NCBI RefSeq assembly: GCF_002161555.1
Contig: NZ_NFHZ01000008.1
Coordinates: 62,001-126,000, forward strand
Direction: 5' to 3'
Origin: Barnesiella sp. An55
GTDB lineage: Bacteria > Bacteroidota > Bacteroidia > Bacteroidales > Barnesiellaceae
Length of the DNA stretch: 64,000 nt
Under the pieces are notes generated by a model. It was given only the letters and a program-made list of their open reading frames with translations. It made no database searches and was not told where the DNA came from. Position 1 is the stretch's first letter. The number at the start of each line of letters is the position of its first letter. The position numbers were made by a program, and so were the translations under genes. Below, piece after piece: positions 1-64,000 of the stretch.

Positions 1-285
1 AAGGTGATGGAAAAGATCGTGCCCGGGGCTCCGCACGAGGTGCTGCTGGTGCTCGACGGCTCGACCGGGCAGAATGCCTTTGAACAGGCCAAACAGTTTA
101 CGGCAGCCACCGAGGTAAACGAGCTGGCGATAACCAAGCTCGACGGTACGGCCAAGGGGGGTGTGGTCATCGGTATATCGGACCACTTCAAAATCCCCGT
201 CAAGTACATTGGGTTGGGCGAGGGCATGGAAGACTTGCAGGTATTCCGCCGGAAAGAGTTCGTCGATTCCCTGTTCGGTGATTGA
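1..285 (+). CDS. ftsY: Signal recognition particle receptor FtsY, C-terminal end (partial)
   Basis: The frame is open from the first base, so the gene begins outside the window; 94 residues and the stop are present. The segment is the end of the SRP-type GTPase (NG) domain. It shows the DGSTGQNA stretch, the guanine-specificity motif TKLDGTAKGG and the C-terminal GLGEGMEDLQVF stretch that is nearly invariant in FtsY and Ffh. GLGE followed by MEDLQ, with the chain stopping shortly after at a Phe-rich end, fits FtsY rather than Ffh, which would continue into an M domain. The protein docks ribosome-SRP complexes at the inner membrane. A strong terminator follows at 304-347, so rimO is probably transcribed separately. 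Confidence 0.9.
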   Translation, partial: KVMEKIVPGAPHEVLLVLDGSTGQNAFEQAKQFTAATEVNELAITKLDGTAKGGVVIGISDHFKIPVKYIGLGEGMEDLQVFRRKEFVDSLFGD

Positions 286-303
286 TTTTTGAATTTCCCA
301 TTT

Positions 304-347
304 ACGGCTGGGGAGTCGAGTATCGACTCTCGTAGCCGTCTTTTTTT
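304..347 (+). terminator. Rho-independent terminator after ftsY
   Basis: Two stacked perfect stems are seen: ACGGCT (304-309) with AGCCGT (334-339), and inside it GAGTCGA (313-319) with TCGACTC (323-329) around a 3-nt loop. A run of T residues follows at 341-347. It lies between the ftsY stop and the rimO start. Confidence 0.85.
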
Positions 348-361
348 CATGTAATGTCAAG

Positions 362-1669
362 ATGATAAAGAATAGCGTCGATATTATTACGTTGGGCTGC
401 TCCAAGAATCTGGTCGATTCGGAACGGCTCATGCATCGTTTCTCCGAAGCCGGTTACAAAGTGCGTCACGACCCCGAAAAGGTGTCGAGCGAATATGTGG
501 TGGTCAATACCTGTGGATTTATCGGGGACGCCAAGGAGGAGTCGATCGAGATGATTCTGCAAATGGTCGAGGCCAAGAAGGCCCGCAAGATACGCCACCT
601 CTATGTGATGGGCTGCCTCTCGCAGCGCTATCGCGAGGAGCTCGAGACCGAGATTCCCGAGGTGGACAGGTTCTACGGGAAGTTCGACTGGACCAACCTG
701 CTGCACGACCTGGGAGCCTGCAACGACGACGCCAAGGATTTCGGCCGTGTGCTCACCACACCCCCGCACTACGCCTATGTGAAGATTGCCGAGGGGTGCA
801 ACCGTTTCTGCTCCTACTGTGCGATACCCCTTATTACAGGTCGTTTTGTATCCTATCCCATGGACGAGCTGCTCGACGAGGTGCGCTCGCTGGTGGCCCG
901 CGGTGTGAAGGAGTTCCAGATTATCGCCCAGGACCTGTCGTCCTACGGGCTCGACCTGTATGGCGAACTGAAGTTACCCGAACTCATCGACCGCATGGCA
1001 CAGATTCCCGGGGTGAAGTGGATACGTCTGCACTATGCCTATCCTTCGCAGTTCCCCTACGAGATTCTGCCGGTGATGCGGCGTCATCCCAATGTGTGCA
1101 ACTATCTCGACATTGCCTTGCAGCACATCAGCGACCATATTCTTGCCGACATGCGTCGCCATGTGACCAAGCAGGAGACCTATGATTTGCTGAAACGCAT
1201 CCGGGCCGAGGTGCCCGGTATCCACATACGCACCACCCTCATGGTGGGTTATCCCGGTGAGACCGACGAGGACTTTGAGGAGCTGAAGCAGTTTGTGCGC
1301 GAGGCCCGGTTTGAGCGCATGGGAGCCTTTGCCTACTCCGAGGAGGAGGGAACCTATGCCGCCAACCATTTCCCCGACTCGATTCCCGAGGAGGTGAAGC
1401 AGGCCCGGCTCGACGAGTTGATGGCCTTGCAGGAGGAGGTTGCCCTCGAGAGCAACCGCTCGAAGGTGGGGCAGGAGTTTGACGTGATGGTGGACCGCGA
1501 GGAAGACGACTATTATGTAGGTCGCACCGAGTACGACTCGCCCGAGGTCGATCCCGAGGTACTCATTGCCAAGACCCGCACGTTACCCATTGGCGAATTC
1601 TGTCGGGTGAAGATTGTCGATGCCATGCCCTATGAACTCATGGCCGAACCTGTAAACGACAACCAGTAA
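362..1669 (+). CDS. rimO: Ribosomal protein S12 methylthiotransferase RimO
   Basis: This 435-residue radical-SAM enzyme adds a methylthio group to the conserved aspartate of ribosomal protein S12. The N-terminal UPF0004 domain (about 7-120) shows TLGCSKN, NTCGF and MGCLSQRY with the three cysteines for the auxiliary iron-sulfur cluster. The radical-SAM motif CxxxCxxC is at Cys146, Cys150 and Cys153, and a TRAM-like domain occupies about 370-430. The opening TLGCSKNLVDSE is typical of RimO rather than its tRNA paralogue MiaB. The length is normal. The stop codon shares one base with the menF start, so the two genes are probably co-transcribed although the functions are unrelated. Confidence 0.95.
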   Translation: MIKNSVDIITLGCSKNLVDSERLMHRFSEAGYKVRHDPEKVSSEYVVVNTCGFIGDAKEESIEMILQMVEAKKARKIRHLYVMGCLSQRYREELETEIPEVDRFYGKFDWTNLLHDLGACNDDAKDFGRVLTTPPHYAYVKIAEGCNRFCSYCAIPLITGRFVSYPMDELLDEVRSLVARGVKEFQIIAQDLSSYGLDLYGELKLPELIDRMAQIPGVKWIRLHYAYPSQFPYEILPVMRRHPNVCNYLDIALQHISDHILADMRRHVTKQETYDLLKRIRAEVPGIHIRTTLMVGYPGETDEDFEELKQFVREARFERMGAFAYSEEEGTYAANHFPDSIPEEVKQARLDELMALQEEVALESNRSKVGQEFDVMVDREEDDYYVGRTEYDSPEVDPEVLIAKTRTLPIGEFCRVKIVDAMPYELMAEPVNDNQ

Positions 1670-2775
1670 TGCCTGTCGCCATGGACCCCGCTTCTCGGGC
1701 AACGACTCTCTTGACACAGGCTTTCGGACAGAGCCTTGCGCAGTGTTTCCCGGCTTTTGCCTTCAGAATGCCGGGCGAGTCGGTCTTTTACTGGGGCGCT
1801 TGTCGGGCCGATGCGCTGGTAGCTCTTGCCGGTGGTGGCATCGTTGGTGGGGGTGAGGGTTTCCTCTTTGCCCCTTTCGATACGGCAGCTTTGCCTTCAT
1901 TCTTTTTCCCGGTGCGACCGATACCGGCCGAAGCAATAGACCTGGAGTCGCTGAACCTTTGTGCCGATTCTTCCGTTACGAGCGATGAGCCTATGCCCAC
2001 CTGCGATACCGATTATGCCTCGTATGAACAACAGGCCTTGACCCTCATCGGGGCCATGCGCCGTGGCGAGTTGCGCAAAGCGGTCCTCTCGCGCACCGTT
2101 ACGTTGCGTCGCCCGTCTCTCACCGATGCCGACCTTTTCCTGCGGTTGGCGGCGAAATACCCCGGGGCCTTTGTCAGTTGGGTTCATCTGCCCGGGCATG
2201 GACGCTGGATGGGAGCCACTCCCGAGACGCTGCTCGATTATGCCGGTCGCAAACTATCGACCATGGCGCTGGCTGGTACCCGCAAGGCCGGTACCCCGGG
2301 TGAGTGGGGCGAGAAGGAGCGGGAGGAGCAGCAGATTGTGGCCGACACGATTGTCTCGGCCCTTGAACATGGCGGGCTCACCCCGGTCGTGAGGAGCCGT
2401 TTTACGAAAGTGGCGGCACAGGTCGAGCATCTGTGTACTCCCATCTCGGTCGAAGGTGACTTGAACAATAACCAGTTGAACGATATTTTGTGCGCTCTGC
2501 ACCCGACACCGGCCGTCGGGGGATATCCCAAAGAGGCCGCGAAAGTTTGGATTGATCGCGTGGAACCACACCGGCGCCGCTACTATGGCGGCTATCTGGG
2601 ACCAGTGCAGGCAGACGGGATGCACCTGTTTGTCAATCTGCGCTGCATGGAGGTGGACGATTGGTCTGTGAGATTGTATGTAGGTGGCGGTTTGACAGCC
2701 CAGTCGCAACCTGCAAGTGAATGGAGTGAGACCGAAGCCAAGGCACAGACCCTGCTCTCGGTCATAAACGATTAA
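1669..2775 (+). CDS. menF: Isochorismate synthase MenF
   Basis: This 368-residue enzyme of the chorismate-binding family makes isochorismate from chorismate, the entry step of menaquinone synthesis. The C-terminal catalytic domain (about 115-365) carries the family stretches GATPETLL, ALAGTRKAG, EHLCTPISVEG and HPTPAVGGYPKEA; the first 110 residues are the poorly conserved N-terminal part. The start overlaps the rimO stop by one base; a second ATG at 1681 would shorten the protein by four residues and cannot be excluded. menD follows after 14 nt. The paralogues TrpE, PabB and entC-type enzymes are less likely because the menD-menB-menC-menE genes are directly downstream. Confidence 0.93.
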   Translation: MPVAMDPASRATTLLTQAFGQSLAQCFPAFAFRMPGESVFYWGACRADALVALAGGGIVGGGEGFLFAPFDTAALPSFFFPVRPIPAEAIDLESLNLCADSSVTSDEPMPTCDTDYASYEQQALTLIGAMRRGELRKAVLSRTVTLRRPSLTDADLFLRLAAKYPGAFVSWVHLPGHGRWMGATPETLLDYAGRKLSTMALAGTRKAGTPGEWGEKEREEQQIVADTIVSALEHGGLTPVVRSRFTKVAAQVEHLCTPISVEGDLNNNQLNDILCALHPTPAVGGYPKEAAKVWIDRVEPHRRRYYGGYLGPVQADGMHLFVNLRCMEVDDWSVRLYVGGGLTAQSQPASEWSETEAKAQTLLSVIND

Positions 2776-2789
2776 TCGAACAAAAACGT

Positions 2790-4475
2790 ATGAAGACAAC
2801 AGACAAACAGGGCTGCAATGCCCTCGTCGAGATTTTGGCAAAGCAGGGTGTGAAGCGGGTGGTCCTCTCGCCCGGCTCGAGAAATGCACCGCTCCTGATG
2901 GCCTTCTCGAGAAGTAGCGAAATCGAATCTTATGTGGTGGTCGATGAGCGCACGGCAGCCTTCATGGCACTGGGCATGTCGCAACGAAGCGGCGAGCCGG
3001 TAGCCCTGGTGTGTACCTCGGGTACCGCTTTGCTCAATTACGCTCCGGCCGTGGCCGAGGCCTACTATCAGCATATTCCGCTGATTGTCATCTCGGGCGA
3101 CCGTCCCATCGAGTGGATCGATCAGGACGATGGCCAGACCCTGCGTCAGTATGGCGCCTTGTCGCACTTTGTCAAGCGGTCGTACGACCTGCGGGCCGAG
3201 TGGACGTTGCCGACCGACGGCTGGTATTTCAACCGCTGCGTGAACGATGCCCTGCTCACGGCTCTTGCGGGCGAAGCGGGACCGGTGCATATCAACCTCT
3301 CCATTACCGAACCGCTTACCGGCGAAACCGAGGCGCCGTCGCGGCCCGAACGTGTGGTCATGCGGGTCCCCTCGGCCAGTGTGCCCGACGAAGCGGCCAT
3401 GGCACTCTTGTGCGACGAGTTCATGTCGGCACGCAAAGTGCTTGTCGTGGCGGCTTTCATGCCACCCAGCGAGGCTTTGAACCAGGCCCTCTCGCGGTTG
3501 GCTGCGTTGCCCCAGGTGGTTGTTCTCACCGAGAGTCTTGCCAATGTACACGACGAGCGGTTCATCCCCACGATCGACCGGGTTTACTCGGTAATCGACA
3601 AGAGCGAGTGGCCCGATTTCGCCCCCGACCTGCTCATTACCTTGGGCGGTTCGCTGGTGTCGCGCATGATTAAGGCCTTTCTCCGTCAGCATAAACCAAA
3701 GGCTCACTGGCGCATCTCGCCGGGCGATCGGGTGGTCGATACCCTGCAAGCCCTCACCCGTCATATCGAGGCTGCACCGGCCCCCTTCCTTGACTCACTT
3801 TTGCGTCGGGTAACCCCGGTCGATAGCTCCTATTCGGCCCTGTGGCACGACAAGCAACGTGTGGCTACCCGGTTGCACGACGACTATATGACCCGCATCG
3901 GCTGGTGCGACCTCAAGGCCTTTTCGATGATTCTGCCGGCTATCCCGGCCGGTGCAGCCCTGCAGCTTTCCAACGGTACGACGGTGCGATATGCCCAACT
4001 CTTCGACACGCCGCAGGTGAGCCGCAACGACTGTAACCGCGGGGTATGTGGTATCGACGGCTCTACCTCGACGGCCGCCGGTGCCGCTTGTGTGGGCGAC
4101 GGGCCTACGGTATTCATCACGGGCGACATGAGTTTCTCCTACGATGCCAATGGCCTCTCGTCGGCTTATCTCTCGCCCCGTTTCAAAGTCATTGTCATGT
4201 GTAACGGCGGTGGCGGTATCTTCCGTTTTATCAAGCCTACGGCGGGATTACCCGAACTGGAGCGCTGCTTCGAGGTGCATCGCGATATTCCTGTCGAGAA
4301 GTATGCCGACCTCTTCGGGCTGCGCTATTTCGCAATCGACGACGAGGCGTCGGCAGCCGAGGTGTTGCCCCGGTTCTTTGCCGAGAGTGAACGCCCGGCC
4401 ATCCTGGCGGTGCATACCCCCCACATCTATAATGCCGAGGTGCTGCGAGGTTACTTCCGCCGGGCCCGGCAATAA
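2790..4475 (+). CDS. menD: 2-succinyl-5-enolpyruvyl-6-hydroxy-3-cyclohexene-1-carboxylate synthase MenD
   Basis: This 561-residue thiamine-diphosphate enzyme condenses isochorismate with 2-oxoglutarate. The N-terminal pyrimidine-binding domain includes VVLSPGSRNAPL (about 23-34) and the ERTAAF stretch with the cofactor-activating glutamate. The C-terminal part has GDMSFSYDANGL, a GDG-type diphosphate-binding motif, followed by NGGGGIF. The length matches MenD. It sits second in the cluster, 14 nt after menF and 34 nt before menB. Confidence 0.95.
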   Translation: MKTTDKQGCNALVEILAKQGVKRVVLSPGSRNAPLLMAFSRSSEIESYVVVDERTAAFMALGMSQRSGEPVALVCTSGTALLNYAPAVAEAYYQHIPLIVISGDRPIEWIDQDDGQTLRQYGALSHFVKRSYDLRAEWTLPTDGWYFNRCVNDALLTALAGEAGPVHINLSITEPLTGETEAPSRPERVVMRVPSASVPDEAAMALLCDEFMSARKVLVVAAFMPPSEALNQALSRLAALPQVVVLTESLANVHDERFIPTIDRVYSVIDKSEWPDFAPDLLITLGGSLVSRMIKAFLRQHKPKAHWRISPGDRVVDTLQALTRHIEAAPAPFLDSLLRRVTPVDSSYSALWHDKQRVATRLHDDYMTRIGWCDLKAFSMILPAIPAGAALQLSNGTTVRYAQLFDTPQVSRNDCNRGVCGIDGSTSTAAGAACVGDGPTVFITGDMSFSYDANGLSSAYLSPRFKVIVMCNGGGGIFRFIKPTAGLPELERCFEVHRDIPVEKYADLFGLRYFAIDDEASAAEVLPRFFAESERPAILAVHTPHIYNAEVLRGYFRRARQ

Positions 4476-4509
4476 TGCAGAGATTCAAGATATTAAAAAG
4501 TGACACGAT

Positions 4510-5334
4510 ATGAAAAAGTTTGATTGGAAACCCATTAAGGAGTATGAGGATATACTCTTCGATTACTACGACGGAATCGCCAAGATCACGATAAACCGCC
4601 CGCAGGTGTATAACGCTTTCAGACCCCAGACCAACAACGAGATGCTCGATGCGATGGCCATCTGTCGCGAACGTCCCGACATTGGCGTGGTGGTGCTTAC
4701 CGGTGCTGGCGACAAGGCCTTCTGCTCGGGTGGCGACCAGAAGGTAAAGGGTATTGGAGGCTATATCGATGCGAACGGGGTGCCTCGTCTCAATGTACTC
4801 GACCTGCACAAGGCCATTCGCTCGATACCCAAGCCGGTCATTGCCATGGTCAACGGCTATGCCATCGGGGGCGGTCATGTGTTGCACGTGGTGTGCGACC
4901 TGACGATAGCTTCGGAGAATGCCCGATTCGGGCAGACGGGCCCCAAGGTGGGGAGCTTCGACGGAGGCTTCGGATCCTCTTATCTGGCTCGTATCGTTGG
5001 GCAGAAGAAGGCCCGCGAAATCTGGTTCCTCTGCCGCCAATATACGGCCAAAGAGGCCGAGGAGATGGGCCTGGTAAACAAGGTGGTGCCTTTTGACCGC
5101 CTGGAGGAGGAGACCGTCGAATGGTGCCAGACGATACTGAAGCGCAGCCCCATGGCGATACGGATGATTAAACGGGCGTTGAATGCCGAACTCGATGGCC
5201 AGCGCGGTCTCATGGAGTTTGCCGGCGACGCTACGTTGCTCTACTACCTCATGGAAGAGGCGCAGGAGGGCAAGAATGCCTTCCTCGAGAAGCGCGATCC
5301 CGATTTCCAGAAGTTCCCCAAATTCCCCGGATAA
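4510..5334 (+). CDS. menB: 1,4-dihydroxy-2-naphthoyl-CoA synthase MenB
   Basis: This 274-residue crotonase-fold enzyme closes the ring of o-succinylbenzoyl-CoA. Recognisable parts are [14 protein letters not shown], the oxyanion-hole stretch [10 protein letters not shown], the long [16 protein letters not shown] helix and the very conserved [18 protein letters not shown] stretch, which marks MenB within the enoyl-CoA hydratase family. The C-terminal [12 protein letters not shown] tail is also typical. menC starts one base after the stop, so the two are translationally linked. Confidence 0.95.
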
Positions 5335-5335
5335 G

Positions 5336-6385
5336 ATGTTGAAGGCGAGCTACGTTCCCTATACACTGCACTTCAAGGTACCGAGCGGTACCTCCCGGGG
5401 TATTCTCACCGAGAAGGATACCTACCTGGTGAAGGTGTGGGACGATGCCGATCCCGGTCGCTTCGGGGTGGGCGAGTGTGCCCTCTTCAAAGGGCTCGGG
5501 GCCGACGACCGTCCCGAGTATGAGCAGGTGTTGCAGCAGGCTTGCCGCGAGATAGACCGTTACGATAGCCTCGACCTGGCGGCCTGGAGTTCGATACGCT
5601 TCGGCCTGGAGACCGCCTTGCTCGACTGGCAGAACGGAGGGAAGGGGATTGTCTATCCCTCTGATTTCGTGGACGGACAGCGGGCTATCCCCATCAACGG
5701 TCTCATATGGATGGGCGACAAACGCACCATGGCGGCCCGCATCGAAGAGAAGCTGGCAGCCGGATTCTCGTGTATCAAACTGAAAATCGGAGCCATCGAC
5801 TTCGACGACGAGTGCGACCTGCTTGCCTTTATCCGCAAGCGGTACAGCCGCGATACCATCGAGTTGAGGGTCGATGCCAACGGTGCCTTTGCTCCCGACC
5901 GGGCGCTGGAGTACCTGAAGCGTCTCTCGGCCTATGACTTGCACTCCATCGAGCAGCCTATACGGGCCGGGCAGTGGGAGGCAATGGCCCGGTTGTGCGA
6001 AGCCTCGCCCCTGCCGGTGGCTCTCGACGAGGAGCTCATTGGGGTGACCGGTGCCGCTGCGAAAGCCACGTTGCTGAAGACCATTGCTCCGCAATATGTG
6101 GTGCTGAAGCCCTCGCTCATCGGAGGCTTCTCGGGTACCCGCGAGTGGATCGATGCCGCTCGGGCTGCCGGTGTCGGGTGGTGGATTACCTCGGCCTTGG
6201 AGTCGAACGTGGGGCTGAATGCTATTGCCCAGTTTACCGCCACCCTCCCGTTGACGATGCCGCAAGGGTTGGGTACCGGCGCTTTATATACCAACAACAT
6301 AGCCTCGCCTCTTGAGCAGGTGGGCGAGGTGGTGCGGTACAATCCTGCCAAGGGATGGAATTTCCCGGCCGACTTATGGAGATAA
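5336..6385 (+). CDS. menC: o-Succinylbenzoate synthase MenC
   Basis: This 349-residue enolase-superfamily enzyme dehydrates SHCHC to o-succinylbenzoate. The barrel carries the catalytic lysine pair in CIKLKIG, then metal ligands in RVDANGAF, SIEQPI and LDEELIG. A longer open frame reaches back to 5183 inside menB, but the ATG at 5336, one base past the menB stop, gives the expected N terminus and is chosen. The end overlaps the probable menE start by 10 nt. Dipeptide epimerases share this fold; the men context decides the call. Confidence 0.92.
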   Translation: MLKASYVPYTLHFKVPSGTSRGILTEKDTYLVKVWDDADPGRFGVGECALFKGLGADDRPEYEQVLQQACREIDRYDSLDLAAWSSIRFGLETALLDWQNGGKGIVYPSDFVDGQRAIPINGLIWMGDKRTMAARIEEKLAAGFSCIKLKIGAIDFDDECDLLAFIRKRYSRDTIELRVDANGAFAPDRALEYLKRLSAYDLHSIEQPIRAGQWEAMARLCEASPLPVALDEELIGVTGAAAKATLLKTIAPQYVVLKPSLIGGFSGTREWIDAARAAGVGWWITSALESNVGLNAIAQFTATLPLTMPQGLGTGALYTNNIASPLEQVGEVVRYNPAKGWNFPADLWR

Positions 6386-7395
6386 CGCTCAACCATCGCT
6401 TGTGTCGCACTCGCGACGAGGTGTTGGCTGTGGCTACACCCCAGGTGGCCGATTTTCTCGACGAATGGTATTCGCCGGCCGACTTTGTGTGGGGCCACAC
6501 TTCGGGCTCTACGGGGGCACCCAAACCCATGAAGCTGTCGAAACGGGACATGGAGGAGTCGGCCCGGCTCACACTCGATTTCTTCGGTATCACTGCGGGC
6601 ACGACCCTGCTGCTGTGTCTCTCGCCCGACTATATTGCCGGCAAAATGATGATTGTGCGTGCCATCCTCTCGGGTGCCGATCTGCTGGTAGTACCCCCTT
6701 CGAGTCGGCCGCTGGCCACTGTCGATGAGTCGGTCGATTTTGCCGCGATGGTTCCGGCACAGGTGGTCGAGTCGCTGAACGACGCCGAGCATCGGGCAAA
6801 GCTCGCTCGGGTGGGGGCGCTTATCATTGGCGGAGCACCGCTTTCGCCCGCTACCGAAGCCCGTTTGGTTGAGCTGCCTGTGCTCTCCTATGCCACTTAT
6901 GGCATGACCGAGACGGTGTCGCACGTAGCCCTGCGCCGCATAGGCGACCCTACGATGAACTATCGGACCTTGGGTAGTATCACCTTCACGACCGACGACC
7001 GCGGTTGTCTGGTCATTCACACTCCGCACTTTACCCTGCGGCAGTTTGTCACCAACGATGTGGTGGAGCTTACCGGCGAGCGCAGCTTCCGTTGGATAGG
7101 ACGCTACGACCATGTAATCAACAGTGGAGGAGTGAAAATTTTTCCCGAGCGGGTCGAGCAGAAGATTGCCTGCCTGTTTACCCGTCGCTTTTTCATTGCT
7201 GCGGGGGCCGACGAGAAGTGGGGCGAGTGTGTGGCCCTGGCCATAGAGGGCGAGCCTCTGTCATCGGTCGATGAGGCTGCGTTGCTTGCCCGCATCAGGG
7301 GGATGGTCGATCGCTACGAGGTACCTCGCCGGGTCGTCTATCTGCCGGTGTTTTCCGAGACCTCGTCGGGGAAAGTCATCAGGCGACTCTCTTGA
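6376..7395 (+). CDS. menE: o-Succinylbenzoate-CoA ligase MenE (short form)
   Basis: This is an AMP-binding enzyme that activates o-succinylbenzoate with CoA. The P-loop GHTSGSTGAPKPMKLSKR is near residue 35, YGMTETVSHVALR is the second adenylation motif, and WIGRYDHVINSGGVKIFPERVE with GKVIRR at the end marks the C-terminal lid. At 339 residues it is much shorter than enterobacterial or Bacillus MenE and lacks part of the N-terminal subdomain, a shape I associate with Bacteroidetes. The ATG at 6376 is chosen; an in-frame ATG at 6355 would add seven residues. Neither menH nor menA is in the cluster. Confidence 0.9.
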   Translation: MEITLNHRLCRTRDEVLAVATPQVADFLDEWYSPADFVWGHTSGSTGAPKPMKLSKRDMEESARLTLDFFGITAGTTLLLCLSPDYIAGKMMIVRAILSGADLLVVPPSSRPLATVDESVDFAAMVPAQVVESLNDAEHRAKLARVGALIIGGAPLSPATEARLVELPVLSYATYGMTETVSHVALRRIGDPTMNYRTLGSITFTTDDRGCLVIHTPHFTLRQFVTNDVVELTGERSFRWIGRYDHVINSGGVKIFPERVEQKIACLFTRRFFIAAGADEKWGECVALAIEGEPLSSVDEAALLARIRGMVDRYEVPRRVVYLPVFSETSSGKVIRRLS

Positions 7396-7424
7396 ACAGC
7401 TATGATTAATCGGTATGATACAAG

Positions 7425-7459
7425 CGAAGCTGTCGTTTCTCGTGGAGGCGACAGCTTCG
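7425..7459. terminator. Hairpin between convergent menE and crp-like genes
   Basis: A perfect 11-bp inverted repeat CGAAGCTGTCG (7425-7435) / CGACAGCTTCG (7449-7459) with a 13-nt loop lies in the 97-bp space between two converging genes. Neither flank has a clean U tract, so it could act in both directions but its strength is uncertain. Confidence 0.6.
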
Positions 7460-7492
7460 TTGGTTATGGGGGATAAATGAGATGTTTATTGT

Positions 7493-8194
7493 TTATCCGA
7501 ACTTGCTGATTTTGCGCAACCGCTCTTCATCGATGATTTGGATGCGTCGGCCATCGACGGTGATAATCTTTTCATTGGTGAAACTCGAGAGGGTGCGTAT
7601 GGCATTCGAGGTGGTCATGTTCGAGAGGTTGGCCAAATCTTCACGGGCCATATAGATGTTGAGGGTGAGCCCGTCTTCCTCGACACCATAGTTCTCTTTG
7701 AGAACCAGCAGCGACTCGGCCAGCCGGCCGCGGATGTGTTTCTGGGTGAGGTTTACGGTGCGGGCATCCGATATGCCCAGGTCGTTGGAGAGCTCCTTGA
7801 TAAAGAACCAGGCGAGCCCGTTGTTCTTGCGTATATGTTCCTCGACCAGCGGCATGGGCAGGAATCCCACGGTCGAGTTCTCAATAGCGGCGGCAGCCGT
7901 TACATAGGCCTCGCGCGAGAAGTAGGCCCGGTAGCCAAAGTACTGAACCGGACGTATCAACCGGATAATCTGGCTGCGACCCCCCACGCCGTCTTTGTAG
8001 ATTTTTACTTTCCCTTTGAGCAAGCACATGAGTTGCGTGGGTGTTTCACCCTCGCTGTATATGATTTCGTTCTTTTTGAAATTCTGAATCTTGAAATTTT
8101 CGGCAATAATGCGTTTTTCTTCACTTTCGAGCAGAGCCCAAAAATCAGACATCTCTTCTTGTAGTATAGACTCTAATGTGCTTTTCTTGACCAT
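7493..8194 (-). CDS. Crp/Fnr family transcriptional regulator
   Basis: This 233-residue protein has an N-terminal cyclic-nucleotide-binding-like beta barrel (about 30-130, with EIIYSEGETPTQLMCLLKGKVKIYK), a long dimerisation helix (about 130-160) and a C-terminal winged helix-turn-helix (about 180-225, with REDLANLSNMTTSNAIRTLSSF). No Fnr-type cysteine cluster is visible, so oxygen sensing through an iron-sulfur cluster is not supported. The ligand is unknown. It stands alone, convergent with menE and downstream of the trxB terminator, and has its own promoter-like box at 8221-8228. Confidence 0.85.
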   Translation of the reverse strand: MVKKSTLESILQEEMSDFWALLESEEKRIIAENFKIQNFKKNEIIYSEGETPTQLMCLLKGKVKIYKDGVGGRSQIIRLIRPVQYFGYRAYFSREAYVTAAAAIENSTVGFLPMPLVEEHIRKNNGLAWFFIKELSNDLGISDARTVNLTQKHIRGRLAESLLVLKENYGVEEDGLTLNIYMAREDLANLSNMTTSNAIRTLSSFTNEKIITVDGRRIQIIDEERLRKISKFG

Positions 8195-8220
8195 TTGCCT
8201 TATAACTATGTTTTACAGCA

Positions 8221-8228
8221 CAAAAGTA
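8221..8228 (-). promoter_or_regulatory. Probable -7 box for the Crp/Fnr gene
   Basis: On the minus strand the bases read TACTTTTG, matching the Bacteroidetes TAnnTTTG box, 27 nt before the start codon. No matching TTTG -33 element is seen at the usual distance. Confidence 0.5.
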
Positions 8229-8304
8229 ACTAAAAAATTGATATATTGTTTCTTAAAAGAGTGAAAACATTTATTTTTTATAATAAATCGAGTTTTGGAA
8301 CAAG

Positions 8305-8340
8305 AAAAAATAAGGAGGAAGAAATATTTCTCCCTCCTTT
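8305..8340 (-). terminator. Terminator of the ftsK-lolA-trxB run
   Basis: On the minus strand a 14-bp near-perfect palindrome (8312-8325 with 8326-8339, one G-U pair) is followed by a T-rich tract (complement of 8305-8311). It lies 23 nt past the trxB stop. Confidence 0.75.
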
Positions 8341-8362
8341 TGAGCTGCTCAGATAAATTCCT

Positions 8363-9310
8363 TTACAGGTTGTTGTTGACGAGATATCGTTCGGCATCGA
8401 TGGCAGCCTTGCAACCCGAGGCTGCTGCCGTGATGGCCTGGCGATAACGGGGGTCGGCCACGTCGCCGGCGGCAAATACACCGGGCACATTGGTCTCGGT
8501 GGTGTAGGGACGGGTGACAATGTATCCGTTTTCGTCGAGTTCGATCGAGCCTTTGAAGATATCGGTGTTGGGCTTGTGTCCGATGGCCAGGAAGAAACCG
8601 TCGATGGGCAGGTCGTAGCGCTCTTCGTGATCGGTACCTTTGCCTTTGACCAGATGTGCTCCCTCGACACCGTTCTCACCGAACAGTCCCTCGGTCTGGG
8701 TCTCAAACAGAATCTCGATGTTGGGATTGTCGAAGACCCGTTTCTGCATGATGTTGGAGGCTCTCAAGTAATTTTTGCGTACAATCAAATAGACCTTCGA
8801 GGCGAGGTGCGACAGGTATTCGGCCTCTTCGCAAGCCGTATCGCCTCCGCCTACGACCGCTACGATTTTCTTGCGGTAGAAAAATCCGTCGCAGGTGGCA
8901 CAGGCCGATACGCCCAAACCGGCATATTTGGCCTCGTCGGGGAGACCCAGATATTTGGCCGAGGCCCCGGTCGAGATGATTACCGTGTCGGCTTCGACAA
9001 CCTTCTCGCCCTCGATGGTGATGCGATAGGGATGGGTCGAGAAATCGGCGGCGGTAGCGATGCCCCGACGTATGTCGGCGCCAAACCGGGCAGCCTGTTT
9101 CTTCAAGTCTTCCATCATATCCATGCCCGATATCCCTTCGGGATAACCGGGAAAGTTTTCTACTTCGCTGGTTGTCGTGAGTTGTCCGCCAGGCTGCATA
9201 CCCTCGTAGAGTACGGGCGACAGATTGGCCCGTGAGGCATATATGGCTGCGGTGTAACCGGCCGGGCCGGAACCGATAATGAGACAACGGATTCGCTCGT
9301 TTTGTTCCAT
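8363..9310 (-). CDS. trxB: Thioredoxin-disulfide reductase TrxB
   Basis: This 315-residue flavoprotein reduces thioredoxin with NADPH. It has the FAD-binding GSGPAGYTAAIYASRA stretch near the N terminus, the redox-active CATC (Cys137 and Cys140) followed by DGFFYRKK, the NADPH-binding GGGDTACEEA stretch, and the C-terminal FAD contact GVFAAGDVADPRYRQAITAAASG. The length is standard. It is the last gene of the ftsK-lolA-trxB run, 25 nt after lolA, and is followed by a terminator. Confidence 0.96.
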   Translation of the reverse strand: MEQNERIRCLIIGSGPAGYTAAIYASRANLSPVLYEGMQPGGQLTTTSEVENFPGYPEGISGMDMMEDLKKQAARFGADIRRGIATAADFSTHPYRITIEGEKVVEADTVIISTGASAKYLGLPDEAKYAGLGVSACATCDGFFYRKKIVAVVGGGDTACEEAEYLSHLASKVYLIVRKNYLRASNIMQKRVFDNPNIEILFETQTEGLFGENGVEGAHLVKGKGTDHEERYDLPIDGFFLAIGHKPNTDIFKGSIELDENGYIVTRPYTTETNVPGVFAAGDVADPRYRQAITAAASGCKAAIDAERYLVNNNL

Positions 9311-9335
9311 AGTTTCTTTATTTGTAGTTAAGTAA

Positions 9336-9980
9336 TTAGCGCAGGTCTATCACGTCGGCGTTGGGATACTGTTTCTTGTCGAAAACAAAGGTAGCATCGG
9401 GAAAGTTTTGCCCGGTAGTATATTTCGACAGGGTAATGGTGCTGTGGGTGCGGTCGCTGAAGTAGATTTGGAACGACTGGGGAGTCCAGGTCGAAGCGTT
9501 TACGGTAATGACCACGCGATCGATGTGGGTCCCCTTCTTCTTGGGAGTGAGTTCGGCGATACGCTGCTGGCTGTTTTTCGACTTCAGTGCCTTGACGCTG
9601 AAATTCTGTTTATAGGTTTGGATGAGAATATAGGGGTTCACGGCTGCAATCTCGTCGGTGGTGGGCTCGGTGAGGTTTACCTCCTGGGTAGCCTCCACGT
9701 AGGCCCACTGTTGCCGGCCGTTGTACCACACGGTCATGGTCGGGGTTTTCCAGTAGAACTTGTTCCCCGCGATTTTTATCGTGCCCGATTGCTTGTCGAT
9801 AGGTTCGTTCATAGCATTGGTGGCGGTCAGGGTAAACGAGGCCGAGATGTCGCCCGAGCGGTTGAATTTTTCTACTACCTTGTCGAGAGCGGCGGTGCCG
9901 GTTTGGGCTTGTGCACGCTCTACCGAAGTCAACAGGAAGAGAGCGGCACAAAAAAGTAATATGCGACTCATTGTTTTCAT
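9336..9980 (-). CDS. lolA: LolA-like outer-membrane lipoprotein carrier
   Basis: This 214-residue protein has a cleavable signal peptide (about 1-25, ending in AQAQ) and a LolA-type beta-sheet domain. The stretch FTLTATNAMNEPIDKQSGTI resembles the start of the LolA fold, and the later KFYWKTPTMTVWYNG and IDRVVITV stretches fit too. The role would be to ferry lipoproteins across the periplasm, important in an organism with many surface lipoproteins such as those of the Sus locus in this window. The start overlaps the ftsK stop by 4 nt, a coupling common in this phylum. Confidence 0.85.
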   Translation of the reverse strand: MKTMSRILLFCAALFLLTSVERAQAQTGTAALDKVVEKFNRSGDISASFTLTATNAMNEPIDKQSGTIKIAGNKFYWKTPTMTVWYNGRQQWAYVEATQEVNLTEPTTDEIAAVNPYILIQTYKQNFSVKALKSKNSQQRIAELTPKKKGTHIDRVVITVNASTWTPQSFQIYFSDRTHSTITLSKYTTGQNFPDATFVFDKKQYPNADVIDLR

Positions 9981-12517
9981 TTCATTAATTCCAGTTTGTT
10001 TTCAAGAGCCATGATGTCCGATATCAGTATCTGACGGGGTTTTCCGCCTTCGCTGGGTCCTACGATACCGGCAGCTTCGAGTTGGTCCATCAAGCGGCCG
10101 GCCCGGTTGTAACCGATGGAGTATCGCCGTTGCAGCGATGAGGTCGAGGCTTGTCCCGAGACGACAATCATCTTGGCGGCCTCTTCGAAGAGGGGGTCGC
10201 GGTTGATCACGTCGTTTGCGCCACCCGTGTCGCCGTTGTCGTTTTTGTATTCGGGCAGTTCGTAGGCTTCGGGGTATCCCTGTTGCTTGCTAATGTATTC
10301 GCAGATGCGTTTCACCTCGGGAGTGTCGATAAAGGCGCATTGGATACGCTTCAACTCGCCACCTTCGGTGAAGAGCATATCGCCCCGGCCGATGAGCTGG
10401 TTGGCTCCCGGTGCGTCGAGGATGGTGCGCGAATCGACCATCTGCATCACCCGGAAGGCGATACGGGCCGGGAAGTTGGCCTTGATGTTACCGGTGATAA
10501 CGGTTGTCGAGGGACGTTGGGTGGCGATGACCATGTGGATGCCCACGGCCCGGGCCTTCTGGGCAATGCGGGCAATAGGCATTTCGACGTCGCGACCGGC
10601 CATCATGATGAGGTCGGCAAACTCGTCGATAACCACCACGATATAGGGCATGAACTTGTGTCCGTTGTTGGGGTTGAGCCGGCGGTGAATGAACTCTTCG
10701 TTATACTCCTTGATGGTTCTCACGTTGGCTTTGGCCAGCAGGGCGTAGCGGTTGTCCATCTCGATGCAGAGCGAGTTGAGGGTGGCAATGACCTTGTCGC
10801 TGTCGGTGATGACAGCTTTTTCGGCATCGGGCAGCTTGGCCATGAAATGTTTCTCAATAGACGAGTAGATGCTGAACTCGACCATCTTGGGATCGACCAG
10901 CACAAACTTGAGTTGTGCCGGGTGTTTCTTGTAGAGCAACGAGGTGATGATGGCATTGAGGCCTACCGATTTTCCTTGTCCCGTAGCACCGGCTACCAGG
11001 ATGTGAGGCATCTTGCAGAGGTCGGCAATGAACACCTCGTTGGTAATGCTCTTGCCCAAAGCCAGCGGCAGGTCATATTTGCACTCCTGGAATTTGCGCG
11101 AGGCCAGTACCGAGTACATCGATACCATCTTGGGATCTTTGTTGGGCACCTCGATACCCACGGTTCCTTTGCCGGGAATGGGGGCGATGATGCGAATACC
11201 CAGGGCCGAAAGGCTGAGGGCGATATCGTTTTCGAGACTCTTGATGCGGGCAATGCGCACACCGGCCTCGGGCTTGATTTCGTAGAGGGTAACGGTGGGA
11301 CCCACGGTAGCGGTGATGGAGCTGATGCCGATGTTGTAGTTTTTCAACGTCTCGGTGATGAGTTGTTTGTTGGCAGCTTGCTCCTCCATGTTTATCTCTA
11401 CCTCGCTGCTCTCGCGTTTGTCGAGCAGGTCGAAGGTAGGCCGCTTGTAGTGTGAGAGGTCTTTGGTGGGGTCGTAGTCTTCCATGGGCTCGGCCTGGGT
11501 GTCCAGCACTTCGGTCTCGGCGGTCTCGATTACAAACGAGGGATCGCCGGTGTCGATGGTGAGCCGTTTGGTCTCTTCGTGCTCGGGTACAGGGTCGGGT
11601 TCCACCACGTCGTCGGGGGCGGGGAGCGGTTCTACCACATCGTCGGGATAGGGTGGCAGGGTGTCGGTTACATCCTCGGCAGCGGTTTGCGGCTCCTCTT
11701 CATGAACCGGTTCGTGAGCCTCCTCGGTTTCGTCTTTTACTTCCTCTTTCTCGGCTTTTTCGTCAGGCTCTTCCTCGTCATCCTCTTCCTCGTCATCCTC
11801 TTCGTCTTTCTGCTCGGTTACTTGTGCTGCCTTTTCCCGGATGGCCTGAATGGCTTTGCCGGTGAGGTTGACCGACGAGAGCCGACGTATGTAGTCGATG
11901 GTCTTGTAGCTTAAGTGAACCAATAGGATGATGGCGAGGGCCACGATGAGCAGAGCCGTGCCCCAGGGGCCTATCCAGGCGTTGAGCCATTGGGTAGCGT
12001 AGTAGCCGTGGTATCCGCCCAAGTAGAGGAATGTATTTGCATAGCTGTGGAGAAAAATGAATCCGAAGAAGAGCGAGAGTACAATGATGGAGAGCGCACA
12101 GCTGATGGTGAACCGTATCATGCGGACGTGCGACACTTTGATGAAACGGCGTCCTACGACATAGAGCCACAGGGCTACGATGAACGCCGAGATACCCATC
12201 CAGCGGTTAATCATCAGGTTCGAGAGGTAGGCCCCGAAAGCACCCGTCCAGTTTTGTATATCGTTGCTTATCGACGAGAGCTCGCCTATCGAGAGGTTTT
12301 CGATTTTGCTTTGGTCGGCACTGCCCGTAAAGAAGAACGAGATAAACGAGATGGCCATGTAAATCGAAGAGATAATAAGGAGCATCCCCGTGATGAAGTT
12401 CACGCGTTCGTTCTTGAACAAACCTTTGTGAGATTTTTGCTCTTGGGCCGACTCTTCGGGGGCAGTTCCTTCCTGCGGAGTCGGTTGTATTTGTGCTTCT
12501 TCTTGAGTCTTAGGCAT
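9977..12517 (-). CDS. ftsK: DNA translocase FtsK/SpoIIIE
   Basis: This 846-residue motor clears chromosome ends through the closing septum. The N-terminal part (about 35-210) holds four to five membrane helices. A linker of about 120 residues (about 230-350) is extremely acidic, with long runs of Glu and Asp. The motor domain has the Walker A motif GATGQGKSVG with Lys near 516, the Walker B region VVVIDEFADLIMMAG and the ATQRPS stretch. The last 65 residues form the winged-helix gamma domain (SLQRRYSIGYNRAGRLMDQL) that reads KOPS-like sequences. A probable promoter box is at 12554-12561. Confidence 0.95.
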   Translation of the reverse strand: MPKTQEEAQIQPTPQEGTAPEESAQEQKSHKGLFKNERVNFITGMLLIISSIYMAISFISFFFTGSADQSKIENLSIGELSSISNDIQNWTGAFGAYLSNLMINRWMGISAFIVALWLYVVGRRFIKVSHVRMIRFTISCALSIIVLSLFFGFIFLHSYANTFLYLGGYHGYYATQWLNAWIGPWGTALLIVALAIILLVHLSYKTIDYIRRLSSVNLTGKAIQAIREKAAQVTEQKDEEDDEEEDDEEEPDEKAEKEEVKDETEEAHEPVHEEEPQTAAEDVTDTLPPYPDDVVEPLPAPDDVVEPDPVPEHEETKRLTIDTGDPSFVIETAETEVLDTQAEPMEDYDPTKDLSHYKRPTFDLLDKRESSEVEINMEEQAANKQLITETLKNYNIGISSITATVGPTVTLYEIKPEAGVRIARIKSLENDIALSLSALGIRIIAPIPGKGTVGIEVPNKDPKMVSMYSVLASRKFQECKYDLPLALGKSITNEVFIADLCKMPHILVAGATGQGKSVGLNAIITSLLYKKHPAQLKFVLVDPKMVEFSIYSSIEKHFMAKLPDAEKAVITDSDKVIATLNSLCIEMDNRYALLAKANVRTIKEYNEEFIHRRLNPNNGHKFMPYIVVVIDEFADLIMMAGRDVEMPIARIAQKARAVGIHMVIATQRPSTTVITGNIKANFPARIAFRVMQMVDSRTILDAPGANQLIGRGDMLFTEGGELKRIQCAFIDTPEVKRICEYISKQQGYPEAYELPEYKNDNGDTGGANDVINRDPLFEEAAKMIVVSGQASTSSLQRRYSIGYNRAGRLMDQLEAAGIVGPSEGGKPRQILISDIMALENKLELMK

Positions 12518-12553
12518 ATTTGAGATATATATCTATACGATTGAAATAGAATA

Positions 12554-12561
12554 CAAATATA
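12554..12561 (-). promoter_or_regulatory. Probable -7 box for ftsK-lolA-trxB
   Basis: Minus-strand TATATTTG matches TAnnTTTG and lies 36 nt upstream of the ftsK start in the 70-bp gap after trkH. No convincing -33 TTTG is seen. Confidence 0.5.
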
Positions 12562-12587
12562 GCGAAAAATAGTGGCTTTGCGAAATC

Positions 12588-14051
12588 CTATGAGTTTTTC
12601 CAGAAATAGGAGGTAAAGAGTATCAGTACGGTAAACAACTCAAGTCGGCCGATGAGCATGATGAAAGAGAGGGTCCATTTGCCCACGTCGGGGATAAAGG
12701 CATAGTTGCCTACCGGGCCTGTGGCTCCGGCTCCCGGACCGATGTTGCTCAAGCACGAGAGGGTCGAACCGAAGGCCTCTTCGATCGAGAGTCCCAAGGC
12801 CGTGAGTATGATCGAGCCGGCAATCAGTACCATCACATAGACCAGGATAAAAGCCAGAATCTTCGATACCACCTCGTGCGAAATGGCTTTGCCGTTTACC
12901 CGCACGGGCAGGATGGCATTGGGGTGGATAACCCGGTAGAACTCGTTGCGTGTATTCTTGGCAAGCACCACCAGACGGTCTATTTTGGCGCCACCGCAGG
13001 TCGAGCCGGCACAGGCTCCGAAGAACATGAGCAACAGGAACACGGTAGTGAAGAAGGGGCCCCAGGCCACATAATCGCCCACGGTATAACCGGTACTGGT
13101 AATAATGGTAACGACTTGGGCCAGCGCTACTCTCACAGTCTGCTCGAATGAGGCGTTTTGGTTCGTCAGGTACAGCCCGGCTACTACAACGACAGTAGCA
13201 CCTACTACGATGAGGGTGTACCATTTGGTCTCTTCGTTGGAGAACAGCCGTTTCACGTCGCCGGTGACAGCCCTGTAAACCAGGGCAAAGTTGATGCCGG
13301 CAATAAAGGTAAATATCGTAATCACATAGTCGATATAGGCCGAGTGCCAATAGTTGAGGCTGGCCTGTTTGGTCGAGAATCCACCTGTGGCCATGGTGCT
13401 GAATGCGTGGCAGATGGCGTCGAACGGTTTCATGGGGCCCAGGCATAGCAGCAGGCACAATATGGCTGTGAGCGACATATACACGCTCCATAGTTTCTTG
13501 GAGGTTTCGCCAATCTTCGGTTTCAGCTTTTCATGTGAGATTCCTGTCACTTCGGAGTTGAAGAGGATGAGTCCGCCCTGATGGTTGAGCATGGGCAGTA
13601 TGGCGATGGTCAAGAGGATAATACCCATACCCCCGATCAGCTGTACAAAGCTGCGCCAGAACAGGATACCGTGGGGCAGGGCCTCGACATTCTTGACAAT
13701 AGAGGCTCCGGTGGTGGTCAATCCCGAGACTGTCTCGAAAAAGGCATCGGTAATGCTCAGCGAGTTGGGCATGAGGCAGAAGGGAAGCATACCGAAAACG
13801 GTAAAGAAGAACCATATCGAGGAGACAATCAGGTAGCTCTCTCGCTTGCCCACCTCGTTGCGGGCATTTCTGAAGAAGTAGAACAAGAGGCCTCCCGTGA
13901 TGGCCGTAATCAGTACCGACTGCAAAAGGGCAGGGGCATCGCCATCGCCATAGATGAGGGCGACGATGTATGGGACGAGCATGAGAATTGCCTCCAGGCA
14001 CAGCAACATCCCGACAAATTTCAGTATGACACGAACATTAATTTTGGCCAT
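12588..14051 (-). CDS. trkH: Trk-type potassium uptake channel subunit TrkH
   Basis: This 487-residue polytopic membrane protein belongs to the TrkH/KtrB superfamily. It has four pore-like repeats with selectivity-filter stretches such as SGLTTTGAS, MATGGFST, TSTGYTVGDY and SNIGPGAG, each centred on a glycine. The first two hydrophobic segments (about 8-65) are extra relative to KtrB and fit TrkH. It would take up potassium, gated by the cytoplasmic TrkA encoded 9 nt upstream. Confidence 0.93.
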   Translation of the reverse strand: MAKINVRVILKFVGMLLCLEAILMLVPYIVALIYGDGDAPALLQSVLITAITGGLLFYFFRNARNEVGKRESYLIVSSIWFFFTVFGMLPFCLMPNSLSITDAFFETVSGLTTTGASIVKNVEALPHGILFWRSFVQLIGGMGIILLTIAILPMLNHQGGLILFNSEVTGISHEKLKPKIGETSKKLWSVYMSLTAILCLLLCLGPMKPFDAICHAFSTMATGGFSTKQASLNYWHSAYIDYVITIFTFIAGINFALVYRAVTGDVKRLFSNEETKWYTLIVVGATVVVVAGLYLTNQNASFEQTVRVALAQVVTIITSTGYTVGDYVAWGPFFTTVFLLLMFFGACAGSTCGGAKIDRLVVLAKNTRNEFYRVIHPNAILPVRVNGKAISHEVVSKILAFILVYVMVLIAGSIILTALGLSIEEAFGSTLSCLSNIGPGAGATGPVGNYAFIPDVGKWTLSFIMLIGRLELFTVLILFTSYFWKNS

Positions 14052-14060
14052 AATCTCTCG

Positions 14061-15395
14061 TTAATTGAATAGCTTGTCTATTTTGTGCAAGGCCGTGTCG
14101 AGACAGAAGATCACGACGTGGTCGTTGGGTTGTATGTGCGTGTTACCAGTCACGATCATACCGTGGCCGTCGCGCACCAGACCACCGATGGTGAGGTCCG
14201 ACGGCAGCTTCAGCTCTTTGACCGGAGCTTTGGTAATCTTGGAATTCTCTTTCGCTACGAGTTCCATCACCTCGGCATCCGACAGGGCCAGGCACTTGGC
14301 ATTCGACGAGTCTTCGTCGAGTAGCAACTGGAAGATGCGGCTGGCCGCCAGTAGCTTCTTGTTGATGATGTTGCCAATGTTCAGTCGTTCGGCCGTTGAG
14401 ATGAATTGCAGGTTTTCGACCTCGGCGATAGTCTTTTTTACCCCCAGCTCCTTGGCGGTGAGGCAGGCCAGAATATTGGTCTCGGAGCTGTCGGTGAGTG
14501 AGATGAAGGCATCCATGTCGCGTATGCCCTCCTCTTTGAGCAGATCGACGTTGCGGCCGTCGCCCTGGATTATAATCACGTCGTTCATGTATTCGGCCAG
14601 GCGGTAGCTCTTCTGACGGTCGCACTCGATGAGTTTTATCGTCATGTCGTCGGGGGCATAGCTCGAGATGCGTATGGCAATGCGGCTACCGCCCATGATC
14701 ATGATTTTGTGAATCTCGGCCTCACTTTCGCCCGAGAGTTGCTGTATCTCCTGGATGTGGTTGGGCGTGGTGGTGAAGTAGGCGATGTCGCCTACTTTTA
14801 TCTCGTCGTTACCACGAGGGATGATGGTCTCGTGCATGCGTTTGATGGCTGCGATGTGATATTGACTGTCGGCCGTGGTGAGTTCGTAGAGTTTCTTGTT
14901 CAGAATCTTGGCATTTTCGTGCAGCTTCACGCTCAGCACGATGAGCTCGCCGTTGCACAGCTCGAACCAGTTGCGGGTCCAGGTGTGACGCAGGGCGGTA
15001 ATCACCTCCTCGGCGGCCAGTTTCTCGGGATAGATGAGCTCGTTGACTCCCAGACTGTCGAAGAAGGCTTTGTTCTCGGGCAGCAAATATTCGTAGTTAT
15101 CGACCCGGGCCAATGTCTTTTTGGCTCCCATTTTCGACGCCATGGTACAGGCTGTGATGTTGCGGGTCTCAAACGGTGTGACGGCGATAAACAGATCGGC
15201 CTGATGCACTTTGGCCTGCTCGAGTGTCTTAAAGGCAGTGGGGCTGCCCACGACCGTCATCAGGTTATAGTTGGCATCGAGTTCTCTTAGCTTTTCTTCG
15301 TCGCTGTCAACCAAGATGATATCCTGTTCTTCGCGGGAGAGTAGCTTGGCCAAGTGTGTGCCTACCTCTCCGGCTCCTGCGATGATGATTTTCAT
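14061..15395 (-). CDS. trkA: Trk potassium transporter nucleotide-binding subunit TrkA
   Basis: This 444-residue cytoplasmic protein has two RCK units. Each starts with a Rossmann nucleotide-binding stretch: IIIAGAGEVGTHLAKLL at the N terminus and IMIMGGSRIAIRIS near 230, each followed by a C-terminal RCK_C region. The double-RCK arrangement is typical of TrkA rather than KtrA. It binds NAD(H) or ATP and controls TrkH. It sits between dxs (31 nt upstream) and trkH (9 nt downstream). Confidence 0.93.
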   Translation of the reverse strand: MKIIIAGAGEVGTHLAKLLSREEQDIILVDSDEEKLRELDANYNLMTVVGSPTAFKTLEQAKVHQADLFIAVTPFETRNITACTMASKMGAKKTLARVDNYEYLLPENKAFFDSLGVNELIYPEKLAAEEVITALRHTWTRNWFELCNGELIVLSVKLHENAKILNKKLYELTTADSQYHIAAIKRMHETIIPRGNDEIKVGDIAYFTTTPNHIQEIQQLSGESEAEIHKIMIMGGSRIAIRISSYAPDDMTIKLIECDRQKSYRLAEYMNDVIIIQGDGRNVDLLKEEGIRDMDAFISLTDSSETNILACLTAKELGVKKTIAEVENLQFISTAERLNIGNIINKKLLAASRIFQLLLDEDSSNAKCLALSDAEVMELVAKENSKITKAPVKELKLPSDLTIGGLVRDGHGMIVTGNTHIQPNDHVVIFCLDTALHKIDKLFN

Positions 15396-15426
15396 AATTT
15401 GTTATACCCTTTGTATTTTTTCTTTT

Positions 15427-17331
15427 TTACCAATTCCCCATAATGGTGCTATAGATGCTTTCTTCGTCGATGCCACACAACTGATGCAACTCCTTGACCG
15501 AGCCTTGGGCTATAAAGCGGTCGGGGATACCCAGTCGTTTGATGCGGGGGGCGTAGCCGTTGTCGGCCATGAACTCGAGTACGGCGCTCCCGAATCCACC
15601 GGCAATGTTGCCATCCTCGATGGTGATGACGCGTTTGTATCTCTGGCCTACCTCGTGGAGTATCTCTTCGTCGAGGGGCTTGACAAATATCATGTCGTAG
15701 AGGGCTGCCTTTACCCCGGCTTCGCGGGCCCGCTGTACGGCGTGCAGGGCATCGACTCCGATGGCTCCGATGCTGAGCACGGCCATGTCGTCGCCCTCGC
15801 AGAGTTGACGGCCTTTGCCTATGGCTATTTCGTGCATGGGACACCGCCAGTCTATTAGGCTGCCGTTGCCTCGCGGGTAGCGTATGGCAAAGGGGCCGCA
15901 GTTGCGCAACTGTGCCGTGTACATGAGGTGGCGCAGGTAGTGCTCGTTCATGGGGGCGGCGATGGTCATGTTGGGGATACAGCGCAGGTAGCAGATGTCG
16001 AAGACGCCGTGGTGGGTCACTCCATCTTCACCTACCAGACCGGCCCGATCGATACAGAAAGTTACGGGCAGTTTCTGTATGGCCACGTCGTGTATCACTT
16101 CGTCGAAGGCCCGTTGCAGGAAGGTCGAGTAGATACTGCAAAACGGTTGCAACCCCTCTTTGGCCAGGCCGGCGGCAAAGGTGACGGCGTGCTCCTCGGA
16201 GATGCCCACGTCGAACGACCGTTGCGGAAACCGCTCCATCATGAAACACGACGAGCTGCCCGTGGGCATGGCCGGTGTAATGACGGTAATCTTTTCGTTC
16301 TTTTCGGCCAGTTCGACCAGCGTGTGGCCGAATACGTCCTGAAACTTGGGCGGCTTGTTGTCGCCACTGTCGGTCTTGCGCAGTCCCGTAGCCGGGTCGA
16401 AGCAACCCGGTGCATGCCAGATGGTAGGCTCTTTCTCGGCCGGAGCATATCCCTTGCCCTTGATGGTGCGCAGGTGCAGTATCTTGGGCCCCGTCATGTC
16501 TTTGATATCGTTCAGTTTGTTGACGATATTGATGACGTTGTGCCCGTCGATGGGCCCGAAATAGCGGATGTCGAGACCCTCGAATATGTTTTGCTGCTTG
16601 GTGAGCAGTGCTTTCAGACTGTTGTTGAAACGCAATATCAGCCCCCGGTGATCCTCGTCGATGAGGTTCAGTTTACGCAGGGTGCGATAGGCGTCGTATC
16701 TGAATTTGTTGTATCCTCGCGAGGTAGTGATGTTTACCAGATATTCGTTCAGGCCACCCACGTTGTGGTCGATGGCCATGTCGTTGTCGTTGAGGATAAT
16801 GAGCAGGTTGTTGGGGTTGATCGAGGCATTGTTCAATCCCTCGAAGGCCAGCCCTCCGGCAATCGAGGCGTCGCCGATGACGGCGATGACCTTGCGCTCC
16901 TTCTCCTCGTGTTTGAGTCGCGTGGCGATAGCCATACCCAGGGCGGCCGATATGGAGTTGGAGGCATGGCCGGCAATGAAGGCATCGTATTCGCTTTCGG
17001 CCGGGTTGGGAAAACCGCTCAGCCCGTTCAACTTGCGGCAGGTATCGAACCGGTCGCGGCGGCCGGTGAGTATCTTGTGGCCGTAGGCCTGGTGCCCTAC
17101 ATCCCACACGATGCGGTCGTAGGGGGAGTCGAAGACATAGTGCAGAGCTACGGTCAACTCGACGGCTCCCATGCTCGACCCGAAGTGCCCCGGGTTGTGG
17201 GCGAGCGAGCCGATGAGAAACCGTCGTATCTCGGCACACACCTCGGGCAGCTTTTCGACCGGCAGTTTGCGCAGGTCGGCAGGGAAGTTTATCTGTTTGA
17301 GTAATTCTATGTTATCGGGTTCCATTTCCAC
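15427..17331 (-). CDS. dxs: 1-Deoxy-D-xylulose-5-phosphate synthase Dxs
   Basis: This 634-residue thiamine-diphosphate enzyme joins pyruvate and glyceraldehyde 3-phosphate, the first step of the MEP isoprenoid route. Visible motifs are [20 protein letters not shown] with the conserved histidine, [17 protein letters not shown] with the diphosphate-binding GDG-like site, the transketolase pyrimidine domain ([15 protein letters not shown]) with the catalytic glutamate, and [15 protein letters not shown]. The route also feeds the prenyl chain of menaquinone, whose head group is made by the men cluster here. A small membrane protein is encoded 22 nt upstream. Confidence 0.96.
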
Positions 17332-17353
17332 AGTTTTTTATCGACTCGGCAGC

Positions 17354-17536
17354 TCAATTGTTTTTGCTCTCTCGTTTCCACTGTTTGTAGAGGGGCACGA
17401 ATACGATGATTCCCGAGGCTATGATGGCAAACAGAACTTGCCCATCGATACCACCTTTCGACCAAATCAACGTGCCGGCACAGAAGAGCCATAGCAGTGC
17501 GATACACGAAATTCGGAACACATTATATTTTCTCAT
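17354..17536 (-). CDS. Small two-helix membrane protein, unknown function
   Basis: This 60-residue protein has two hydrophobic segments (about 9-25 and 33-50) separated by a short KGGIDGQ loop, and a positively charged tail (KQWKRESKNN). The likely topology is a helical hairpin with both ends in the cytoplasm. It is the first gene of a run with dxs, trkA and trkH, 22 nt before dxs, and a promoter-like box lies at 17588-17595. I do not recognise a family. The membrane composition and operon position support it as a real gene. Confidence 0.65.
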   Translation of the reverse strand: MRKYNVFRISCIALLWLFCAGTLIWSKGGIDGQVLFAIIASGIIVFVPLYKQWKRESKNN

Positions 17537-17587
17537 GTAAAATTCTGTTTTTTCAATGTACTGTCATCGACCTCCTAAGTCAACCTA

Positions 17588-17595
17588 CAAATATA
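17588..17595 (-). promoter_or_regulatory. Probable -7 box for the small protein-dxs-trkA-trkH run
   Basis: Minus-strand TATATTTG fits TAnnTTTG and is 51 nt upstream of the first start codon. No -33 TTTG is found at 19-21 nt. The rest of the 257-bp gap 17537-17793 is AT-rich apart from the terminator at 17726-17760. Confidence 0.5.
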
Positions 17596-17725
17596 GATAT
17601 TCTTTTGCAAGAAAAGAAAATATTATACCAAAATCACTTTTGAAATAAAAGGTCTCATTTTTCAATAGCAAGAGAATCAGCCGATTATTTGAAAGGCTCA
17701 CAACGACTGTGACCGGGAAAAACAA

Positions 17726-17760
17726 AAAAAGGCGCGCCGCATAGGGCGACACGCCTTTTT
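17726..17760 (-). terminator. Terminator of the aromatic amino acid operon
   Basis: A 15-bp stem (17726-17740 with 17746-17760) has two positions that are C-A mismatches as plus-strand RNA but G-U pairs as minus-strand RNA. On the minus strand it is followed by a T-rich tract. It lies 33 nt after the tyrA stop, so it ends the minus-strand operon. Confidence 0.85.
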
Positions 17761-17793
17761 ATGGGGTATCGGCTCGTTGGGTTACCGGGAGTC

Positions 17794-18567
17794 TCACTCG
17801 ATATTCTTTCGCACCTGGGTGAGGTACTTTTTCATGCGGTCGGTGTCTTTGCGCTCGACGATATCGAGCAGGGCCGAGAGTTGTTCCTGTATCTGTCGCA
17901 CCTGTTGCGGGGTGTTGGGGTTGAAGAGTATCTCGGTGAGCAGGTAGTCATCCTCCGAGAGCAGGCCACGGGCAATCTCCATGTGCTTCTTGAAGGTAGT
18001 TCCCGGGGCATCCTGGTGCTTCATGATCGAGGCGAATACCAGGGTCGAGGTAAAGGGTATCGACAGGGAGTAGGCGATGGTCTCGTCGTGCTCGCGGAAC
18101 GAGTATTCAAATATGTTGAGCCGCAGCCGCTGGTAGATGTCCTTGAAAAAGACTTTACCCAGGTGGTCACCCTCGGTGATGATGATGACGTGCTGTGTGC
18201 TCAGGTCGCTCAGGTTGGCGAAGGTGGGGCCGAACATGGGGTGAGTAGAGACGAAGGGATGGCCTGCCCGGGCGTAGAACTCGGGCAACCCGGTTTTTAC
18301 CGAGGCGATGTCCGACAAGATGGTGCGGGCCGGCAGGTAGGGCAGCACCGACTCGAAGGCCTCGATGGTGTATTTGACCGTGGCGGCGTTGATGACCAGG
18401 TCGGGGGCAAACTCGCCTATCTCTTCGGGGCGGGTCATGCGCAGGGTGTTGAAGGCATAGCGAAGCCGACGGGGATCGACGTCGTAGAGGGCGACTTCGT
18501 GGTCGAAACTGAGTACGTCGGCAAAGAACGAGCCCATCTTGCCGGCTCCGAGAATGACTATTTTCAT
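17794..18567 (-). CDS. tyrA: Prephenate dehydrogenase TyrA
   Basis: This 257-residue enzyme oxidatively decarboxylates prephenate to 4-hydroxyphenylpyruvate, the tyrosine branch. It opens with the NAD(P)-binding motif VILGAGKMGSFFADVL, has SDIASVKTGLPEF, and the catalytic-histidine stretch FVSTHPMFGPTF. It is short and lacks both a chorismate mutase domain and an ACT domain, so enzyme-level feedback by tyrosine is not evident. That makes transcriptional control by the operon leader more relevant. It is the last gene of the operon, 26 nt after the DAHP synthase fusion. Confidence 0.93.
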   Translation of the reverse strand: MKIVILGAGKMGSFFADVLSFDHEVALYDVDPRRLRYAFNTLRMTRPEEIGEFAPDLVINAATVKYTIEAFESVLPYLPARTILSDIASVKTGLPEFYARAGHPFVSTHPMFGPTFANLSDLSTQHVIIITEGDHLGKVFFKDIYQRLRLNIFEYSFREHDETIAYSLSIPFTSTLVFASIMKHQDAPGTTFKKHMEIARGLLSEDDYLLTEILFNPNTPQQVRQIQEQLSALLDIVERKDTDRMKKYLTQVRKNIE

Positions 18568-18593
18568 AGACGATACGATTGCTTATACCATTA

Positions 18594-19658
18594 TTATTTG
18601 TTGAGAATCTCCATTTGTTGGTGTACCGACTCTTCGTGGATGGCCTGCATCACCTCTTTCATAAATTCGGCACCCATGCCCAGCTCTACGGCTTGAGCCA
18701 TGCGCTTTTGCAGAATTTCGTCGTAGCGGCTGGTCTGCAACACGGGCATGCTGTGCTCCTTTTTGTATTGGCCTATCTCGCGCGATACCCGCATGCGCTT
18801 GGCCAGCAGCTCGAGCAGTTGGTTGTCGAGCTGGTCGATTTGGCTTCGCAGTTCCGAGAGGTTCTCGGTCGTCTGGGTGGTCTCGCGGATGACCAGCATG
18901 TGGAGGATGTAGTTCAAGGCGTCGGGGGTCACTTGCTGGTTCTTGTCGCTCCAGGCACAGTCGGGGTCGCAGTGCGACTCGACGATGAGGCCGTCGAATC
19001 CCAGGTCCATGGCCTGTTGGCAGAGCGGAGCCACCAGTTCGCGCTTACCCCCTATGTGGCTGGGGTCGCAGAAGATGGGCAGGTTGGGCAGGCGCCGACG
19101 CAACTCGATGGGGATGTGCCACTGGGGCATGTTGCGGTAGAGGTGCTTGTCGTAGCTGCTGAAGCCGCGATGGATGACTGCCAGCCGGTGCAGACCCGCA
19201 TTGTAAATGCGCTCGACGGCACCGATCCACAGCTCCAGGTCGGGATTTACGGGGTTTTTGATCAAGACGGGGATATCGACCCCCTTCAGGGCGTTGGCAA
19301 TCTCTTGTACGGCAAAGGGATTGGCCGTGGTGCGGGCCCCGATCCACAGGATGTCGATGCCGTGTTTGAGGGCTTCGAACACGTGGCGCTCGGTGGCCAC
19401 CTCGGTGGCGGTGTACATGCCGGTCTCCTCTTTGACCCGCTTGAGCCAGGCCAGGCCCTCCACGCCCACGCCTTCGAAACCTCCCGGTTTGGTGCGGGGT
19501 TTCCATATCCCGGCGCGGAATATCTTGATACCTTGTGCAGCCAGTTGCCGGGCCGTGTTCATAACTTGTTCTTCGGTCTCGGCACTACAGGGACCGGCTA
19601 TGATGATGGGGCGTTTGCTATCGACCCCGGGGAGTACAATGGGTTGTAAATCGTTCAT
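18594..19658 (-). CDS. Bifunctional DAHP synthase / chorismate mutase (type II AroQ)
   Basis: This 354-residue fusion has an N-terminal DAHP synthase of the KDO8P-synthase-like (type I beta) class (about 1-265), with IIAGPCSAETEEQ, FRAGIWKPRTKPGGFEG, IHRGFSSYDK and FCDPSHIGGKR. A chorismate mutase of the AroQ type follows (about 268-345), with ELRSQIDQLDNQLLELLAKR. It therefore catalyses the first shikimate step and the branch step to prephenate. The order synthase-then-mutase is the one known from Porphyromonas gingivalis and is opposite to that of Bacillus subtilis. The mutase domain probably gives allosteric feedback by prephenate, as described for such fusions. Confidence 0.95.
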   Translation of the reverse strand: MNDLQPIVLPGVDSKRPIIIAGPCSAETEEQVMNTARQLAAQGIKIFRAGIWKPRTKPGGFEGVGVEGLAWLKRVKEETGMYTATEVATERHVFEALKHGIDILWIGARTTANPFAVQEIANALKGVDIPVLIKNPVNPDLELWIGAVERIYNAGLHRLAVIHRGFSSYDKHLYRNMPQWHIPIELRRRLPNLPIFCDPSHIGGKRELVAPLCQQAMDLGFDGLIVESHCDPDCAWSDKNQQVTPDALNYILHMLVIRETTQTTENLSELRSQIDQLDNQLLELLAKRMRVSREIGQYKKEHSMPVLQTSRYDEILQKRMAQAVELGMGAEFMKEVMQAIHEESVHQQMEILNK

Positions 19659-19671
19659 GATGAGAGTGTAT

Positions 19672-20856
19672 TTAAGATTTCATATTTTGGATTCGTTGCA
19701 GGGCTTCGCTCATTCGTTCGTCGGGTGCGCAGAGCGAGATGCGCAGATAGCGGTTGCCTTGGCTCCCGAAGATGAAGCCTGGGGTGATGAAGACGCGGGC
19801 TTCGTGGAGTACCCGGTCGGCCATCGACTCGGCATCGCGGGCTTCGTCGGGGATACGACCCCACAGGAAGAGCCCCACTTGTGAGGGATCGTACCGGCAC
19901 CCGAGCGATTGCATGATCTGCTCGGCAATTGCTCGCCGGGAGCGATATACCCGGTTCACCTCGGCATACCACTCGGGGCCGCACGAGAGAGCCTTTATTG
20001 CCGCGCTTTGCAGGGGGCGGAACATGCCCGAGTCGATGTTGCTCTTCACCCGCAGTATCCATTCGACAAACCGGGGGTTGGAGGCCAGCATCCCGATGCG
20101 CCAGCCCGCCATGTTGTGCGACTTGCTCAGCGAGTTCATCTCGATGCAGCACTCGCGCGCACCGGGAATCGACAGCAGGCTGAGGGGTTGGTCGTTGAGG
20201 ATAAAGCTGTAGGGGTTGTCGTTGACGATGACGATGCCGTGGCGCCGGCCAAACTCGACCAGACGGGTAAACAGCTCTACCGAGGCGTTGGTGCCGGTGG
20301 GCATGTGGGGGTAGTTGACCCACATGAGTTTGATGCGGTCGAGCGGCAGCGACTCGAGCTGGTCGAAGTCGGGTTGCCACCCGTGGCTCTCGTCGAGGTC
20401 GTAGGTGAATATCTCGGCCTCGGCCAGCCGGCTCACCGAGGTGTAGGTGGGATAGCCGGGGTTGGGAACCAGCACACCGTCGCCGGCGTTGAGAAAGGCG
20501 AGGCTGATGTGCAGGATACCCTCCTTCGAGCCGATGAGCGGCTGTATCTCACGCTGCGGGTCGAGGACGACACCATACCAGCGGGCATACCAGTCGGCAA
20601 AGGCCTGGCGCAGCTCGGGTATTCCTACATAGGGTTGATAGCTGTGGGTGTCGGGGCGTCGGCTCTCGGAGCAAAGCGCTTCGATGGTGTCGGCGTGAGG
20701 CGGCCGGTCGGGCCCGCCTATGCCCAGACTGATGATGTCGAGCCCCTGGGCGTTGAGGTCGGCAATCTCTCTCAACTTGCGCGAGAAGTAGTATTCGCTC
20801 ACGCTGTTCACCCGGTTGGCGGGCTGTATGTCAAAGGGGACGGTTGAATTCTGCAT
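19672..20856 (-). CDS. Pyridoxal-phosphate aminotransferase, probably aromatic/aspartate type
   Basis: This 394-residue fold-type I class I/II aminotransferase has the cofactor lysine in SLSKSHNMAGWRIGM, plus ISLGIGGPDRPPH, VPNPGYPTY and VNYPHMPTGT. The position between pheA and the DAHP synthase/chorismate mutase gene suggests it transaminates phenylpyruvate and 4-hydroxyphenylpyruvate to Phe and Tyr. Its start overlaps the end of pheA by 26 nt. The family also contains LL-diaminopimelate aminotransferases, with which it would score in searches; the operon argues for an aromatic role. Confidence 0.85.
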   Translation of the reverse strand: MQNSTVPFDIQPANRVNSVSEYYFSRKLREIADLNAQGLDIISLGIGGPDRPPHADTIEALCSESRRPDTHSYQPYVGIPELRQAFADWYARWYGVVLDPQREIQPLIGSKEGILHISLAFLNAGDGVLVPNPGYPTYTSVSRLAEAEIFTYDLDESHGWQPDFDQLESLPLDRIKLMWVNYPHMPTGTNASVELFTRLVEFGRRHGIVIVNDNPYSFILNDQPLSLLSIPGARECCIEMNSLSKSHNMAGWRIGMLASNPRFVEWILRVKSNIDSGMFRPLQSAAIKALSCGPEWYAEVNRVYRSRRAIAEQIMQSLGCRYDPSQVGLFLWGRIPDEARDAESMADRVLHEARVFITPGFIFGSQGNRYLRISLCAPDERMSEALQRIQNMKS

Positions 20857-21676
20857 ATTCTCCGAGTATTTTGAAGTTTTTGGTCAGGGGGCGTATAGCC
20901 TCGAGCGATTGTTTGTAACGGGTGAAATTGTCGAAGGTAAGGTCGATGTAGAAGCGATACTCCCATTCTCGCCCGATGATAGGCATGGATTGTATTTTCG
21001 ACAGGTTGATGTCATAGAAGGAGAGAATGGTGAGCACCTTCGACAGACTGCCTTGCGTGTGGGGCAGGCTGAAGACGAGCGATGCCTTGTTGATGCGTTT
21101 GCCAGCGGTGAGTAGCTCGCTGTAGAGCGGATTGGCCACAACCAGAAATCGGGTGAAGTTGCGCTTGTTGGTCTCGATACCCTCGGCCAGGATGTTCAGC
21201 CCGTAAATCTCGGCTGCCAGTCGGCCGCAGATGGCAGCGTGCCCCTTGAGTTGTTGCTGGGCTATCTCGTAGGCACTGCCTGCCGTATCGTCCTTCTCGA
21301 CGAGTTTCATGCGGGGGTGAGCCTTGAGGTACTCGCCGCACTGCATCAGGGCCATGGGGTGGGAGTTCACCTCGCGTATGTCGTCGAGAGTTTCGCCCGG
21401 CAGGGCAGCCAGCACATGTGAGATGCGCAACTTGTACTCCCCGATGATATTCAGCTCGCTCTTGCGCAACAGTTCGTGGTTTTGCAGCAGGCTGCCGGCA
21501 ATGGTATTCTCGATGGCGATGATGCCCAGCAGGGAGCGGTCGTCGGCCATGCGCTCAAACATCTCGGGGAAGGTGGCGCAGGCTACGGGTTCAATCTCCT
21601 CCTCGCCGAAGTAGGCACGGGCGGCAGCTTCGTGGTAACAGCCTGCTATACCTTGTATGGTCACTCTTTTCTTCAT
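20831..21676 (-). CDS. pheA: Prephenate dehydratase PheA
   Basis: This 281-residue enzyme turns prephenate into phenylpyruvate. The catalytic domain (about 5-185) opens with IQGIAGCYHEAAARAYFG and contains IIAIENTIAGSLLQNHELL and the NFTRFLVVA stretch with the conserved Thr-Arg-Phe. A C-terminal ACT domain (about 198-275, LPHTQGSLSKVLTILSFYDINL) should bind phenylalanine for feedback inhibition. There is no chorismate mutase domain; that activity is in the fusion two genes downstream. It is the first structural gene after the leader and attenuator. Confidence 0.95.
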   Translation of the reverse strand: MKKRVTIQGIAGCYHEAAARAYFGEEEIEPVACATFPEMFERMADDRSLLGIIAIENTIAGSLLQNHELLRKSELNIIGEYKLRISHVLAALPGETLDDIREVNSHPMALMQCGEYLKAHPRMKLVEKDDTAGSAYEIAQQQLKGHAAICGRLAAEIYGLNILAEGIETNKRNFTRFLVVANPLYSELLTAGKRINKASLVFSLPHTQGSLSKVLTILSFYDINLSKIQSMPIIGREWEYRFYIDLTFDNFTRYKQSLEAIRPLTKNFKILGEYAEFNRPL

Positions 21677-21683
21677 AAGTCGA

Positions 21684-21720
21684 AAATAAAAAATCCCGTT
21701 CGTGTGATGAACGGGATTTT
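21684..21720 (-). terminator. Attenuator hairpin in front of pheA
   Basis: A perfect 12-bp stem pairs 21690-21701 with 21709-21720 around a 7-nt loop. In the minus-strand transcript it ends in GAACGGGATTTTTTATTTT, so the T tract overlaps the 3' arm and continues to about 21683. The hairpin lies between the leader peptide stop and the pheA start, with about 8 nt left before the ATG. An intrinsic terminator in this position makes sense only if it is conditional. Confidence 0.9.
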
Positions 21721-21776
21721 ATTGTACATATATCGTTATTCTGTTTTACAAGTTCTTAGTTGCATAAAACCCCGTT
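21709..21776 (-). promoter_or_regulatory. Antiterminator pairing of the aromatic operon leader
   Basis: In the minus-strand RNA, AACGGGGTTTTAT (21776 to 21764, codons Asn-Gly-Val-Leu and one base of the leader peptide) can pair over 13 bp with ATAAAATCCCGTT (21722 to 21710), 12 Watson-Crick pairs and one G-U. The second element is the upstream arm of the attenuator hairpin, so the two structures exclude each other. The first element begins 12 nt after the last Phe codon of the Tyr/Phe run. A ribosome held on that run would leave it free, while one at the stop codon (21756-21758) would cover it. Confidence 0.85.
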
Positions 21777-21836
21777 TTTATTTTGGTGAAAATAAAAATA
21801 AAAGTAAAAGTAATATGCAAAATCAAAGTTTCTCAT
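21756..21836 (-). CDS. Phe/Tyr-rich leader peptide of the aromatic operon
   Basis: A 26-codon frame begins MRNFDFAYYFYFYFYF and ends shortly after in NGVLCN and TAA. Six codons are Phe and five are Tyr, and nine in a row (21815 to 21789) are Tyr or Phe. It starts about 28 nt downstream of a promoter box and is followed by mutually exclusive antiterminator and terminator structures in front of pheA. It is read as a regulatory peptide whose translation speed reports charged tRNA-Phe and tRNA-Tyr levels, like pheL of enterobacteria but sensing both amino acids. No Shine-Dalgarno is visible, as expected in this phylum. Confidence 0.9.
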   Translation of the reverse strand: MRNFDFAYYFYFYFYFHQNKNGVLCN

Positions 21837-21863
21837 CGTGTCTCAATTGTGAGTTTGATGTTG

Positions 21864-21894
21864 CAAATGTAATGAAATCATTTTTGAATCCAAA
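21864..21894 (-). promoter_or_regulatory. Promoter of the leader-pheA operon
   Basis: On the minus strand TTTG (21894 to 21891), a 19-nt spacer and TACATTTG (21871 to 21864) match the Bacteroidetes consensus exactly. Transcription would begin near 21857, giving a 5' end about 20 nt ahead of the leader peptide start. Confidence 0.85.
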
Positions 21895-22065
21895 CAAATC
21901 GTTATGAATTTTTGAATAAAACGATATATTTTTTATTCTTTTTGCGTAAGAGCCGGCATCGCGACATTGCAAAAGAGGTTCGGACAGAGCCGAGGATATG
22001 GTGGCGTAGAGAGGGCTCCGACAAAAAACTCCCCACAATTTGGACTTTTTGTCCTCGACTTTTCG

Positions 22066-22073
22066 TATCTTTG
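22066..22073 (+). promoter_or_regulatory. Probable -7 box for the acidic protein gene
   Basis: TATCTTTG matches TAnnTTTG and is 22 nt upstream of the start at 22096. A TTTG at 22039-22042 is 23 nt upstream of it, slightly wider than usual. Confidence 0.5.
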
Positions 22074-22095
22074 AAGGTCGAATAAATGAATACAT

Positions 22096-22557
22096 ATGAA
22101 CGCTTCGGAACAAAAACTTTTCTCAACCCTGTGCGAAACCATCTGTGCGGCTGTCGAGAAGGCCCGTGCAGAGGACATGTCGCTCACCGACATGTATGTG
22201 CAGGTGAAGTATGACGAACAACTGTTTACCGTCTTTGACGATGCCGACGGGGTGTTGGCTCAAGCAACCGTCGAGGAGCTCGACGAGTGGCGCTCGGCTC
22301 ACGACAGCGAGGAACCTCATGTGGCGTTGATTGCTTTTTTGAGAGAGGTGTTGAATCACGACGAGGTGAACAAGGCCCTTCATTCGCTCGATTTTATTTC
22401 GCCCTTCTCGGTGGTCCTGGTCGATGCCAATATGGAACCGGTAGCCGATCTCATCACGCTCGACGACGAGAATATCTATCTGCACGACGATTTTTGGGAA
22501 AAGATGGACAAGGAGCTCGACGACTTCTTCGACCAGCTCATGGCCGATACCAAGTGA
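22096..22557 (+). CDS. Acidic cytoplasmic protein, unknown function
   Basis: This 153-residue protein has no signal peptide or membrane segment and is strongly acidic, especially toward the end (EKMDKELDDFFDQLMADTK). It appears to be alpha/beta, with a helical N terminus (about 3-30) and strand-like stretches YVQVKYDEQLFTVFDD and FSVVLVDANMEPVADLITLDDENIYL. I do not recognise a family. It stands alone between the divergent aromatic operon and tig, with its own promoter box. Its codon use and GC resemble those of its neighbours, so there is no sign of recent transfer. Confidence 0.8.
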   Translation: MNASEQKLFSTLCETICAAVEKARAEDMSLTDMYVQVKYDEQLFTVFDDADGVLAQATVEELDEWRSAHDSEEPHVALIAFLREVLNHDEVNKALHSLDFISPFSVVLVDANMEPVADLITLDDENIYLHDDFWEKMDKELDDFFDQLMADTK

Positions 22558-22626
22558 ACCACACCTGGGCCTGGCTGTGAAAAGAGGGTGGTGATGCCCG
22601 ACTCCAAAGAAAAATTTTAATAATAA

Positions 22627-22657
22627 TTTGATTATCGAAAGATAAGCACTAATTTTG
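22627..22657 (+). promoter_or_regulatory. Promoter of tig
   Basis: TTTG (22627-22630), a 19-nt spacer and TAATTTTG (22650-22657) fit the Bacteroidetes promoter consensus. The start codon is 80 nt downstream. Confidence 0.75.
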
Positions 22658-22737
22658 CGCTCTCAAAATTTGCACGCTTTTTGCAGGGAATAGAGAGAAA
22701 AACAGTAAAGAGTCTAATTTAATAAAATTCATAAAGA

Positions 22738-24099
22738 ATGAACGTTTCACATCAAAACACCGACAACCTGAATGCAGTGATTTCGATTGAAATATCGAAA
22801 GCCGATTATCAGGACAAAGTTGATAAATCTCTTCGCGCTTACGGGCAGAAAGCCAACATCCCCGGTTTCAGAAAAGGGAAAGTACCGTTTAGCATCCTCA
22901 CGAAGATGTTCGGAAAATCGGTTCGGGTAGAAGAGATCAACCGCTTGGTTTCAGAAGCCTTGTACAATTATATCCGCGACAACAAACTCAATATCCTGGG
23001 CGAGCCTATGACGGCCGAAGACATGACGGTCGATCTCGATGCTCAGGACGACTTCACCTTCCGTTTCGATGTAGCCCTGGCTCCCGAGCTGGATGTGAAA
23101 GTCGATAAGAAAATCAAGGTTCCCTACTACACGATTACCGTTGACGACGACATGGTAAAACGTCAGAACGAAGCTTTCCTGACTCGTTTCGGCAAACAGG
23201 TTTCGGTAGATGAATCGACCGATGAGAGAGACCTCATCAAGGGTTCGATGGTCGAGTTGTCGAGCGACGGCACTCCCCTCGAAGGTGGCATCACTGTCGA
23301 GAGCACCATCGTATCGCCCAACTACTTCAAGAGCGACGAGGAGAAAGCCAAATTTGCCGGCGTGAAGAAAGGCGACAAAGTGGTATTCAACCCCTCGAAG
23401 AGTTGCAACGCTTCGGTAGCCGAGCTCGCTTCGATGCTCAATACCGACAAGGAGAAGGCTGCCAATGTGACATCCGACTTCGAAATGACAGTGACAGATA
23501 TTACACATCTGCAACCGGCCGAGTTGAACCAAGAACTGTTTGACAACGTATTTGGCAAAGATGCCGTCAAGAGCGAAGAAGAGTATTTCGCCAAACTGCG
23601 TGAGATGATTGCCCATCAACTGGTTCCCGAGAGCGACTACAAGTTCTCGATCGATGCCCGCGCTGCCATCGAAAAGGCCGTAGGCGATTTCGAGTTGCCC
23701 GACGCATTCCTCAAACGCTGGTTGCTGGCTACCGACAAGGAGCGCAAGGCCGAGACTATCGACGAAGATTTTGCCAAGATGGTACCCGACTTGAAGTGGC
23801 AGTTGATCAAAGAGGAGATTGTAAAACAATTCGATATCCATGTCGATGACAACGACCTCAAGGCTCTGGCCAAACGTGTGGCTGCCAGCCAGTTTGCCCA
23901 ATATGGCATGACCGGTGTGCCCGACGATGTACTCGAGCGTTACGGCAACGAGATGCTCTCGAGCAAAGAGACTCGCTCGCGCTTGATCAACCAGGCTACC
24001 GAGCAGAAGATCCAGACCGCTATCAAAGAGTCGGTAACCCTTACCCCCAAAGAGATTTCGATGGAGAAATTCCAGAAACTTTTCGAAACTGCCGAGTAA
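22738..24099 (+). CDS. tig: Trigger factor (ribosome-associated chaperone)
   Basis: This 453-residue protein begins with the ribosome-binding domain (about 1-115), including IPGFRKGKVPFSIL, which corresponds to the ribosome-docking signature. A diverged PPIase-like domain follows (about 150-240), then the C-terminal helical arms (about 260-445). It meets nascent chains at the exit tunnel. It is followed by a hairpin and then clpP-clpX, the tig-clpP-clpX order found widely in bacteria. Confidence 0.94.
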   Translation: MNVSHQNTDNLNAVISIEISKADYQDKVDKSLRAYGQKANIPGFRKGKVPFSILTKMFGKSVRVEEINRLVSEALYNYIRDNKLNILGEPMTAEDMTVDLDAQDDFTFRFDVALAPELDVKVDKKIKVPYYTITVDDDMVKRQNEAFLTRFGKQVSVDESTDERDLIKGSMVELSSDGTPLEGGITVESTIVSPNYFKSDEEKAKFAGVKKGDKVVFNPSKSCNASVAELASMLNTDKEKAANVTSDFEMTVTDITHLQPAELNQELFDNVFGKDAVKSEEEYFAKLREMIAHQLVPESDYKFSIDARAAIEKAVGDFELPDAFLKRWLLATDKERKAETIDEDFAKMVPDLKWQLIKEEIVKQFDIHVDDNDLKALAKRVAASQFAQYGMTGVPDDVLERYGNEMLSSKETRSRLINQATEQKIQTAIKESVTLTPKEISMEKFQKLFETAE

Positions 24100-24127
24100 G
24101 GAAACGCTTGATACATAACCTCTTTGG

Positions 24128-24158
24128 AGCCCCGGAACCTTTCGTTTTCGGGGCTTCT
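24128..24158 (+). terminator. Probable terminator after tig
   Basis: AGCCCCG (24128-24134) pairs with CGGGGCT (24149-24155), followed by a short T-rich stretch. The stem is good but the T tract is weak. The clpP promoter lies beyond it. Confidence 0.6.
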
Positions 24159-24267
24159 TGTTACCTGCACCAGTCTGGTTGCGACGTGACGGGGTGGGGC
24201 AGGGACACGTGATATATTATTTTTTGTGAAAGATAGCCGTAAAAAAGTGGCCCGCTTCCTAAAATTA

Positions 24268-24300
24268 TTTGGGGCATAACTGTTTTTATTTATATCTTTG
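24268..24300 (+). promoter_or_regulatory. Promoter of clpP-clpX
   Basis: TTTG (24268-24271), a 21-nt spacer and TATCTTTG (24293-24300) match the consensus. The predicted start site near 24307 leaves about 37 nt before the ATG at 24344 and argues against a translation start at an upstream TTG at 24314. Confidence 0.75.
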
Positions 24301-24343
24301 ACTGAAAATAGGGTTGAAAACAATCAAAAAAACGAAGTATAGT

Positions 24344-25039
24344 ATGACAAACGATTTTAGAAATTATGCGGTAAAACACCTGGGCATGAACGGGCTTGCT
24401 CTCGATCAGTATGCTCAGTTTACCAGCAGTTACCTCTCTCCCACGATTATGGAAGAGCGCCAGTTGAATGTCACTCAGATGGATGTGTTCTCGCGATTGA
24501 TGATGGATCGCGTAATCTTCCTGGGAACACCTATCGACGATTATACGTCGAATGTCATCGAGGCTCAGCTGCTCTATCTCGATGCAGCCGATCCCGGCAA
24601 AGACATCTCGATCTATTTCAATACCCCGGGCGGTTCGGTCTATGCCGGTCTGGGCATTTACGACACCATGCAGTTCATCAGCTGCGACGTATCGACCATC
24701 TGTACCGGTATGGCTGCCTCGATGGGCGCCGTGCTGCTGGTAGCCGGTACCAAGGGTAAACGCTTTGCCCTCAAACATTCGCGGGTGATGATACACCAGC
24801 CCATGGGTGGTGCTCAGGGACAAGCCTCCGATATCGAGATTACGGCCCGTGAGATACAGAAACTCAAGAAAGAACTCTATACCATCATCGCCGACCACTC
24901 GGGCAATCCCTATGAGCGGGTCGAAAAAGACTCGGACCGCGACTACTGGATGACCGCCATCGAGGCCAAGGAGTATGGCATGATCGACGAAGTATTGGTA
25001 AAATCCAAGAAAAACGATTTGAACGATGGCGAAAGGTGA
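24344..25039 (+). CDS. clpP: ATP-dependent Clp protease proteolytic subunit ClpP
   Basis: This 231-residue serine protease subunit forms the double-ring chamber fed by ClpX. The catalytic serine is Ser126 in [11 protein letters not shown] and the histidine His151 in [13 protein letters not shown]; the aspartate lies further on, probably in the SDRDYWM stretch. [18 protein letters not shown] is also characteristic. The ATG at 24344 is preferred to an upstream in-frame TTG. The N-terminal extension of about 35 residues before the usual mature start may be a propeptide. The end overlaps clpX by 14 nt. Confidence 0.95.
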
Positions 25040-26252
25040 GAAGTGTAGTTTTTGCGGAAGAGGCGAAAATGAGGTAAGGCTGCTCATGCCGGGACGTGAT
25101 GGCTGCATTTGCGACGAGTGTGCCGAACAGGCCTATCTTCTCGCCGAGGAGTATCTGCACAAGCGGCGGAAGAAAGACTCCAAGTGGGCTATCTCGCTCG
25201 AGGAGTTGCCCAAGCCCGACGAGATAAAGAAGTTTCTCGACCAGTATGTCATCGGGCAGGACGATGCCAAGCGGTATCTGGCCGTGTCGGTCTATAACCA
25301 CTACAAACGCATCATGCAGGCCGCCAGCGACGACGATGTCGAGATTGAGAAGTCGAACATCATCATGGTGGGGCCCACCGGTACCGGCAAAACATTGCTG
25401 GCCAAGACCATTGCCCGGTTACTCAAGGTGCCCTTTACGATAGTCGATGCCACCGTACTCACCGAGGCCGGTTACGTGGGCGAGGATATCGAGAGTATTC
25501 TCACCCGTCTGCTTCAGGTAGCCGACTATGACGTCGAAGCCGCCGAGCGGGGTATCGTGTTTATCGACGAGATCGACAAGATTGCCCGCAAGAGCGACAA
25601 CCCCTCGATAACCCGCGATGTGAGCGGCGAGGGTGTGCAGCAAGGTCTGCTGAAACTGCTCGAAGGTTCCATCGTGAACGTGCCGCCACAAGGCGGGCGC
25701 AAACACCCCGAGCAGAAGATGATTCCGGTGAACACCAAGAATATACTCTATATTTGTGGCGGTGCCTTTGACGGTATCGAGCGCAAGATAGCCATGCGGC
25801 TTAATGCCCATGTGGTAGGATTCAACGGTGGCGGCAGCAACAACCGCATCGACCGGGAGAACCTCTTGCAGTACATTGCCCCCCAAGACCTCAAGGCCTA
25901 TGGACTCATTCCCGAGATTATCGGGCGGTTGCCCATTCTTACCTATTTGCAACCCCTCGACCGCGAGGCGTTGCGCCGTATCCTGGTCGAGCCCAAGAAC
26001 TCGATTGTCAAGCAGTATGTCAAACTGTTCGAGATGGACGGCGTGAAACTCACCTTCGACGACGATATGCTCGACTATGTGGTCGATAAGGCCATCGAGT
26101 TCAAGTTGGGAGCCCGTGGGTTGCGCTCGATTGTCGAGACGGTGATGATGGATGCCATGTATGAGACCCCCTCGTCGTCCAAAAAGAAATTACATATTAC
26201 TCGCAGTTATGCCGAGAAAAAATTAGAAAAAGCAAAACTATTGGCCGTATAA
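25026..26252 (+). CDS. clpX: Clp protease ATP-binding subunit ClpX
   Basis: This 408-residue AAA+ unfoldase delivers substrates to ClpP. The N-terminal zinc-binding domain has the four cysteines in CSFCGRG and CICDEC. The ATPase has Walker [14 protein letters not shown], Walker [13 protein letters not shown] and the [18 protein letters not shown] stretch, and the ClpP-binding loop region precedes the sensor motif [11 protein letters not shown]. The start lies inside the end of clpP, so translation is coupled. Confidence 0.96.
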
Positions 26253-26268
26253 AAAAGCAGCAGTAAAA

Positions 26269-26301
26269 TTTGGTAATTACGCAGAGATGTTTATAAATTT
26301 G
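26269..26301 (+). promoter_or_regulatory. Promoter of recQ
   Basis: TTTG (26269-26272), a 21-nt spacer and TAAATTTG (26294-26301) fit the consensus, in the 103-bp gap after clpX. An inverted repeat begins at the last base of the -7 box. Confidence 0.75.
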
Positions 26302-26329
26302 TTAGACCGATAAAGAGTATCGGGCTAAC
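26301..26329 (+). promoter_or_regulatory. Inverted repeat at the recQ transcription start
   Basis: GTTAGaCCGATA (26301-26312) pairs with TATCGGgCTAAC (26318-26329) around a 5-nt spacer, 11 pairs and one A-G mismatch. It directly follows the -7 box, so it spans the expected start site. As DNA it could be an operator; as RNA it would be a hairpin at the very 5' end of the message. There is no T tract, so it is not a terminator for clpX. Confidence 0.55.
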
Positions 26330-26355
26330 CAAATAACGAGAAAGAGAATAACCGT

Positions 26356-28536
26356 ATGGCAAAAGAAGTAAATTTGACCGAGGAACTGAAAAAGAATTTC
26401 GGATTCGATACCTTCAAAGGAAATCAGGAAGCGATTATCAAGAATTTACTCGCCGGGAAAGACACTTTTGTATTGATGCCCACCGGTGGAGGCAAATCGC
26501 TCTGTTATCAACTTCCGTCCCTGATTCTCGATGGGACGGCCGTTGTCATTTCGCCTTTGATTGCATTGATGAAGAATCAGGTCGATGCCATGCGCAACTT
26601 CAGCGCCGAAGACGGCGTGGCTCATTTTATAAACTCTTCGCTCAACAAAGCGGCAATAGACCAGGTAAAGAGCGATATTCTGTCGGGAAAAACCAAATTG
26701 CTGTATGTTGCACCCGAGTCGCTGACCAAGGAGGAGAACATCGATTTCCTGCGTCAGGTAAACATCTCGTTCTATGCCGTCGATGAGGCGCACTGTATCT
26801 CGGAGTGGGGGCACGACTTCCGTCCCGAGTATCGTCGCATACGACCCATTATCAACGAGATAGGTGTGAAACCTGTCATCGCCCTCACGGCAACTGCCAC
26901 CCCCAAGGTGCAGCACGATATCCAGAAGAATCTGGGTATGCTCGATGCCACGGTATTCAAGTCGTCGTTCAACCGGCCCAACCTCTACTACGAGGTGCGC
27001 CCCAAGACGGCAAACATCGACAAGGATATCATTAAATACATCAAGTCGCAAGAGGGCAAGTCGGGTATCATCTATTGCCTCAGCCGCAAGAAGGTGGAAG
27101 AGCTGGCCGAGCTGTTGCAGGTCAACGGCATACGGGCTTTGCCCTACCATGCCGGCATGGATTCGGCTACCCGCACCCAAAACCAAGATGCGTTCCTGCT
27201 CGAAAAGATCGACGTAATCGTCGCCACGATAGCCTTTGGCATGGGTATTGACAAACCCGATGTGCGCTATGTCATCCACTACGATATACCCAAGAGTCTT
27301 GAGGGATACTATCAAGAGACGGGGCGTGCCGGTCGAGACGGAGGTGAAGGCCAATGCATAACTTTTTATATCAACAAAGATTTGCAGAAACTCGAGAAGT
27401 TCATGCAGGGAAAGCCTTTGGCCGAGCAAGAGATAGGCAAGCAGCTGCTGTTGGAAACCGCAGCCTATGCCGAGTCGTCGCTTTGTCGTCGCAAAATTCT
27501 GCTGCACTACTTCGGCGAGGAGTATGAAGAAGATAATTGTGGAAATTGCGATAATTGCCTAAATCCTAAAAAACAAGTGGAAGCAAAAGATCAACTTTGT
27601 GCGGTTCTTGAAACTATCATTGCACTGAAAGAGAAATTTAAAGCCGAATATGTGATCGATGTCCTGATGGGAAAAGAGACCAGCCAGGTACTCTCTTACC
27701 AGCACGAAGACCTGGAGGTCTTTGGTAGCGGACAAGGCGAGGACGAGCGCACCTGGAATGCCGTCATTCGCCAGGCATTGATTGCCGGTTATATAAGTAA
27801 AGATATTGAAAATTACGGATTGTTGAAGGTGACCAAGGCCGGCCACGCATTTCTCAAGAACCCGGTATCGTTCAAGATTGTGAAGGATGTCGATTTTGAA
27901 GAGATGGAAGAAGAGGTGCCCATGAAAGGCGGCGCCGCCTGTGCGGTCGATCCCGAGTTGTACTCCATACTCAAAGACCTGCGCAAGAAGATAGCCAAGC
28001 GGCTCGAACTGCCGCCCTACGTCATCTTCCAGGACCCCTCGCTTGAAGCCATGGCTACGACCTATCCCATCACCCTCGAGGAGTTGCAGAACATCCCGGG
28101 TGTGGGTGCCGGCAAAGCCAAACGCTATGGCGAAGAGTTTATCAAGGTCATCAAGGCACACGTCGAGGAAAACGAGATTGAGCGCCCCGAAGATTTGCGG
28201 GTGCGCACCGTCGCCAACAAGTCGAAGTTGAAAGTCTCGATTATCCAGGCCATCGACCGCAAGATAGCCCTCGACGAACTGGCCGAGTCGAAAGGTCTCG
28301 AGTTTGGCGAACTGCTCGACGAAATCGAAGCCATCGTCTATTCGGGCACGAAAATCAATATCGATTATTTCTTGCGCGAGATCATGGATGATGAGCACAT
28401 CGACGATATCTTCAACTATTTCAAGGAGAGCGAGAGCGACAGCCTCGAGGATGCCATCGAAGAGTTCGGTATGGAATACAGCGAGGAGGAGATACGGTTG
28501 ATACGTATCAAGTTCCTCTCCGAAATGGGTAATTGA
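26356..28536 (+). CDS. recQ: ATP-dependent DNA helicase RecQ
   Basis: This 726-residue superfamily 2 helicase unwinds 3' to 5' at stalled forks and in recombination. The motor has MPTGGGKSLCYQLP (Walker A), VDEAHCISEWGHDFRPEY (DEAH box and aromatic-rich loop), ALTATATP and QETGRAGRDG. A zinc-binding region follows with CRRKILLHYFGE and the cysteine cluster CGNCDNC, then a winged helix and an HRDC domain near 530-610 (YPITLEELQNIPGVGAGKAKRYG). The last 110 residues, very acidic and beyond the usual RecQ end, may be an extra protein-binding region, as seen in Bacteroidetes homologues. Confidence 0.95.
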   Translation: MAKEVNLTEELKKNFGFDTFKGNQEAIIKNLLAGKDTFVLMPTGGGKSLCYQLPSLILDGTAVVISPLIALMKNQVDAMRNFSAEDGVAHFINSSLNKAAIDQVKSDILSGKTKLLYVAPESLTKEENIDFLRQVNISFYAVDEAHCISEWGHDFRPEYRRIRPIINEIGVKPVIALTATATPKVQHDIQKNLGMLDATVFKSSFNRPNLYYEVRPKTANIDKDIIKYIKSQEGKSGIIYCLSRKKVEELAELLQVNGIRALPYHAGMDSATRTQNQDAFLLEKIDVIVATIAFGMGIDKPDVRYVIHYDIPKSLEGYYQETGRAGRDGGEGQCITFYINKDLQKLEKFMQGKPLAEQEIGKQLLLETAAYAESSLCRRKILLHYFGEEYEEDNCGNCDNCLNPKKQVEAKDQLCAVLETIIALKEKFKAEYVIDVLMGKETSQVLSYQHEDLEVFGSGQGEDERTWNAVIRQALIAGYISKDIENYGLLKVTKAGHAFLKNPVSFKIVKDVDFEEMEEEVPMKGGAACAVDPELYSILKDLRKKIAKRLELPPYVIFQDPSLEAMATTYPITLEELQNIPGVGAGKAKRYGEEFIKVIKAHVEENEIERPEDLRVRTVANKSKLKVSIIQAIDRKIALDELAESKGLEFGELLDEIEAIVYSGTKINIDYFLREIMDDEHIDDIFNYFKESESDSLEDAIEEFGMEYSEEEIRLIRIKFLSEMGN

Positions 28537-28557
28537 CGTAAACGTAACCCCCCATAT

Positions 28558-28595
28558 GAGGGACGGTTCCGATACAGGAGCCGTCCCTCTTTTTT
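28558..28595 (+). terminator. Terminator after recQ
   Basis: A 13-bp stem (28558-28570 with 28577-28589, one G-U pair) has a 6-nt loop and a T tract at 28588-28595. Confidence 0.85.
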
Positions 28596-28646
28596 ATTCC
28601 GTTTTTACATTCGGGGCGAGGGGAGTAGGGGAAGGATAAATAATAA

Positions 28647-30197
<1,551 letters not shown>

Positions 30198-30228
30198 CGG
30201 GGTGAGATAATAGATTTTGAGAAAAATG

Positions 30229-30297
30229 ATACACTATTTTATCGGTTGCCATATAATTTTTCGGTCGTTGCAACGTTAAAATAGTGTATTATTTTTT
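30229..30297 (+). terminator. Long-stem terminator after guaB
   Basis: ATACACTATTTTA (30229-30241) and TAAAATAGTGTAT (30277-30289) form a perfect 13-bp stem, with GTTGC (30245-30249) and GCAAC (30270-30274) extending pairing inside the 35-nt loop. A T tract follows at 30289-30297. Confidence 0.75.
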
Positions 30298-30349
30298 TGA
30301 TAACTTGAGCCCGAAAGGGACTCGATAAAAACATAACGCATATAACACA

Positions 30350-32287
30350 ATGAAAAACAAATGGCTTGTAGCGGCTTTGCTTGCCGGTAATACCTGGGCT
30401 TGGGTCTTGGCTGCCGATGTGGACCCGGTCATTATGAGAGTGAACAACAAGGATATTCACAAATCGGAGTTCGAGTACATTTACAACAAGAACAGCCAGC
30501 AACAGGTTGACCAGAAGTCGCTCGACGAGTACGTTACGCTATTTAAGAACTATAAGCTCAAGGTAGCCGAGGCCGAGGCTCTGGGTATCGACACGACTGC
30601 AGCTTTCAAGAAAGAGTTGGCCGGATACCGCGACGAGTTGGCCAAGCCCTATCTCATCGACTCGTCGGTCGATGAGCGGTTGGCCCGCGAGGCCTACGAC
30701 CGCATGAAAGAGGATGTCGAGGTAAGTCACATCCTCATTGGCCTCAATGCCCGCACCCCCGAGGCAAGAGCTGCCGCCCGCCAGAAGGCCGACTCGATAT
30801 TGTCCTGTATCAAAGCGGGCGAAGACTTTGGCGCATTGGCCGAGAAATATAGCGAAGACGGTTCGCGCCAGAACAAAGGCTATTTGGGTTTCATTCGGGG
30901 TGGCCGCACGGTCTATCCTTTCGAGAAGGCCGCTTTTGCCTTGCAGCCGGGTCAGGTCTCCGATGTGGTAGAGACCCAGTTTGGCTACCATATCATCAAG
31001 GTGCACAGTCGTCGTCCCGATCCGGGAGAATTCCTCTTTGCCCATATCATGGTACTGGTTCCCCGCAATGCGTCGGATGAAGTGAAAGCCCAAAAAGAGG
31101 CCGAGATTCGCTCGATTTATGCCGAGTTGAAAGCCGGTGCCGATTTTGCCACCGTGGCCAAGGAGCGGTCGGAAGACAAGGGAACAGCCGTGCGTGGCGG
31201 TGAACTGCCCTGGGTAAGCAGCGGACAGTTTGTCAAGGAGTTTGAAGATGCCGGTTTTGCCCTCAAGAACAAAGGCGATATCTCTGAACCCGTGCTCTCG
31301 CCCTATGGCTGGCACATCATCAAGTTGCTCGACAAGCGCGGTATAAAACCCTTTGAACAGATGCGTCCCGAGATTGCCCGTCTCATGACTCGCGACGAGC
31401 GTGGTGGTATGGCTCGTGCCGCCATGGTCGAGAAGCTGAAAGGCGAGTATGGATTTTCACTGGTCGAGGCTCAGCAGGAGAAGCTGATGAAATTGGCTCA
31501 AGAGATGGGCAAGGTCGATTCGGCCTACATTGCTGCCATCCACAACGATCAAAGTCCGCTTTTCTCGTTCAAGGGACACTCCTATACGGTAGCCGACTTT
31601 GCCGGCTTCCTGCCCAAAGGTCGCGATATAACTCGCAATGTATCGGACTATGTAAAAGCCATGGTTGGTTTCATGATCGACCGTGAGATACTCGACTATG
31701 AAAAGAGCCGTCTCGAAGAGAAATACCTCGACTTCCGCAACCTCATGAACGAGTATCGCGATGGCATGCTGCTCTTCGAGGTGAGCAACCGCGAGGTGTG
31801 GGAGAAGGCTTCGCAAGACACCAAGGGCTTGCAGAAGTTCTTCAAGAAAAACAAAAAGAACTACAAATGGGACAAACCTCATTATAAAGGATTCCTCATC
31901 CAGTGCAGTGACGACACCACCGCTACGGCTGTTAAGAAACGCCTGAAGAAACTCGATGCCGACTCGGTAATCGTGGTACTCAACCGCGAGTTCAATACCG
32001 ATTCGCTCACTCGGGTGAAAGTAGAGCGTGGCCTCTTTGTCGAGGGTGAGAACGCCTGGATAGACTACTTGGTATTCAAGGGAGCTGCCGCCAAAGCCGA
32101 TGAGAAGTTGCCGGTAGCCTTCGTCTCGGGCAAGCTGTTGAAGAAACCCGAAGCCTATACCGACGTGCGTGGCCAGGTAACGGCCGACTATCAAAACTAC
32201 CTCGAGAAGGTATGGGTCGAAAACCTCAACAAAAAGTATCCGGTAGAAATAAACGAAGATGTCCTAAAAACCGTTAACAAGCAATAG
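30350..32287 (+). CDS. Periplasmic peptidyl-prolyl isomerase with two parvulin domains
   Basis: This 645-residue protein has a signal peptide (about 1-22, ending AWVLAAD) and a SurA-like N-terminal chaperone region. The first parvulin domain (about 120-220) has VSHILIG, FGALAEKYSED and FGYHIIKVHSRRPD. The second (about 225-330) has FLFAHIMV, FATVAKERSED and YGWHIIKLLDKRG. About 300 residues of helical chaperone-like sequence follow. It probably folds outer-membrane proteins in the periplasm. No lipobox is seen. It starts a run of three related proteins followed by an OstA-like protein, an outer-membrane biogenesis group. Confidence 0.9.
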   Translation: MKNKWLVAALLAGNTWAWVLAADVDPVIMRVNNKDIHKSEFEYIYNKNSQQQVDQKSLDEYVTLFKNYKLKVAEAEALGIDTTAAFKKELAGYRDELAKPYLIDSSVDERLAREAYDRMKEDVEVSHILIGLNARTPEARAAARQKADSILSCIKAGEDFGALAEKYSEDGSRQNKGYLGFIRGGRTVYPFEKAAFALQPGQVSDVVETQFGYHIIKVHSRRPDPGEFLFAHIMVLVPRNASDEVKAQKEAEIRSIYAELKAGADFATVAKERSEDKGTAVRGGELPWVSSGQFVKEFEDAGFALKNKGDISEPVLSPYGWHIIKLLDKRGIKPFEQMRPEIARLMTRDERGGMARAAMVEKLKGEYGFSLVEAQQEKLMKLAQEMGKVDSAYIAAIHNDQSPLFSFKGHSYTVADFAGFLPKGRDITRNVSDYVKAMVGFMIDREILDYEKSRLEEKYLDFRNLMNEYRDGMLLFEVSNREVWEKASQDTKGLQKFFKKNKKNYKWDKPHYKGFLIQCSDDTTATAVKKRLKKLDADSVIVVLNREFNTDSLTRVKVERGLFVEGENAWIDYLVFKGAAAKADEKLPVAFVSGKLLKKPEAYTDVRGQVTADYQNYLEKVWVENLNKKYPVEINEDVLKTVNKQ

Positions 32288-32342
32288 CAACTGGTTATTT
32301 AGTCGTATATTTAGCGATAGTTATCCGGTTGTAGAAGACAAG

Positions 32343-33233
32343 ATGTATAAAGTATCGATAACAGCACTCGTTGCAATCCTTTCGGCATGCCTTTTCACGG
32401 CGTGCCGAAGTGGGTTACAGAGCGACGAAAACTCACTGGTACAGGTGGGCGATGCCATCTTGTCGCGGCAGGAGGTAAACGAGGCGATGCCCCAGGGACT
32501 CTCGCCGGCCGACAGTGCCGATTTTGCCGAGCGCTATATCCAGCGTTGGGTCAACGACGAGTTGCTGTATGATGTGGCGCGTAAGAATGTGCCCGATCTG
32601 GAGCGTATCGACAAGCTGGTAGAGCAATACCGGCGCGACCTGGTTATCTTTGAATACCGCAAACGGCTCTTGAGCGAGCGGGCTTCCAAGGAGTTTGGCG
32701 AGCAGGAGATGCGCGATTATTACGAGAAGAATCCCGATATGTTCCGCCTGCGTGAGGCCATTCTCAAGGGTCTCTACCTCAAGGTGCCCGAGAGTGCTCC
32801 CAACATCGGACAGTTGAAAAAGTGGTATTGCTCGACCAAACCCGACGGGGTGGAAAAAATAGAGAAGTATGCCCTGAAAAACGTGGTTATCTACGACTAT
32901 TTCTACGACCGGTGGGTCCCCTTCGAAGAGATAGTCAGCAACATACCCTATGAGTTTGGCGACCCCGAGACCTTCTTGAAGAACCATCGCAATCTCGAGT
33001 TCAACAAGAACGGCTACTGGTATCTGCTCCACATTACCGAGTTTAAGGTAAAGGGCGAGGTGATGCCCTATGATTTTGCCAAGACCCAGATTCAGGAAAT
33101 TCTCGCCAACAACAACCGGCTCGAGTTCAACCGGGAGTTGGAAGAGAATCTCTATAACGATGCCGAGAAATCGGGCGAAATAAAATGGTTGTATCAACGA
33201 GAGAAATCTCTACAAAAAGATAGTGTAAAATAA
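32343..33233 (+). CDS. SurA/PpiC-related lipoprotein lacking a clear isomerase domain
   Basis: This 296-residue protein has a lipoprotein signal (LFTACRSG, Cys21). The stretch VQVGDAILSRQEVNEAMPQGLSPADSADFAERYIQRWV resembles the SurA N-terminal chaperone domain, with a helical region afterwards (about 80-130). The C-terminal half does not show the parvulin stretches found in both neighbours, so it may be a holdase without isomerase activity. It lies between the two parvulin genes, 55 nt after the first and 10 nt before the second, and is probably co-transcribed. The exact role is inferred from context. Confidence 0.75.
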   Translation: MYKVSITALVAILSACLFTACRSGLQSDENSLVQVGDAILSRQEVNEAMPQGLSPADSADFAERYIQRWVNDELLYDVARKNVPDLERIDKLVEQYRRDLVIFEYRKRLLSERASKEFGEQEMRDYYEKNPDMFRLREAILKGLYLKVPESAPNIGQLKKWYCSTKPDGVEKIEKYALKNVVIYDYFYDRWVPFEEIVSNIPYEFGDPETFLKNHRNLEFNKNGYWYLLHITEFKVKGEVMPYDFAKTQIQEILANNNRLEFNRELEENLYNDAEKSGEIKWLYQREKSLQKDSVK

Positions 33234-33243
33234 TATTTGAGTT

Positions 33244-34608
33244 ATGCGTAAACTTACTGATTGGCTTTTGTTTTTTGTAGTGGCAGTCGCTGTGGCTGCA
33301 CCTGCGTTTGCCGCCGACGACAACGTAATTGACGAGGTCGTGTGGGTGGTTGGCGATGAAGCTATTTACAAGTCGGAGGTGGAAGAGCAGTACCGACAGA
33401 TGCAATATGACGGACAGCGTATCGATGGCGATCCCTACTGTGTGATACCCGAGCAGATTGCCGTGCAGAAACTCTTCCTGCACCAGGCCAAACTCGATAC
33501 GATTACGGTGCCCGATGCTACGGTTTTCCAGCAGGTCGAGGCCCGTATCAATTACCTCATTGCCAATATCGGCTCGAAAGAGAAGCTGGAAGAGTACTTC
33601 AAGAAACCGGTTACCGAGATTCGTGAAGAGCTGGCCAATATCATCCGCGACCAGGGCACCGTGCAGGAGGTACAGCGCAGTCTGGTGAAAGATGTCAAGA
33701 TTACCCCCGCCGAGGTGCGCAAGTTCTACAATCAGTTACCGGTCGATAGTATTCCCTATATCCCCATGCAGGTCGAGGTGCAGATAATCACCCTCAACCC
33801 CAAGGTGCCGCAGCAGGAGATTGACAATGTGAAGGCCCGTCTGCGCGACTTCAGCGAGCAGGTCAACAAGGGAGAACGCGACTTCTCGACCTTAGCCGTG
33901 CTTTACTCCGAGGACCGGGCGTCGGCCATGATGGGCGGCGAGCTGGGCTTTGTGAGCAAGAGCAACCTGGTGCCCGAGTTTGCCAATGTCGCCTTTAACC
34001 TCAACGACCCCAAGAAGGTATCGAAGATTGTCGAGACTGAGTATGGCTATCACATCATCCAGCTCATCGAGAAACGGGGCGACCGCATCAATGTGCGCCA
34101 CATTCTGTTGCGTCCGCATGTTTCCGAAAAAGATATCTCCGATGCGTTGGTCCGTCTCGATACTCTGCGCACCGATTTGGTAGCCAATAAATTTACATTC
34201 GACGAGATTACACAATATGTTTCGCAAGACAAGGATACCCGCAACAACAAGGGTTTGATGGTGAATTCGCAAACCGGTAACCCTAGGTTTGAGATGGGGC
34301 AGCTCCCCCAGGATGTCGCCAAAGTGGTGGCCGATATGCAAGTGGGCGAAATTTCGAAACCCTTTGTGATGACCGACGAGCGTAAGAACAAAGAGGTGGT
34401 GGCTATCGTGAAACTGAAGAATCGCATCGAGGGTCACAAGGCCAACATGTCTGATGACTATCAAACCCTCAAAGCCATTGTCGAGGAGAAGAAAAAGACC
34501 GATATCCTCAACGAGTGGCTGGCCAAGAAACAGAGCGAAACCTATATCCGCATCAAGGATGGGTGGCGCAATTGCGAATTCAAATACGACGGTTGGATAA
34601 AGAATTGA
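33244..34608 (+). CDS. surA: SurA-like periplasmic chaperone / peptidyl-prolyl isomerase
   Basis: This 454-residue protein has a signal peptide (about 1-23, ending AFAADD), a SurA N-terminal domain (about 25-165, VIDEVVWVVGDEAIYKSEVEE) and two parvulin regions (about 172-280, with YGYHIIQLIEKRGD at its end, and about 283-390, opening with NVRHILLRPHVSEKD). This order (N-terminal domain, P1, P2, C-terminal helix) is that of SurA, which escorts outer-membrane beta-barrel proteins. It is followed after 8 nt by the OstA-like gene. Confidence 0.9.
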   Translation: MRKLTDWLLFFVVAVAVAAPAFAADDNVIDEVVWVVGDEAIYKSEVEEQYRQMQYDGQRIDGDPYCVIPEQIAVQKLFLHQAKLDTITVPDATVFQQVEARINYLIANIGSKEKLEEYFKKPVTEIREELANIIRDQGTVQEVQRSLVKDVKITPAEVRKFYNQLPVDSIPYIPMQVEVQIITLNPKVPQQEIDNVKARLRDFSEQVNKGERDFSTLAVLYSEDRASAMMGGELGFVSKSNLVPEFANVAFNLNDPKKVSKIVETEYGYHIIQLIEKRGDRINVRHILLRPHVSEKDISDALVRLDTLRTDLVANKFTFDEITQYVSQDKDTRNNKGLMVNSQTGNPRFEMGQLPQDVAKVVADMQVGEISKPFVMTDERKNKEVVAIVKLKNRIEGHKANMSDDYQTLKAIVEEKKKTDILNEWLAKKQSETYIRIKDGWRNCEFKYDGWIKN

Positions 34609-34616
34609 AACAGCCT

Positions 34617-36242
34617 ATGGGGCACCGTAAAAGTATAAATAGAAACAATAGTGGTAAGAGGCATAAAACGCTGGCAGGCGTTTTATGCCTGCTTGCTGTT
34701 GGTATGTGGGCGGCTACGACCACTCCCCAGCGGAGTGTGCCCCGGAAGGACGACCCCAACAAAGTCTATCTGATTAACAGCGACGAGCTCATTTTCGATA
34801 AAGCGCAAAGTGCCGACTATCGGGTGCTGCGGGGGAATGTCGTCTTTCGCAAGGACAGCATGTACATGTATTGCGACAGCGCCTATTTCTACGAGAAGGA
34901 CAACTCGCTCGACGCCTTTGGTAACGTGCACATGGAGCAGGGCGATACTCTCTTTATCTATGGCGATGTGCTTTACTACAACGGCAACGAGCAGATAGCC
35001 CGTCTGCGCGAGAATGTGCGCATGGAGAATCGCGACGTCACCCTCTTTACCGACAGCCTCAACTACGAGATGATTCCCAACATTGGCTATTATTTCGACG
35101 GTGGCAAACTGGTCGATTCGCAAAACGAACTTTCGTCGGTCTATGGTCAATACTCGCCCGACACGAAGCAGTCGGTCTTCAACTTCGACGTGCAGCTGGT
35201 CAACGAGAAATATACCCTCTATTCCGATACCCTCGAGTACAATACCCAGACCAAGATAGCCGATATCGTGGGGCCTTCGACCATTGTCTCGGACAGTAAC
35301 ACGATCTATTCCACTTCGGGGTGGTACAATACCCAGACCGATAAATCCATGCTGCTGAAGCGTTCGCTGGTCACCTCGAAGGGGCAGAGCCTCACGGGCG
35401 ACACAATCTATTACGACCGGGGCTCGGGATTCGGCGAGGTATTCGGCAACATGGTGCTCACCGATTCGATTCGCTCCATCATCATGGAGGGACAGTATGG
35501 CTTCTACAACGAGCTCACCGAGTATTCGTTTGCTACCGACTCGGCCCGGGCCCTTGAGTATTCGCGGGGCGACACCCTCTATCTGCATGCCGATACCCTC
35601 AAGTCGCACCTGATTCTGCCCGATTCCACCCGTCTGTTGCAGGCCTACCATGGTGTGCGTTTCTACAGGGTCGATGCCCAGGGAGTGTGCGATTCGATGG
35701 AGTTTACCTCGGCCGATTCGCTGCTGCACATGTACAAGCTGCCCATTATCTGGAACGAGAACTACCAGATAACCGGCGACACGATACGTATCCACATGAA
35801 CGACAGTTCGGTCGATTGGGCCTACATCCCGGCTGCCGCCTTTGCCACCCAGCACAAAGACTCGGTCTTTTTCGATCAGGTGTCGGGCAAGACACTGTTG
35901 GCCCGGTTTGAACAGGGGCAGTTGCGGCAGGTCGATGTGAGTGGAAACGCCCAGACAATATTCTATCCTCAGGAGCGCGACTCGACCCTCACGGGCCTCA
36001 ACAAGGCCGAGAGTGGATTCCTCACCATGTATCTGCGCGACCAGAAGATGGAGAAGATTGTCATCTGGCCACAGCCCCAGGGCAGCATGACGCCCATGGA
36101 GCAGGTGAAAGCCGAGCAGCTTTACCTGCCGGCCTACAAGTGGTACGACGAGCTGAGGCCGGTGAGTCCCGACGATATCTTCCGCAAGCCCGAGGTGAAG
36201 ATCGAACCGGTCGAGGAGAAGAAGCATCGCTTCAGTCATTAA
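34617..36242 (+). CDS. OstA/LptA-like periplasmic protein
   Basis: This 541-residue protein has a hydrophobic N-terminal segment (about 18-33) and a long chain of beta-strand repeats of the OstA/LptA/LptD-N kind, for example VYLINSDELIFDKAQ, YRVLRGNVVFRKDSMYMYCDSAYF, DAFGNVHMEQGDTLFIYGD and RLRENVRMENRDVTLFTDSL. It lacks the LptD beta-barrel domain. It could be part of the lipopolysaccharide bridge or a related lipid-transfer structure. An open frame extends back to 34515 inside surA, but the ATG at 34617, 8 nt past the surA stop, is preferred. mutL begins 18 nt downstream. Confidence 0.82.
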   Translation: MGHRKSINRNNSGKRHKTLAGVLCLLAVGMWAATTTPQRSVPRKDDPNKVYLINSDELIFDKAQSADYRVLRGNVVFRKDSMYMYCDSAYFYEKDNSLDAFGNVHMEQGDTLFIYGDVLYYNGNEQIARLRENVRMENRDVTLFTDSLNYEMIPNIGYYFDGGKLVDSQNELSSVYGQYSPDTKQSVFNFDVQLVNEKYTLYSDTLEYNTQTKIADIVGPSTIVSDSNTIYSTSGWYNTQTDKSMLLKRSLVTSKGQSLTGDTIYYDRGSGFGEVFGNMVLTDSIRSIIMEGQYGFYNELTEYSFATDSARALEYSRGDTLYLHADTLKSHLILPDSTRLLQAYHGVRFYRVDAQGVCDSMEFTSADSLLHMYKLPIIWNENYQITGDTIRIHMNDSSVDWAYIPAAAFATQHKDSVFFDQVSGKTLLARFEQGQLRQVDVSGNAQTIFYPQERDSTLTGLNKAESGFLTMYLRDQKMEKIVIWPQPQGSMTPMEQVKAEQLYLPAYKWYDELRPVSPDDIFRKPEVKIEPVEEKKHRFSH

Positions 36243-36260
36243 TGAGATGGAGATGGTATT

Positions 36261-38153
36261 ATGAGTGATATTATACATTTGTTGCCCGACTCGGTGGCCA
36301 ATCAAATCGCAGCGGGCGAGGTAATACAACGGCCGGCTTCGGTCATCAAGGAGCTGGTCGAGAACTCGGTCGATGCCGGTGCAACCACCATTCAGATTGT
36401 GCTGAAGGATGCTGGCCGCACCCTTATCCAGTTGATTGACAATGGCAAAGGCATGTCGCCTACCGATGCCCGGCTGGCCTTTGAGCGTCACTCGACCTCC
36501 AAGATTCGCTCGGCCGACGACCTGTTTACGTTGCACACCATGGGTTTCCGTGGCGAGGCGTTGGCTTCGATTGCCGCTATTGCACAGGTAGAGTTGCGCA
36601 CCCGTCGCAGTGAGGACGAGGTGGGTACCTGTGTGCGCATGTCGGCCTCGCAGTGCGAAGGGCAGGAGTCGATATCGACCCCGGTAGGCAGTAACTTTGC
36701 CGTGAAAAATATCTTTTTCAACGTGCCGGCCCGCCGCAAGTTTCTCAAATCGAACCAGGTGGAGCTGAGCAATATCCTGGGCGAGTTTGAGCGCATGGCA
36801 CTCATCAACACGCAGGTGGCTTTTACCCTCACGCACAACGATACCGAGCTGTTCAATCTGCCGGCCTCCAACCTGCGCCAGCGCATTGTGGCCCTTTTCG
36901 GGAAGAGTCTTAACCAGCAGTTGCTCGCGCTTGATACCGAGACCTCGCTGGTCAAGATATCGGGCTATGTGGGTCGGCCCGAGTCGGCTCGCAAACGGGG
37001 CGCTTTGCAATATTTCTTCGTGAATGGCCGCTATATGCGCCATCCCTACTTTCACAAGGCGGTGACCATCTGCTACGAGCATCTGGTGCCGGTGGGCGAG
37101 ATGCCCAACTATTTCATCAATCTCACGGTGGCTCCCGAGACCATCGATGTGAATATTCACCCCACCAAGTCGGAGATCAAGTTTGAGAACGAACAGCCCA
37201 TCTGGCAGATTTTGTCGGCCTCGGTCAAGGAGGCTTTGGGCAAATACAGCGCGGCACCCACCATCGACTTCGATATGGACGATGCCCCCGAGATTCCCAC
37301 CTCGAAACCGGGGGCTCATGTGGCACCGCCTACGGTTCAGGTCGATACCTCGTACAACCCCTTCCGCACGGGTGGGGGAGGCGGTGCGTCGGCCAAGCGG
37401 CCCCAGTATGACTGGCAGCAGCTGTACAGCAGTTTCAACAGCTCGCGCGAAGAGAAGCCGTTGCCTCCCGATGGTGATGAGGTAGTCGCCTCGAAAGTCG
37501 ATTTCTCGGAAGGGTATGTGTCGAAACTCTCGGACAATGCGCCTGCCGATACCGCAGCTTTTCCCGAGTTTGAATCGAAGTTGAACCAGAGCGGACGTCC
37601 CGTGTTGCAGTTAAAAGGGCGCTATATCACTCTTCCCACGGCCGAAGGCCTCATGGTCATCGACCAGCATCGGGCTCACGGGGTGATTCTTTTCGAGCGT
37701 TTCATGGCGGGAATTTCGTCGCGCGAGATGGCTTCGCAGCGTATCCTCTTCCCCGAGATCATGCAACTCACCGTCTCGCAGGCTGCCGTGCTGAAGTCGA
37801 TTTGGAATGAGCTCACGGCTTTGGGATTCGACCTGGCCGACATGGGGCAGAACAGCTATTCGGTCAACGCCGTTCCGGCCGGGGTAGATGGGGTCGATGC
37901 CTGTGACCTCATCGGGCAGATGATAGCTACCGCCTCGGAGAAGGAGCACGATGCCAAGAGTTCGTTGCAGCGGCGCATGGCCTGGACGTTGGCCGAGGCT
38001 GCGGCGGTACCGGTGGGACAGACCCTCTCGAAGGAAGAGATGTCGGCAATGGCCGATGACCTGCTCTCGCTCAAGACTCCGGCCTATACCCCTGCGGGGA
38101 AAACCGTATTTGTCGTCATCTCGTATGACGAGTTGCAGAAACGTTTCAACTAA
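36261..38153 (+). CDS. mutL: DNA mismatch repair protein MutL
   Basis: This 630-residue protein has an N-terminal GHKL ATPase (about 1-330) with IAAGEVIQRPASVIKELVENSVDAGAT, DNGKGM, FERHSTSKI and TMGFRGEAL. A variable linker (about 335-440) contains a Gly-rich stretch. The C-terminal dimerisation domain (about 450-625) has DQHRAHGVILFERF. A DQHAxxER-type endonuclease motif is present only in altered form (DQHRAHGVILFER), so nicking activity is uncertain. It couples MutS recognition to repair. Confidence 0.95.
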   Translation: MSDIIHLLPDSVANQIAAGEVIQRPASVIKELVENSVDAGATTIQIVLKDAGRTLIQLIDNGKGMSPTDARLAFERHSTSKIRSADDLFTLHTMGFRGEALASIAAIAQVELRTRRSEDEVGTCVRMSASQCEGQESISTPVGSNFAVKNIFFNVPARRKFLKSNQVELSNILGEFERMALINTQVAFTLTHNDTELFNLPASNLRQRIVALFGKSLNQQLLALDTETSLVKISGYVGRPESARKRGALQYFFVNGRYMRHPYFHKAVTICYEHLVPVGEMPNYFINLTVAPETIDVNIHPTKSEIKFENEQPIWQILSASVKEALGKYSAAPTIDFDMDDAPEIPTSKPGAHVAPPTVQVDTSYNPFRTGGGGGASAKRPQYDWQQLYSSFNSSREEKPLPPDGDEVVASKVDFSEGYVSKLSDNAPADTAAFPEFESKLNQSGRPVLQLKGRYITLPTAEGLMVIDQHRAHGVILFERFMAGISSREMASQRILFPEIMQLTVSQAAVLKSIWNELTALGFDLADMGQNSYSVNAVPAGVDGVDACDLIGQMIATASEKEHDAKSSLQRRMAWTLAEAAAVPVGQTLSKEEMSAMADDLLSLKTPAYTPAGKTVFVVISYDELQKRFN

Positions 38154-38170
38154 ACCCACAGAAAAACAGT

Positions 38171-38929
38171 ATGCTGATCTTGTTGTCGCCGGCCAAGACC
38201 ATGACCGGAAAGAGTAAAGTACAGGTGCCGGTAGTCACCCCTCCGCTTTTTGCCGACGAGGCTACTGGCATTGCCCGGGAGATGGCCGGCTATTCGGCCG
38301 AAGAACTGGCCGGAATGCTGGGTGTGAACCACACTTTGGCCGTGCAGACCCGCAAGCGTTATCACGACTTTCTGTCGCCCGATACGGTGGCTGTTCCCGC
38401 TCTCCTGGCCTACACGGGTATCGTGTTCCGTTACCTCTCGCCGGCCGATTTCACGGATGCCGACTTTGAATATGCTCAGTCGCATCTGCGCATTGCTTCG
38501 GCCTGTTACGGTCTCTCTCGTCCGCTCGATGCCATCAAGCCCTACCGCATGGAATATCAGGTGGAGTTACCCTCGATAGGGACTCCCATGGACGAATATT
38601 GGAGGCCCCGCATTACCGACCGCCTTATTGCCGATGTGCAGGCTGCCGGCGGTATTTTGGTGAACCTGGCCAGCCGCGAGATACAGCACTCGATCGACTG
38701 GGTTCGCCTCAATCGCGAGGTGCGGGTAGTGACTCCCGAGTTCAAGGTGAGCAAGGGCGATACCCTCAAAACCATTGTGGTTTATGCCAAAATGATGAGG
38801 GGAGCCATGAGTCGTTTCATTTTGAAAAACCAACTCACAACTCCCCAAGAGTTAGAGGCCTTTTCGGCCGAAGGATTTCACTATTCTTCCCGTCACTCGA
38901 CACCCGACCATCCTCTTTTTATCGTGTGA
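38171..38929 (+). CDS. yaaA: Peroxide stress protein YaaA (DUF328 family)
   Basis: This 252-residue cytoplasmic protein is recognised as YaaA by MLILLSPAKTM at the N terminus, YTGIVFRYLSPADF, RIASACYGLSRPLDAIKPYRMEY and ILVNLASREI. The family limits free iron and oxidative damage under peroxide stress in E. coli; that role here is by homology. It is the last gene of the plus-strand run, 17 nt after mutL, and converges on the flavodoxin/ferredoxin gene. Confidence 0.93.
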   Translation: MLILLSPAKTMTGKSKVQVPVVTPPLFADEATGIAREMAGYSAEELAGMLGVNHTLAVQTRKRYHDFLSPDTVAVPALLAYTGIVFRYLSPADFTDADFEYAQSHLRIASACYGLSRPLDAIKPYRMEYQVELPSIGTPMDEYWRPRITDRLIADVQAAGGILVNLASREIQHSIDWVRLNREVRVVTPEFKVSKGDTLKTIVVYAKMMRGAMSRFILKNQLTTPQELEAFSAEGFHYSSRHSTPDHPLFIV

Positions 38930-38995
38930 GGGGCAGTAGGACGGCTATCCTGTTTTCTTCTTCTCCCTCTTCTTTGACGATGGTTGAGCTCTTCC

Positions 38996-39763
38996 TTAGA
39001 TAAAGAGCTCGGGCTCTTTGCGCGACTGGCAGGCTTTCTTCAGCATCTGGGTAGAGAGGGCCACCATCAGCTTGCTCACCTTGCGGGCCTGGTGCGGACA
39101 CACAGAGACGCATCTCATGCACGAGATACACGTTTTCGTATCGGTCTTTTGCGGATTATCCAGGGGAATGGCACCCACCGGGCACAAGGTGGCACAGGTG
39201 CCGCAGCGGTTGCAGGCCCGAGTAGCGTGTGGCTTGATGGGCACACCGTTGTAGGGCTTGTATTCGGGATTTCCCTTTACCGTTATGGGGGCAGCTATCC
39301 CGCCCTTTATCTGGCCGAGTTTGGTCGTGATTTGTGCCGCAAACCGTTTCAGGCACTCCTCGTCCGAGACATCGGGGCGCCCCGTGGCATAGACGTGCAT
39401 GATGGAGTGTTCGGCAATACAGGCGATGCCGGCTATCGAGCGAAACCCGTTTGACTCCAGTGCCGTTTTCAATTCGAGCAGGGCGTCGTCGTAGTCGCGG
39501 TTGCCATACACAACCACCGGGATAGCCGGGGTGTCGTGACCGGTAATCTCTCTGAGCCGTTCGAGGGCAATGGCGGGGACACGCCCTCCGAACACGGGTA
39601 CCGCGGCCAGTAACACATCGTTCAACCCCAGGTCATGGGGTAGTTTCTCCAGCGTTCGTGCCGAGAGATCTATCTCGGTAGCTTGCGGGTCTATGGCCCT
39701 GCCTATAATCTCTGCAGCTTTGCGGGTACCGCCCGTAGGGCTGAAATGCGCAAGGTATAACAT
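38996..39763 (-). CDS. Flavodoxin-like / 2x[4Fe-4S] ferredoxin fusion (EFR1-type)
   Basis: This 255-residue protein has a flavodoxin-like N-terminal half (about 1-165), with FSPTGGTRKAAEIIG as the FMN phosphate loop, VPVFGGRVPAIA and YGNRDYDDALLEL. The C-terminal half has two ferredoxin motifs: CNRCGTCATLCPVGAIP and CISCMRCVSVCPHQ. It should pass electrons between FMN and iron-sulfur clusters in the cytoplasm; the partner is unknown. The start at 39763 (MLYLAHFSPTGG) is chosen because the 35 extra in-frame codons upstream overlap maeB and do not fit the family. Confidence 0.88.
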   Translation of the reverse strand: MLYLAHFSPTGGTRKAAEIIGRAIDPQATEIDLSARTLEKLPHDLGLNDVLLAAVPVFGGRVPAIALERLREITGHDTPAIPVVVYGNRDYDDALLELKTALESNGFRSIAGIACIAEHSIMHVYATGRPDVSDEECLKRFAAQITTKLGQIKGGIAAPITVKGNPEYKPYNGVPIKPHATRACNRCGTCATLCPVGAIPLDNPQKTDTKTCISCMRCVSVCPHQARKVSKLMVALSTQMLKKACQSRKEPELFI

Positions 39764-39782
39764 ACGACTTTGTCTCCTGTTT

Positions 39783-42068
39783 CTACTGTTTGTTGCGACG
39801 TTCTTGCACAATGGCGTCGATGACGGCAACCGTGGTGAGGTTGACGATATCGCGCGTCGAGCTGGCAATATCGGTAAAGTGGATAGGCTTGTTCAATCCC
39901 ATCTGGATGGGGCCTATCGACTCGGCTACACCCATCTCGAGCATCAGTTTATAGGCCGAGTTGGCCGAGCTCAGGTTGGGGAATACGATGGTGTTGACCT
40001 CGCGTCCTTTGAGTTTGTTGAAGGGATAGGTCTTGTCGCGCAGCTTGTTGTTGAGTGCGAAATTCATCTGCATTTCGCCGTCGATGAGCATCTCGGGATA
40101 TTGCTCGTGCAGAATCTTGATGGCTTCGTGTACCCGTTGCGGACTGCCCAGGTTGTCCGACCCGAAGTTGGAGTAGGAGACCATGGCAATGACCGGGTCT
40201 TGGGCAAAGAAGCGCACCGAATCGTAGGCCAGCTTGGCAATATCGACCAGTGTCTCGGTCGTAGGCTTGCGGTTGATGAGCGTGTCGGCAATGAAATAGG
40301 TACCCCGCTTGGTGTTCATGATGTGCATGGCACCGAAGTATTTGTAGCCCGGGCGGATACCTATCACCTCTTTGGCAATCTGTATCGTCTCGGCATACTT
40401 CGAGTAGGTGCCGGTGATGAAGGCGTCGGCCTCGCCGGCTTCGACCATCATCATGCCGAAGTAGTTACGGTCGAACATCTTCTCGTGAGCCTCGGCATAG
40501 GTCATGCCCTCGCGTTGCCGTTTCTCGGTGAGCATCTGGGCATAGCGGCAACGGCGGTCCTCCTCGTCGGGGTGACGCAGGTTGATAATCTGCATGCCCG
40601 TGAGATCGACGCCGATCGAGGCAGCCAGTTTGCCAATGAGTTCGTCGTTGCCCAGCAAGATAGGTTTGCATATTCCGTCGCGCATGGCCGTGGCTGCAGC
40701 CTGCAGCATGTTGGCGTGGTTGGCCTCGGCAAATACCACCCGTTTGGGATCCTTGCGGGCCATCTCGGTAAACTCGCGCAACATCTTGTTGTCATAGCCC
40801 ATGAGTTTTTTCAGCCGGTCGTTGTAGGCGTCCCAGTCGGTAATGGGATGTTGGGCCACGCCCGATTCCATGGCGGCTTTGGCTACGGCCGGAGCCACGG
40901 CTGTGAGCAACCGGGGATCGAGCGCTTTGGGTATGATGTATTCGGGGCCGAACGAGATTCGTTTCAGCCCGTAGGCCGAGTTGACCACATCGGGCACCGG
41001 CTCTTTGGTCAGTTTGGCAATGGCATAAGTAGCGGCCCGTTTCATCTCCTCGTTGATGGTTGTGGCCCGCACGTCGAGGGCGCCGCGGAAGATGTAGGGG
41101 AATCCCAGCACGTTGTTTATCTGGTTGGGATAGTCCGAGCGGCCGGTGGCGAAAATAAGGTCGTTGCGCGAAGCCATGGCTTTGTCATAGGCAATCTCGG
41201 GATTGGGGTTGGCCAGGGCAAAGACAATGGGTCGCTCGTTCATCGACTGTACCATCTCGGGGGTGAGCACATCGGCTACCGAGAGTCCCAGGAAGATATC
41301 GGCCCCTCGCATGGCATCCTCGAGGGTGTGGATATCGGTGCGGTCGGTGGCAAACTGCTGTTTCGAGGGGGGCAGGTTGGGACGGTCGGCCCGGATGACT
41401 CCTTTGCTATCGACCATGACAATGTTCTCGCGTTTGATACCCAGCCCCATGTAGAGCTTGGTACACGAAATGGCGGCAGCCCCGGCCCCGTTCACAACGA
41501 GACGGGCCTCTTCGATTTTCTTGCCCTGTATCTCGAGGGCGTTCAACAGTCCGGCTCCCGAGATGATGGCTGTGCCATGCTGGTCGTCGTGCATGACGGG
41601 GATATTCAGCTCCTCCTTGAGGCGAGTCTCGATTTCGAAACACTCGGGAGCCTTGATATCTTCGAGGTTGATACCGCCAAAGGTAGGCGATATGGCTTTG
41701 ACTGCCTCGATAAACTTGTCGGGATCCTTCTCGTTGATTTCGATATCGAACACGTCGATACCGGCAAATATCTTGAACAGCAGACCTTTGCCTTCCATCA
41801 CAGGTTTCCCGGCCAAGGCTCCTATATCGCCCAGACCCAGCACGGCCGTACCGTTGGAGATAACGGCAACCAGGTTCCCTTTGGCCGTGTATTCATAGGC
41901 CTTGTCGGGATTCTTTTCGATTTCGAGACAGGGTTCGGCCACTCCCGGCGTATAGGCCAGCGAGAGGTCACGTTGCGTGCTGTATGGCTTGGTGGGAACG
42001 ACTTCTATCTTCCCGGCTTTGCCTTCGCTGTGATATTTTAAGGCGTCTTCTTTTAATACTTTTGACAT
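39783..42068 (-). CDS. maeB: Malic enzyme with phosphotransacetylase-like domain (MaeB type)
   Basis: This 761-residue enzyme decarboxylates malate to pyruvate, presumably with NADP. The malic domain (about 1-160) has [13 protein letters not shown] and [20 protein letters not shown]. The NAD-binding domain (about 160-425) has [12 protein letters not shown]. The C-terminal third (about 430-755) resembles phosphate acetyltransferase ([29 protein letters not shown]-like end) and in known MaeB proteins is regulatory, binding acetyl-CoA. The length is normal for the long form. A -7 box is at 42151-42158. Confidence 0.95.
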
Positions 42069-42150
42069 AAATATACCGTTTAGTGAATTATTAATTTAAT
42101 TTGTTACGACTAAAAGTTAAATAGCTTTTAGTTTGTTAGCATATCAACTG

Positions 42151-42158
42151 CAAATGTA
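42151..42158 (-). promoter_or_regulatory. Probable -7 box for maeB
   Basis: Minus-strand TACATTTG matches TAnnTTTG, 82 nt upstream of maeB. Two inverted repeats flank it: ACTAAAAG/CTTTTAGT (42109-42132) in the expected 5' UTR and an imperfect GTTAA(A)GAAA palindrome near 42181-42203 upstream. The rest of 42069-42299 is AT-rich. Confidence 0.5.
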
Positions 42159-42299
42159 GCAAATTTATGGCATCTCATGTGTTAAGAAAACTGTTTCTTT
42201 AACAATAAAGATTACATAAATAGCTGTTATCGTATTGTTTTTTGTGCAAAAGTAGGTCCAGATAGAGAGGTCTTGTATATAAAAAGAATATCGTGGGGG

Positions 42300-43937
42300 T
42301 TACAAGTGCATGACCCGCTCTTCGAAGTCGTCGCGAGAGCCGATGGCCGAGTTTCGAATCTTTACCCGATAGTTGTAGATGGTCGAAACCGAATAGCAGA
42401 GGAATCGGGCTATCTTGACACTGTCGGTTGTGCCCAGGCGCACCAGAGCATAGATGCGCAACTCGGGGGTGAGCGAGTTGGGTTTTGGGGTGATGCGAGC
42501 CTCGGGGATCAGCAATTCGTTGAATTTTTCGACGAAGTTGGGGTAGAGTTTCAGGAACGATTGGTCAAACTCGGCATAGAACATCTTGCGTTCATTGGTG
42601 ATGAGATTCTGTGACTTCAGGTTTTTGTTGAGCTCTTCGATTTTACCCAGCGATGCCAGTTTGTTGAGCGAACGGCGGTAGTCGTCCATTTTGTCGATAT
42701 ACACGGCACAATGGTCCATGTAGCGGCTCAAGTACTCTTCCTTGACGTGGTTACTCTCGGTGAGCGAGTCGTTGACCGTTTGTAGATGTTGGTTGGTTTG
42801 GTTGAGCTTCTCTTTAATGATATTGAGTTTGTGGTTCTGGAAAAACAGGATGACAAAGGTAATGAGCAGGATGATGCAAAAGGCACAAGTGATGTAGGTG
42901 AATGTAATCGATAACTTGCGTTGTTTTTGAATTTGAGCCTGATATACCTCTTCAATGATGGTGAACACCGGCATGAATTCGAGGCTTCGTACCCGGGCGT
43001 TGCAGGCTCGGGCATCCTCTACTGAACATTTGATGTAGGAGTAGGCTCGTTCGATATCACCTTCGCGAAACAGTTGTTCGGCCAGCCGGTGCAGCGACAC
43101 ATATTCCCGCACGGCCGCTTTCAGGTCGCATTGCGCCGAGAGAGCATAGTAGATTTTGCTACTGTCGTTCTGCTGGGTTTGAGCAAAGACCTCGGCCATG
43201 CAGTAATAGACGATACCCCGGTCATGAGAGTTGAGCGAACCTTGATAGAGCGCTTTGCGCAAAATCTCCAACGCTTCGGCATAATCATGTCGCTCGGTCA
43301 GTTCATCTGCCTTGACCACGCTGTATGTAAACGTGTTGGAGGAATTGGTCTGTAAGATGGAGTCGCGGTAGAGATTCAGCTGTTTGTTATAGCCGTTGCG
43401 GATTTCGGGCTCCAGAGCATAGTCGGCCAACAAGCCGTAGAGTGTACGTTTCAGATGATAGTAATAGGGTAGGATGTAATCGGGCAGGGAGTTGCGTCCC
43501 ACCTTCATCAGCAGTTCGTCGGCCTCTTTATACATACCGGCGTTGTAGAGGCACTCGACCATGTTGAGCCGGGCCTGAACTTGCATGTTGTGATTCTTCA
43601 CATTGTCGGCAAGGGCTATCTGACGTTTTACATACACGGTTTGCGAGTCGATGCTGAATGCCCGATAGGCATCGATCAGATACCCGAGAGTCTGAAATTG
43701 TTGTTCGGCTGTCTGTCGGGCTTTAAGAGAGAGTTTGAGCTTTTGTATCTCTTTTTCTTTTTTCTGGGAGAAGCGATAGCGCTCATTGATCAGGTGGTCG
43801 AGCGAATCGAGGGTTGCCTCGACCGTGAGTGGTGACGGCGCCGAACTTGGATTGGTGGCCCCTATGGGGCTATGGCCCGATAGCAGAATCATTACTACGG
43901 TTATCAATAGAGAGGTCGGTCGATGAAAGAGAGTCAT
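42300..43937 (-). CDS. SusR-like membrane-spanning regulator
   Basis: This 545-residue protein has an N-terminal signal/anchor segment (about 6-27), a periplasmic part of TPR-like helices (about 40-335), a second transmembrane helix (about 341-366), a coiled-coil (about 368-410) and a C-terminal DNA-binding region with PELRIYALVRLGTTDSVKIARFL and YSVSTIYNYRVKIRN. This layout matches SusR, the activator of the starch locus of Bacteroides thetaiotaomicron (the DUF6377 group as I recall it). It is divergent from the PUL and should sense an oligosaccharide in the periplasm. An open frame starts at 44021, but that is upstream of the likely promoter box at 44006-44013; the ATG at 43937 is chosen. 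Confidence 0.85.
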   Translation of the reverse strand: MTLFHRPTSLLITVVMILLSGHSPIGATNPSSAPSPLTVEATLDSLDHLINERYRFSQKKEKEIQKLKLSLKARQTAEQQFQTLGYLIDAYRAFSIDSQTVYVKRQIALADNVKNHNMQVQARLNMVECLYNAGMYKEADELLMKVGRNSLPDYILPYYYHLKRTLYGLLADYALEPEIRNGYNKQLNLYRDSILQTNSSNTFTYSVVKADELTERHDYAEALEILRKALYQGSLNSHDRGIVYYCMAEVFAQTQQNDSSKIYYALSAQCDLKAAVREYVSLHRLAEQLFREGDIERAYSYIKCSVEDARACNARVRSLEFMPVFTIIEEVYQAQIQKQRKLSITFTYITCAFCIILLITFVILFFQNHKLNIIKEKLNQTNQHLQTVNDSLTESNHVKEEYLSRYMDHCAVYIDKMDDYRRSLNKLASLGKIEELNKNLKSQNLITNERKMFYAEFDQSFLKLYPNFVEKFNELLIPEARITPKPNSLTPELRIYALVRLGTTDSVKIARFLCYSVSTIYNYRVKIRNSAIGSRDDFEERVMHL

Positions 43938-44005
43938 GGAATATAAATTTAGAATTGGTCGTTTACTTATGTGTGTCAGCGTAAGAAAATGAGAAAAAGG
44001 TGAAG

Positions 44006-44013
44006 CAAAGATA
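44006..44013 (-). promoter_or_regulatory. Probable -7 box for the susR-like gene
   Basis: Minus-strand TATCTTTG fits TAnnTTTG, 68 nt upstream of the chosen start. No clear -33 element is seen. Confidence 0.5.
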
Positions 44014-44044
44014 AAAAACATTTGTAAAATTCCTAATTTTGGAG

Positions 44045-44075
44045 TTTGTAAATGCTATTAAAATAGCTACTTTTG
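44045..44075 (+). promoter_or_regulatory. Distal promoter of the dextran locus
   Basis: TTTG (44045-44048), a 19-nt spacer and TACTTTTG (44068-44075) match the consensus, in the 313-bp divergent region between the susR-like start and the SusE/F-like gene. It would give a leader of about 170 nt. Confidence 0.65.
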
Positions 44076-44154
44076 TGGGTGGTTTTTGAATTGTTAGTTT
44101 ATTAATAATAAGATATTTAAGTTTAATAAAACCCTACTTTTTTGCTACATCGAA

Positions 44155-44185
44155 TTGACAAGGCCAAACAACCCCTATATTTTTG
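44155..44185 (+). promoter_or_regulatory. Proximal promoter of the dextran locus
   Basis: TATTTTTG (44178-44185) matches TAnnTTTG and has ATTG ending at 44157, 20 nt upstream. It would give a leader of about 60 nt. Either this or the distal promoter may be the SusR-like regulator's target. Confidence 0.6.
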
Positions 44186-44250
44186 TAACAAAATCAGAAA
44201 CAGAGAACTATTCTCTCATGATAAATTATTAACCCATTTAATTAAATAGC

Positions 44251-45615
44251 ATGAAAAGCAGATTACTTTTCTGGGCGCTTGCCCTGTGTTCGGCTACGGT
44301 AGCAGCCGATAATTATCCCACCTCATTATATGTAATAGGTGATGCCACTCCTGCACAGTGGAATAGTGATGATGTCGTTCGTATGGTAACGGTTGAAGAG
44401 GGTGTGTATGAATACACCGGCGATTTTACCGAAGGCCGTATGCGTTTTGTGACTACCTATGATTTTGCTCCGGGCTATGGTCCTGCCATGGCTACTACGG
44501 TTGTGGGTGATAATCTCAATGAAACTTATTTGGACTTGACGACCGGTTCGCATGAGTTGGAATTTCGAAGCGATTATACCTCTCCCGACAAATCGTTTAA
44601 GGTTACGGCTGCCGGACGGTATAAATTCAGAGTCGATCTCACGGGCGAGACTCCGGTTGTCGAGGTGAGCGATGGTACCGATCAGCCTGACCAGTGGGCC
44701 ACTAACCCCGAGGCTGTTTATGCCGTGGGTTCGGCAACCAATGCCGGATGGGCTATCGAGAACTCCATCGCCTTGCGTGAGACGGCTTTCGACTCAGGCA
44801 TCTACCAAGGTTCGCTCTATCTCAATACAGCCGATGAGGGTGCCGAGTTGAAATTTATGGTGATGCAGAAGTGGAACAATCGCATGTATGTGGCTACGGC
44901 AGCAAATACGCCTGTCGATGCAACCGGCGAGTATGACTTGAAATATACCACCAGCGGCGACGAGGATTGGAAATTTATAGTAGGCATCGAGGGTCTGTAC
45001 GATGTGACTGTCGATACCAAGAACTTGAAAATGATCATCTCTGAACCGCAAGACTCCTATCCCGAGCAATTGTGGTTGGTAGGACCTGCTGTTGGTGGTT
45101 GGGTATTTGACAATAATAAGGTGCTGGTAAGCAATGACGAAGAGGGCGTATATTCTTGGACCGGCGATTTGGCAGAGGGAGAACTGAAATTCTTTGCCGG
45201 CGATAACTTCGGTGCCGTTGCTTATGGTGCTGAGAGCAATATGACTCCTTTGCAGGAGGGTATCTTGAATGTGATCATGTTGAGTAGTGATGTAGATAAC
45301 AAATTCAATGTTCTCTCTGACCAGGTAGGTAACTATACTCTCATTCTTGACCTGAAGGCAATGACCTTGAATGTCGATAAAAACGAAGGTCCCTCGACCG
45401 GCATCGACGAGGCCAAGGTAGTCGATTGGGTACAGGAGTCTTATGGAATCGTGTGTGACGAGGCTCGTGCCATGGCTCTCTATGATATCAGTGGCCGAAA
45501 AGTTGCATCGGTCAACGACACGCTGCTGCCCTACGATGGTCTCAATGCTGGCGTTTATGTACTTGTTATTGAAACCGCCCAAGGCCGTACGACACATAAA
45601 ATAGCAGTTCGATAA
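44251..45615 (+). CDS. SusE/F-like glycan-binding protein with C-terminal sorting-like domain
   Basis: This 454-residue protein has a plain signal peptide (about 1-19, ending TVAAD, no lipobox) and three SusE/SusF-type beta-sandwich modules, each opening with a similar stretch: LYVIGDATPAQWNSDD (about 25), VYAVGSATNAGWAIEN (about 160) and LWLVGPAVGGWVFDNN (about 275). The last 65 residues (ALYDISGRKVAS, GVYVLVIETAQG, KIAVR) resemble a type IX secretion C-terminal domain. It probably binds alpha-glucan at the cell surface or outside the cell. It precedes susC, unlike the usual susE position, and is followed by a terminator-like hairpin. Confidence 0.82.
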   Translation: MKSRLLFWALALCSATVAADNYPTSLYVIGDATPAQWNSDDVVRMVTVEEGVYEYTGDFTEGRMRFVTTYDFAPGYGPAMATTVVGDNLNETYLDLTTGSHELEFRSDYTSPDKSFKVTAAGRYKFRVDLTGETPVVEVSDGTDQPDQWATNPEAVYAVGSATNAGWAIENSIALRETAFDSGIYQGSLYLNTADEGAELKFMVMQKWNNRMYVATAANTPVDATGEYDLKYTTSGDEDWKFIVGIEGLYDVTVDTKNLKMIISEPQDSYPEQLWLVGPAVGGWVFDNNKVLVSNDEEGVYSWTGDLAEGELKFFAGDNFGAVAYGAESNMTPLQEGILNVIMLSSDVDNKFNVLSDQVGNYTLILDLKAMTLNVDKNEGPSTGIDEAKVVDWVQESYGIVCDEARAMALYDISGRKVASVNDTLLPYDGLNAGVYVLVIETAQGRTTHKIAVR

Positions 45616-45626
45616 ATTGTTTTATG

Positions 45627-45664
45627 GGGAGGCTGCTCGGCGTGTGTGGCAACCTCCCTTTTTT
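45627..45664 (+). terminator. Terminator-like hairpin before susC
   Basis: GGGAGGCTGC (45627-45636) pairs with GCAACCTCCC (45649-45658) with one mismatch, then a T tract to 45664. No new TAnnTTTG box is seen before susC at 45692, so susC is probably reached by read-through, which would lower its dose relative to the first gene. Confidence 0.7.
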
Positions 45665-45691
45665 ACTTTTCCCCCTAAAGAAAAATTATAG

Positions 45692-48685
45692 ATGAAAAAC
45701 AACCATTTTGGCAGGATCGTATTCTGTACAATCCTCTTATGCTTATTGCCGCTTGCCGCATGGGCTCAGAGTAAGGTCGAGGGCGTTGTTCTCGATGTAA
45801 ATCAAGAGCCGCTTATCGGGGTCAATGTGTCGGAGAAGGGAGGTTCGAACCGTACCGTAACCGATATTGACGGGCACTTCAGTCTCAATCTCAACACGGC
45901 TCATCCCGTGTTGCACCTCAGTTATGTAGGCTATGTGGCACAGGATGTTCCCGTCAACGGGCAGAGTGTGATGCAAATCGTCATGCACGAAAATAACGAA
46001 ATGCTCGATGAGATTGTGGTCATCGGGTATGGTATTCAAAAGAAGAGCGACTTGACAGGTGCAATTTCGCAAGTCTCATCCAAAGATTTGGCCCGCCAGC
46101 CATCGCCGAGCCTTGGTGCCGCCTTACAAGGACGAGCTCCTGGTTTACAAGTTGTCTCGAGCGGTGCTCCGGGTAGCAACGTAAGTATGAAAATCAGGGG
46201 TATAGGCTCTATCAACAACAGCGATCCCCTTCTGGTTATCGACGGTGTCCCCACCGATGTACCTTTAAATATGATCAACATGGACGATGTGGAGAGCGTT
46301 GATATTCTCAAAGATGCTTCGGCCACGGCCATTTATGGTTCGCGGGGTGCCTATGGAGTGATTATCATCACCACAAAGAAAGGTTCACAGGAGCGCAACA
46401 ACCTGAATGTGAAAGTATCTTATGGCTTTGACCAGTTGCAGCGCACGCTGCCGCTGCTCAACGCCACGCAGTTTGCCTCGTTGCACAACGAGATGATGAG
46501 TGCCGCTGGTCAGCCTCAATATCCTCTTTTCAACGATCCTACCAAACTGGGCGAGGGTACCGACTGGATGGGTGAACTTTTCCAGTATGCCCCCACGCAG
46601 ACCTATTCGGCCAACTATTCGGGCGGCACTCAAAAGAGCCGCTACTATGTGTCGGGTACCTACTACGACCAGCAGGGTATTATCAAGACAACCGATTATA
46701 AACGGTTTACCCTCCAGTTCAACTCCGATGTAGAGCTCTACAAATGGTTGAAGGTGGGGCATAACCTTTCGCTCAACCACGACATCAAGTCGCAGGGCGA
46801 ATACAACATCCAGAACACGATGAAGGCGTTGCCCACCCAGGCTATCAAAAACGAGGATGGAACCTGGGCCGGTCCCGTGGGACTCTCCATGTATGTGGGC
46901 GATATTGCCAACCCCATAGGTAAAATGATGGAGAATACCTCGACGACCAAAGGTTACAACCTGCTGGGCAATATCTATGCCGAGATAAAACCGTGGGAGT
47001 GGCTCACTTTCAAGAGCACCTTCGGTATCCAGGCCCTCTTTTGGGATTCCAAGAGCTGGACTCCCAAATACGACTGGGAGCCTATCGAGCAACCCGAGTC
47101 GCAGGCTTCGCGCCAGTACAACAAAAGCTTTACCTGGTTGTGGGACAACCTGCTCACTTTCAACAAGACTTTCAACGAGAAGCATGCTTTGACCGCCATG
47201 ATAGGTTCTTCGGCCCAGACCAATACCTACGAGTTCATGAGCGGTAGTATCCAAGGATTTATCAGCGACTCGGCCCAAGAGTTGGCCAACGGTATTCTGG
47301 AGCCCACCCTCACGGGTAACGGCAGCGATTGGGCCCTTTTGTCGTTCATGGGGCGTATCAACTACACCTACGACAATCGTTACCTTGCCACCGCTACCAT
47401 GCGTGCCGATGGTAGCTCGCGCTTCAGTAGAGCCAACCGCTGGGGAGTATTCCCCTCGTTGTCGCTGGCCTGGCGAATGAGCGAGGAAGAGTGGTTCAAG
47501 AAGAGCTTTGCCTTGAGCGACTTGAAGATTCGTGCCGGATATGGTGTCACCGGTAACCAGTCGAGTGTAGGCAACTATGCCTACGCCTCGGTGCTGCAAA
47601 CCGTGCAATACAACTTTAACGGCAATCAGGTGTCGGGCCTGGCGCCGTGGGTGATGCCCAATCCCAATGTTCGCTGGGAAGAGGTAGAGCAATACAACGT
47701 GGGAATCGATGCTTCGATGCTCGACAGCCGCCTCATGGTAACCCTCGATGGTTATATCAAGAACACCAACGATATGCTGGTGCCCATGTCGGTACCCATC
47801 TCTTCGGGTTACTCCGACGAGAACGTATCGCAAATCAATGCCGGTTTGATGCGTAACATGGGTATCGAGTTGGCCCTCACTTCTTTCAATTTCAGAGGAG
47901 GAGACTTCACTTGGACAACCACGGCCAACGTGTCGTACAACCACAACGAATTGATAAGTCTCAACAGCGACGTGCCCATGTATTTCGACAACAACGTGCA
48001 TATGGTAGGGTATCCCGTCAGCGCCTTCTATGGCTATGTGACCGACGGTATATTCCAGACCCAGGAGGAGGTCGATAACCACGCCATACAGACGGTAGGT
48101 AGCGATCCCACCTCGAGTACGCAGCCGGGCGATATCCGTTTCAAAGACCTGAATAACGATGGTGTCATCAACGACGACGACCGCACCATCCTGGGCAGCC
48201 CCACGCCGTCGTGGACTTTTGCCATGAACAACCAGTTGTCCTACAAGGGATTCGATTTGGAAATCTTCTTCCAGGGAGTAGCCGGCAACAAAATCTATAA
48301 TGGCAACCGGGCCTCGCTCGAAGCCATGAGTGTAGCTCAAAACCAAATGATTACCGTGCTCGATCGCTGGCGTGGCCCCGGTACGAGCAATACCATGCCT
48401 CGTGCCGTCTTTGGCGACCCCAACAAGAACAACCGGGTATCCGACCGTTTCCTCGAGGATGGCAGTTACCTGCGTTTGAAGAATATCTCGCTGGGCTATA
48501 CGCTCCCCAGTCGCTTGACCAAGAAGGCCGCCATGCAACAGGTACGCCTGTCGGTATCGGCACAGAACCTCTTTACCCTTACTCGTTACACGGGACTCGA
48601 TCCCGAGGTGAGCGGTTCGGGCAACGACAACAATGTATATCCTGTGACTCGCAATTTCACTTTCGGGTTGAACATAACCTTTTAA
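45692..48685 (+). CDS. susC: SusC-family TonB-dependent outer-membrane transporter
   Basis: This 997-residue protein has a signal peptide (about 1-25, AAWAQS), a carboxypeptidase-regulatory-like domain (about 27-105, VEGVVLDVNQEPLIGVNVSEKGG), a plug (about 110-225, with DEIVVIGYGIQKKSDLTGAIS and ALQGRAPGLQV) and a beta-barrel ending NFTFGLNITF with the terminal Phe needed for insertion. No N-terminal STN or anti-sigma domain is present, in line with control by a SusR-like protein. With SusD it would import large dextran fragments using TonB energy. Confidence 0.95.
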   Translation: MKNNHFGRIVFCTILLCLLPLAAWAQSKVEGVVLDVNQEPLIGVNVSEKGGSNRTVTDIDGHFSLNLNTAHPVLHLSYVGYVAQDVPVNGQSVMQIVMHENNEMLDEIVVIGYGIQKKSDLTGAISQVSSKDLARQPSPSLGAALQGRAPGLQVVSSGAPGSNVSMKIRGIGSINNSDPLLVIDGVPTDVPLNMINMDDVESVDILKDASATAIYGSRGAYGVIIITTKKGSQERNNLNVKVSYGFDQLQRTLPLLNATQFASLHNEMMSAAGQPQYPLFNDPTKLGEGTDWMGELFQYAPTQTYSANYSGGTQKSRYYVSGTYYDQQGIIKTTDYKRFTLQFNSDVELYKWLKVGHNLSLNHDIKSQGEYNIQNTMKALPTQAIKNEDGTWAGPVGLSMYVGDIANPIGKMMENTSTTKGYNLLGNIYAEIKPWEWLTFKSTFGIQALFWDSKSWTPKYDWEPIEQPESQASRQYNKSFTWLWDNLLTFNKTFNEKHALTAMIGSSAQTNTYEFMSGSIQGFISDSAQELANGILEPTLTGNGSDWALLSFMGRINYTYDNRYLATATMRADGSSRFSRANRWGVFPSLSLAWRMSEEEWFKKSFALSDLKIRAGYGVTGNQSSVGNYAYASVLQTVQYNFNGNQVSGLAPWVMPNPNVRWEEVEQYNVGIDASMLDSRLMVTLDGYIKNTNDMLVPMSVPISSGYSDENVSQINAGLMRNMGIELALTSFNFRGGDFTWTTTANVSYNHNELISLNSDVPMYFDNNVHMVGYPVSAFYGYVTDGIFQTQEEVDNHAIQTVGSDPTSSTQPGDIRFKDLNNDGVINDDDRTILGSPTPSWTFAMNNQLSYKGFDLEIFFQGVAGNKIYNGNRASLEAMSVAQNQMITVLDRWRGPGTSNTMPRAVFGDPNKNNRVSDRFLEDGSYLRLKNISLGYTLPSRLTKKAAMQQVRLSVSAQNLFTLTRYTGLDPEVSGSGNDNNVYPVTRNFTFGLNITF

Positions 48686-48698
48686 TCCATAACCACCG

Positions 48699-50195
48699 AT
48701 GAAACGAACAACTTATATCATATCGATTTTAGGCGCTCTCGCCATGCTGCTGAGCGCTTGTAGTGATTTTCTGGATCGCGAGCCGTGGGACTCGGTCGAT
48801 ACGTCGGAGGGTTTCCAAACCGCCGAGGATGCCGTGGCGGCTGTCAACGCGGCCTACCAGCCCCTGCAATGGGCCAAGCTCTATAATATGCGCATTTGGA
48901 CACTCGACATCATGGCCGGCAACAGTGTAGTAGGTGCCGGTGGTGGAACCGACGGTATCGAGACGGTCGATCTTGCCAACTTCATTGCTACGGCCGACAA
49001 CTTTGCCGCTCTCGACCTGTGGCGTGGCCCTTCGCCCGGTATTCTGCGGTGCAATTTTGTGTTGCAGAATGTCCCCGGCATGGATATAGACCAGAATCTC
49101 AAGAATCGCTGTCTGGGCGAGGCCTATTTCCTGAGAGCTCATTATTACTTTATTTTGGTGCGCCTTTTTGGCGGAGTGCCCTATATAGTCACCCCGCAAA
49201 CCTCCGAGAGCAATCTGCTGGTAGAGCGGGCACCGGTAAGCAAGATTTACGAGCTCATTACGTCGGATCTTCAAAATGCCATCTCTCTGCTCCCCAAAAA
49301 ATCGGAGTACTCGACTACCGATTTGGGGCGGGCTACCCGCGAGGCTGCCATGGCCGAACTCATCAGAGTCTATATGACCTATGAGCCCAGTAACGACAAG
49401 TATGAAGAGGTAGTGCGCATGTGCGACGAGATTGGCTCGATGGGCTACGAGTTGGCCAGCGACTATTCCGACAACTTCAACCCCGACAAGAAGAACGGTG
49501 TGGAGTCTATTTTCGAGGTACAGTATTATGGCAAGACCAACTACGATTTCTGGAGCAACGAGAATCAGTGCTCGTGGACCAGCACGTTCATGGGACCCCG
49601 CAACTCCGACATGGCCGCCGGCTGCTATGGTTGGAACCAGCCCACCTCCGAGTTTGTGAGTCAGTATGAAGAGGGCGACCTGCGCAAAGACAAGACCATC
49701 TTCTACATGGGATGCCCCACCTTCGACGGCAAACAATACAGCTCGTCCTATTCTACTACGGGTTACAATGTACGCAAGTTCTTGCTCACCAAGGCACAGT
49801 CGCCCGACTATAACACGAGCGATGCCGACTGGGTGGTTACCCGATATGCCGATATCCTCTTGCTCAAGGCCGAGGCTCTGAACGAACTGGGCCGCACTGT
49901 GCAGGCCGAAGATCCGCTCTATGAAGTGCGCAAACGTGCCGGCCTTACCGATCGAAGCACCATCGAGGGCCTCACTCAGGCGCAGATGCGCGAAAAGATT
50001 ATTCACGAACGTCGCATTGAACTCGCCTTCGAAGGACAACGCTGGTTCGACATGATTCGGTACAAGGACAATTACGCTCTTAATTTCCTCCATTCGATAG
50101 GTAAGACCTCGGCCAGCACCAAACATTTGCTGCTCCCGATTCCTCAGCAGGAGATTGAGGCCAATCCGAAGTTAACGCAAAATCCGGGTTACTAA
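48699..50195 (+). CDS. susD: SusD-family surface glycan-binding lipoprotein
   Basis: This 498-residue protein has a lipoprotein signal (MLLSACSDFL, Cys21) and the RagB/SusD all-helical TPR fold. Typical stretches are LGEAYFLRAHYYFILVRLFGGVPYI, RYADILLLKAEALNEL and HERRIELAFEGQRWFDMIRY. It caps the SusC barrel and delivers the glycan. It begins 13 nt after susC. Confidence 0.95.
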   Translation: MKRTTYIISILGALAMLLSACSDFLDREPWDSVDTSEGFQTAEDAVAAVNAAYQPLQWAKLYNMRIWTLDIMAGNSVVGAGGGTDGIETVDLANFIATADNFAALDLWRGPSPGILRCNFVLQNVPGMDIDQNLKNRCLGEAYFLRAHYYFILVRLFGGVPYIVTPQTSESNLLVERAPVSKIYELITSDLQNAISLLPKKSEYSTTDLGRATREAAMAELIRVYMTYEPSNDKYEEVVRMCDEIGSMGYELASDYSDNFNPDKKNGVESIFEVQYYGKTNYDFWSNENQCSWTSTFMGPRNSDMAAGCYGWNQPTSEFVSQYEEGDLRKDKTIFYMGCPTFDGKQYSSSYSTTGYNVRKFLLTKAQSPDYNTSDADWVVTRYADILLLKAEALNELGRTVQAEDPLYEVRKRAGLTDRSTIEGLTQAQMREKIIHERRIELAFEGQRWFDMIRYKDNYALNFLHSIGKTSASTKHLLLPIPQQEIEANPKLTQNPGY

Positions 50196-50214
50196 TCAAA
50201 GAGTCTGAAAAACA

Positions 50215-51651
50215 ATGAAAGCAAAAACAATAATAGGTATGATGTTACTCGCCACAGTCGGTATGACCGGGTGCGAGGAAGAGATAGTACTCGACAAGGG
50301 ACAGACCCCCCTTGTGGTAAATCTCTCGGCCGACTCGGTGCGGTGCGATCAGCGCGCCGATGCCCAGGAGGCTCTGCAAATTACCTGGACCAGTGGAACC
50401 AACCAAGGAACAGGTGCTGCTATATCGTATTTCTTTGAAATGGATGTGAAGGGAAACAATTTTGAGAACGGTATTAAATACAATATCGGTAAGACCGATT
50501 CGCGGGTGATCTCCTTTACCAACAAGGAACTCACCGATACCTTGCTCCATTATTTCCCCACGATTCCCCTCGAGCAATACACCGATTTTGAGATGCGGGT
50601 GACGGCGACCGTCTCGGACCCTTCTGTCCCCACACAAGTATCACCGGTAAAAGAGATAAGAATCGCTCCCTATAAATGGCGGGTACTCAATCTCTATATT
50701 ATCGGCGACGCTACTCCCAACGGGTGGGACAATCAGTTGGCTACGATTATGTCGAGCGACTACGACAATATTGCTCATTTCACCTGGCAAGGTATGCTGA
50801 AGAAGGGCGAAATCAAGTTCAACGCACAGTTGGGCGACTGGTATCCCTGTTATGTGCGCGACAACGACGATCCCACCAAGATGCACTTCCGTGAAAAGGA
50901 GGAGGATTATCCCGATAACAAATGGGTAATCGAGGAGGCCGGGAACTATTTGATCGATGTGAATCTCGACCTGTTGACCGTGAGCTTTACCAACCTCGAT
51001 GGCGAGGTACCCTTCACGACTCTCTATCTGGTAGGCGAGGCTGCCCCCACGGCCATCAAGCTCGAGCAGTCGAGCGACGACTCCTTCATTTTTACCTATA
51101 ACGGAGCCCTGTCGGCTGGCAATATGCTCATTTCGAGTACGACAGCTACTACGGGATGCGCTGGTTATCAGCCTCTCGATAACAATGGACTGGGTACTAC
51201 CAGCATTGTTCTGATCGACGATATAGGTGCAGCCAGCAAGCAGTGGAATATACCGGCAGCCAACAAGTATAGTGTTAAACTCGACTTGCGAAACAACCGC
51301 CTGGAGATAGGTAACTATGTAGGATATGAACATATTTGGATCATGGGCGATGCTGCCCCCGGTGGTTGGTCGTGGGACAACATCACCGAGATGCAGCGCG
51401 ACTCGTCCAACCCCAATGTATTTACCTACGAGGGCTATTTGTCGGAAGGCGAGCTGAAGTTCCCGCTCGAGATCGACCACAGTTTTGGCGGCGATTTCAT
51501 TTTGGCACCGCAAGCCAACTGTCCCATCTCGGAGAACGGATCCTACGTAATCGGCAACCAACCCGACAACAAGTGGATTATCAGTGAAGCCGGGAATTAC
51601 CGCATCACCATCGATGTAGAAAACGAAACCATCTCATTTGTAAAATTATAA
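50215..51651 (+). CDS. SusE/SusF-like surface glycan-binding lipoprotein
   Basis: This 478-residue protein has a lipoprotein signal (GMTGCEEEIVLD, Cys20); the acidic residues right after the cysteine resemble a Bacteroidetes surface-export signal. An N-terminal SusE-type domain (about 25-155) is followed by three SusF-like modules opening with LYIIGDATPNGWDN (about 161), LYLVGEAAP (about 272) and IWIMGDAAPGGWSWDN (about 372). These modules would hold alpha-1,6-glucan near the SusCD complex. It lies in the normal susE position, 19 nt after susD and 12 nt before the GH66 gene. Confidence 0.88.
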   Translation: MKAKTIIGMMLLATVGMTGCEEEIVLDKGQTPLVVNLSADSVRCDQRADAQEALQITWTSGTNQGTGAAISYFFEMDVKGNNFENGIKYNIGKTDSRVISFTNKELTDTLLHYFPTIPLEQYTDFEMRVTATVSDPSVPTQVSPVKEIRIAPYKWRVLNLYIIGDATPNGWDNQLATIMSSDYDNIAHFTWQGMLKKGEIKFNAQLGDWYPCYVRDNDDPTKMHFREKEEDYPDNKWVIEEAGNYLIDVNLDLLTVSFTNLDGEVPFTTLYLVGEAAPTAIKLEQSSDDSFIFTYNGALSAGNMLISSTTATTGCAGYQPLDNNGLGTTSIVLIDDIGAASKQWNIPAANKYSVKLDLRNNRLEIGNYVGYEHIWIMGDAAPGGWSWDNITEMQRDSSNPNVFTYEGYLSEGELKFPLEIDHSFGGDFILAPQANCPISENGSYVIGNQPDNKWIISEAGNYRITIDVENETISFVKL

Positions 51652-51663
51652 AGTTGATAAGAT

Positions 51664-53439
51664 ATGATTAAGAAGCTATTTTTGGCCAGCCTCTCCGTAT
51701 CGGTTCTTCTGTCAATTTCGGCTTGCAACCATTTTGACGTAGAGAACAATCCCATCACCTATGGCGATGGTTACATGGAGGTGCAACTCAATACCGACAA
51801 GGCTTGCTATGCCCCTGGCGATGTGGTGAATTTTACCCTCAACAAGCCTATACAAGGAGCCTCGAATGTGATGGTGCGCTACCGTCACCTGGGCACTACT
51901 ATCGAAGAGGCTCCTCTGGGGAGCTGCAACTGGAGCTGGCAGCCGCCGGCCACCGACTATCAGGGCTATCTGGTCGATCTCTACAGCAAGGACGCCAACG
52001 GTGAGGAGACCGTCTATGGCACCATTGCCGTCGATGTATCTTCGTCGCCCGAGCGTTTCCCGCGCAACGGCTTCCTCTCGGCCTATGGCAACATGACCGA
52101 TCAGGATATATCCGATGTAATGTCCAATCTGAACCGTCATCACATCAACTATGTACAGTTCCAGGACTGGCACTACAAGCACCACAAACCTTTGGCCGGC
52201 ACACCGTCGGCCCCCATGGATGTGTGGACCGATATCATCAATCGCGATTGTTACAAAAAGACAGTCGATAGCTATATTGAAAAATCGCACCAGTATGGCA
52301 TGAAAACCCTCTTCTACAACCTGGCCTACGGAGCCCTCTCCGATGCTGCCGAAGATGGCGTGCAGGAAGAGTGGTATCTCTTCAAGGATGCCAACCATGT
52401 GCTTAAAGATTGTCACGAGTTGGGCTCACCCTTCAAGAGCAGTATCTATATTGTCAACTCGGGCAATGAGGCCTGGATCGACTATATCTCCCAGCAGAAC
52501 AGCGATGTCTATGCCGTATTCGATTTCGACGGCTACCAGATAGACCAGCTGGGCGATCGGGGCGAAACCTACGATTATTATGGGAACCGCGTTTATCTCG
52601 ATCAGACCTTCAAACATTTTATCGAGAGCATGAAAGAGGCCAACCCCGACAAGTCACTTGTGATGAATGCGGTAGGACAATATGGCCAGGAGTATCAGAT
52701 TTCGAAGGCCCCGGTCGATTTCCTCTACACCGAGGTGTGGGATCACAACGACGACCGCGGCTATACCATCTTCTCGGATATCATCACCAACAATGACAAG
52801 TGGTCCAATGGCAAAAAGACGGTCTTGGCTGCCTATATGAACTATGAGCACGGACGCCAGGGGCGCAGTTATTTCAATACGCCCGGTATCCTCATGGGTA
52901 GTGCTGCCGCTTTTGCCTGGGGAGGTTCCATCCTGCAACTGGGCGAACATCTGCTCTGCAACGAGTATTTCCCCAACAACAACCTCTCCATGCGGGGTGA
53001 GTTGAAGATTGCGCTCATCCACTACTACGACTTCCTCACCGCCTACCAAAACTTGTTGCGCGACGGTGGCGAATGGTATGGTATCGATGTAACCTCGACT
53101 ACCGGTGAGGTTGTGTTCAATCAGTGGGGGCCTGTGAGAGGACAGGTGGCTACGGTGGGCAAACGCTTCGACAATCGTGACGTGATACACCTGCTGAGTT
53201 ATCGCAATGCCACTCACCTCGACTGGTGCGATACCAACGCCGACCAGGGTGAGCCCGATTTGCTCGAGTCTCTCTCAATAAGCTTTGCCGTGAAACAAAA
53301 TCCCAAAGCCGTGTGGGTGGCTTCGCCCGATGTAAAAGACGGTGTAGCCATACCGCTCGAGTATGAGTATGCCGGTGGAAAGATAACCACGACACTCCCG
53401 GCTCTCAAGTACTGGGATATGATTGTAGTGGAATATTGA
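51664..53439 (+). CDS. GH66 dextranase, lipoprotein
   Basis: This 591-residue glycoside hydrolase family 66 enzyme has a lipoprotein signal (ISACNHF, Cys21), so it is likely anchored at the outer membrane. An N-terminal beta-sandwich (about 35-128) precedes the TIM barrel. The nucleophile is probably Asp294 in FDGYQIDQLGDRG and the acid/base Glu357 in FLYTEVWDHNDDRG. A C-terminal beta domain follows (about 500-591). The family contains endo-dextranases and cycloisomaltooligosaccharide glucanotransferases; the absence of an inserted CBM35 within the barrel and the PUL context favour dextranase. It resembles the GH66 of the B. thetaiotaomicron dextran locus. Confidence 0.9.
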   Translation: MIKKLFLASLSVSVLLSISACNHFDVENNPITYGDGYMEVQLNTDKACYAPGDVVNFTLNKPIQGASNVMVRYRHLGTTIEEAPLGSCNWSWQPPATDYQGYLVDLYSKDANGEETVYGTIAVDVSSSPERFPRNGFLSAYGNMTDQDISDVMSNLNRHHINYVQFQDWHYKHHKPLAGTPSAPMDVWTDIINRDCYKKTVDSYIEKSHQYGMKTLFYNLAYGALSDAAEDGVQEEWYLFKDANHVLKDCHELGSPFKSSIYIVNSGNEAWIDYISQQNSDVYAVFDFDGYQIDQLGDRGETYDYYGNRVYLDQTFKHFIESMKEANPDKSLVMNAVGQYGQEYQISKAPVDFLYTEVWDHNDDRGYTIFSDIITNNDKWSNGKKTVLAAYMNYEHGRQGRSYFNTPGILMGSAAAFAWGGSILQLGEHLLCNEYFPNNNLSMRGELKIALIHYYDFLTAYQNLLRDGGEWYGIDVTSTTGEVVFNQWGPVRGQVATVGKRFDNRDVIHLLSYRNATHLDWCDTNADQGEPDLLESLSISFAVKQNPKAVWVASPDVKDGVAIPLEYEYAGGKITTTLPALKYWDMIVVEY

Positions 53440-53537
53440 AAGGTCGAGAGTGGGCTGGGAGGGGTATCCACCTCTGCCCGGCCGACTCTTCCGCAATGAA
53501 AAGACTATAGATTGCTTATTTTGAAATATTGTTTTTT

Positions 53538-58786
<5,249 letters not shown>

Positions 58787-58806
58787 ACGATATTCTCGTC
58801 GGTTTG

Positions 58807-58925
58807 ACGGGCGGCCGTTTCCTTTTTCTCGATACTCGTTTTACCCTTTGGGTAGTTTGTCCTACGACAGCGTAGCCTATAACGGGGTAGGGGGGTAGAG
58901 GGGGGGACGGCCGCCCTCGTTTTTG
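58807..58925 (+). terminator. Large structured 3' element ending the dextran locus
   Basis: An outer stem GGGCGGCCGT (58809-58818) / ACGGCCGCCC (58907-58916) is perfect over 10 bp and continues inward with pyrimidine-purine pairs, many G-U, for about nine more. It encloses small hairpins TACCC-TTT-GGGTA (58842-58854), CTACG-ACAG-CGTAG (58862-58875) and CCTA/TAGG (58876-58891). A T tract follows at 58920-58924. It is most simply a terminator with an unusually large internal structure; a stable 3' RNA fragment is possible. Confidence 0.6.
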
Positions 58926-59363
58926 AATATAGCCCTTGAACGGCTTACCGAAATAGACGAACTATTTGTCGAAAACTCCACAAATGCGACTCGATTTTGT
59001 GCATAACAGACCAATTTTGGTTCAAAAAGTATTCGAATCGGTGAAATAGAACTAAATATCAGAGATACAGAACTAACTTGTAAAAGTCGAAGAATCTATC
59101 TTTGTACCCAAAATAGGTAAAAATGGATTGTATAGTGAAATATGTGAATTTTATTTTATTTTATTTTTTCATTATTTCCAGCTATTATACAGACTTTATC
59201 CCTAAATTTGTAGCATTTGAAAAATGTGCCGAAATCCCCTGTTTATTGGGAGTATAAGCGATTTTTTGAACGAAGGATGGAGGTATGGCAAATAATTAAT
59301 TAATATATATTAACACTTGGTTTTGAGTTAGGATACCAACGTAGAAATAATATTTTGTTACTT
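58926..59363 (+). promoter_or_regulatory. Non-coding region before the RND efflux operon
   Basis: About 440 AT-rich bases without a credible gene. Two TAnnTTTG boxes are seen, TATCTTTG (59097-59104) and TAAATTTG (59213-59220), giving leaders of about 250 or 140 nt; neither has a clear -33 TTTG. Two small palindromes lie upstream of the first box: ACCAA/TTGGT (59010-59021) and ATTCGAAT (59031-59038), possible operator sites. No repressor gene is adjacent. Confidence 0.5.
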
Positions 59364-60533
59364 ATGAATATGAAACTGACCAAAAATTTGATTCAACCCA
59401 TCGCCGCTGCGATGCTTTGTGTTTTTTTGTTTTCCTGTGGAGGGAAGAATGCTCAAACGGGCGGAATGGCTCGTGAGTATGCCGTAATGACTGTGAAGCC
59501 CGATTCCATGGAATGGTATAGCAATTATCCTGCTGCCATCAAAGGTAAACGGGATATCGAGATACGGCCCAATGTGAGCGGCTTTATCACCGAGCTGCGT
59601 GTCGATGAGGGCTCGGTCGTTCGTCGTGGCCAGGTTCTTTTTGTAATCGATACGGTGCCCTATAAGGCTGCTTTGAAGGTGGCCGAGACCAATGTCGAGG
59701 TGGCTCGTGCCAATGCCGAGACTGCTCGTCTTACCGCCGAGAACAAACGCGAGTTGCAACGTCGCGACATCATCAGCGAGTATGATCTGCAAATGGCCGA
59801 GAACTCTTATGCTTCGGCCAAAGCACAGCTGGCCCAGGCCGAGGCTCAGCTGGTCAATGCCCGCAATAACGACTCCTACACGCGGGTTACCAGTCCGCTC
59901 GACGGTGTGGTAGGCGAGATACCTTTCCGGGTAGGTAGCCTGGTATCGCCCTCGTCGGCTACGCCGCTCACCACGGTTTCCGACAACTCCGAGATGTATG
60001 TCTATTTCTCGATGACCGAGCGCCAGATTCTCGAGTTGGCTGCTCAATACGGTGCCGACAATTTCTTGTCGAAACTCCCGGCCGTATCGCTCAAACTCTC
60101 TGATGGTAGCATCTATCCCTTGAAAGGCGAGATCGAGACCGTCAGCGGTATCATCGACACGCAAACCGGTTCGTCGAATATGCGTGCCACCTTTGCCAAC
60201 CCGCACAAACTGTTGCGTAGCGGCGGGTCGGGTGTGATTATGATCCCGATGAAGAGCGACCACGCTTTGTTGATTCCGCAAAAAGCTACCTATGAGATTC
60301 AGGATAAGAAATTTGTTTACGTCCTCAACGACGACTCTACGGTAAAATCGACCGAGATCACCATCTCGTCGATCGATAACGGCAAAGACTATATGGTACT
60401 CTCGGGCCTCAAGGCCGGCGACCGTATTGTGGTCGAGGGTGTCAATACGTTGAAAGACGGCATGACCATTCAGGTAGCCGGGGCCCAGGCTCAAGGCCAG
60501 GAACAGGCTCAGGCTCAAGCACAAAACAAATAA
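59364..60533 (+). CDS. RND efflux periplasmic adaptor (AcrA/MexA family lipoprotein)
   Basis: This 389-residue protein has a lipoprotein signal (FLFSCGGK) and the adaptor layout: beta-barrel and lipoyl parts (IEIRPNVSGFITELRVDEGSVVRRGQVLFVID), an alpha-helical hairpin (about 95-165, rich in Ala and Glu), the second lipoyl half (TRVTSPLDGVVGEIPFRVGSLV) and a membrane-proximal domain. The tail is a low-complexity Gln/Ala run (about 372-388). It links the inner-membrane pump to the TolC-like channel. The ATG at 59364 is chosen; the open frame begins at a TTG three codons earlier. Confidence 0.93.
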   Translation: MNMKLTKNLIQPIAAAMLCVFLFSCGGKNAQTGGMAREYAVMTVKPDSMEWYSNYPAAIKGKRDIEIRPNVSGFITELRVDEGSVVRRGQVLFVIDTVPYKAALKVAETNVEVARANAETARLTAENKRELQRRDIISEYDLQMAENSYASAKAQLAQAEAQLVNARNNDSYTRVTSPLDGVVGEIPFRVGSLVSPSSATPLTTVSDNSEMYVYFSMTERQILELAAQYGADNFLSKLPAVSLKLSDGSIYPLKGEIETVSGIIDTQTGSSNMRATFANPHKLLRSGGSGVIMIPMKSDHALLIPQKATYEIQDKKFVYVLNDDSTVKSTEITISSIDNGKDYMVLSGLKAGDRIVVEGVNTLKDGMTIQVAGAQAQGQEQAQAQAQNK

Positions 60534-60564
60534 TAACCCTTCAACTTCGAAATAGAACGAAATT

Positions 60565-63500
60565 ATGAAGTTAGACAGATTTATCAATCGCCCGGTATTA
60601 TCGACCGTTATATCCATTTTCATGGTTATACTGGGCCTTATAGGACTTGTATTTTTGCCCATCACGCAATATCCCGATATTGCACCGCCTACGATACAGG
60701 TCTCTACAACCTATACGGGTGCCAATGCCCAGACGATTTTGAACAGTGTTATCGCTCCTTTGGAAGAGTCGATCAACGGTGTGGAAGACATGATGTACAT
60801 GACTTCGACCGCCACCAATACCGGTTCGGCAACCATTACCGTATATTTCAAGCAGGGAACCGACCCCGATATGGCTGCCGTGAACGTGCAGAACCGGGTA
60901 TCCAAGGCGCTGAACCTGTTGCCCGCCGAGGTAACGCAGGTGGGTGTGATCACCCAAAAGCGGCAGACCAGTATGCTTATGGTATTCTCGCTTTACAGCC
61001 CCGACGACCGGTATAGCCTCGAGTTCCTCGAGAACTATGCCAAGATTAACGTCATCCCCTTGGTACAACGTATTCCCGGTGTGGGTGATGCCAACGTAAT
61101 GGCCACCGACTACTCGATGCGTATTTGGCTCAAGCCCGACGTGATGGCGCAGTATGGCCTCATGCCTACCGATATTGCCGCTGTGCTGGCCGAGCAGAAT
61201 ATCGAGGCTGCTCCCGGTCAGTTTGGTGACCAGGGTAAGCAGTCGTTCCAGTATGTGCTCACCTACAAGGGCCGTCTGCAAACTCCCGAGGAGTTTGGCG
61301 ATATGGTCATTCGGGCCGATGCCGACGGACAGATTCTTTATTTAAAAGATGTGGCCGATATCGAGTTGGGTCGTTTGACCTACGGGTTTAAGAACTTCCA
61401 GAACGGTCACAACGCCGTGAGCTCCATGATTTATCAGACGGCCGGTTCGAACGCCACCCAGATTATCGGCGATATTACCGACCTGCTCGACGATATTCGC
61501 AAAGACCTGCCGGCAGGTATGGAAATCGAGACCACGCTGAATGCCAACGACTTCTTGTTCGCTTCGATTCACGAGGTAATCAAGACACTTATCGAGGCCT
61601 TCATCCTGGTATTCTTTGTGGTATATATCTTCTTGCAGGACTTCCGTTCGACGTTGATTCCCGCCATCGCTATCCCGGTATCGCTCATTGGTACCTTCTT
61701 TGCCTTGTATCTCATGGGATTCAGCCTCAACCTGCTCACCCTGTGTGCTTTGGTATTGGCCATTGCGATAGTGGTCGATGATGCGATAGTGGTCGTCGAG
61801 GGGGTCCACGCCAAGTTGGACCAAGGCTACAAGTCGCCGCGTAAGGCGTCGATCGATGCCATGCGCGAGCTCTCGGGCGCTATCGTCTCGATTACGCTGG
61901 TGATGATGTCGGTGTTTATCCCTGTAAGTTTCATGACCGGTACGTCGGGTACCTTCTACCGTCAGTTCGGTCTTACGATGGCTTTCGCCATCGGTTTCTC
62001 GGCCATCAACGCCTTGACCCTGAGTCCCGCCCTGTGTGCCATCTTGCTGAAGCCCCACGACAAGGGAGGTGAAGGTCACAAGAAGACGACCTTTATCGAC
62101 CGGTTCCACACGGCTTTCAACTCGGCATACGATACCCTGTTGAACAAGTATAAGAATGGAGTAAGACATTTCGTGCACCACAAGAAGCTCTCTTTTGTGG
62201 GCGTGATTATAGCCATTGTCATTTTGGTAATCCTGATGAATGTAACGCCTACGGGTCTTGTGCCCAACGAGGATACGGGTACCATCATGATTACGGCCGA
62301 CTTGCAGCCGGGTACCTCGCAGGAGCGCACCGAACAGGTGCTCATGCAGGTCGATAGCATCATCGGGCTGCACCCTGCCGTGAAGGGCCGCACGCAGATT
62401 GTAGGTTTCAGCTTCATCGGTGGTCAGGGTAATACCTATGGCTCGTTTATCGTCAAGTTGAAAGACTGGAGCGAGCGTACCGGCAAAGGCATGGATGCCA
62501 ACTCGGTTATCGGTGCCCTCTATGGCAAGTTTGCCACCGAGATAAAAGATGCCCGTGTGCTCTGCTTCGCACCGCCTATGATTCCGGGTTACAGTATCAG
62601 TAACGGTTTTGAGCTGAACTTGCAGGATAAAACGGGTGGTTCGCTCGACCGCTTCTACGAGGTGACTCAGGAGTTCCTGGCCGAGCTGATGAAACGGCCC
62701 GAAATCGCCATGGCTTCGACTACCTTCAACCCCTCGTTCCCGCAATACATGGTCGATGTCGATGTAGCCAAGTGCAAGCAGGCCGGTATTAGCCCGAGCG
62801 ATGTGCTCACCGCCTTGCAAGGTTACATTGGTGGTATGTACTCGTCGAACTTCAACCGGTTTGGTAAACTCTACCGGGTGATGATTCAGGCTGAGCCCAG
62901 TGCCCGTGTCAGCCCCGAGAGCCTCAACAATATCAAGATTCGCAACGGGTCCGAGATGGCACCCATCACCAACTTCATCTCTCTGCACAAGGTGTATGGC
63001 CCCGATAACATCAACCGTTTCAACATGTTTACCTCAATCAAGATCAACGGTAACCCGGCCGACGGATACAGCTCGGGCGAGGCCATCAAGGCCCTTGAAG
63101 AGGTAGCTGCCGAGACCCTGCCCGTAGGTTACGGATACGAGTTCTCGGGTATGACCCGTGAGGAGCAAAGCTCGAGTAGCGGTACCACGGCCATCATCTT
63201 CGTGCTCTGTCTGGTATTCGTTTACCTGTTGCTGAGTGCCCAGTACGAGAGCTATGTGCTGCCGCTGTCGGTAATCCTTTCGATACCGTTCGGTTTGGCC
63301 GGTAGCTTCATCTTTGCCCTCATGATGGGAGTCGAAAACAACATTTACTTGCAGATTGCCTTGATTATGCTTATCGGTCTGTTGGCCAAGAATGCAATTC
63401 TTATTGTCGAGTTCGCTCTCGACCGGCGTCGTACCGGTATGCCTATTATCAATGCCGCCATCGACGGTGCCGCCGCACGTTTGCGTCCTATCCTCATGAC

Positions 63501-63744
63501 CTCGTTGGCCATGGTCATCGGTCTGTTGCCTATGATGTTTGCCAGTGGAGTAGGGGCCAACGGTAACGGAACCTTGGGTGCCGGTGCTGTGGGCGGTATG
63601 CTCATCGGTATGATTTGCCAGATATTCATCGTGCCCGCCCTGTTTGTGGTATTCGAGATAATTCAAGAGAAGATCAAACCGCTCAAGTGGGACGACCTGG
63701 ACAATAAGGAGGTTCTCTCGGAAATCGAGCAGTATTCCAAATAA
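60565..63744 (+). CDS. RND multidrug efflux permease (AcrB/MexB family)
   Basis: This 1059-residue inner-membrane pump has the N-terminal helix RPVLSTVISIFMVILGLIGL, two large periplasmic loops and twelve predicted membrane helices. Helix 4 shows the proton-relay aspartate pair in IAIVVDDAIVVVEGV, and GxxxxNAILIVEFA appears in the second half. The hydrophobe/amphiphile efflux-1 class (drugs, bile acids) is the best fit, though substrates cannot be read from sequence. It follows the adaptor after 31 nt and precedes the outer-membrane factor by 29 nt. Confidence 0.95.
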   Translation: MKLDRFINRPVLSTVISIFMVILGLIGLVFLPITQYPDIAPPTIQVSTTYTGANAQTILNSVIAPLEESINGVEDMMYMTSTATNTGSATITVYFKQGTDPDMAAVNVQNRVSKALNLLPAEVTQVGVITQKRQTSMLMVFSLYSPDDRYSLEFLENYAKINVIPLVQRIPGVGDANVMATDYSMRIWLKPDVMAQYGLMPTDIAAVLAEQNIEAAPGQFGDQGKQSFQYVLTYKGRLQTPEEFGDMVIRADADGQILYLKDVADIELGRLTYGFKNFQNGHNAVSSMIYQTAGSNATQIIGDITDLLDDIRKDLPAGMEIETTLNANDFLFASIHEVIKTLIEAFILVFFVVYIFLQDFRSTLIPAIAIPVSLIGTFFALYLMGFSLNLLTLCALVLAIAIVVDDAIVVVEGVHAKLDQGYKSPRKASIDAMRELSGAIVSITLVMMSVFIPVSFMTGTSGTFYRQFGLTMAFAIGFSAINALTLSPALCAILLKPHDKGGEGHKKTTFIDRFHTAFNSAYDTLLNKYKNGVRHFVHHKKLSFVGVIIAIVILVILMNVTPTGLVPNEDTGTIMITADLQPGTSQERTEQVLMQVDSIIGLHPAVKGRTQIVGFSFIGGQGNTYGSFIVKLKDWSERTGKGMDANSVIGALYGKFATEIKDARVLCFAPPMIPGYSISNGFELNLQDKTGGSLDRFYEVTQEFLAELMKRPEIAMASTTFNPSFPQYMVDVDVAKCKQAGISPSDVLTALQGYIGGMYSSNFNRFGKLYRVMIQAEPSARVSPESLNNIKIRNGSEMAPITNFISLHKVYGPDNINRFNMFTSIKINGNPADGYSSGEAIKALEEVAAETLPVGYGYEFSGMTREEQSSSSGTTAIIFVLCLVFVYLLLSAQYESYVLPLSVILSIPFGLAGSFIFALMMGVENNIYLQIALIMLIGLLAKNAILIVEFALDRRRTGMPIINAAIDGAAARLRPILMTSLAMVIGLLPMMFASGVGANGNGTLGAGAVGGMLIGMICQIFIVPALFVVFEIIQEKIKPLKWDDLDNKEVLSEIEQYSK

Positions 63745-63773
63745 AATTGAACTCTATATAAAACAGAGAATAT

Positions 63774-64000
63774 ATGAAACGAATCCTTTTATATGCCGTA
63801 TGTGGTTTGACTATGGCGACCACGTTCAATAGCTGCCACATATACAACAAATACCATCGCCCCGACGATGTCATGGTAGAGGGCTTGTTCCGGGATACGG
63901 TCTCCGATACCGATACCCTTGCGGGCGATACCGCCAGTTTTGGCGACCTGCCTTGGGAAGAGGTCTTTACCGACCCCATTCTGCAAGACCTCATTCGCAC
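63774..64000 (+). CDS. TolC/OprM-like outer-membrane efflux factor (partial)
   Basis: The start ATG at 63774 opens a frame that runs to the window edge (75 full codons). It begins MKRILLYAVCGLTMATTFNS followed by Cys-His-Ile-Tyr, a lipoprotein signal, then YNKYHRPDD and the LPWEEVFTDPILQDLI stretch that matches the beginning of NodT/OprM-type outer-membrane factors. With the adaptor and permease it completes a three-part pump. The rest lies outside the window. Confidence 0.85.
   Translation, partial: MKRILLYAVCGLTMATTFNSCHIYNKYHRPDDVMVEGLFRDTVSDTDTLAGDTASFGDLPWEEVFTDPILQDLIR

Follow-up and report, generated by a model that had tools for sequence, protein, structure and literature searches.

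A candidate Phe- and Tyr-sensing transcription attenuator ahead of the pheA operon of Barnesiella, with counterparts across Bacteroidia

Ahead of the pheA operon of Barnesiella sp. An55 lies a leader that, judged from its own sequence and from that of its relatives, very probably (we would put this at about 0.93) acts as a ribosome-mediated transcription attenuator sensing charged tRNA-Phe and tRNA-Tyr. The leader region covers positions 21684-21898 (- strand) of the window, by which we mean the whole stretch of 64,000 nucleotides that was analysed, and comprises a promoter, a 26-codon ORF and a terminator 13 nt before pheA (Table 1). The parts of the attenuator, their co-variation, their spacing and the match between codons and operon content can be seen in the sequences compared here.

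In the proposed mechanism, RNA polymerase would begin near 21857, the start predicted from the position of the promoter, and the first ribosome would trail it on the leader ORF. When both Phe and Tyr are ample, the ribosome would pass the nine aromatic codons and mask arm 2, so that arms 3 and 4 could form the terminator and transcription would stop before pheA. Under a shortage of Phe or of Tyr, it would stall on the run and mask arm 1 while arm 2 stays free; arm 2 would then pair with arm 3 ahead of the synthesis of arm 4, no terminator would form, and the unit of pheA, aminotransferase, DAHP synthase/chorismate mutase and tyrA would be transcribed by antitermination. We infer translation of the leader, stalling, the efficiency of termination and the sufficiency of a shortage of either amino acid alone.

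Beyond the single locus, it is likely that we are dealing with an ancestral attenuator of aromatic amino acid genes found throughout Bacteroidia, a class whose members are common in the gut and in the environment. Its sensor codons may have been re-tuned to the enzymes under control (Phe and Tyr where the operon is joint, Phe where pheA stands alone, Tyr/Phe where a DAHP-synthase unit is detached), and tandem duplication may sharpen the response in some lineages.

Table 1. Features of the pheA leader and operon in the window, and leaders of detached DAHP-synthase units in other genomes
Feature	Position or genome	Strand	Basis or sequence
Bacteroidota-type promoter	21864..21898	-	TTTG 21891-21894, 19-nt spacer, TACATTTG 21864-21871
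Leader ORF, 26 codons + TAA, MRNFDFAYYFYFYFYFHQNKNGVLCN	21756..21836	-	sequence; kept in relatives
Sensor, nine consecutive Tyr/Phe codons (codons 8-16), YYFYFYFYF	21789..21815	-	sequence; codon content tracks operon content
Arm 1, overlaps sensor codons; protector hairpin with 21760-21784	21795..21820	-	minimum-energy fold
Arm 2, antiterminator arm, AACGGGGTTTT	21766..21776	-	11 bp with arm 3; dG -14.0, 0/200 shuffles as good
Arm 3, terminator 5' arm, common to antiterminator and terminator	21709..21720	-	terminator scan, co-variation, masking calculation
Arm 4, terminator 3' arm, into T tract 21683-21693	21690..21701	-	terminator scan, co-variation
pheA, prephenate dehydratase, first structural gene	20831..21676	-	NCBIfam PRK11899/PRK11898, E 1.9e-57/1.2e-56, under curated cut-offs
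LL-DAP aminotransferase-like family aminotransferase	19672..20856	-	NCBIfam, under curated cut-offs; substrate inferred
DAHP synthase-chorismate mutase fusion	18594..19658	-	PRK12595, E 8.8e-59, under cut-off; chorismate mutase domain matches
tyrA-like prephenate dehydrogenase	17794..18567	-	E 5.2e-18, under cut-off
Detached DAHP-synthase leader	G032		MIKNISVFAYFYYYFYFSKK
Detached DAHP-synthase leader	G134		MKNLMSTFAYFYYYFYFNIK
Detached DAHP-synthase leader	G106		MATQLFVYSYYFYFSWTS
Detached DAHP-synthase leaders	G097		MMTTYTFSYFYYWFRTP and MVNFEFYYGFYYYLD
Detached DAHP-synthase leader	G022		MNNTFGYYAFYYYFFYNN
Detached DAHP-synthase leader	G265, G230		MLITAAIYFTFFYFYF...

Leader frame, promoter and pairings in the window

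The first-pass annotation of this DNA had described a 26-codon frame with 6 Phe and 5 Tyr codons, nine of its aromatic codons being consecutive, and this can be read directly from the sequence. In the window, 3 of 284 stretches of 450 nt contain an ORF that reaches 6 or more F/Y in 9 codons; the pheA leader has 9 of 9 and the two others 6 of 9. As controls, this density was reached in 24 of 1657 stretches downstream of the relatives' pheA, most of that sequence being coding. When upstream regions were shuffled by mononucleotide, 17 of 1940 shuffles reached it. Chance or composition as the origin of the Phe/Tyr leader is ruled out by the downstream and shuffle controls, and the earlier observation of such a leader is real and far beyond chance.

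A consensus promoter had also been noted. There is indeed a promoter at this place, and its TTTG and TACATTTG with a 19-nt spacer fit what we take to be the Bacteroides promoter consensus; it is not of the sigma-70 kind, a scan for sigma-70 promoters having found 0. An extra copy of TTTG lies at 21895-21898 of the same strand. Of 77 leaders tested, 58 have TAnnTTTG no more than 100 nt ahead of their ATG, at a median distance of 30 nt from it; the corresponding count for shuffles is 260 of 3850.

The perfect 12-bp hairpin with a U tract that had been seen before pheA was borne out: 21690-21720 forms 12 uninterrupted pairs around a 7-nt loop and runs into a T tract. Such a hairpin alone is not unusual, since a scan of 1.2 kb gave 1 terminator-like site where shuffles lead one to expect 1.2. 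The leader RNA as a whole has a more stable fold than its shuffles, with a z of -3.73 and 2 of 200 shuffles as good, and in this minimum-energy fold the Phe/Tyr codons pair with the antiterminator-arm stretch (the protector). Neither the protector pairing nor the antiterminator arm figured in the first-pass annotation, and a working switch needs the latter. This arm, AACGGGGTTTT, sits within the end of the leader ORF, and its partner AAAATCCCGTT is the 5' arm of the terminator. The sequence predicts three pairings that exclude one another (1:2, 2:3 and 3:4), like those of classical attenuators.

The next gene after the tyrA-like one is dxs, the assignment of which exceeds its NCBI cut-off. PheA is 88-93% identical in the six nearest of the best 80 titled loci, five of which are named Barnesiella. 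The sole chorismate-binding (PF00425) gene found genome-wide lies at 1669-2775 of the window, seemingly in a menaquinone cluster as far as its neighbours can be judged by eye; in that case trpE would be absent from the genome, and the organism may depend on tryptophan from outside.

Distribution of the leader and content of the transcription unit

The leader is widespread in the class. In the database set, which consisted of titled loci with pheA (the best 80 of at least 551), 68 of the 80 have a leader (a run of at least 4 F/Y) ahead of pheA, and four of the 12 misses have less than 120 nt upstream (L043, L052, L070, L083). For the order, an even draw of 148 genomes gave a PheA match in 68 and none in 80; our genome and one congener, both positive, were set aside, 66 were examined, and G117 was dropped for its little upstream sequence. 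The pheA matches of three loci (L095, L112, L113) hold one in-frame stop codon each, possibly reflecting broken genes or assembly errors. At a threshold of at least 6 F/Y in 9 codons, the leader was found in 56 of these 65 genomes. Nine fell below it (G134, G091, G106, G097, G014, G139, G050, G073, G150), of which G014 is a contig-edge artefact and G097 borderline. By the same threshold, a leader is present in 20 of 24 genomes from elsewhere in the class, the four below being G265, G230, G166 and G249. For the rest of the phylum, the count was 2 of 47 examined (2/7 + 0/40, one of the latter, G250, with only 308 bases fetched) among 77 with a PheA match. The leader is present in G168 (L157/L211) and G220 (L174/L225) though both genomes are listed outside the class. 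Their PheA proteins share 47% and 43% identity with the query, near the top of the range for the out-of-class group, and the operon was perhaps transferred together with its leader.

The aromatic codons follow the genes that stand behind them. A lone pheA (no adjacent pathway gene found) with a leader occurs in four genomes of four families. Three of the runs are devoid of Tyr, namely FFFFFAFFF (G032), FFTHFFFFF (G022) and NNSFFFFFF (G042); the fourth, in G097, is the weaker MYFDFVFGF with one Tyr (MYFDFVFGFLFCFPKS), under the density threshold and included by hand. The 75 leaders of multi-gene pathway units have a mean of 3.2 Tyr and 4.4 Phe in the 9-codon run. Tyr-less runs are found for 3 of 4 lone pheA genes versus 0 of 75 with other pathway genes (Fisher p 5e-5, from a table of 3,1 vs 0,75 that treats genomes as independent of phylogeny). 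Both states exist within family f15, in which G022 has a lone pheA without Tyr in its run and G126 an operon with four Tyr.

As Phe/Tyr content follows unit content, detached DAHP-synthase units were predicted to bear a Tyr-containing leader of their own. A Tyr/Phe leader with a terminator was found at such units in 7 of 10 genomes, from five families (Table 1); four of these genomes (G134, G106, G265, G230) are without a leader at pheA itself. Among the remaining three, no clear leader was seen at the detached units of G166 and G249, and the unit of G042 lies at a contig end and is hence unscorable. Second copies of DAHP synthase in G097 and G265 have no such leader directly ahead. In G022, the ORF that follows the DAHP-synthase leader starts MNIAIVGLGLIGGSMAM and was read by eye as tyrA-like; no match to the tyrA of the window was obtained in that genome. 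Genomes with split operons offer a ready natural experiment on codon-specific sensing.

These data bear on a Phe-only attenuator, in which the Tyr codons would come from a constraint on codons or structure (a U/A-rich arm 1) and only Phe starvation would matter. The known pheA leader peptides of enterobacteria are Phe-rich, and arm 1, lying within the codons, has an A-rich arm as its necessary partner. Yet lone pheA genes have Phe runs while all 75 of the 75 leaders of multi-gene units hold Tyr, the contrast recurs inside family f15, and the leaders of detached DAHP-synthase units contain Tyr. We consider a Phe-only sensor very unlikely, and sensing of both amino acids remains the preferred reading.

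A Trp codon occurs in 27 of 79 leaders (22 beside Phe/Tyr; 29 Trp in 1050 non-F/Y residues), and a role in Trp sensing was therefore considered as well. Such codons may add Trp sensing in units that include DAHP synthase.

Co-variation of the arms, spacing and ribosome masking

Pairing was tested with one leader from each of 80 genomes. The scan located a terminator after 75 of these leaders and none after five (G029, the lone-pheA leader of G032, G069, G133, G109); the lone-pheA leader of G097 was outside the terminator scan. When arms 2 and 3 were swapped between families, the own pairing was better by a mean of -4.90 kcal/mol (p 3e-13) and in the best 10% for 49 of 75 leaders. For arms 1 and 2, the same swaps gave -6.32 kcal/mol (p 1e-12) and 51 of 75. 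When the arm-2 stretch was shuffled by dinucleotide, with plain shuffles as a fall-back, z was below -2 for 63/75 leaders (2:3) and 50/75 (1:2). Composition as the cause of the pairings is ruled out by the between-family swaps together with these shuffles.

Pair changes were counted in an alignment of 52 close sequences that was not structure-guided. The 3:4 terminator has two-sided changes at 7 of 11 pairs, with 93.6% of cells paired. For the 2:3 antiterminator, 5 of 10 pairs have two-sided changes, a number reached by 3 of 500 shuffles; its further pair types were not above shuffles (87/500). In the 1:2 protector, 87.0% of cells are paired and 42 cells changed on both sides versus 22.5 in shuffles; these both-side-changed cells and the covariation score were above shuffles (0/500 each), and the 7 of 21 two-sided pairs and the pair types were not (73/500 and 127/500). 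The antiterminator is exclusive with the terminator and conserved by co-variation, as in the attenuator class.

Arm 2, located by a search across the whole leader that did not presuppose its position, starts at a median of 10 nt past the last aromatic codon, and at +3 to +17 from it in 71 of 73 leaders versus 108 of 730 shuffled ones. At loci where this offset is 0 to 25, the position of arm 2 has a standard deviation of 2.8 nt when counted from the last aromatic codon, whereas counting from arm 3, the stop or the ATG gives 9.4, 10.9 and 11.6 nt. The median offset is close to the reach of a stalled E. coli ribosome downstream of its A site. Within one genus, two positions of the stop codon were observed: before arm 2 (...FGPK*, 19 codons; L010, L013-L015), and after it (...NKNGVLCN*, 26 codons) in the window, L011 and L012. 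The distance from arm 2 to the last Phe codon is unchanged despite the moved stop. In leaders with the short ORF, such as L010, arm 2 would be only part-covered by a ribosome at termination.

The conserved frame and hairpins, the co-varying pairings and the way in which Phe and Tyr codons follow the content of the transcription unit support the attenuator reading of the first-pass annotation. Very little room is left for a partial terminator of fixed level combined with an ORF for a small aromatic peptide in its own right and devoid of sensing. Terminator-like hairpins are not rare, and close relatives share a similar peptide pattern; across families, though, the peptide keeps its aromatic content and not its sequence while the arms co-vary, and arm 2 holds its place relative to the last aromatic codon.

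For the preferred attenuator, the effect of ribosome position was calculated on the window sequence with an E. coli-like footprint. With the A site on any of the 11 aromatic codons, arm 2 is free and 2:3 forms before arm 4; of the codons from 19 onwards, those tested were 19, 21, 23, 25, 26 and the stop, and with the ribosome at any of these 2:3 cannot form. On this geometry and with the E. coli footprint, arm 2 is left free by a stall and covered by passage, as in attenuators. In the finished full-length RNA, the terminator is always favoured by free energy, so that antitermination would rest on folding during transcription. In RNA up to arm 3 without a ribosome, 2:3 is the optimum although the 1:2 pairing is conserved; for untranslated leaders not to read through, the protector would therefore have to prevail kinetically. 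Taken together, the two calculations imply that the outcome must be decided during transcription.

Relation to known systems, tandem copies and further leaders

Known leaders of other kinds were compared with this one. No Rfam family reached its gathering score in the window (sub-threshold scores were PyrG_leader 29.1 of 65, Thr_leader 26.6 of 55 and Phe_leader 21.1 of 55), and codon content shifts with operon content, which makes a riboswitch, a T-box or a protein-bound leader sensing the amino acid or tRNA directly, with an incidental ORF, hardly credible even if the leader is structured and stands ahead of an amino acid operon. The enterobacterial pheA leader (RF01859 Phe_leader) has the same anatomy as the proposed attenuator, with an ORF rich in the regulated amino acid, exclusive pairings and an intrinsic terminator. 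It differs in its sequence, is no match here (21.1 bits against a gathering score of 55), and senses Phe only, where Phe and Tyr would be sensed here; moreover, the unit here also has DAHP synthase and tyrA. Sensing of more than one amino acid by one leader peptide is known from the thr and ilv leaders of E. coli, which resemble our leader in this respect and differ in the amino acids and organisms. The Bacteroid-trp motif is associated with trp genes. Like our leader, it is a candidate cis-regulatory RNA of Bacteroidetes (RF01692; PMC2864571), and the window has no match to it, including in the sub-threshold Rfam scan.

The first-pass annotation was aware of no example in Bacteroidales. For the phylum, strong clues for leader-peptide attenuation ahead of amino acid operons have already been reported in the transcriptome of Flavobacterium psychrophilum, with structured 5' elements at pheA and hisG that are shared with other genera of Flavobacteriaceae (PMC9723704). 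These elements are alike in phylum and in their place upstream of pheA; unlike the present analysis, the section that describes them gives no pheA codon content, antiterminator, link to operon content or reach beyond Flavobacteriaceae (PMC9723704). In B. thetaiotaomicron, a transcript map describes leader-like short ORFs in long 5' UTRs, and pheA is unnamed in the part concerned (PMC7366714). Among the literature matches listed, there was no Phe/Tyr leader in Bacteroidia except for the Flavobacterium hint, and neither a Bacteroidia-wide reach nor a codon-to-operon match was described. Comparative surveys of attenuators may include Bacteroidetes, and priority is therefore not claimed. The mechanism is classical; the dual sensing matched to operon content, the class-wide reach and the tandem copies seem new.

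To our knowledge, there is little work on the control of aromatic amino acids in Bacteroidia, a class with many abundant gut bacteria, for which the proposed attenuator would give a mechanism. Ribosome-mediated attenuation works only if the ribosome closely follows RNA polymerase, and translation in Bacteroidia is believed to begin, for the most part, without Shine-Dalgarno sites. The universality of transcription-translation coupling in bacteria is debated (PMC7858274). A class-wide attenuator, if true, would imply close coupling in Bacteroidia, and a conserved leader with arm 2 at a near-fixed distance from the last sensor codon makes the question directly testable there.

Two aromatic leaders ahead of pheA were flagged in 14 of 90 genomes. 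Each leader was re-checked for a terminator and for an arm 2 that lies at +4 to +17 and has an energy of -7.9 kcal/mol or lower, and both were sound in eight genomes (G062, G088, G019, G125, G104, G092, G028, G226). G154 passes on energy and has its first arm 2 at +1; one leader fails or is unscorable in G153, G069, G071 and G191; and the first ORF of G183 was judged spurious. The read-throughs of tandem leaders would be expected to multiply. Salmonella mgtCBR likewise has a leader with two ORFs and their attenuators, which respond to two different signals, ATP and proline (PMC3641672), whereas the tandem pheA leaders present the same Phe/Tyr codons twice.

Other leaders were noticed by eye in the genome of Barnesiella sp. 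An55. Upstream of hisG (L298:1336-1395), a His-rich leader ORF, MLFLSLHHHYLHILCGGIG, is followed by a terminator-like hairpin and a T tract, and is probably a his attenuator. Upstream of ilvD (L300:1225-1287), the Ile/Leu/Val-rich leader MILHVISLSVIISELIVVSR, with arms GGTGGAAAGG, CCTTTCCACC and GGCGGAAAGG, is a probable branched-chain attenuator.
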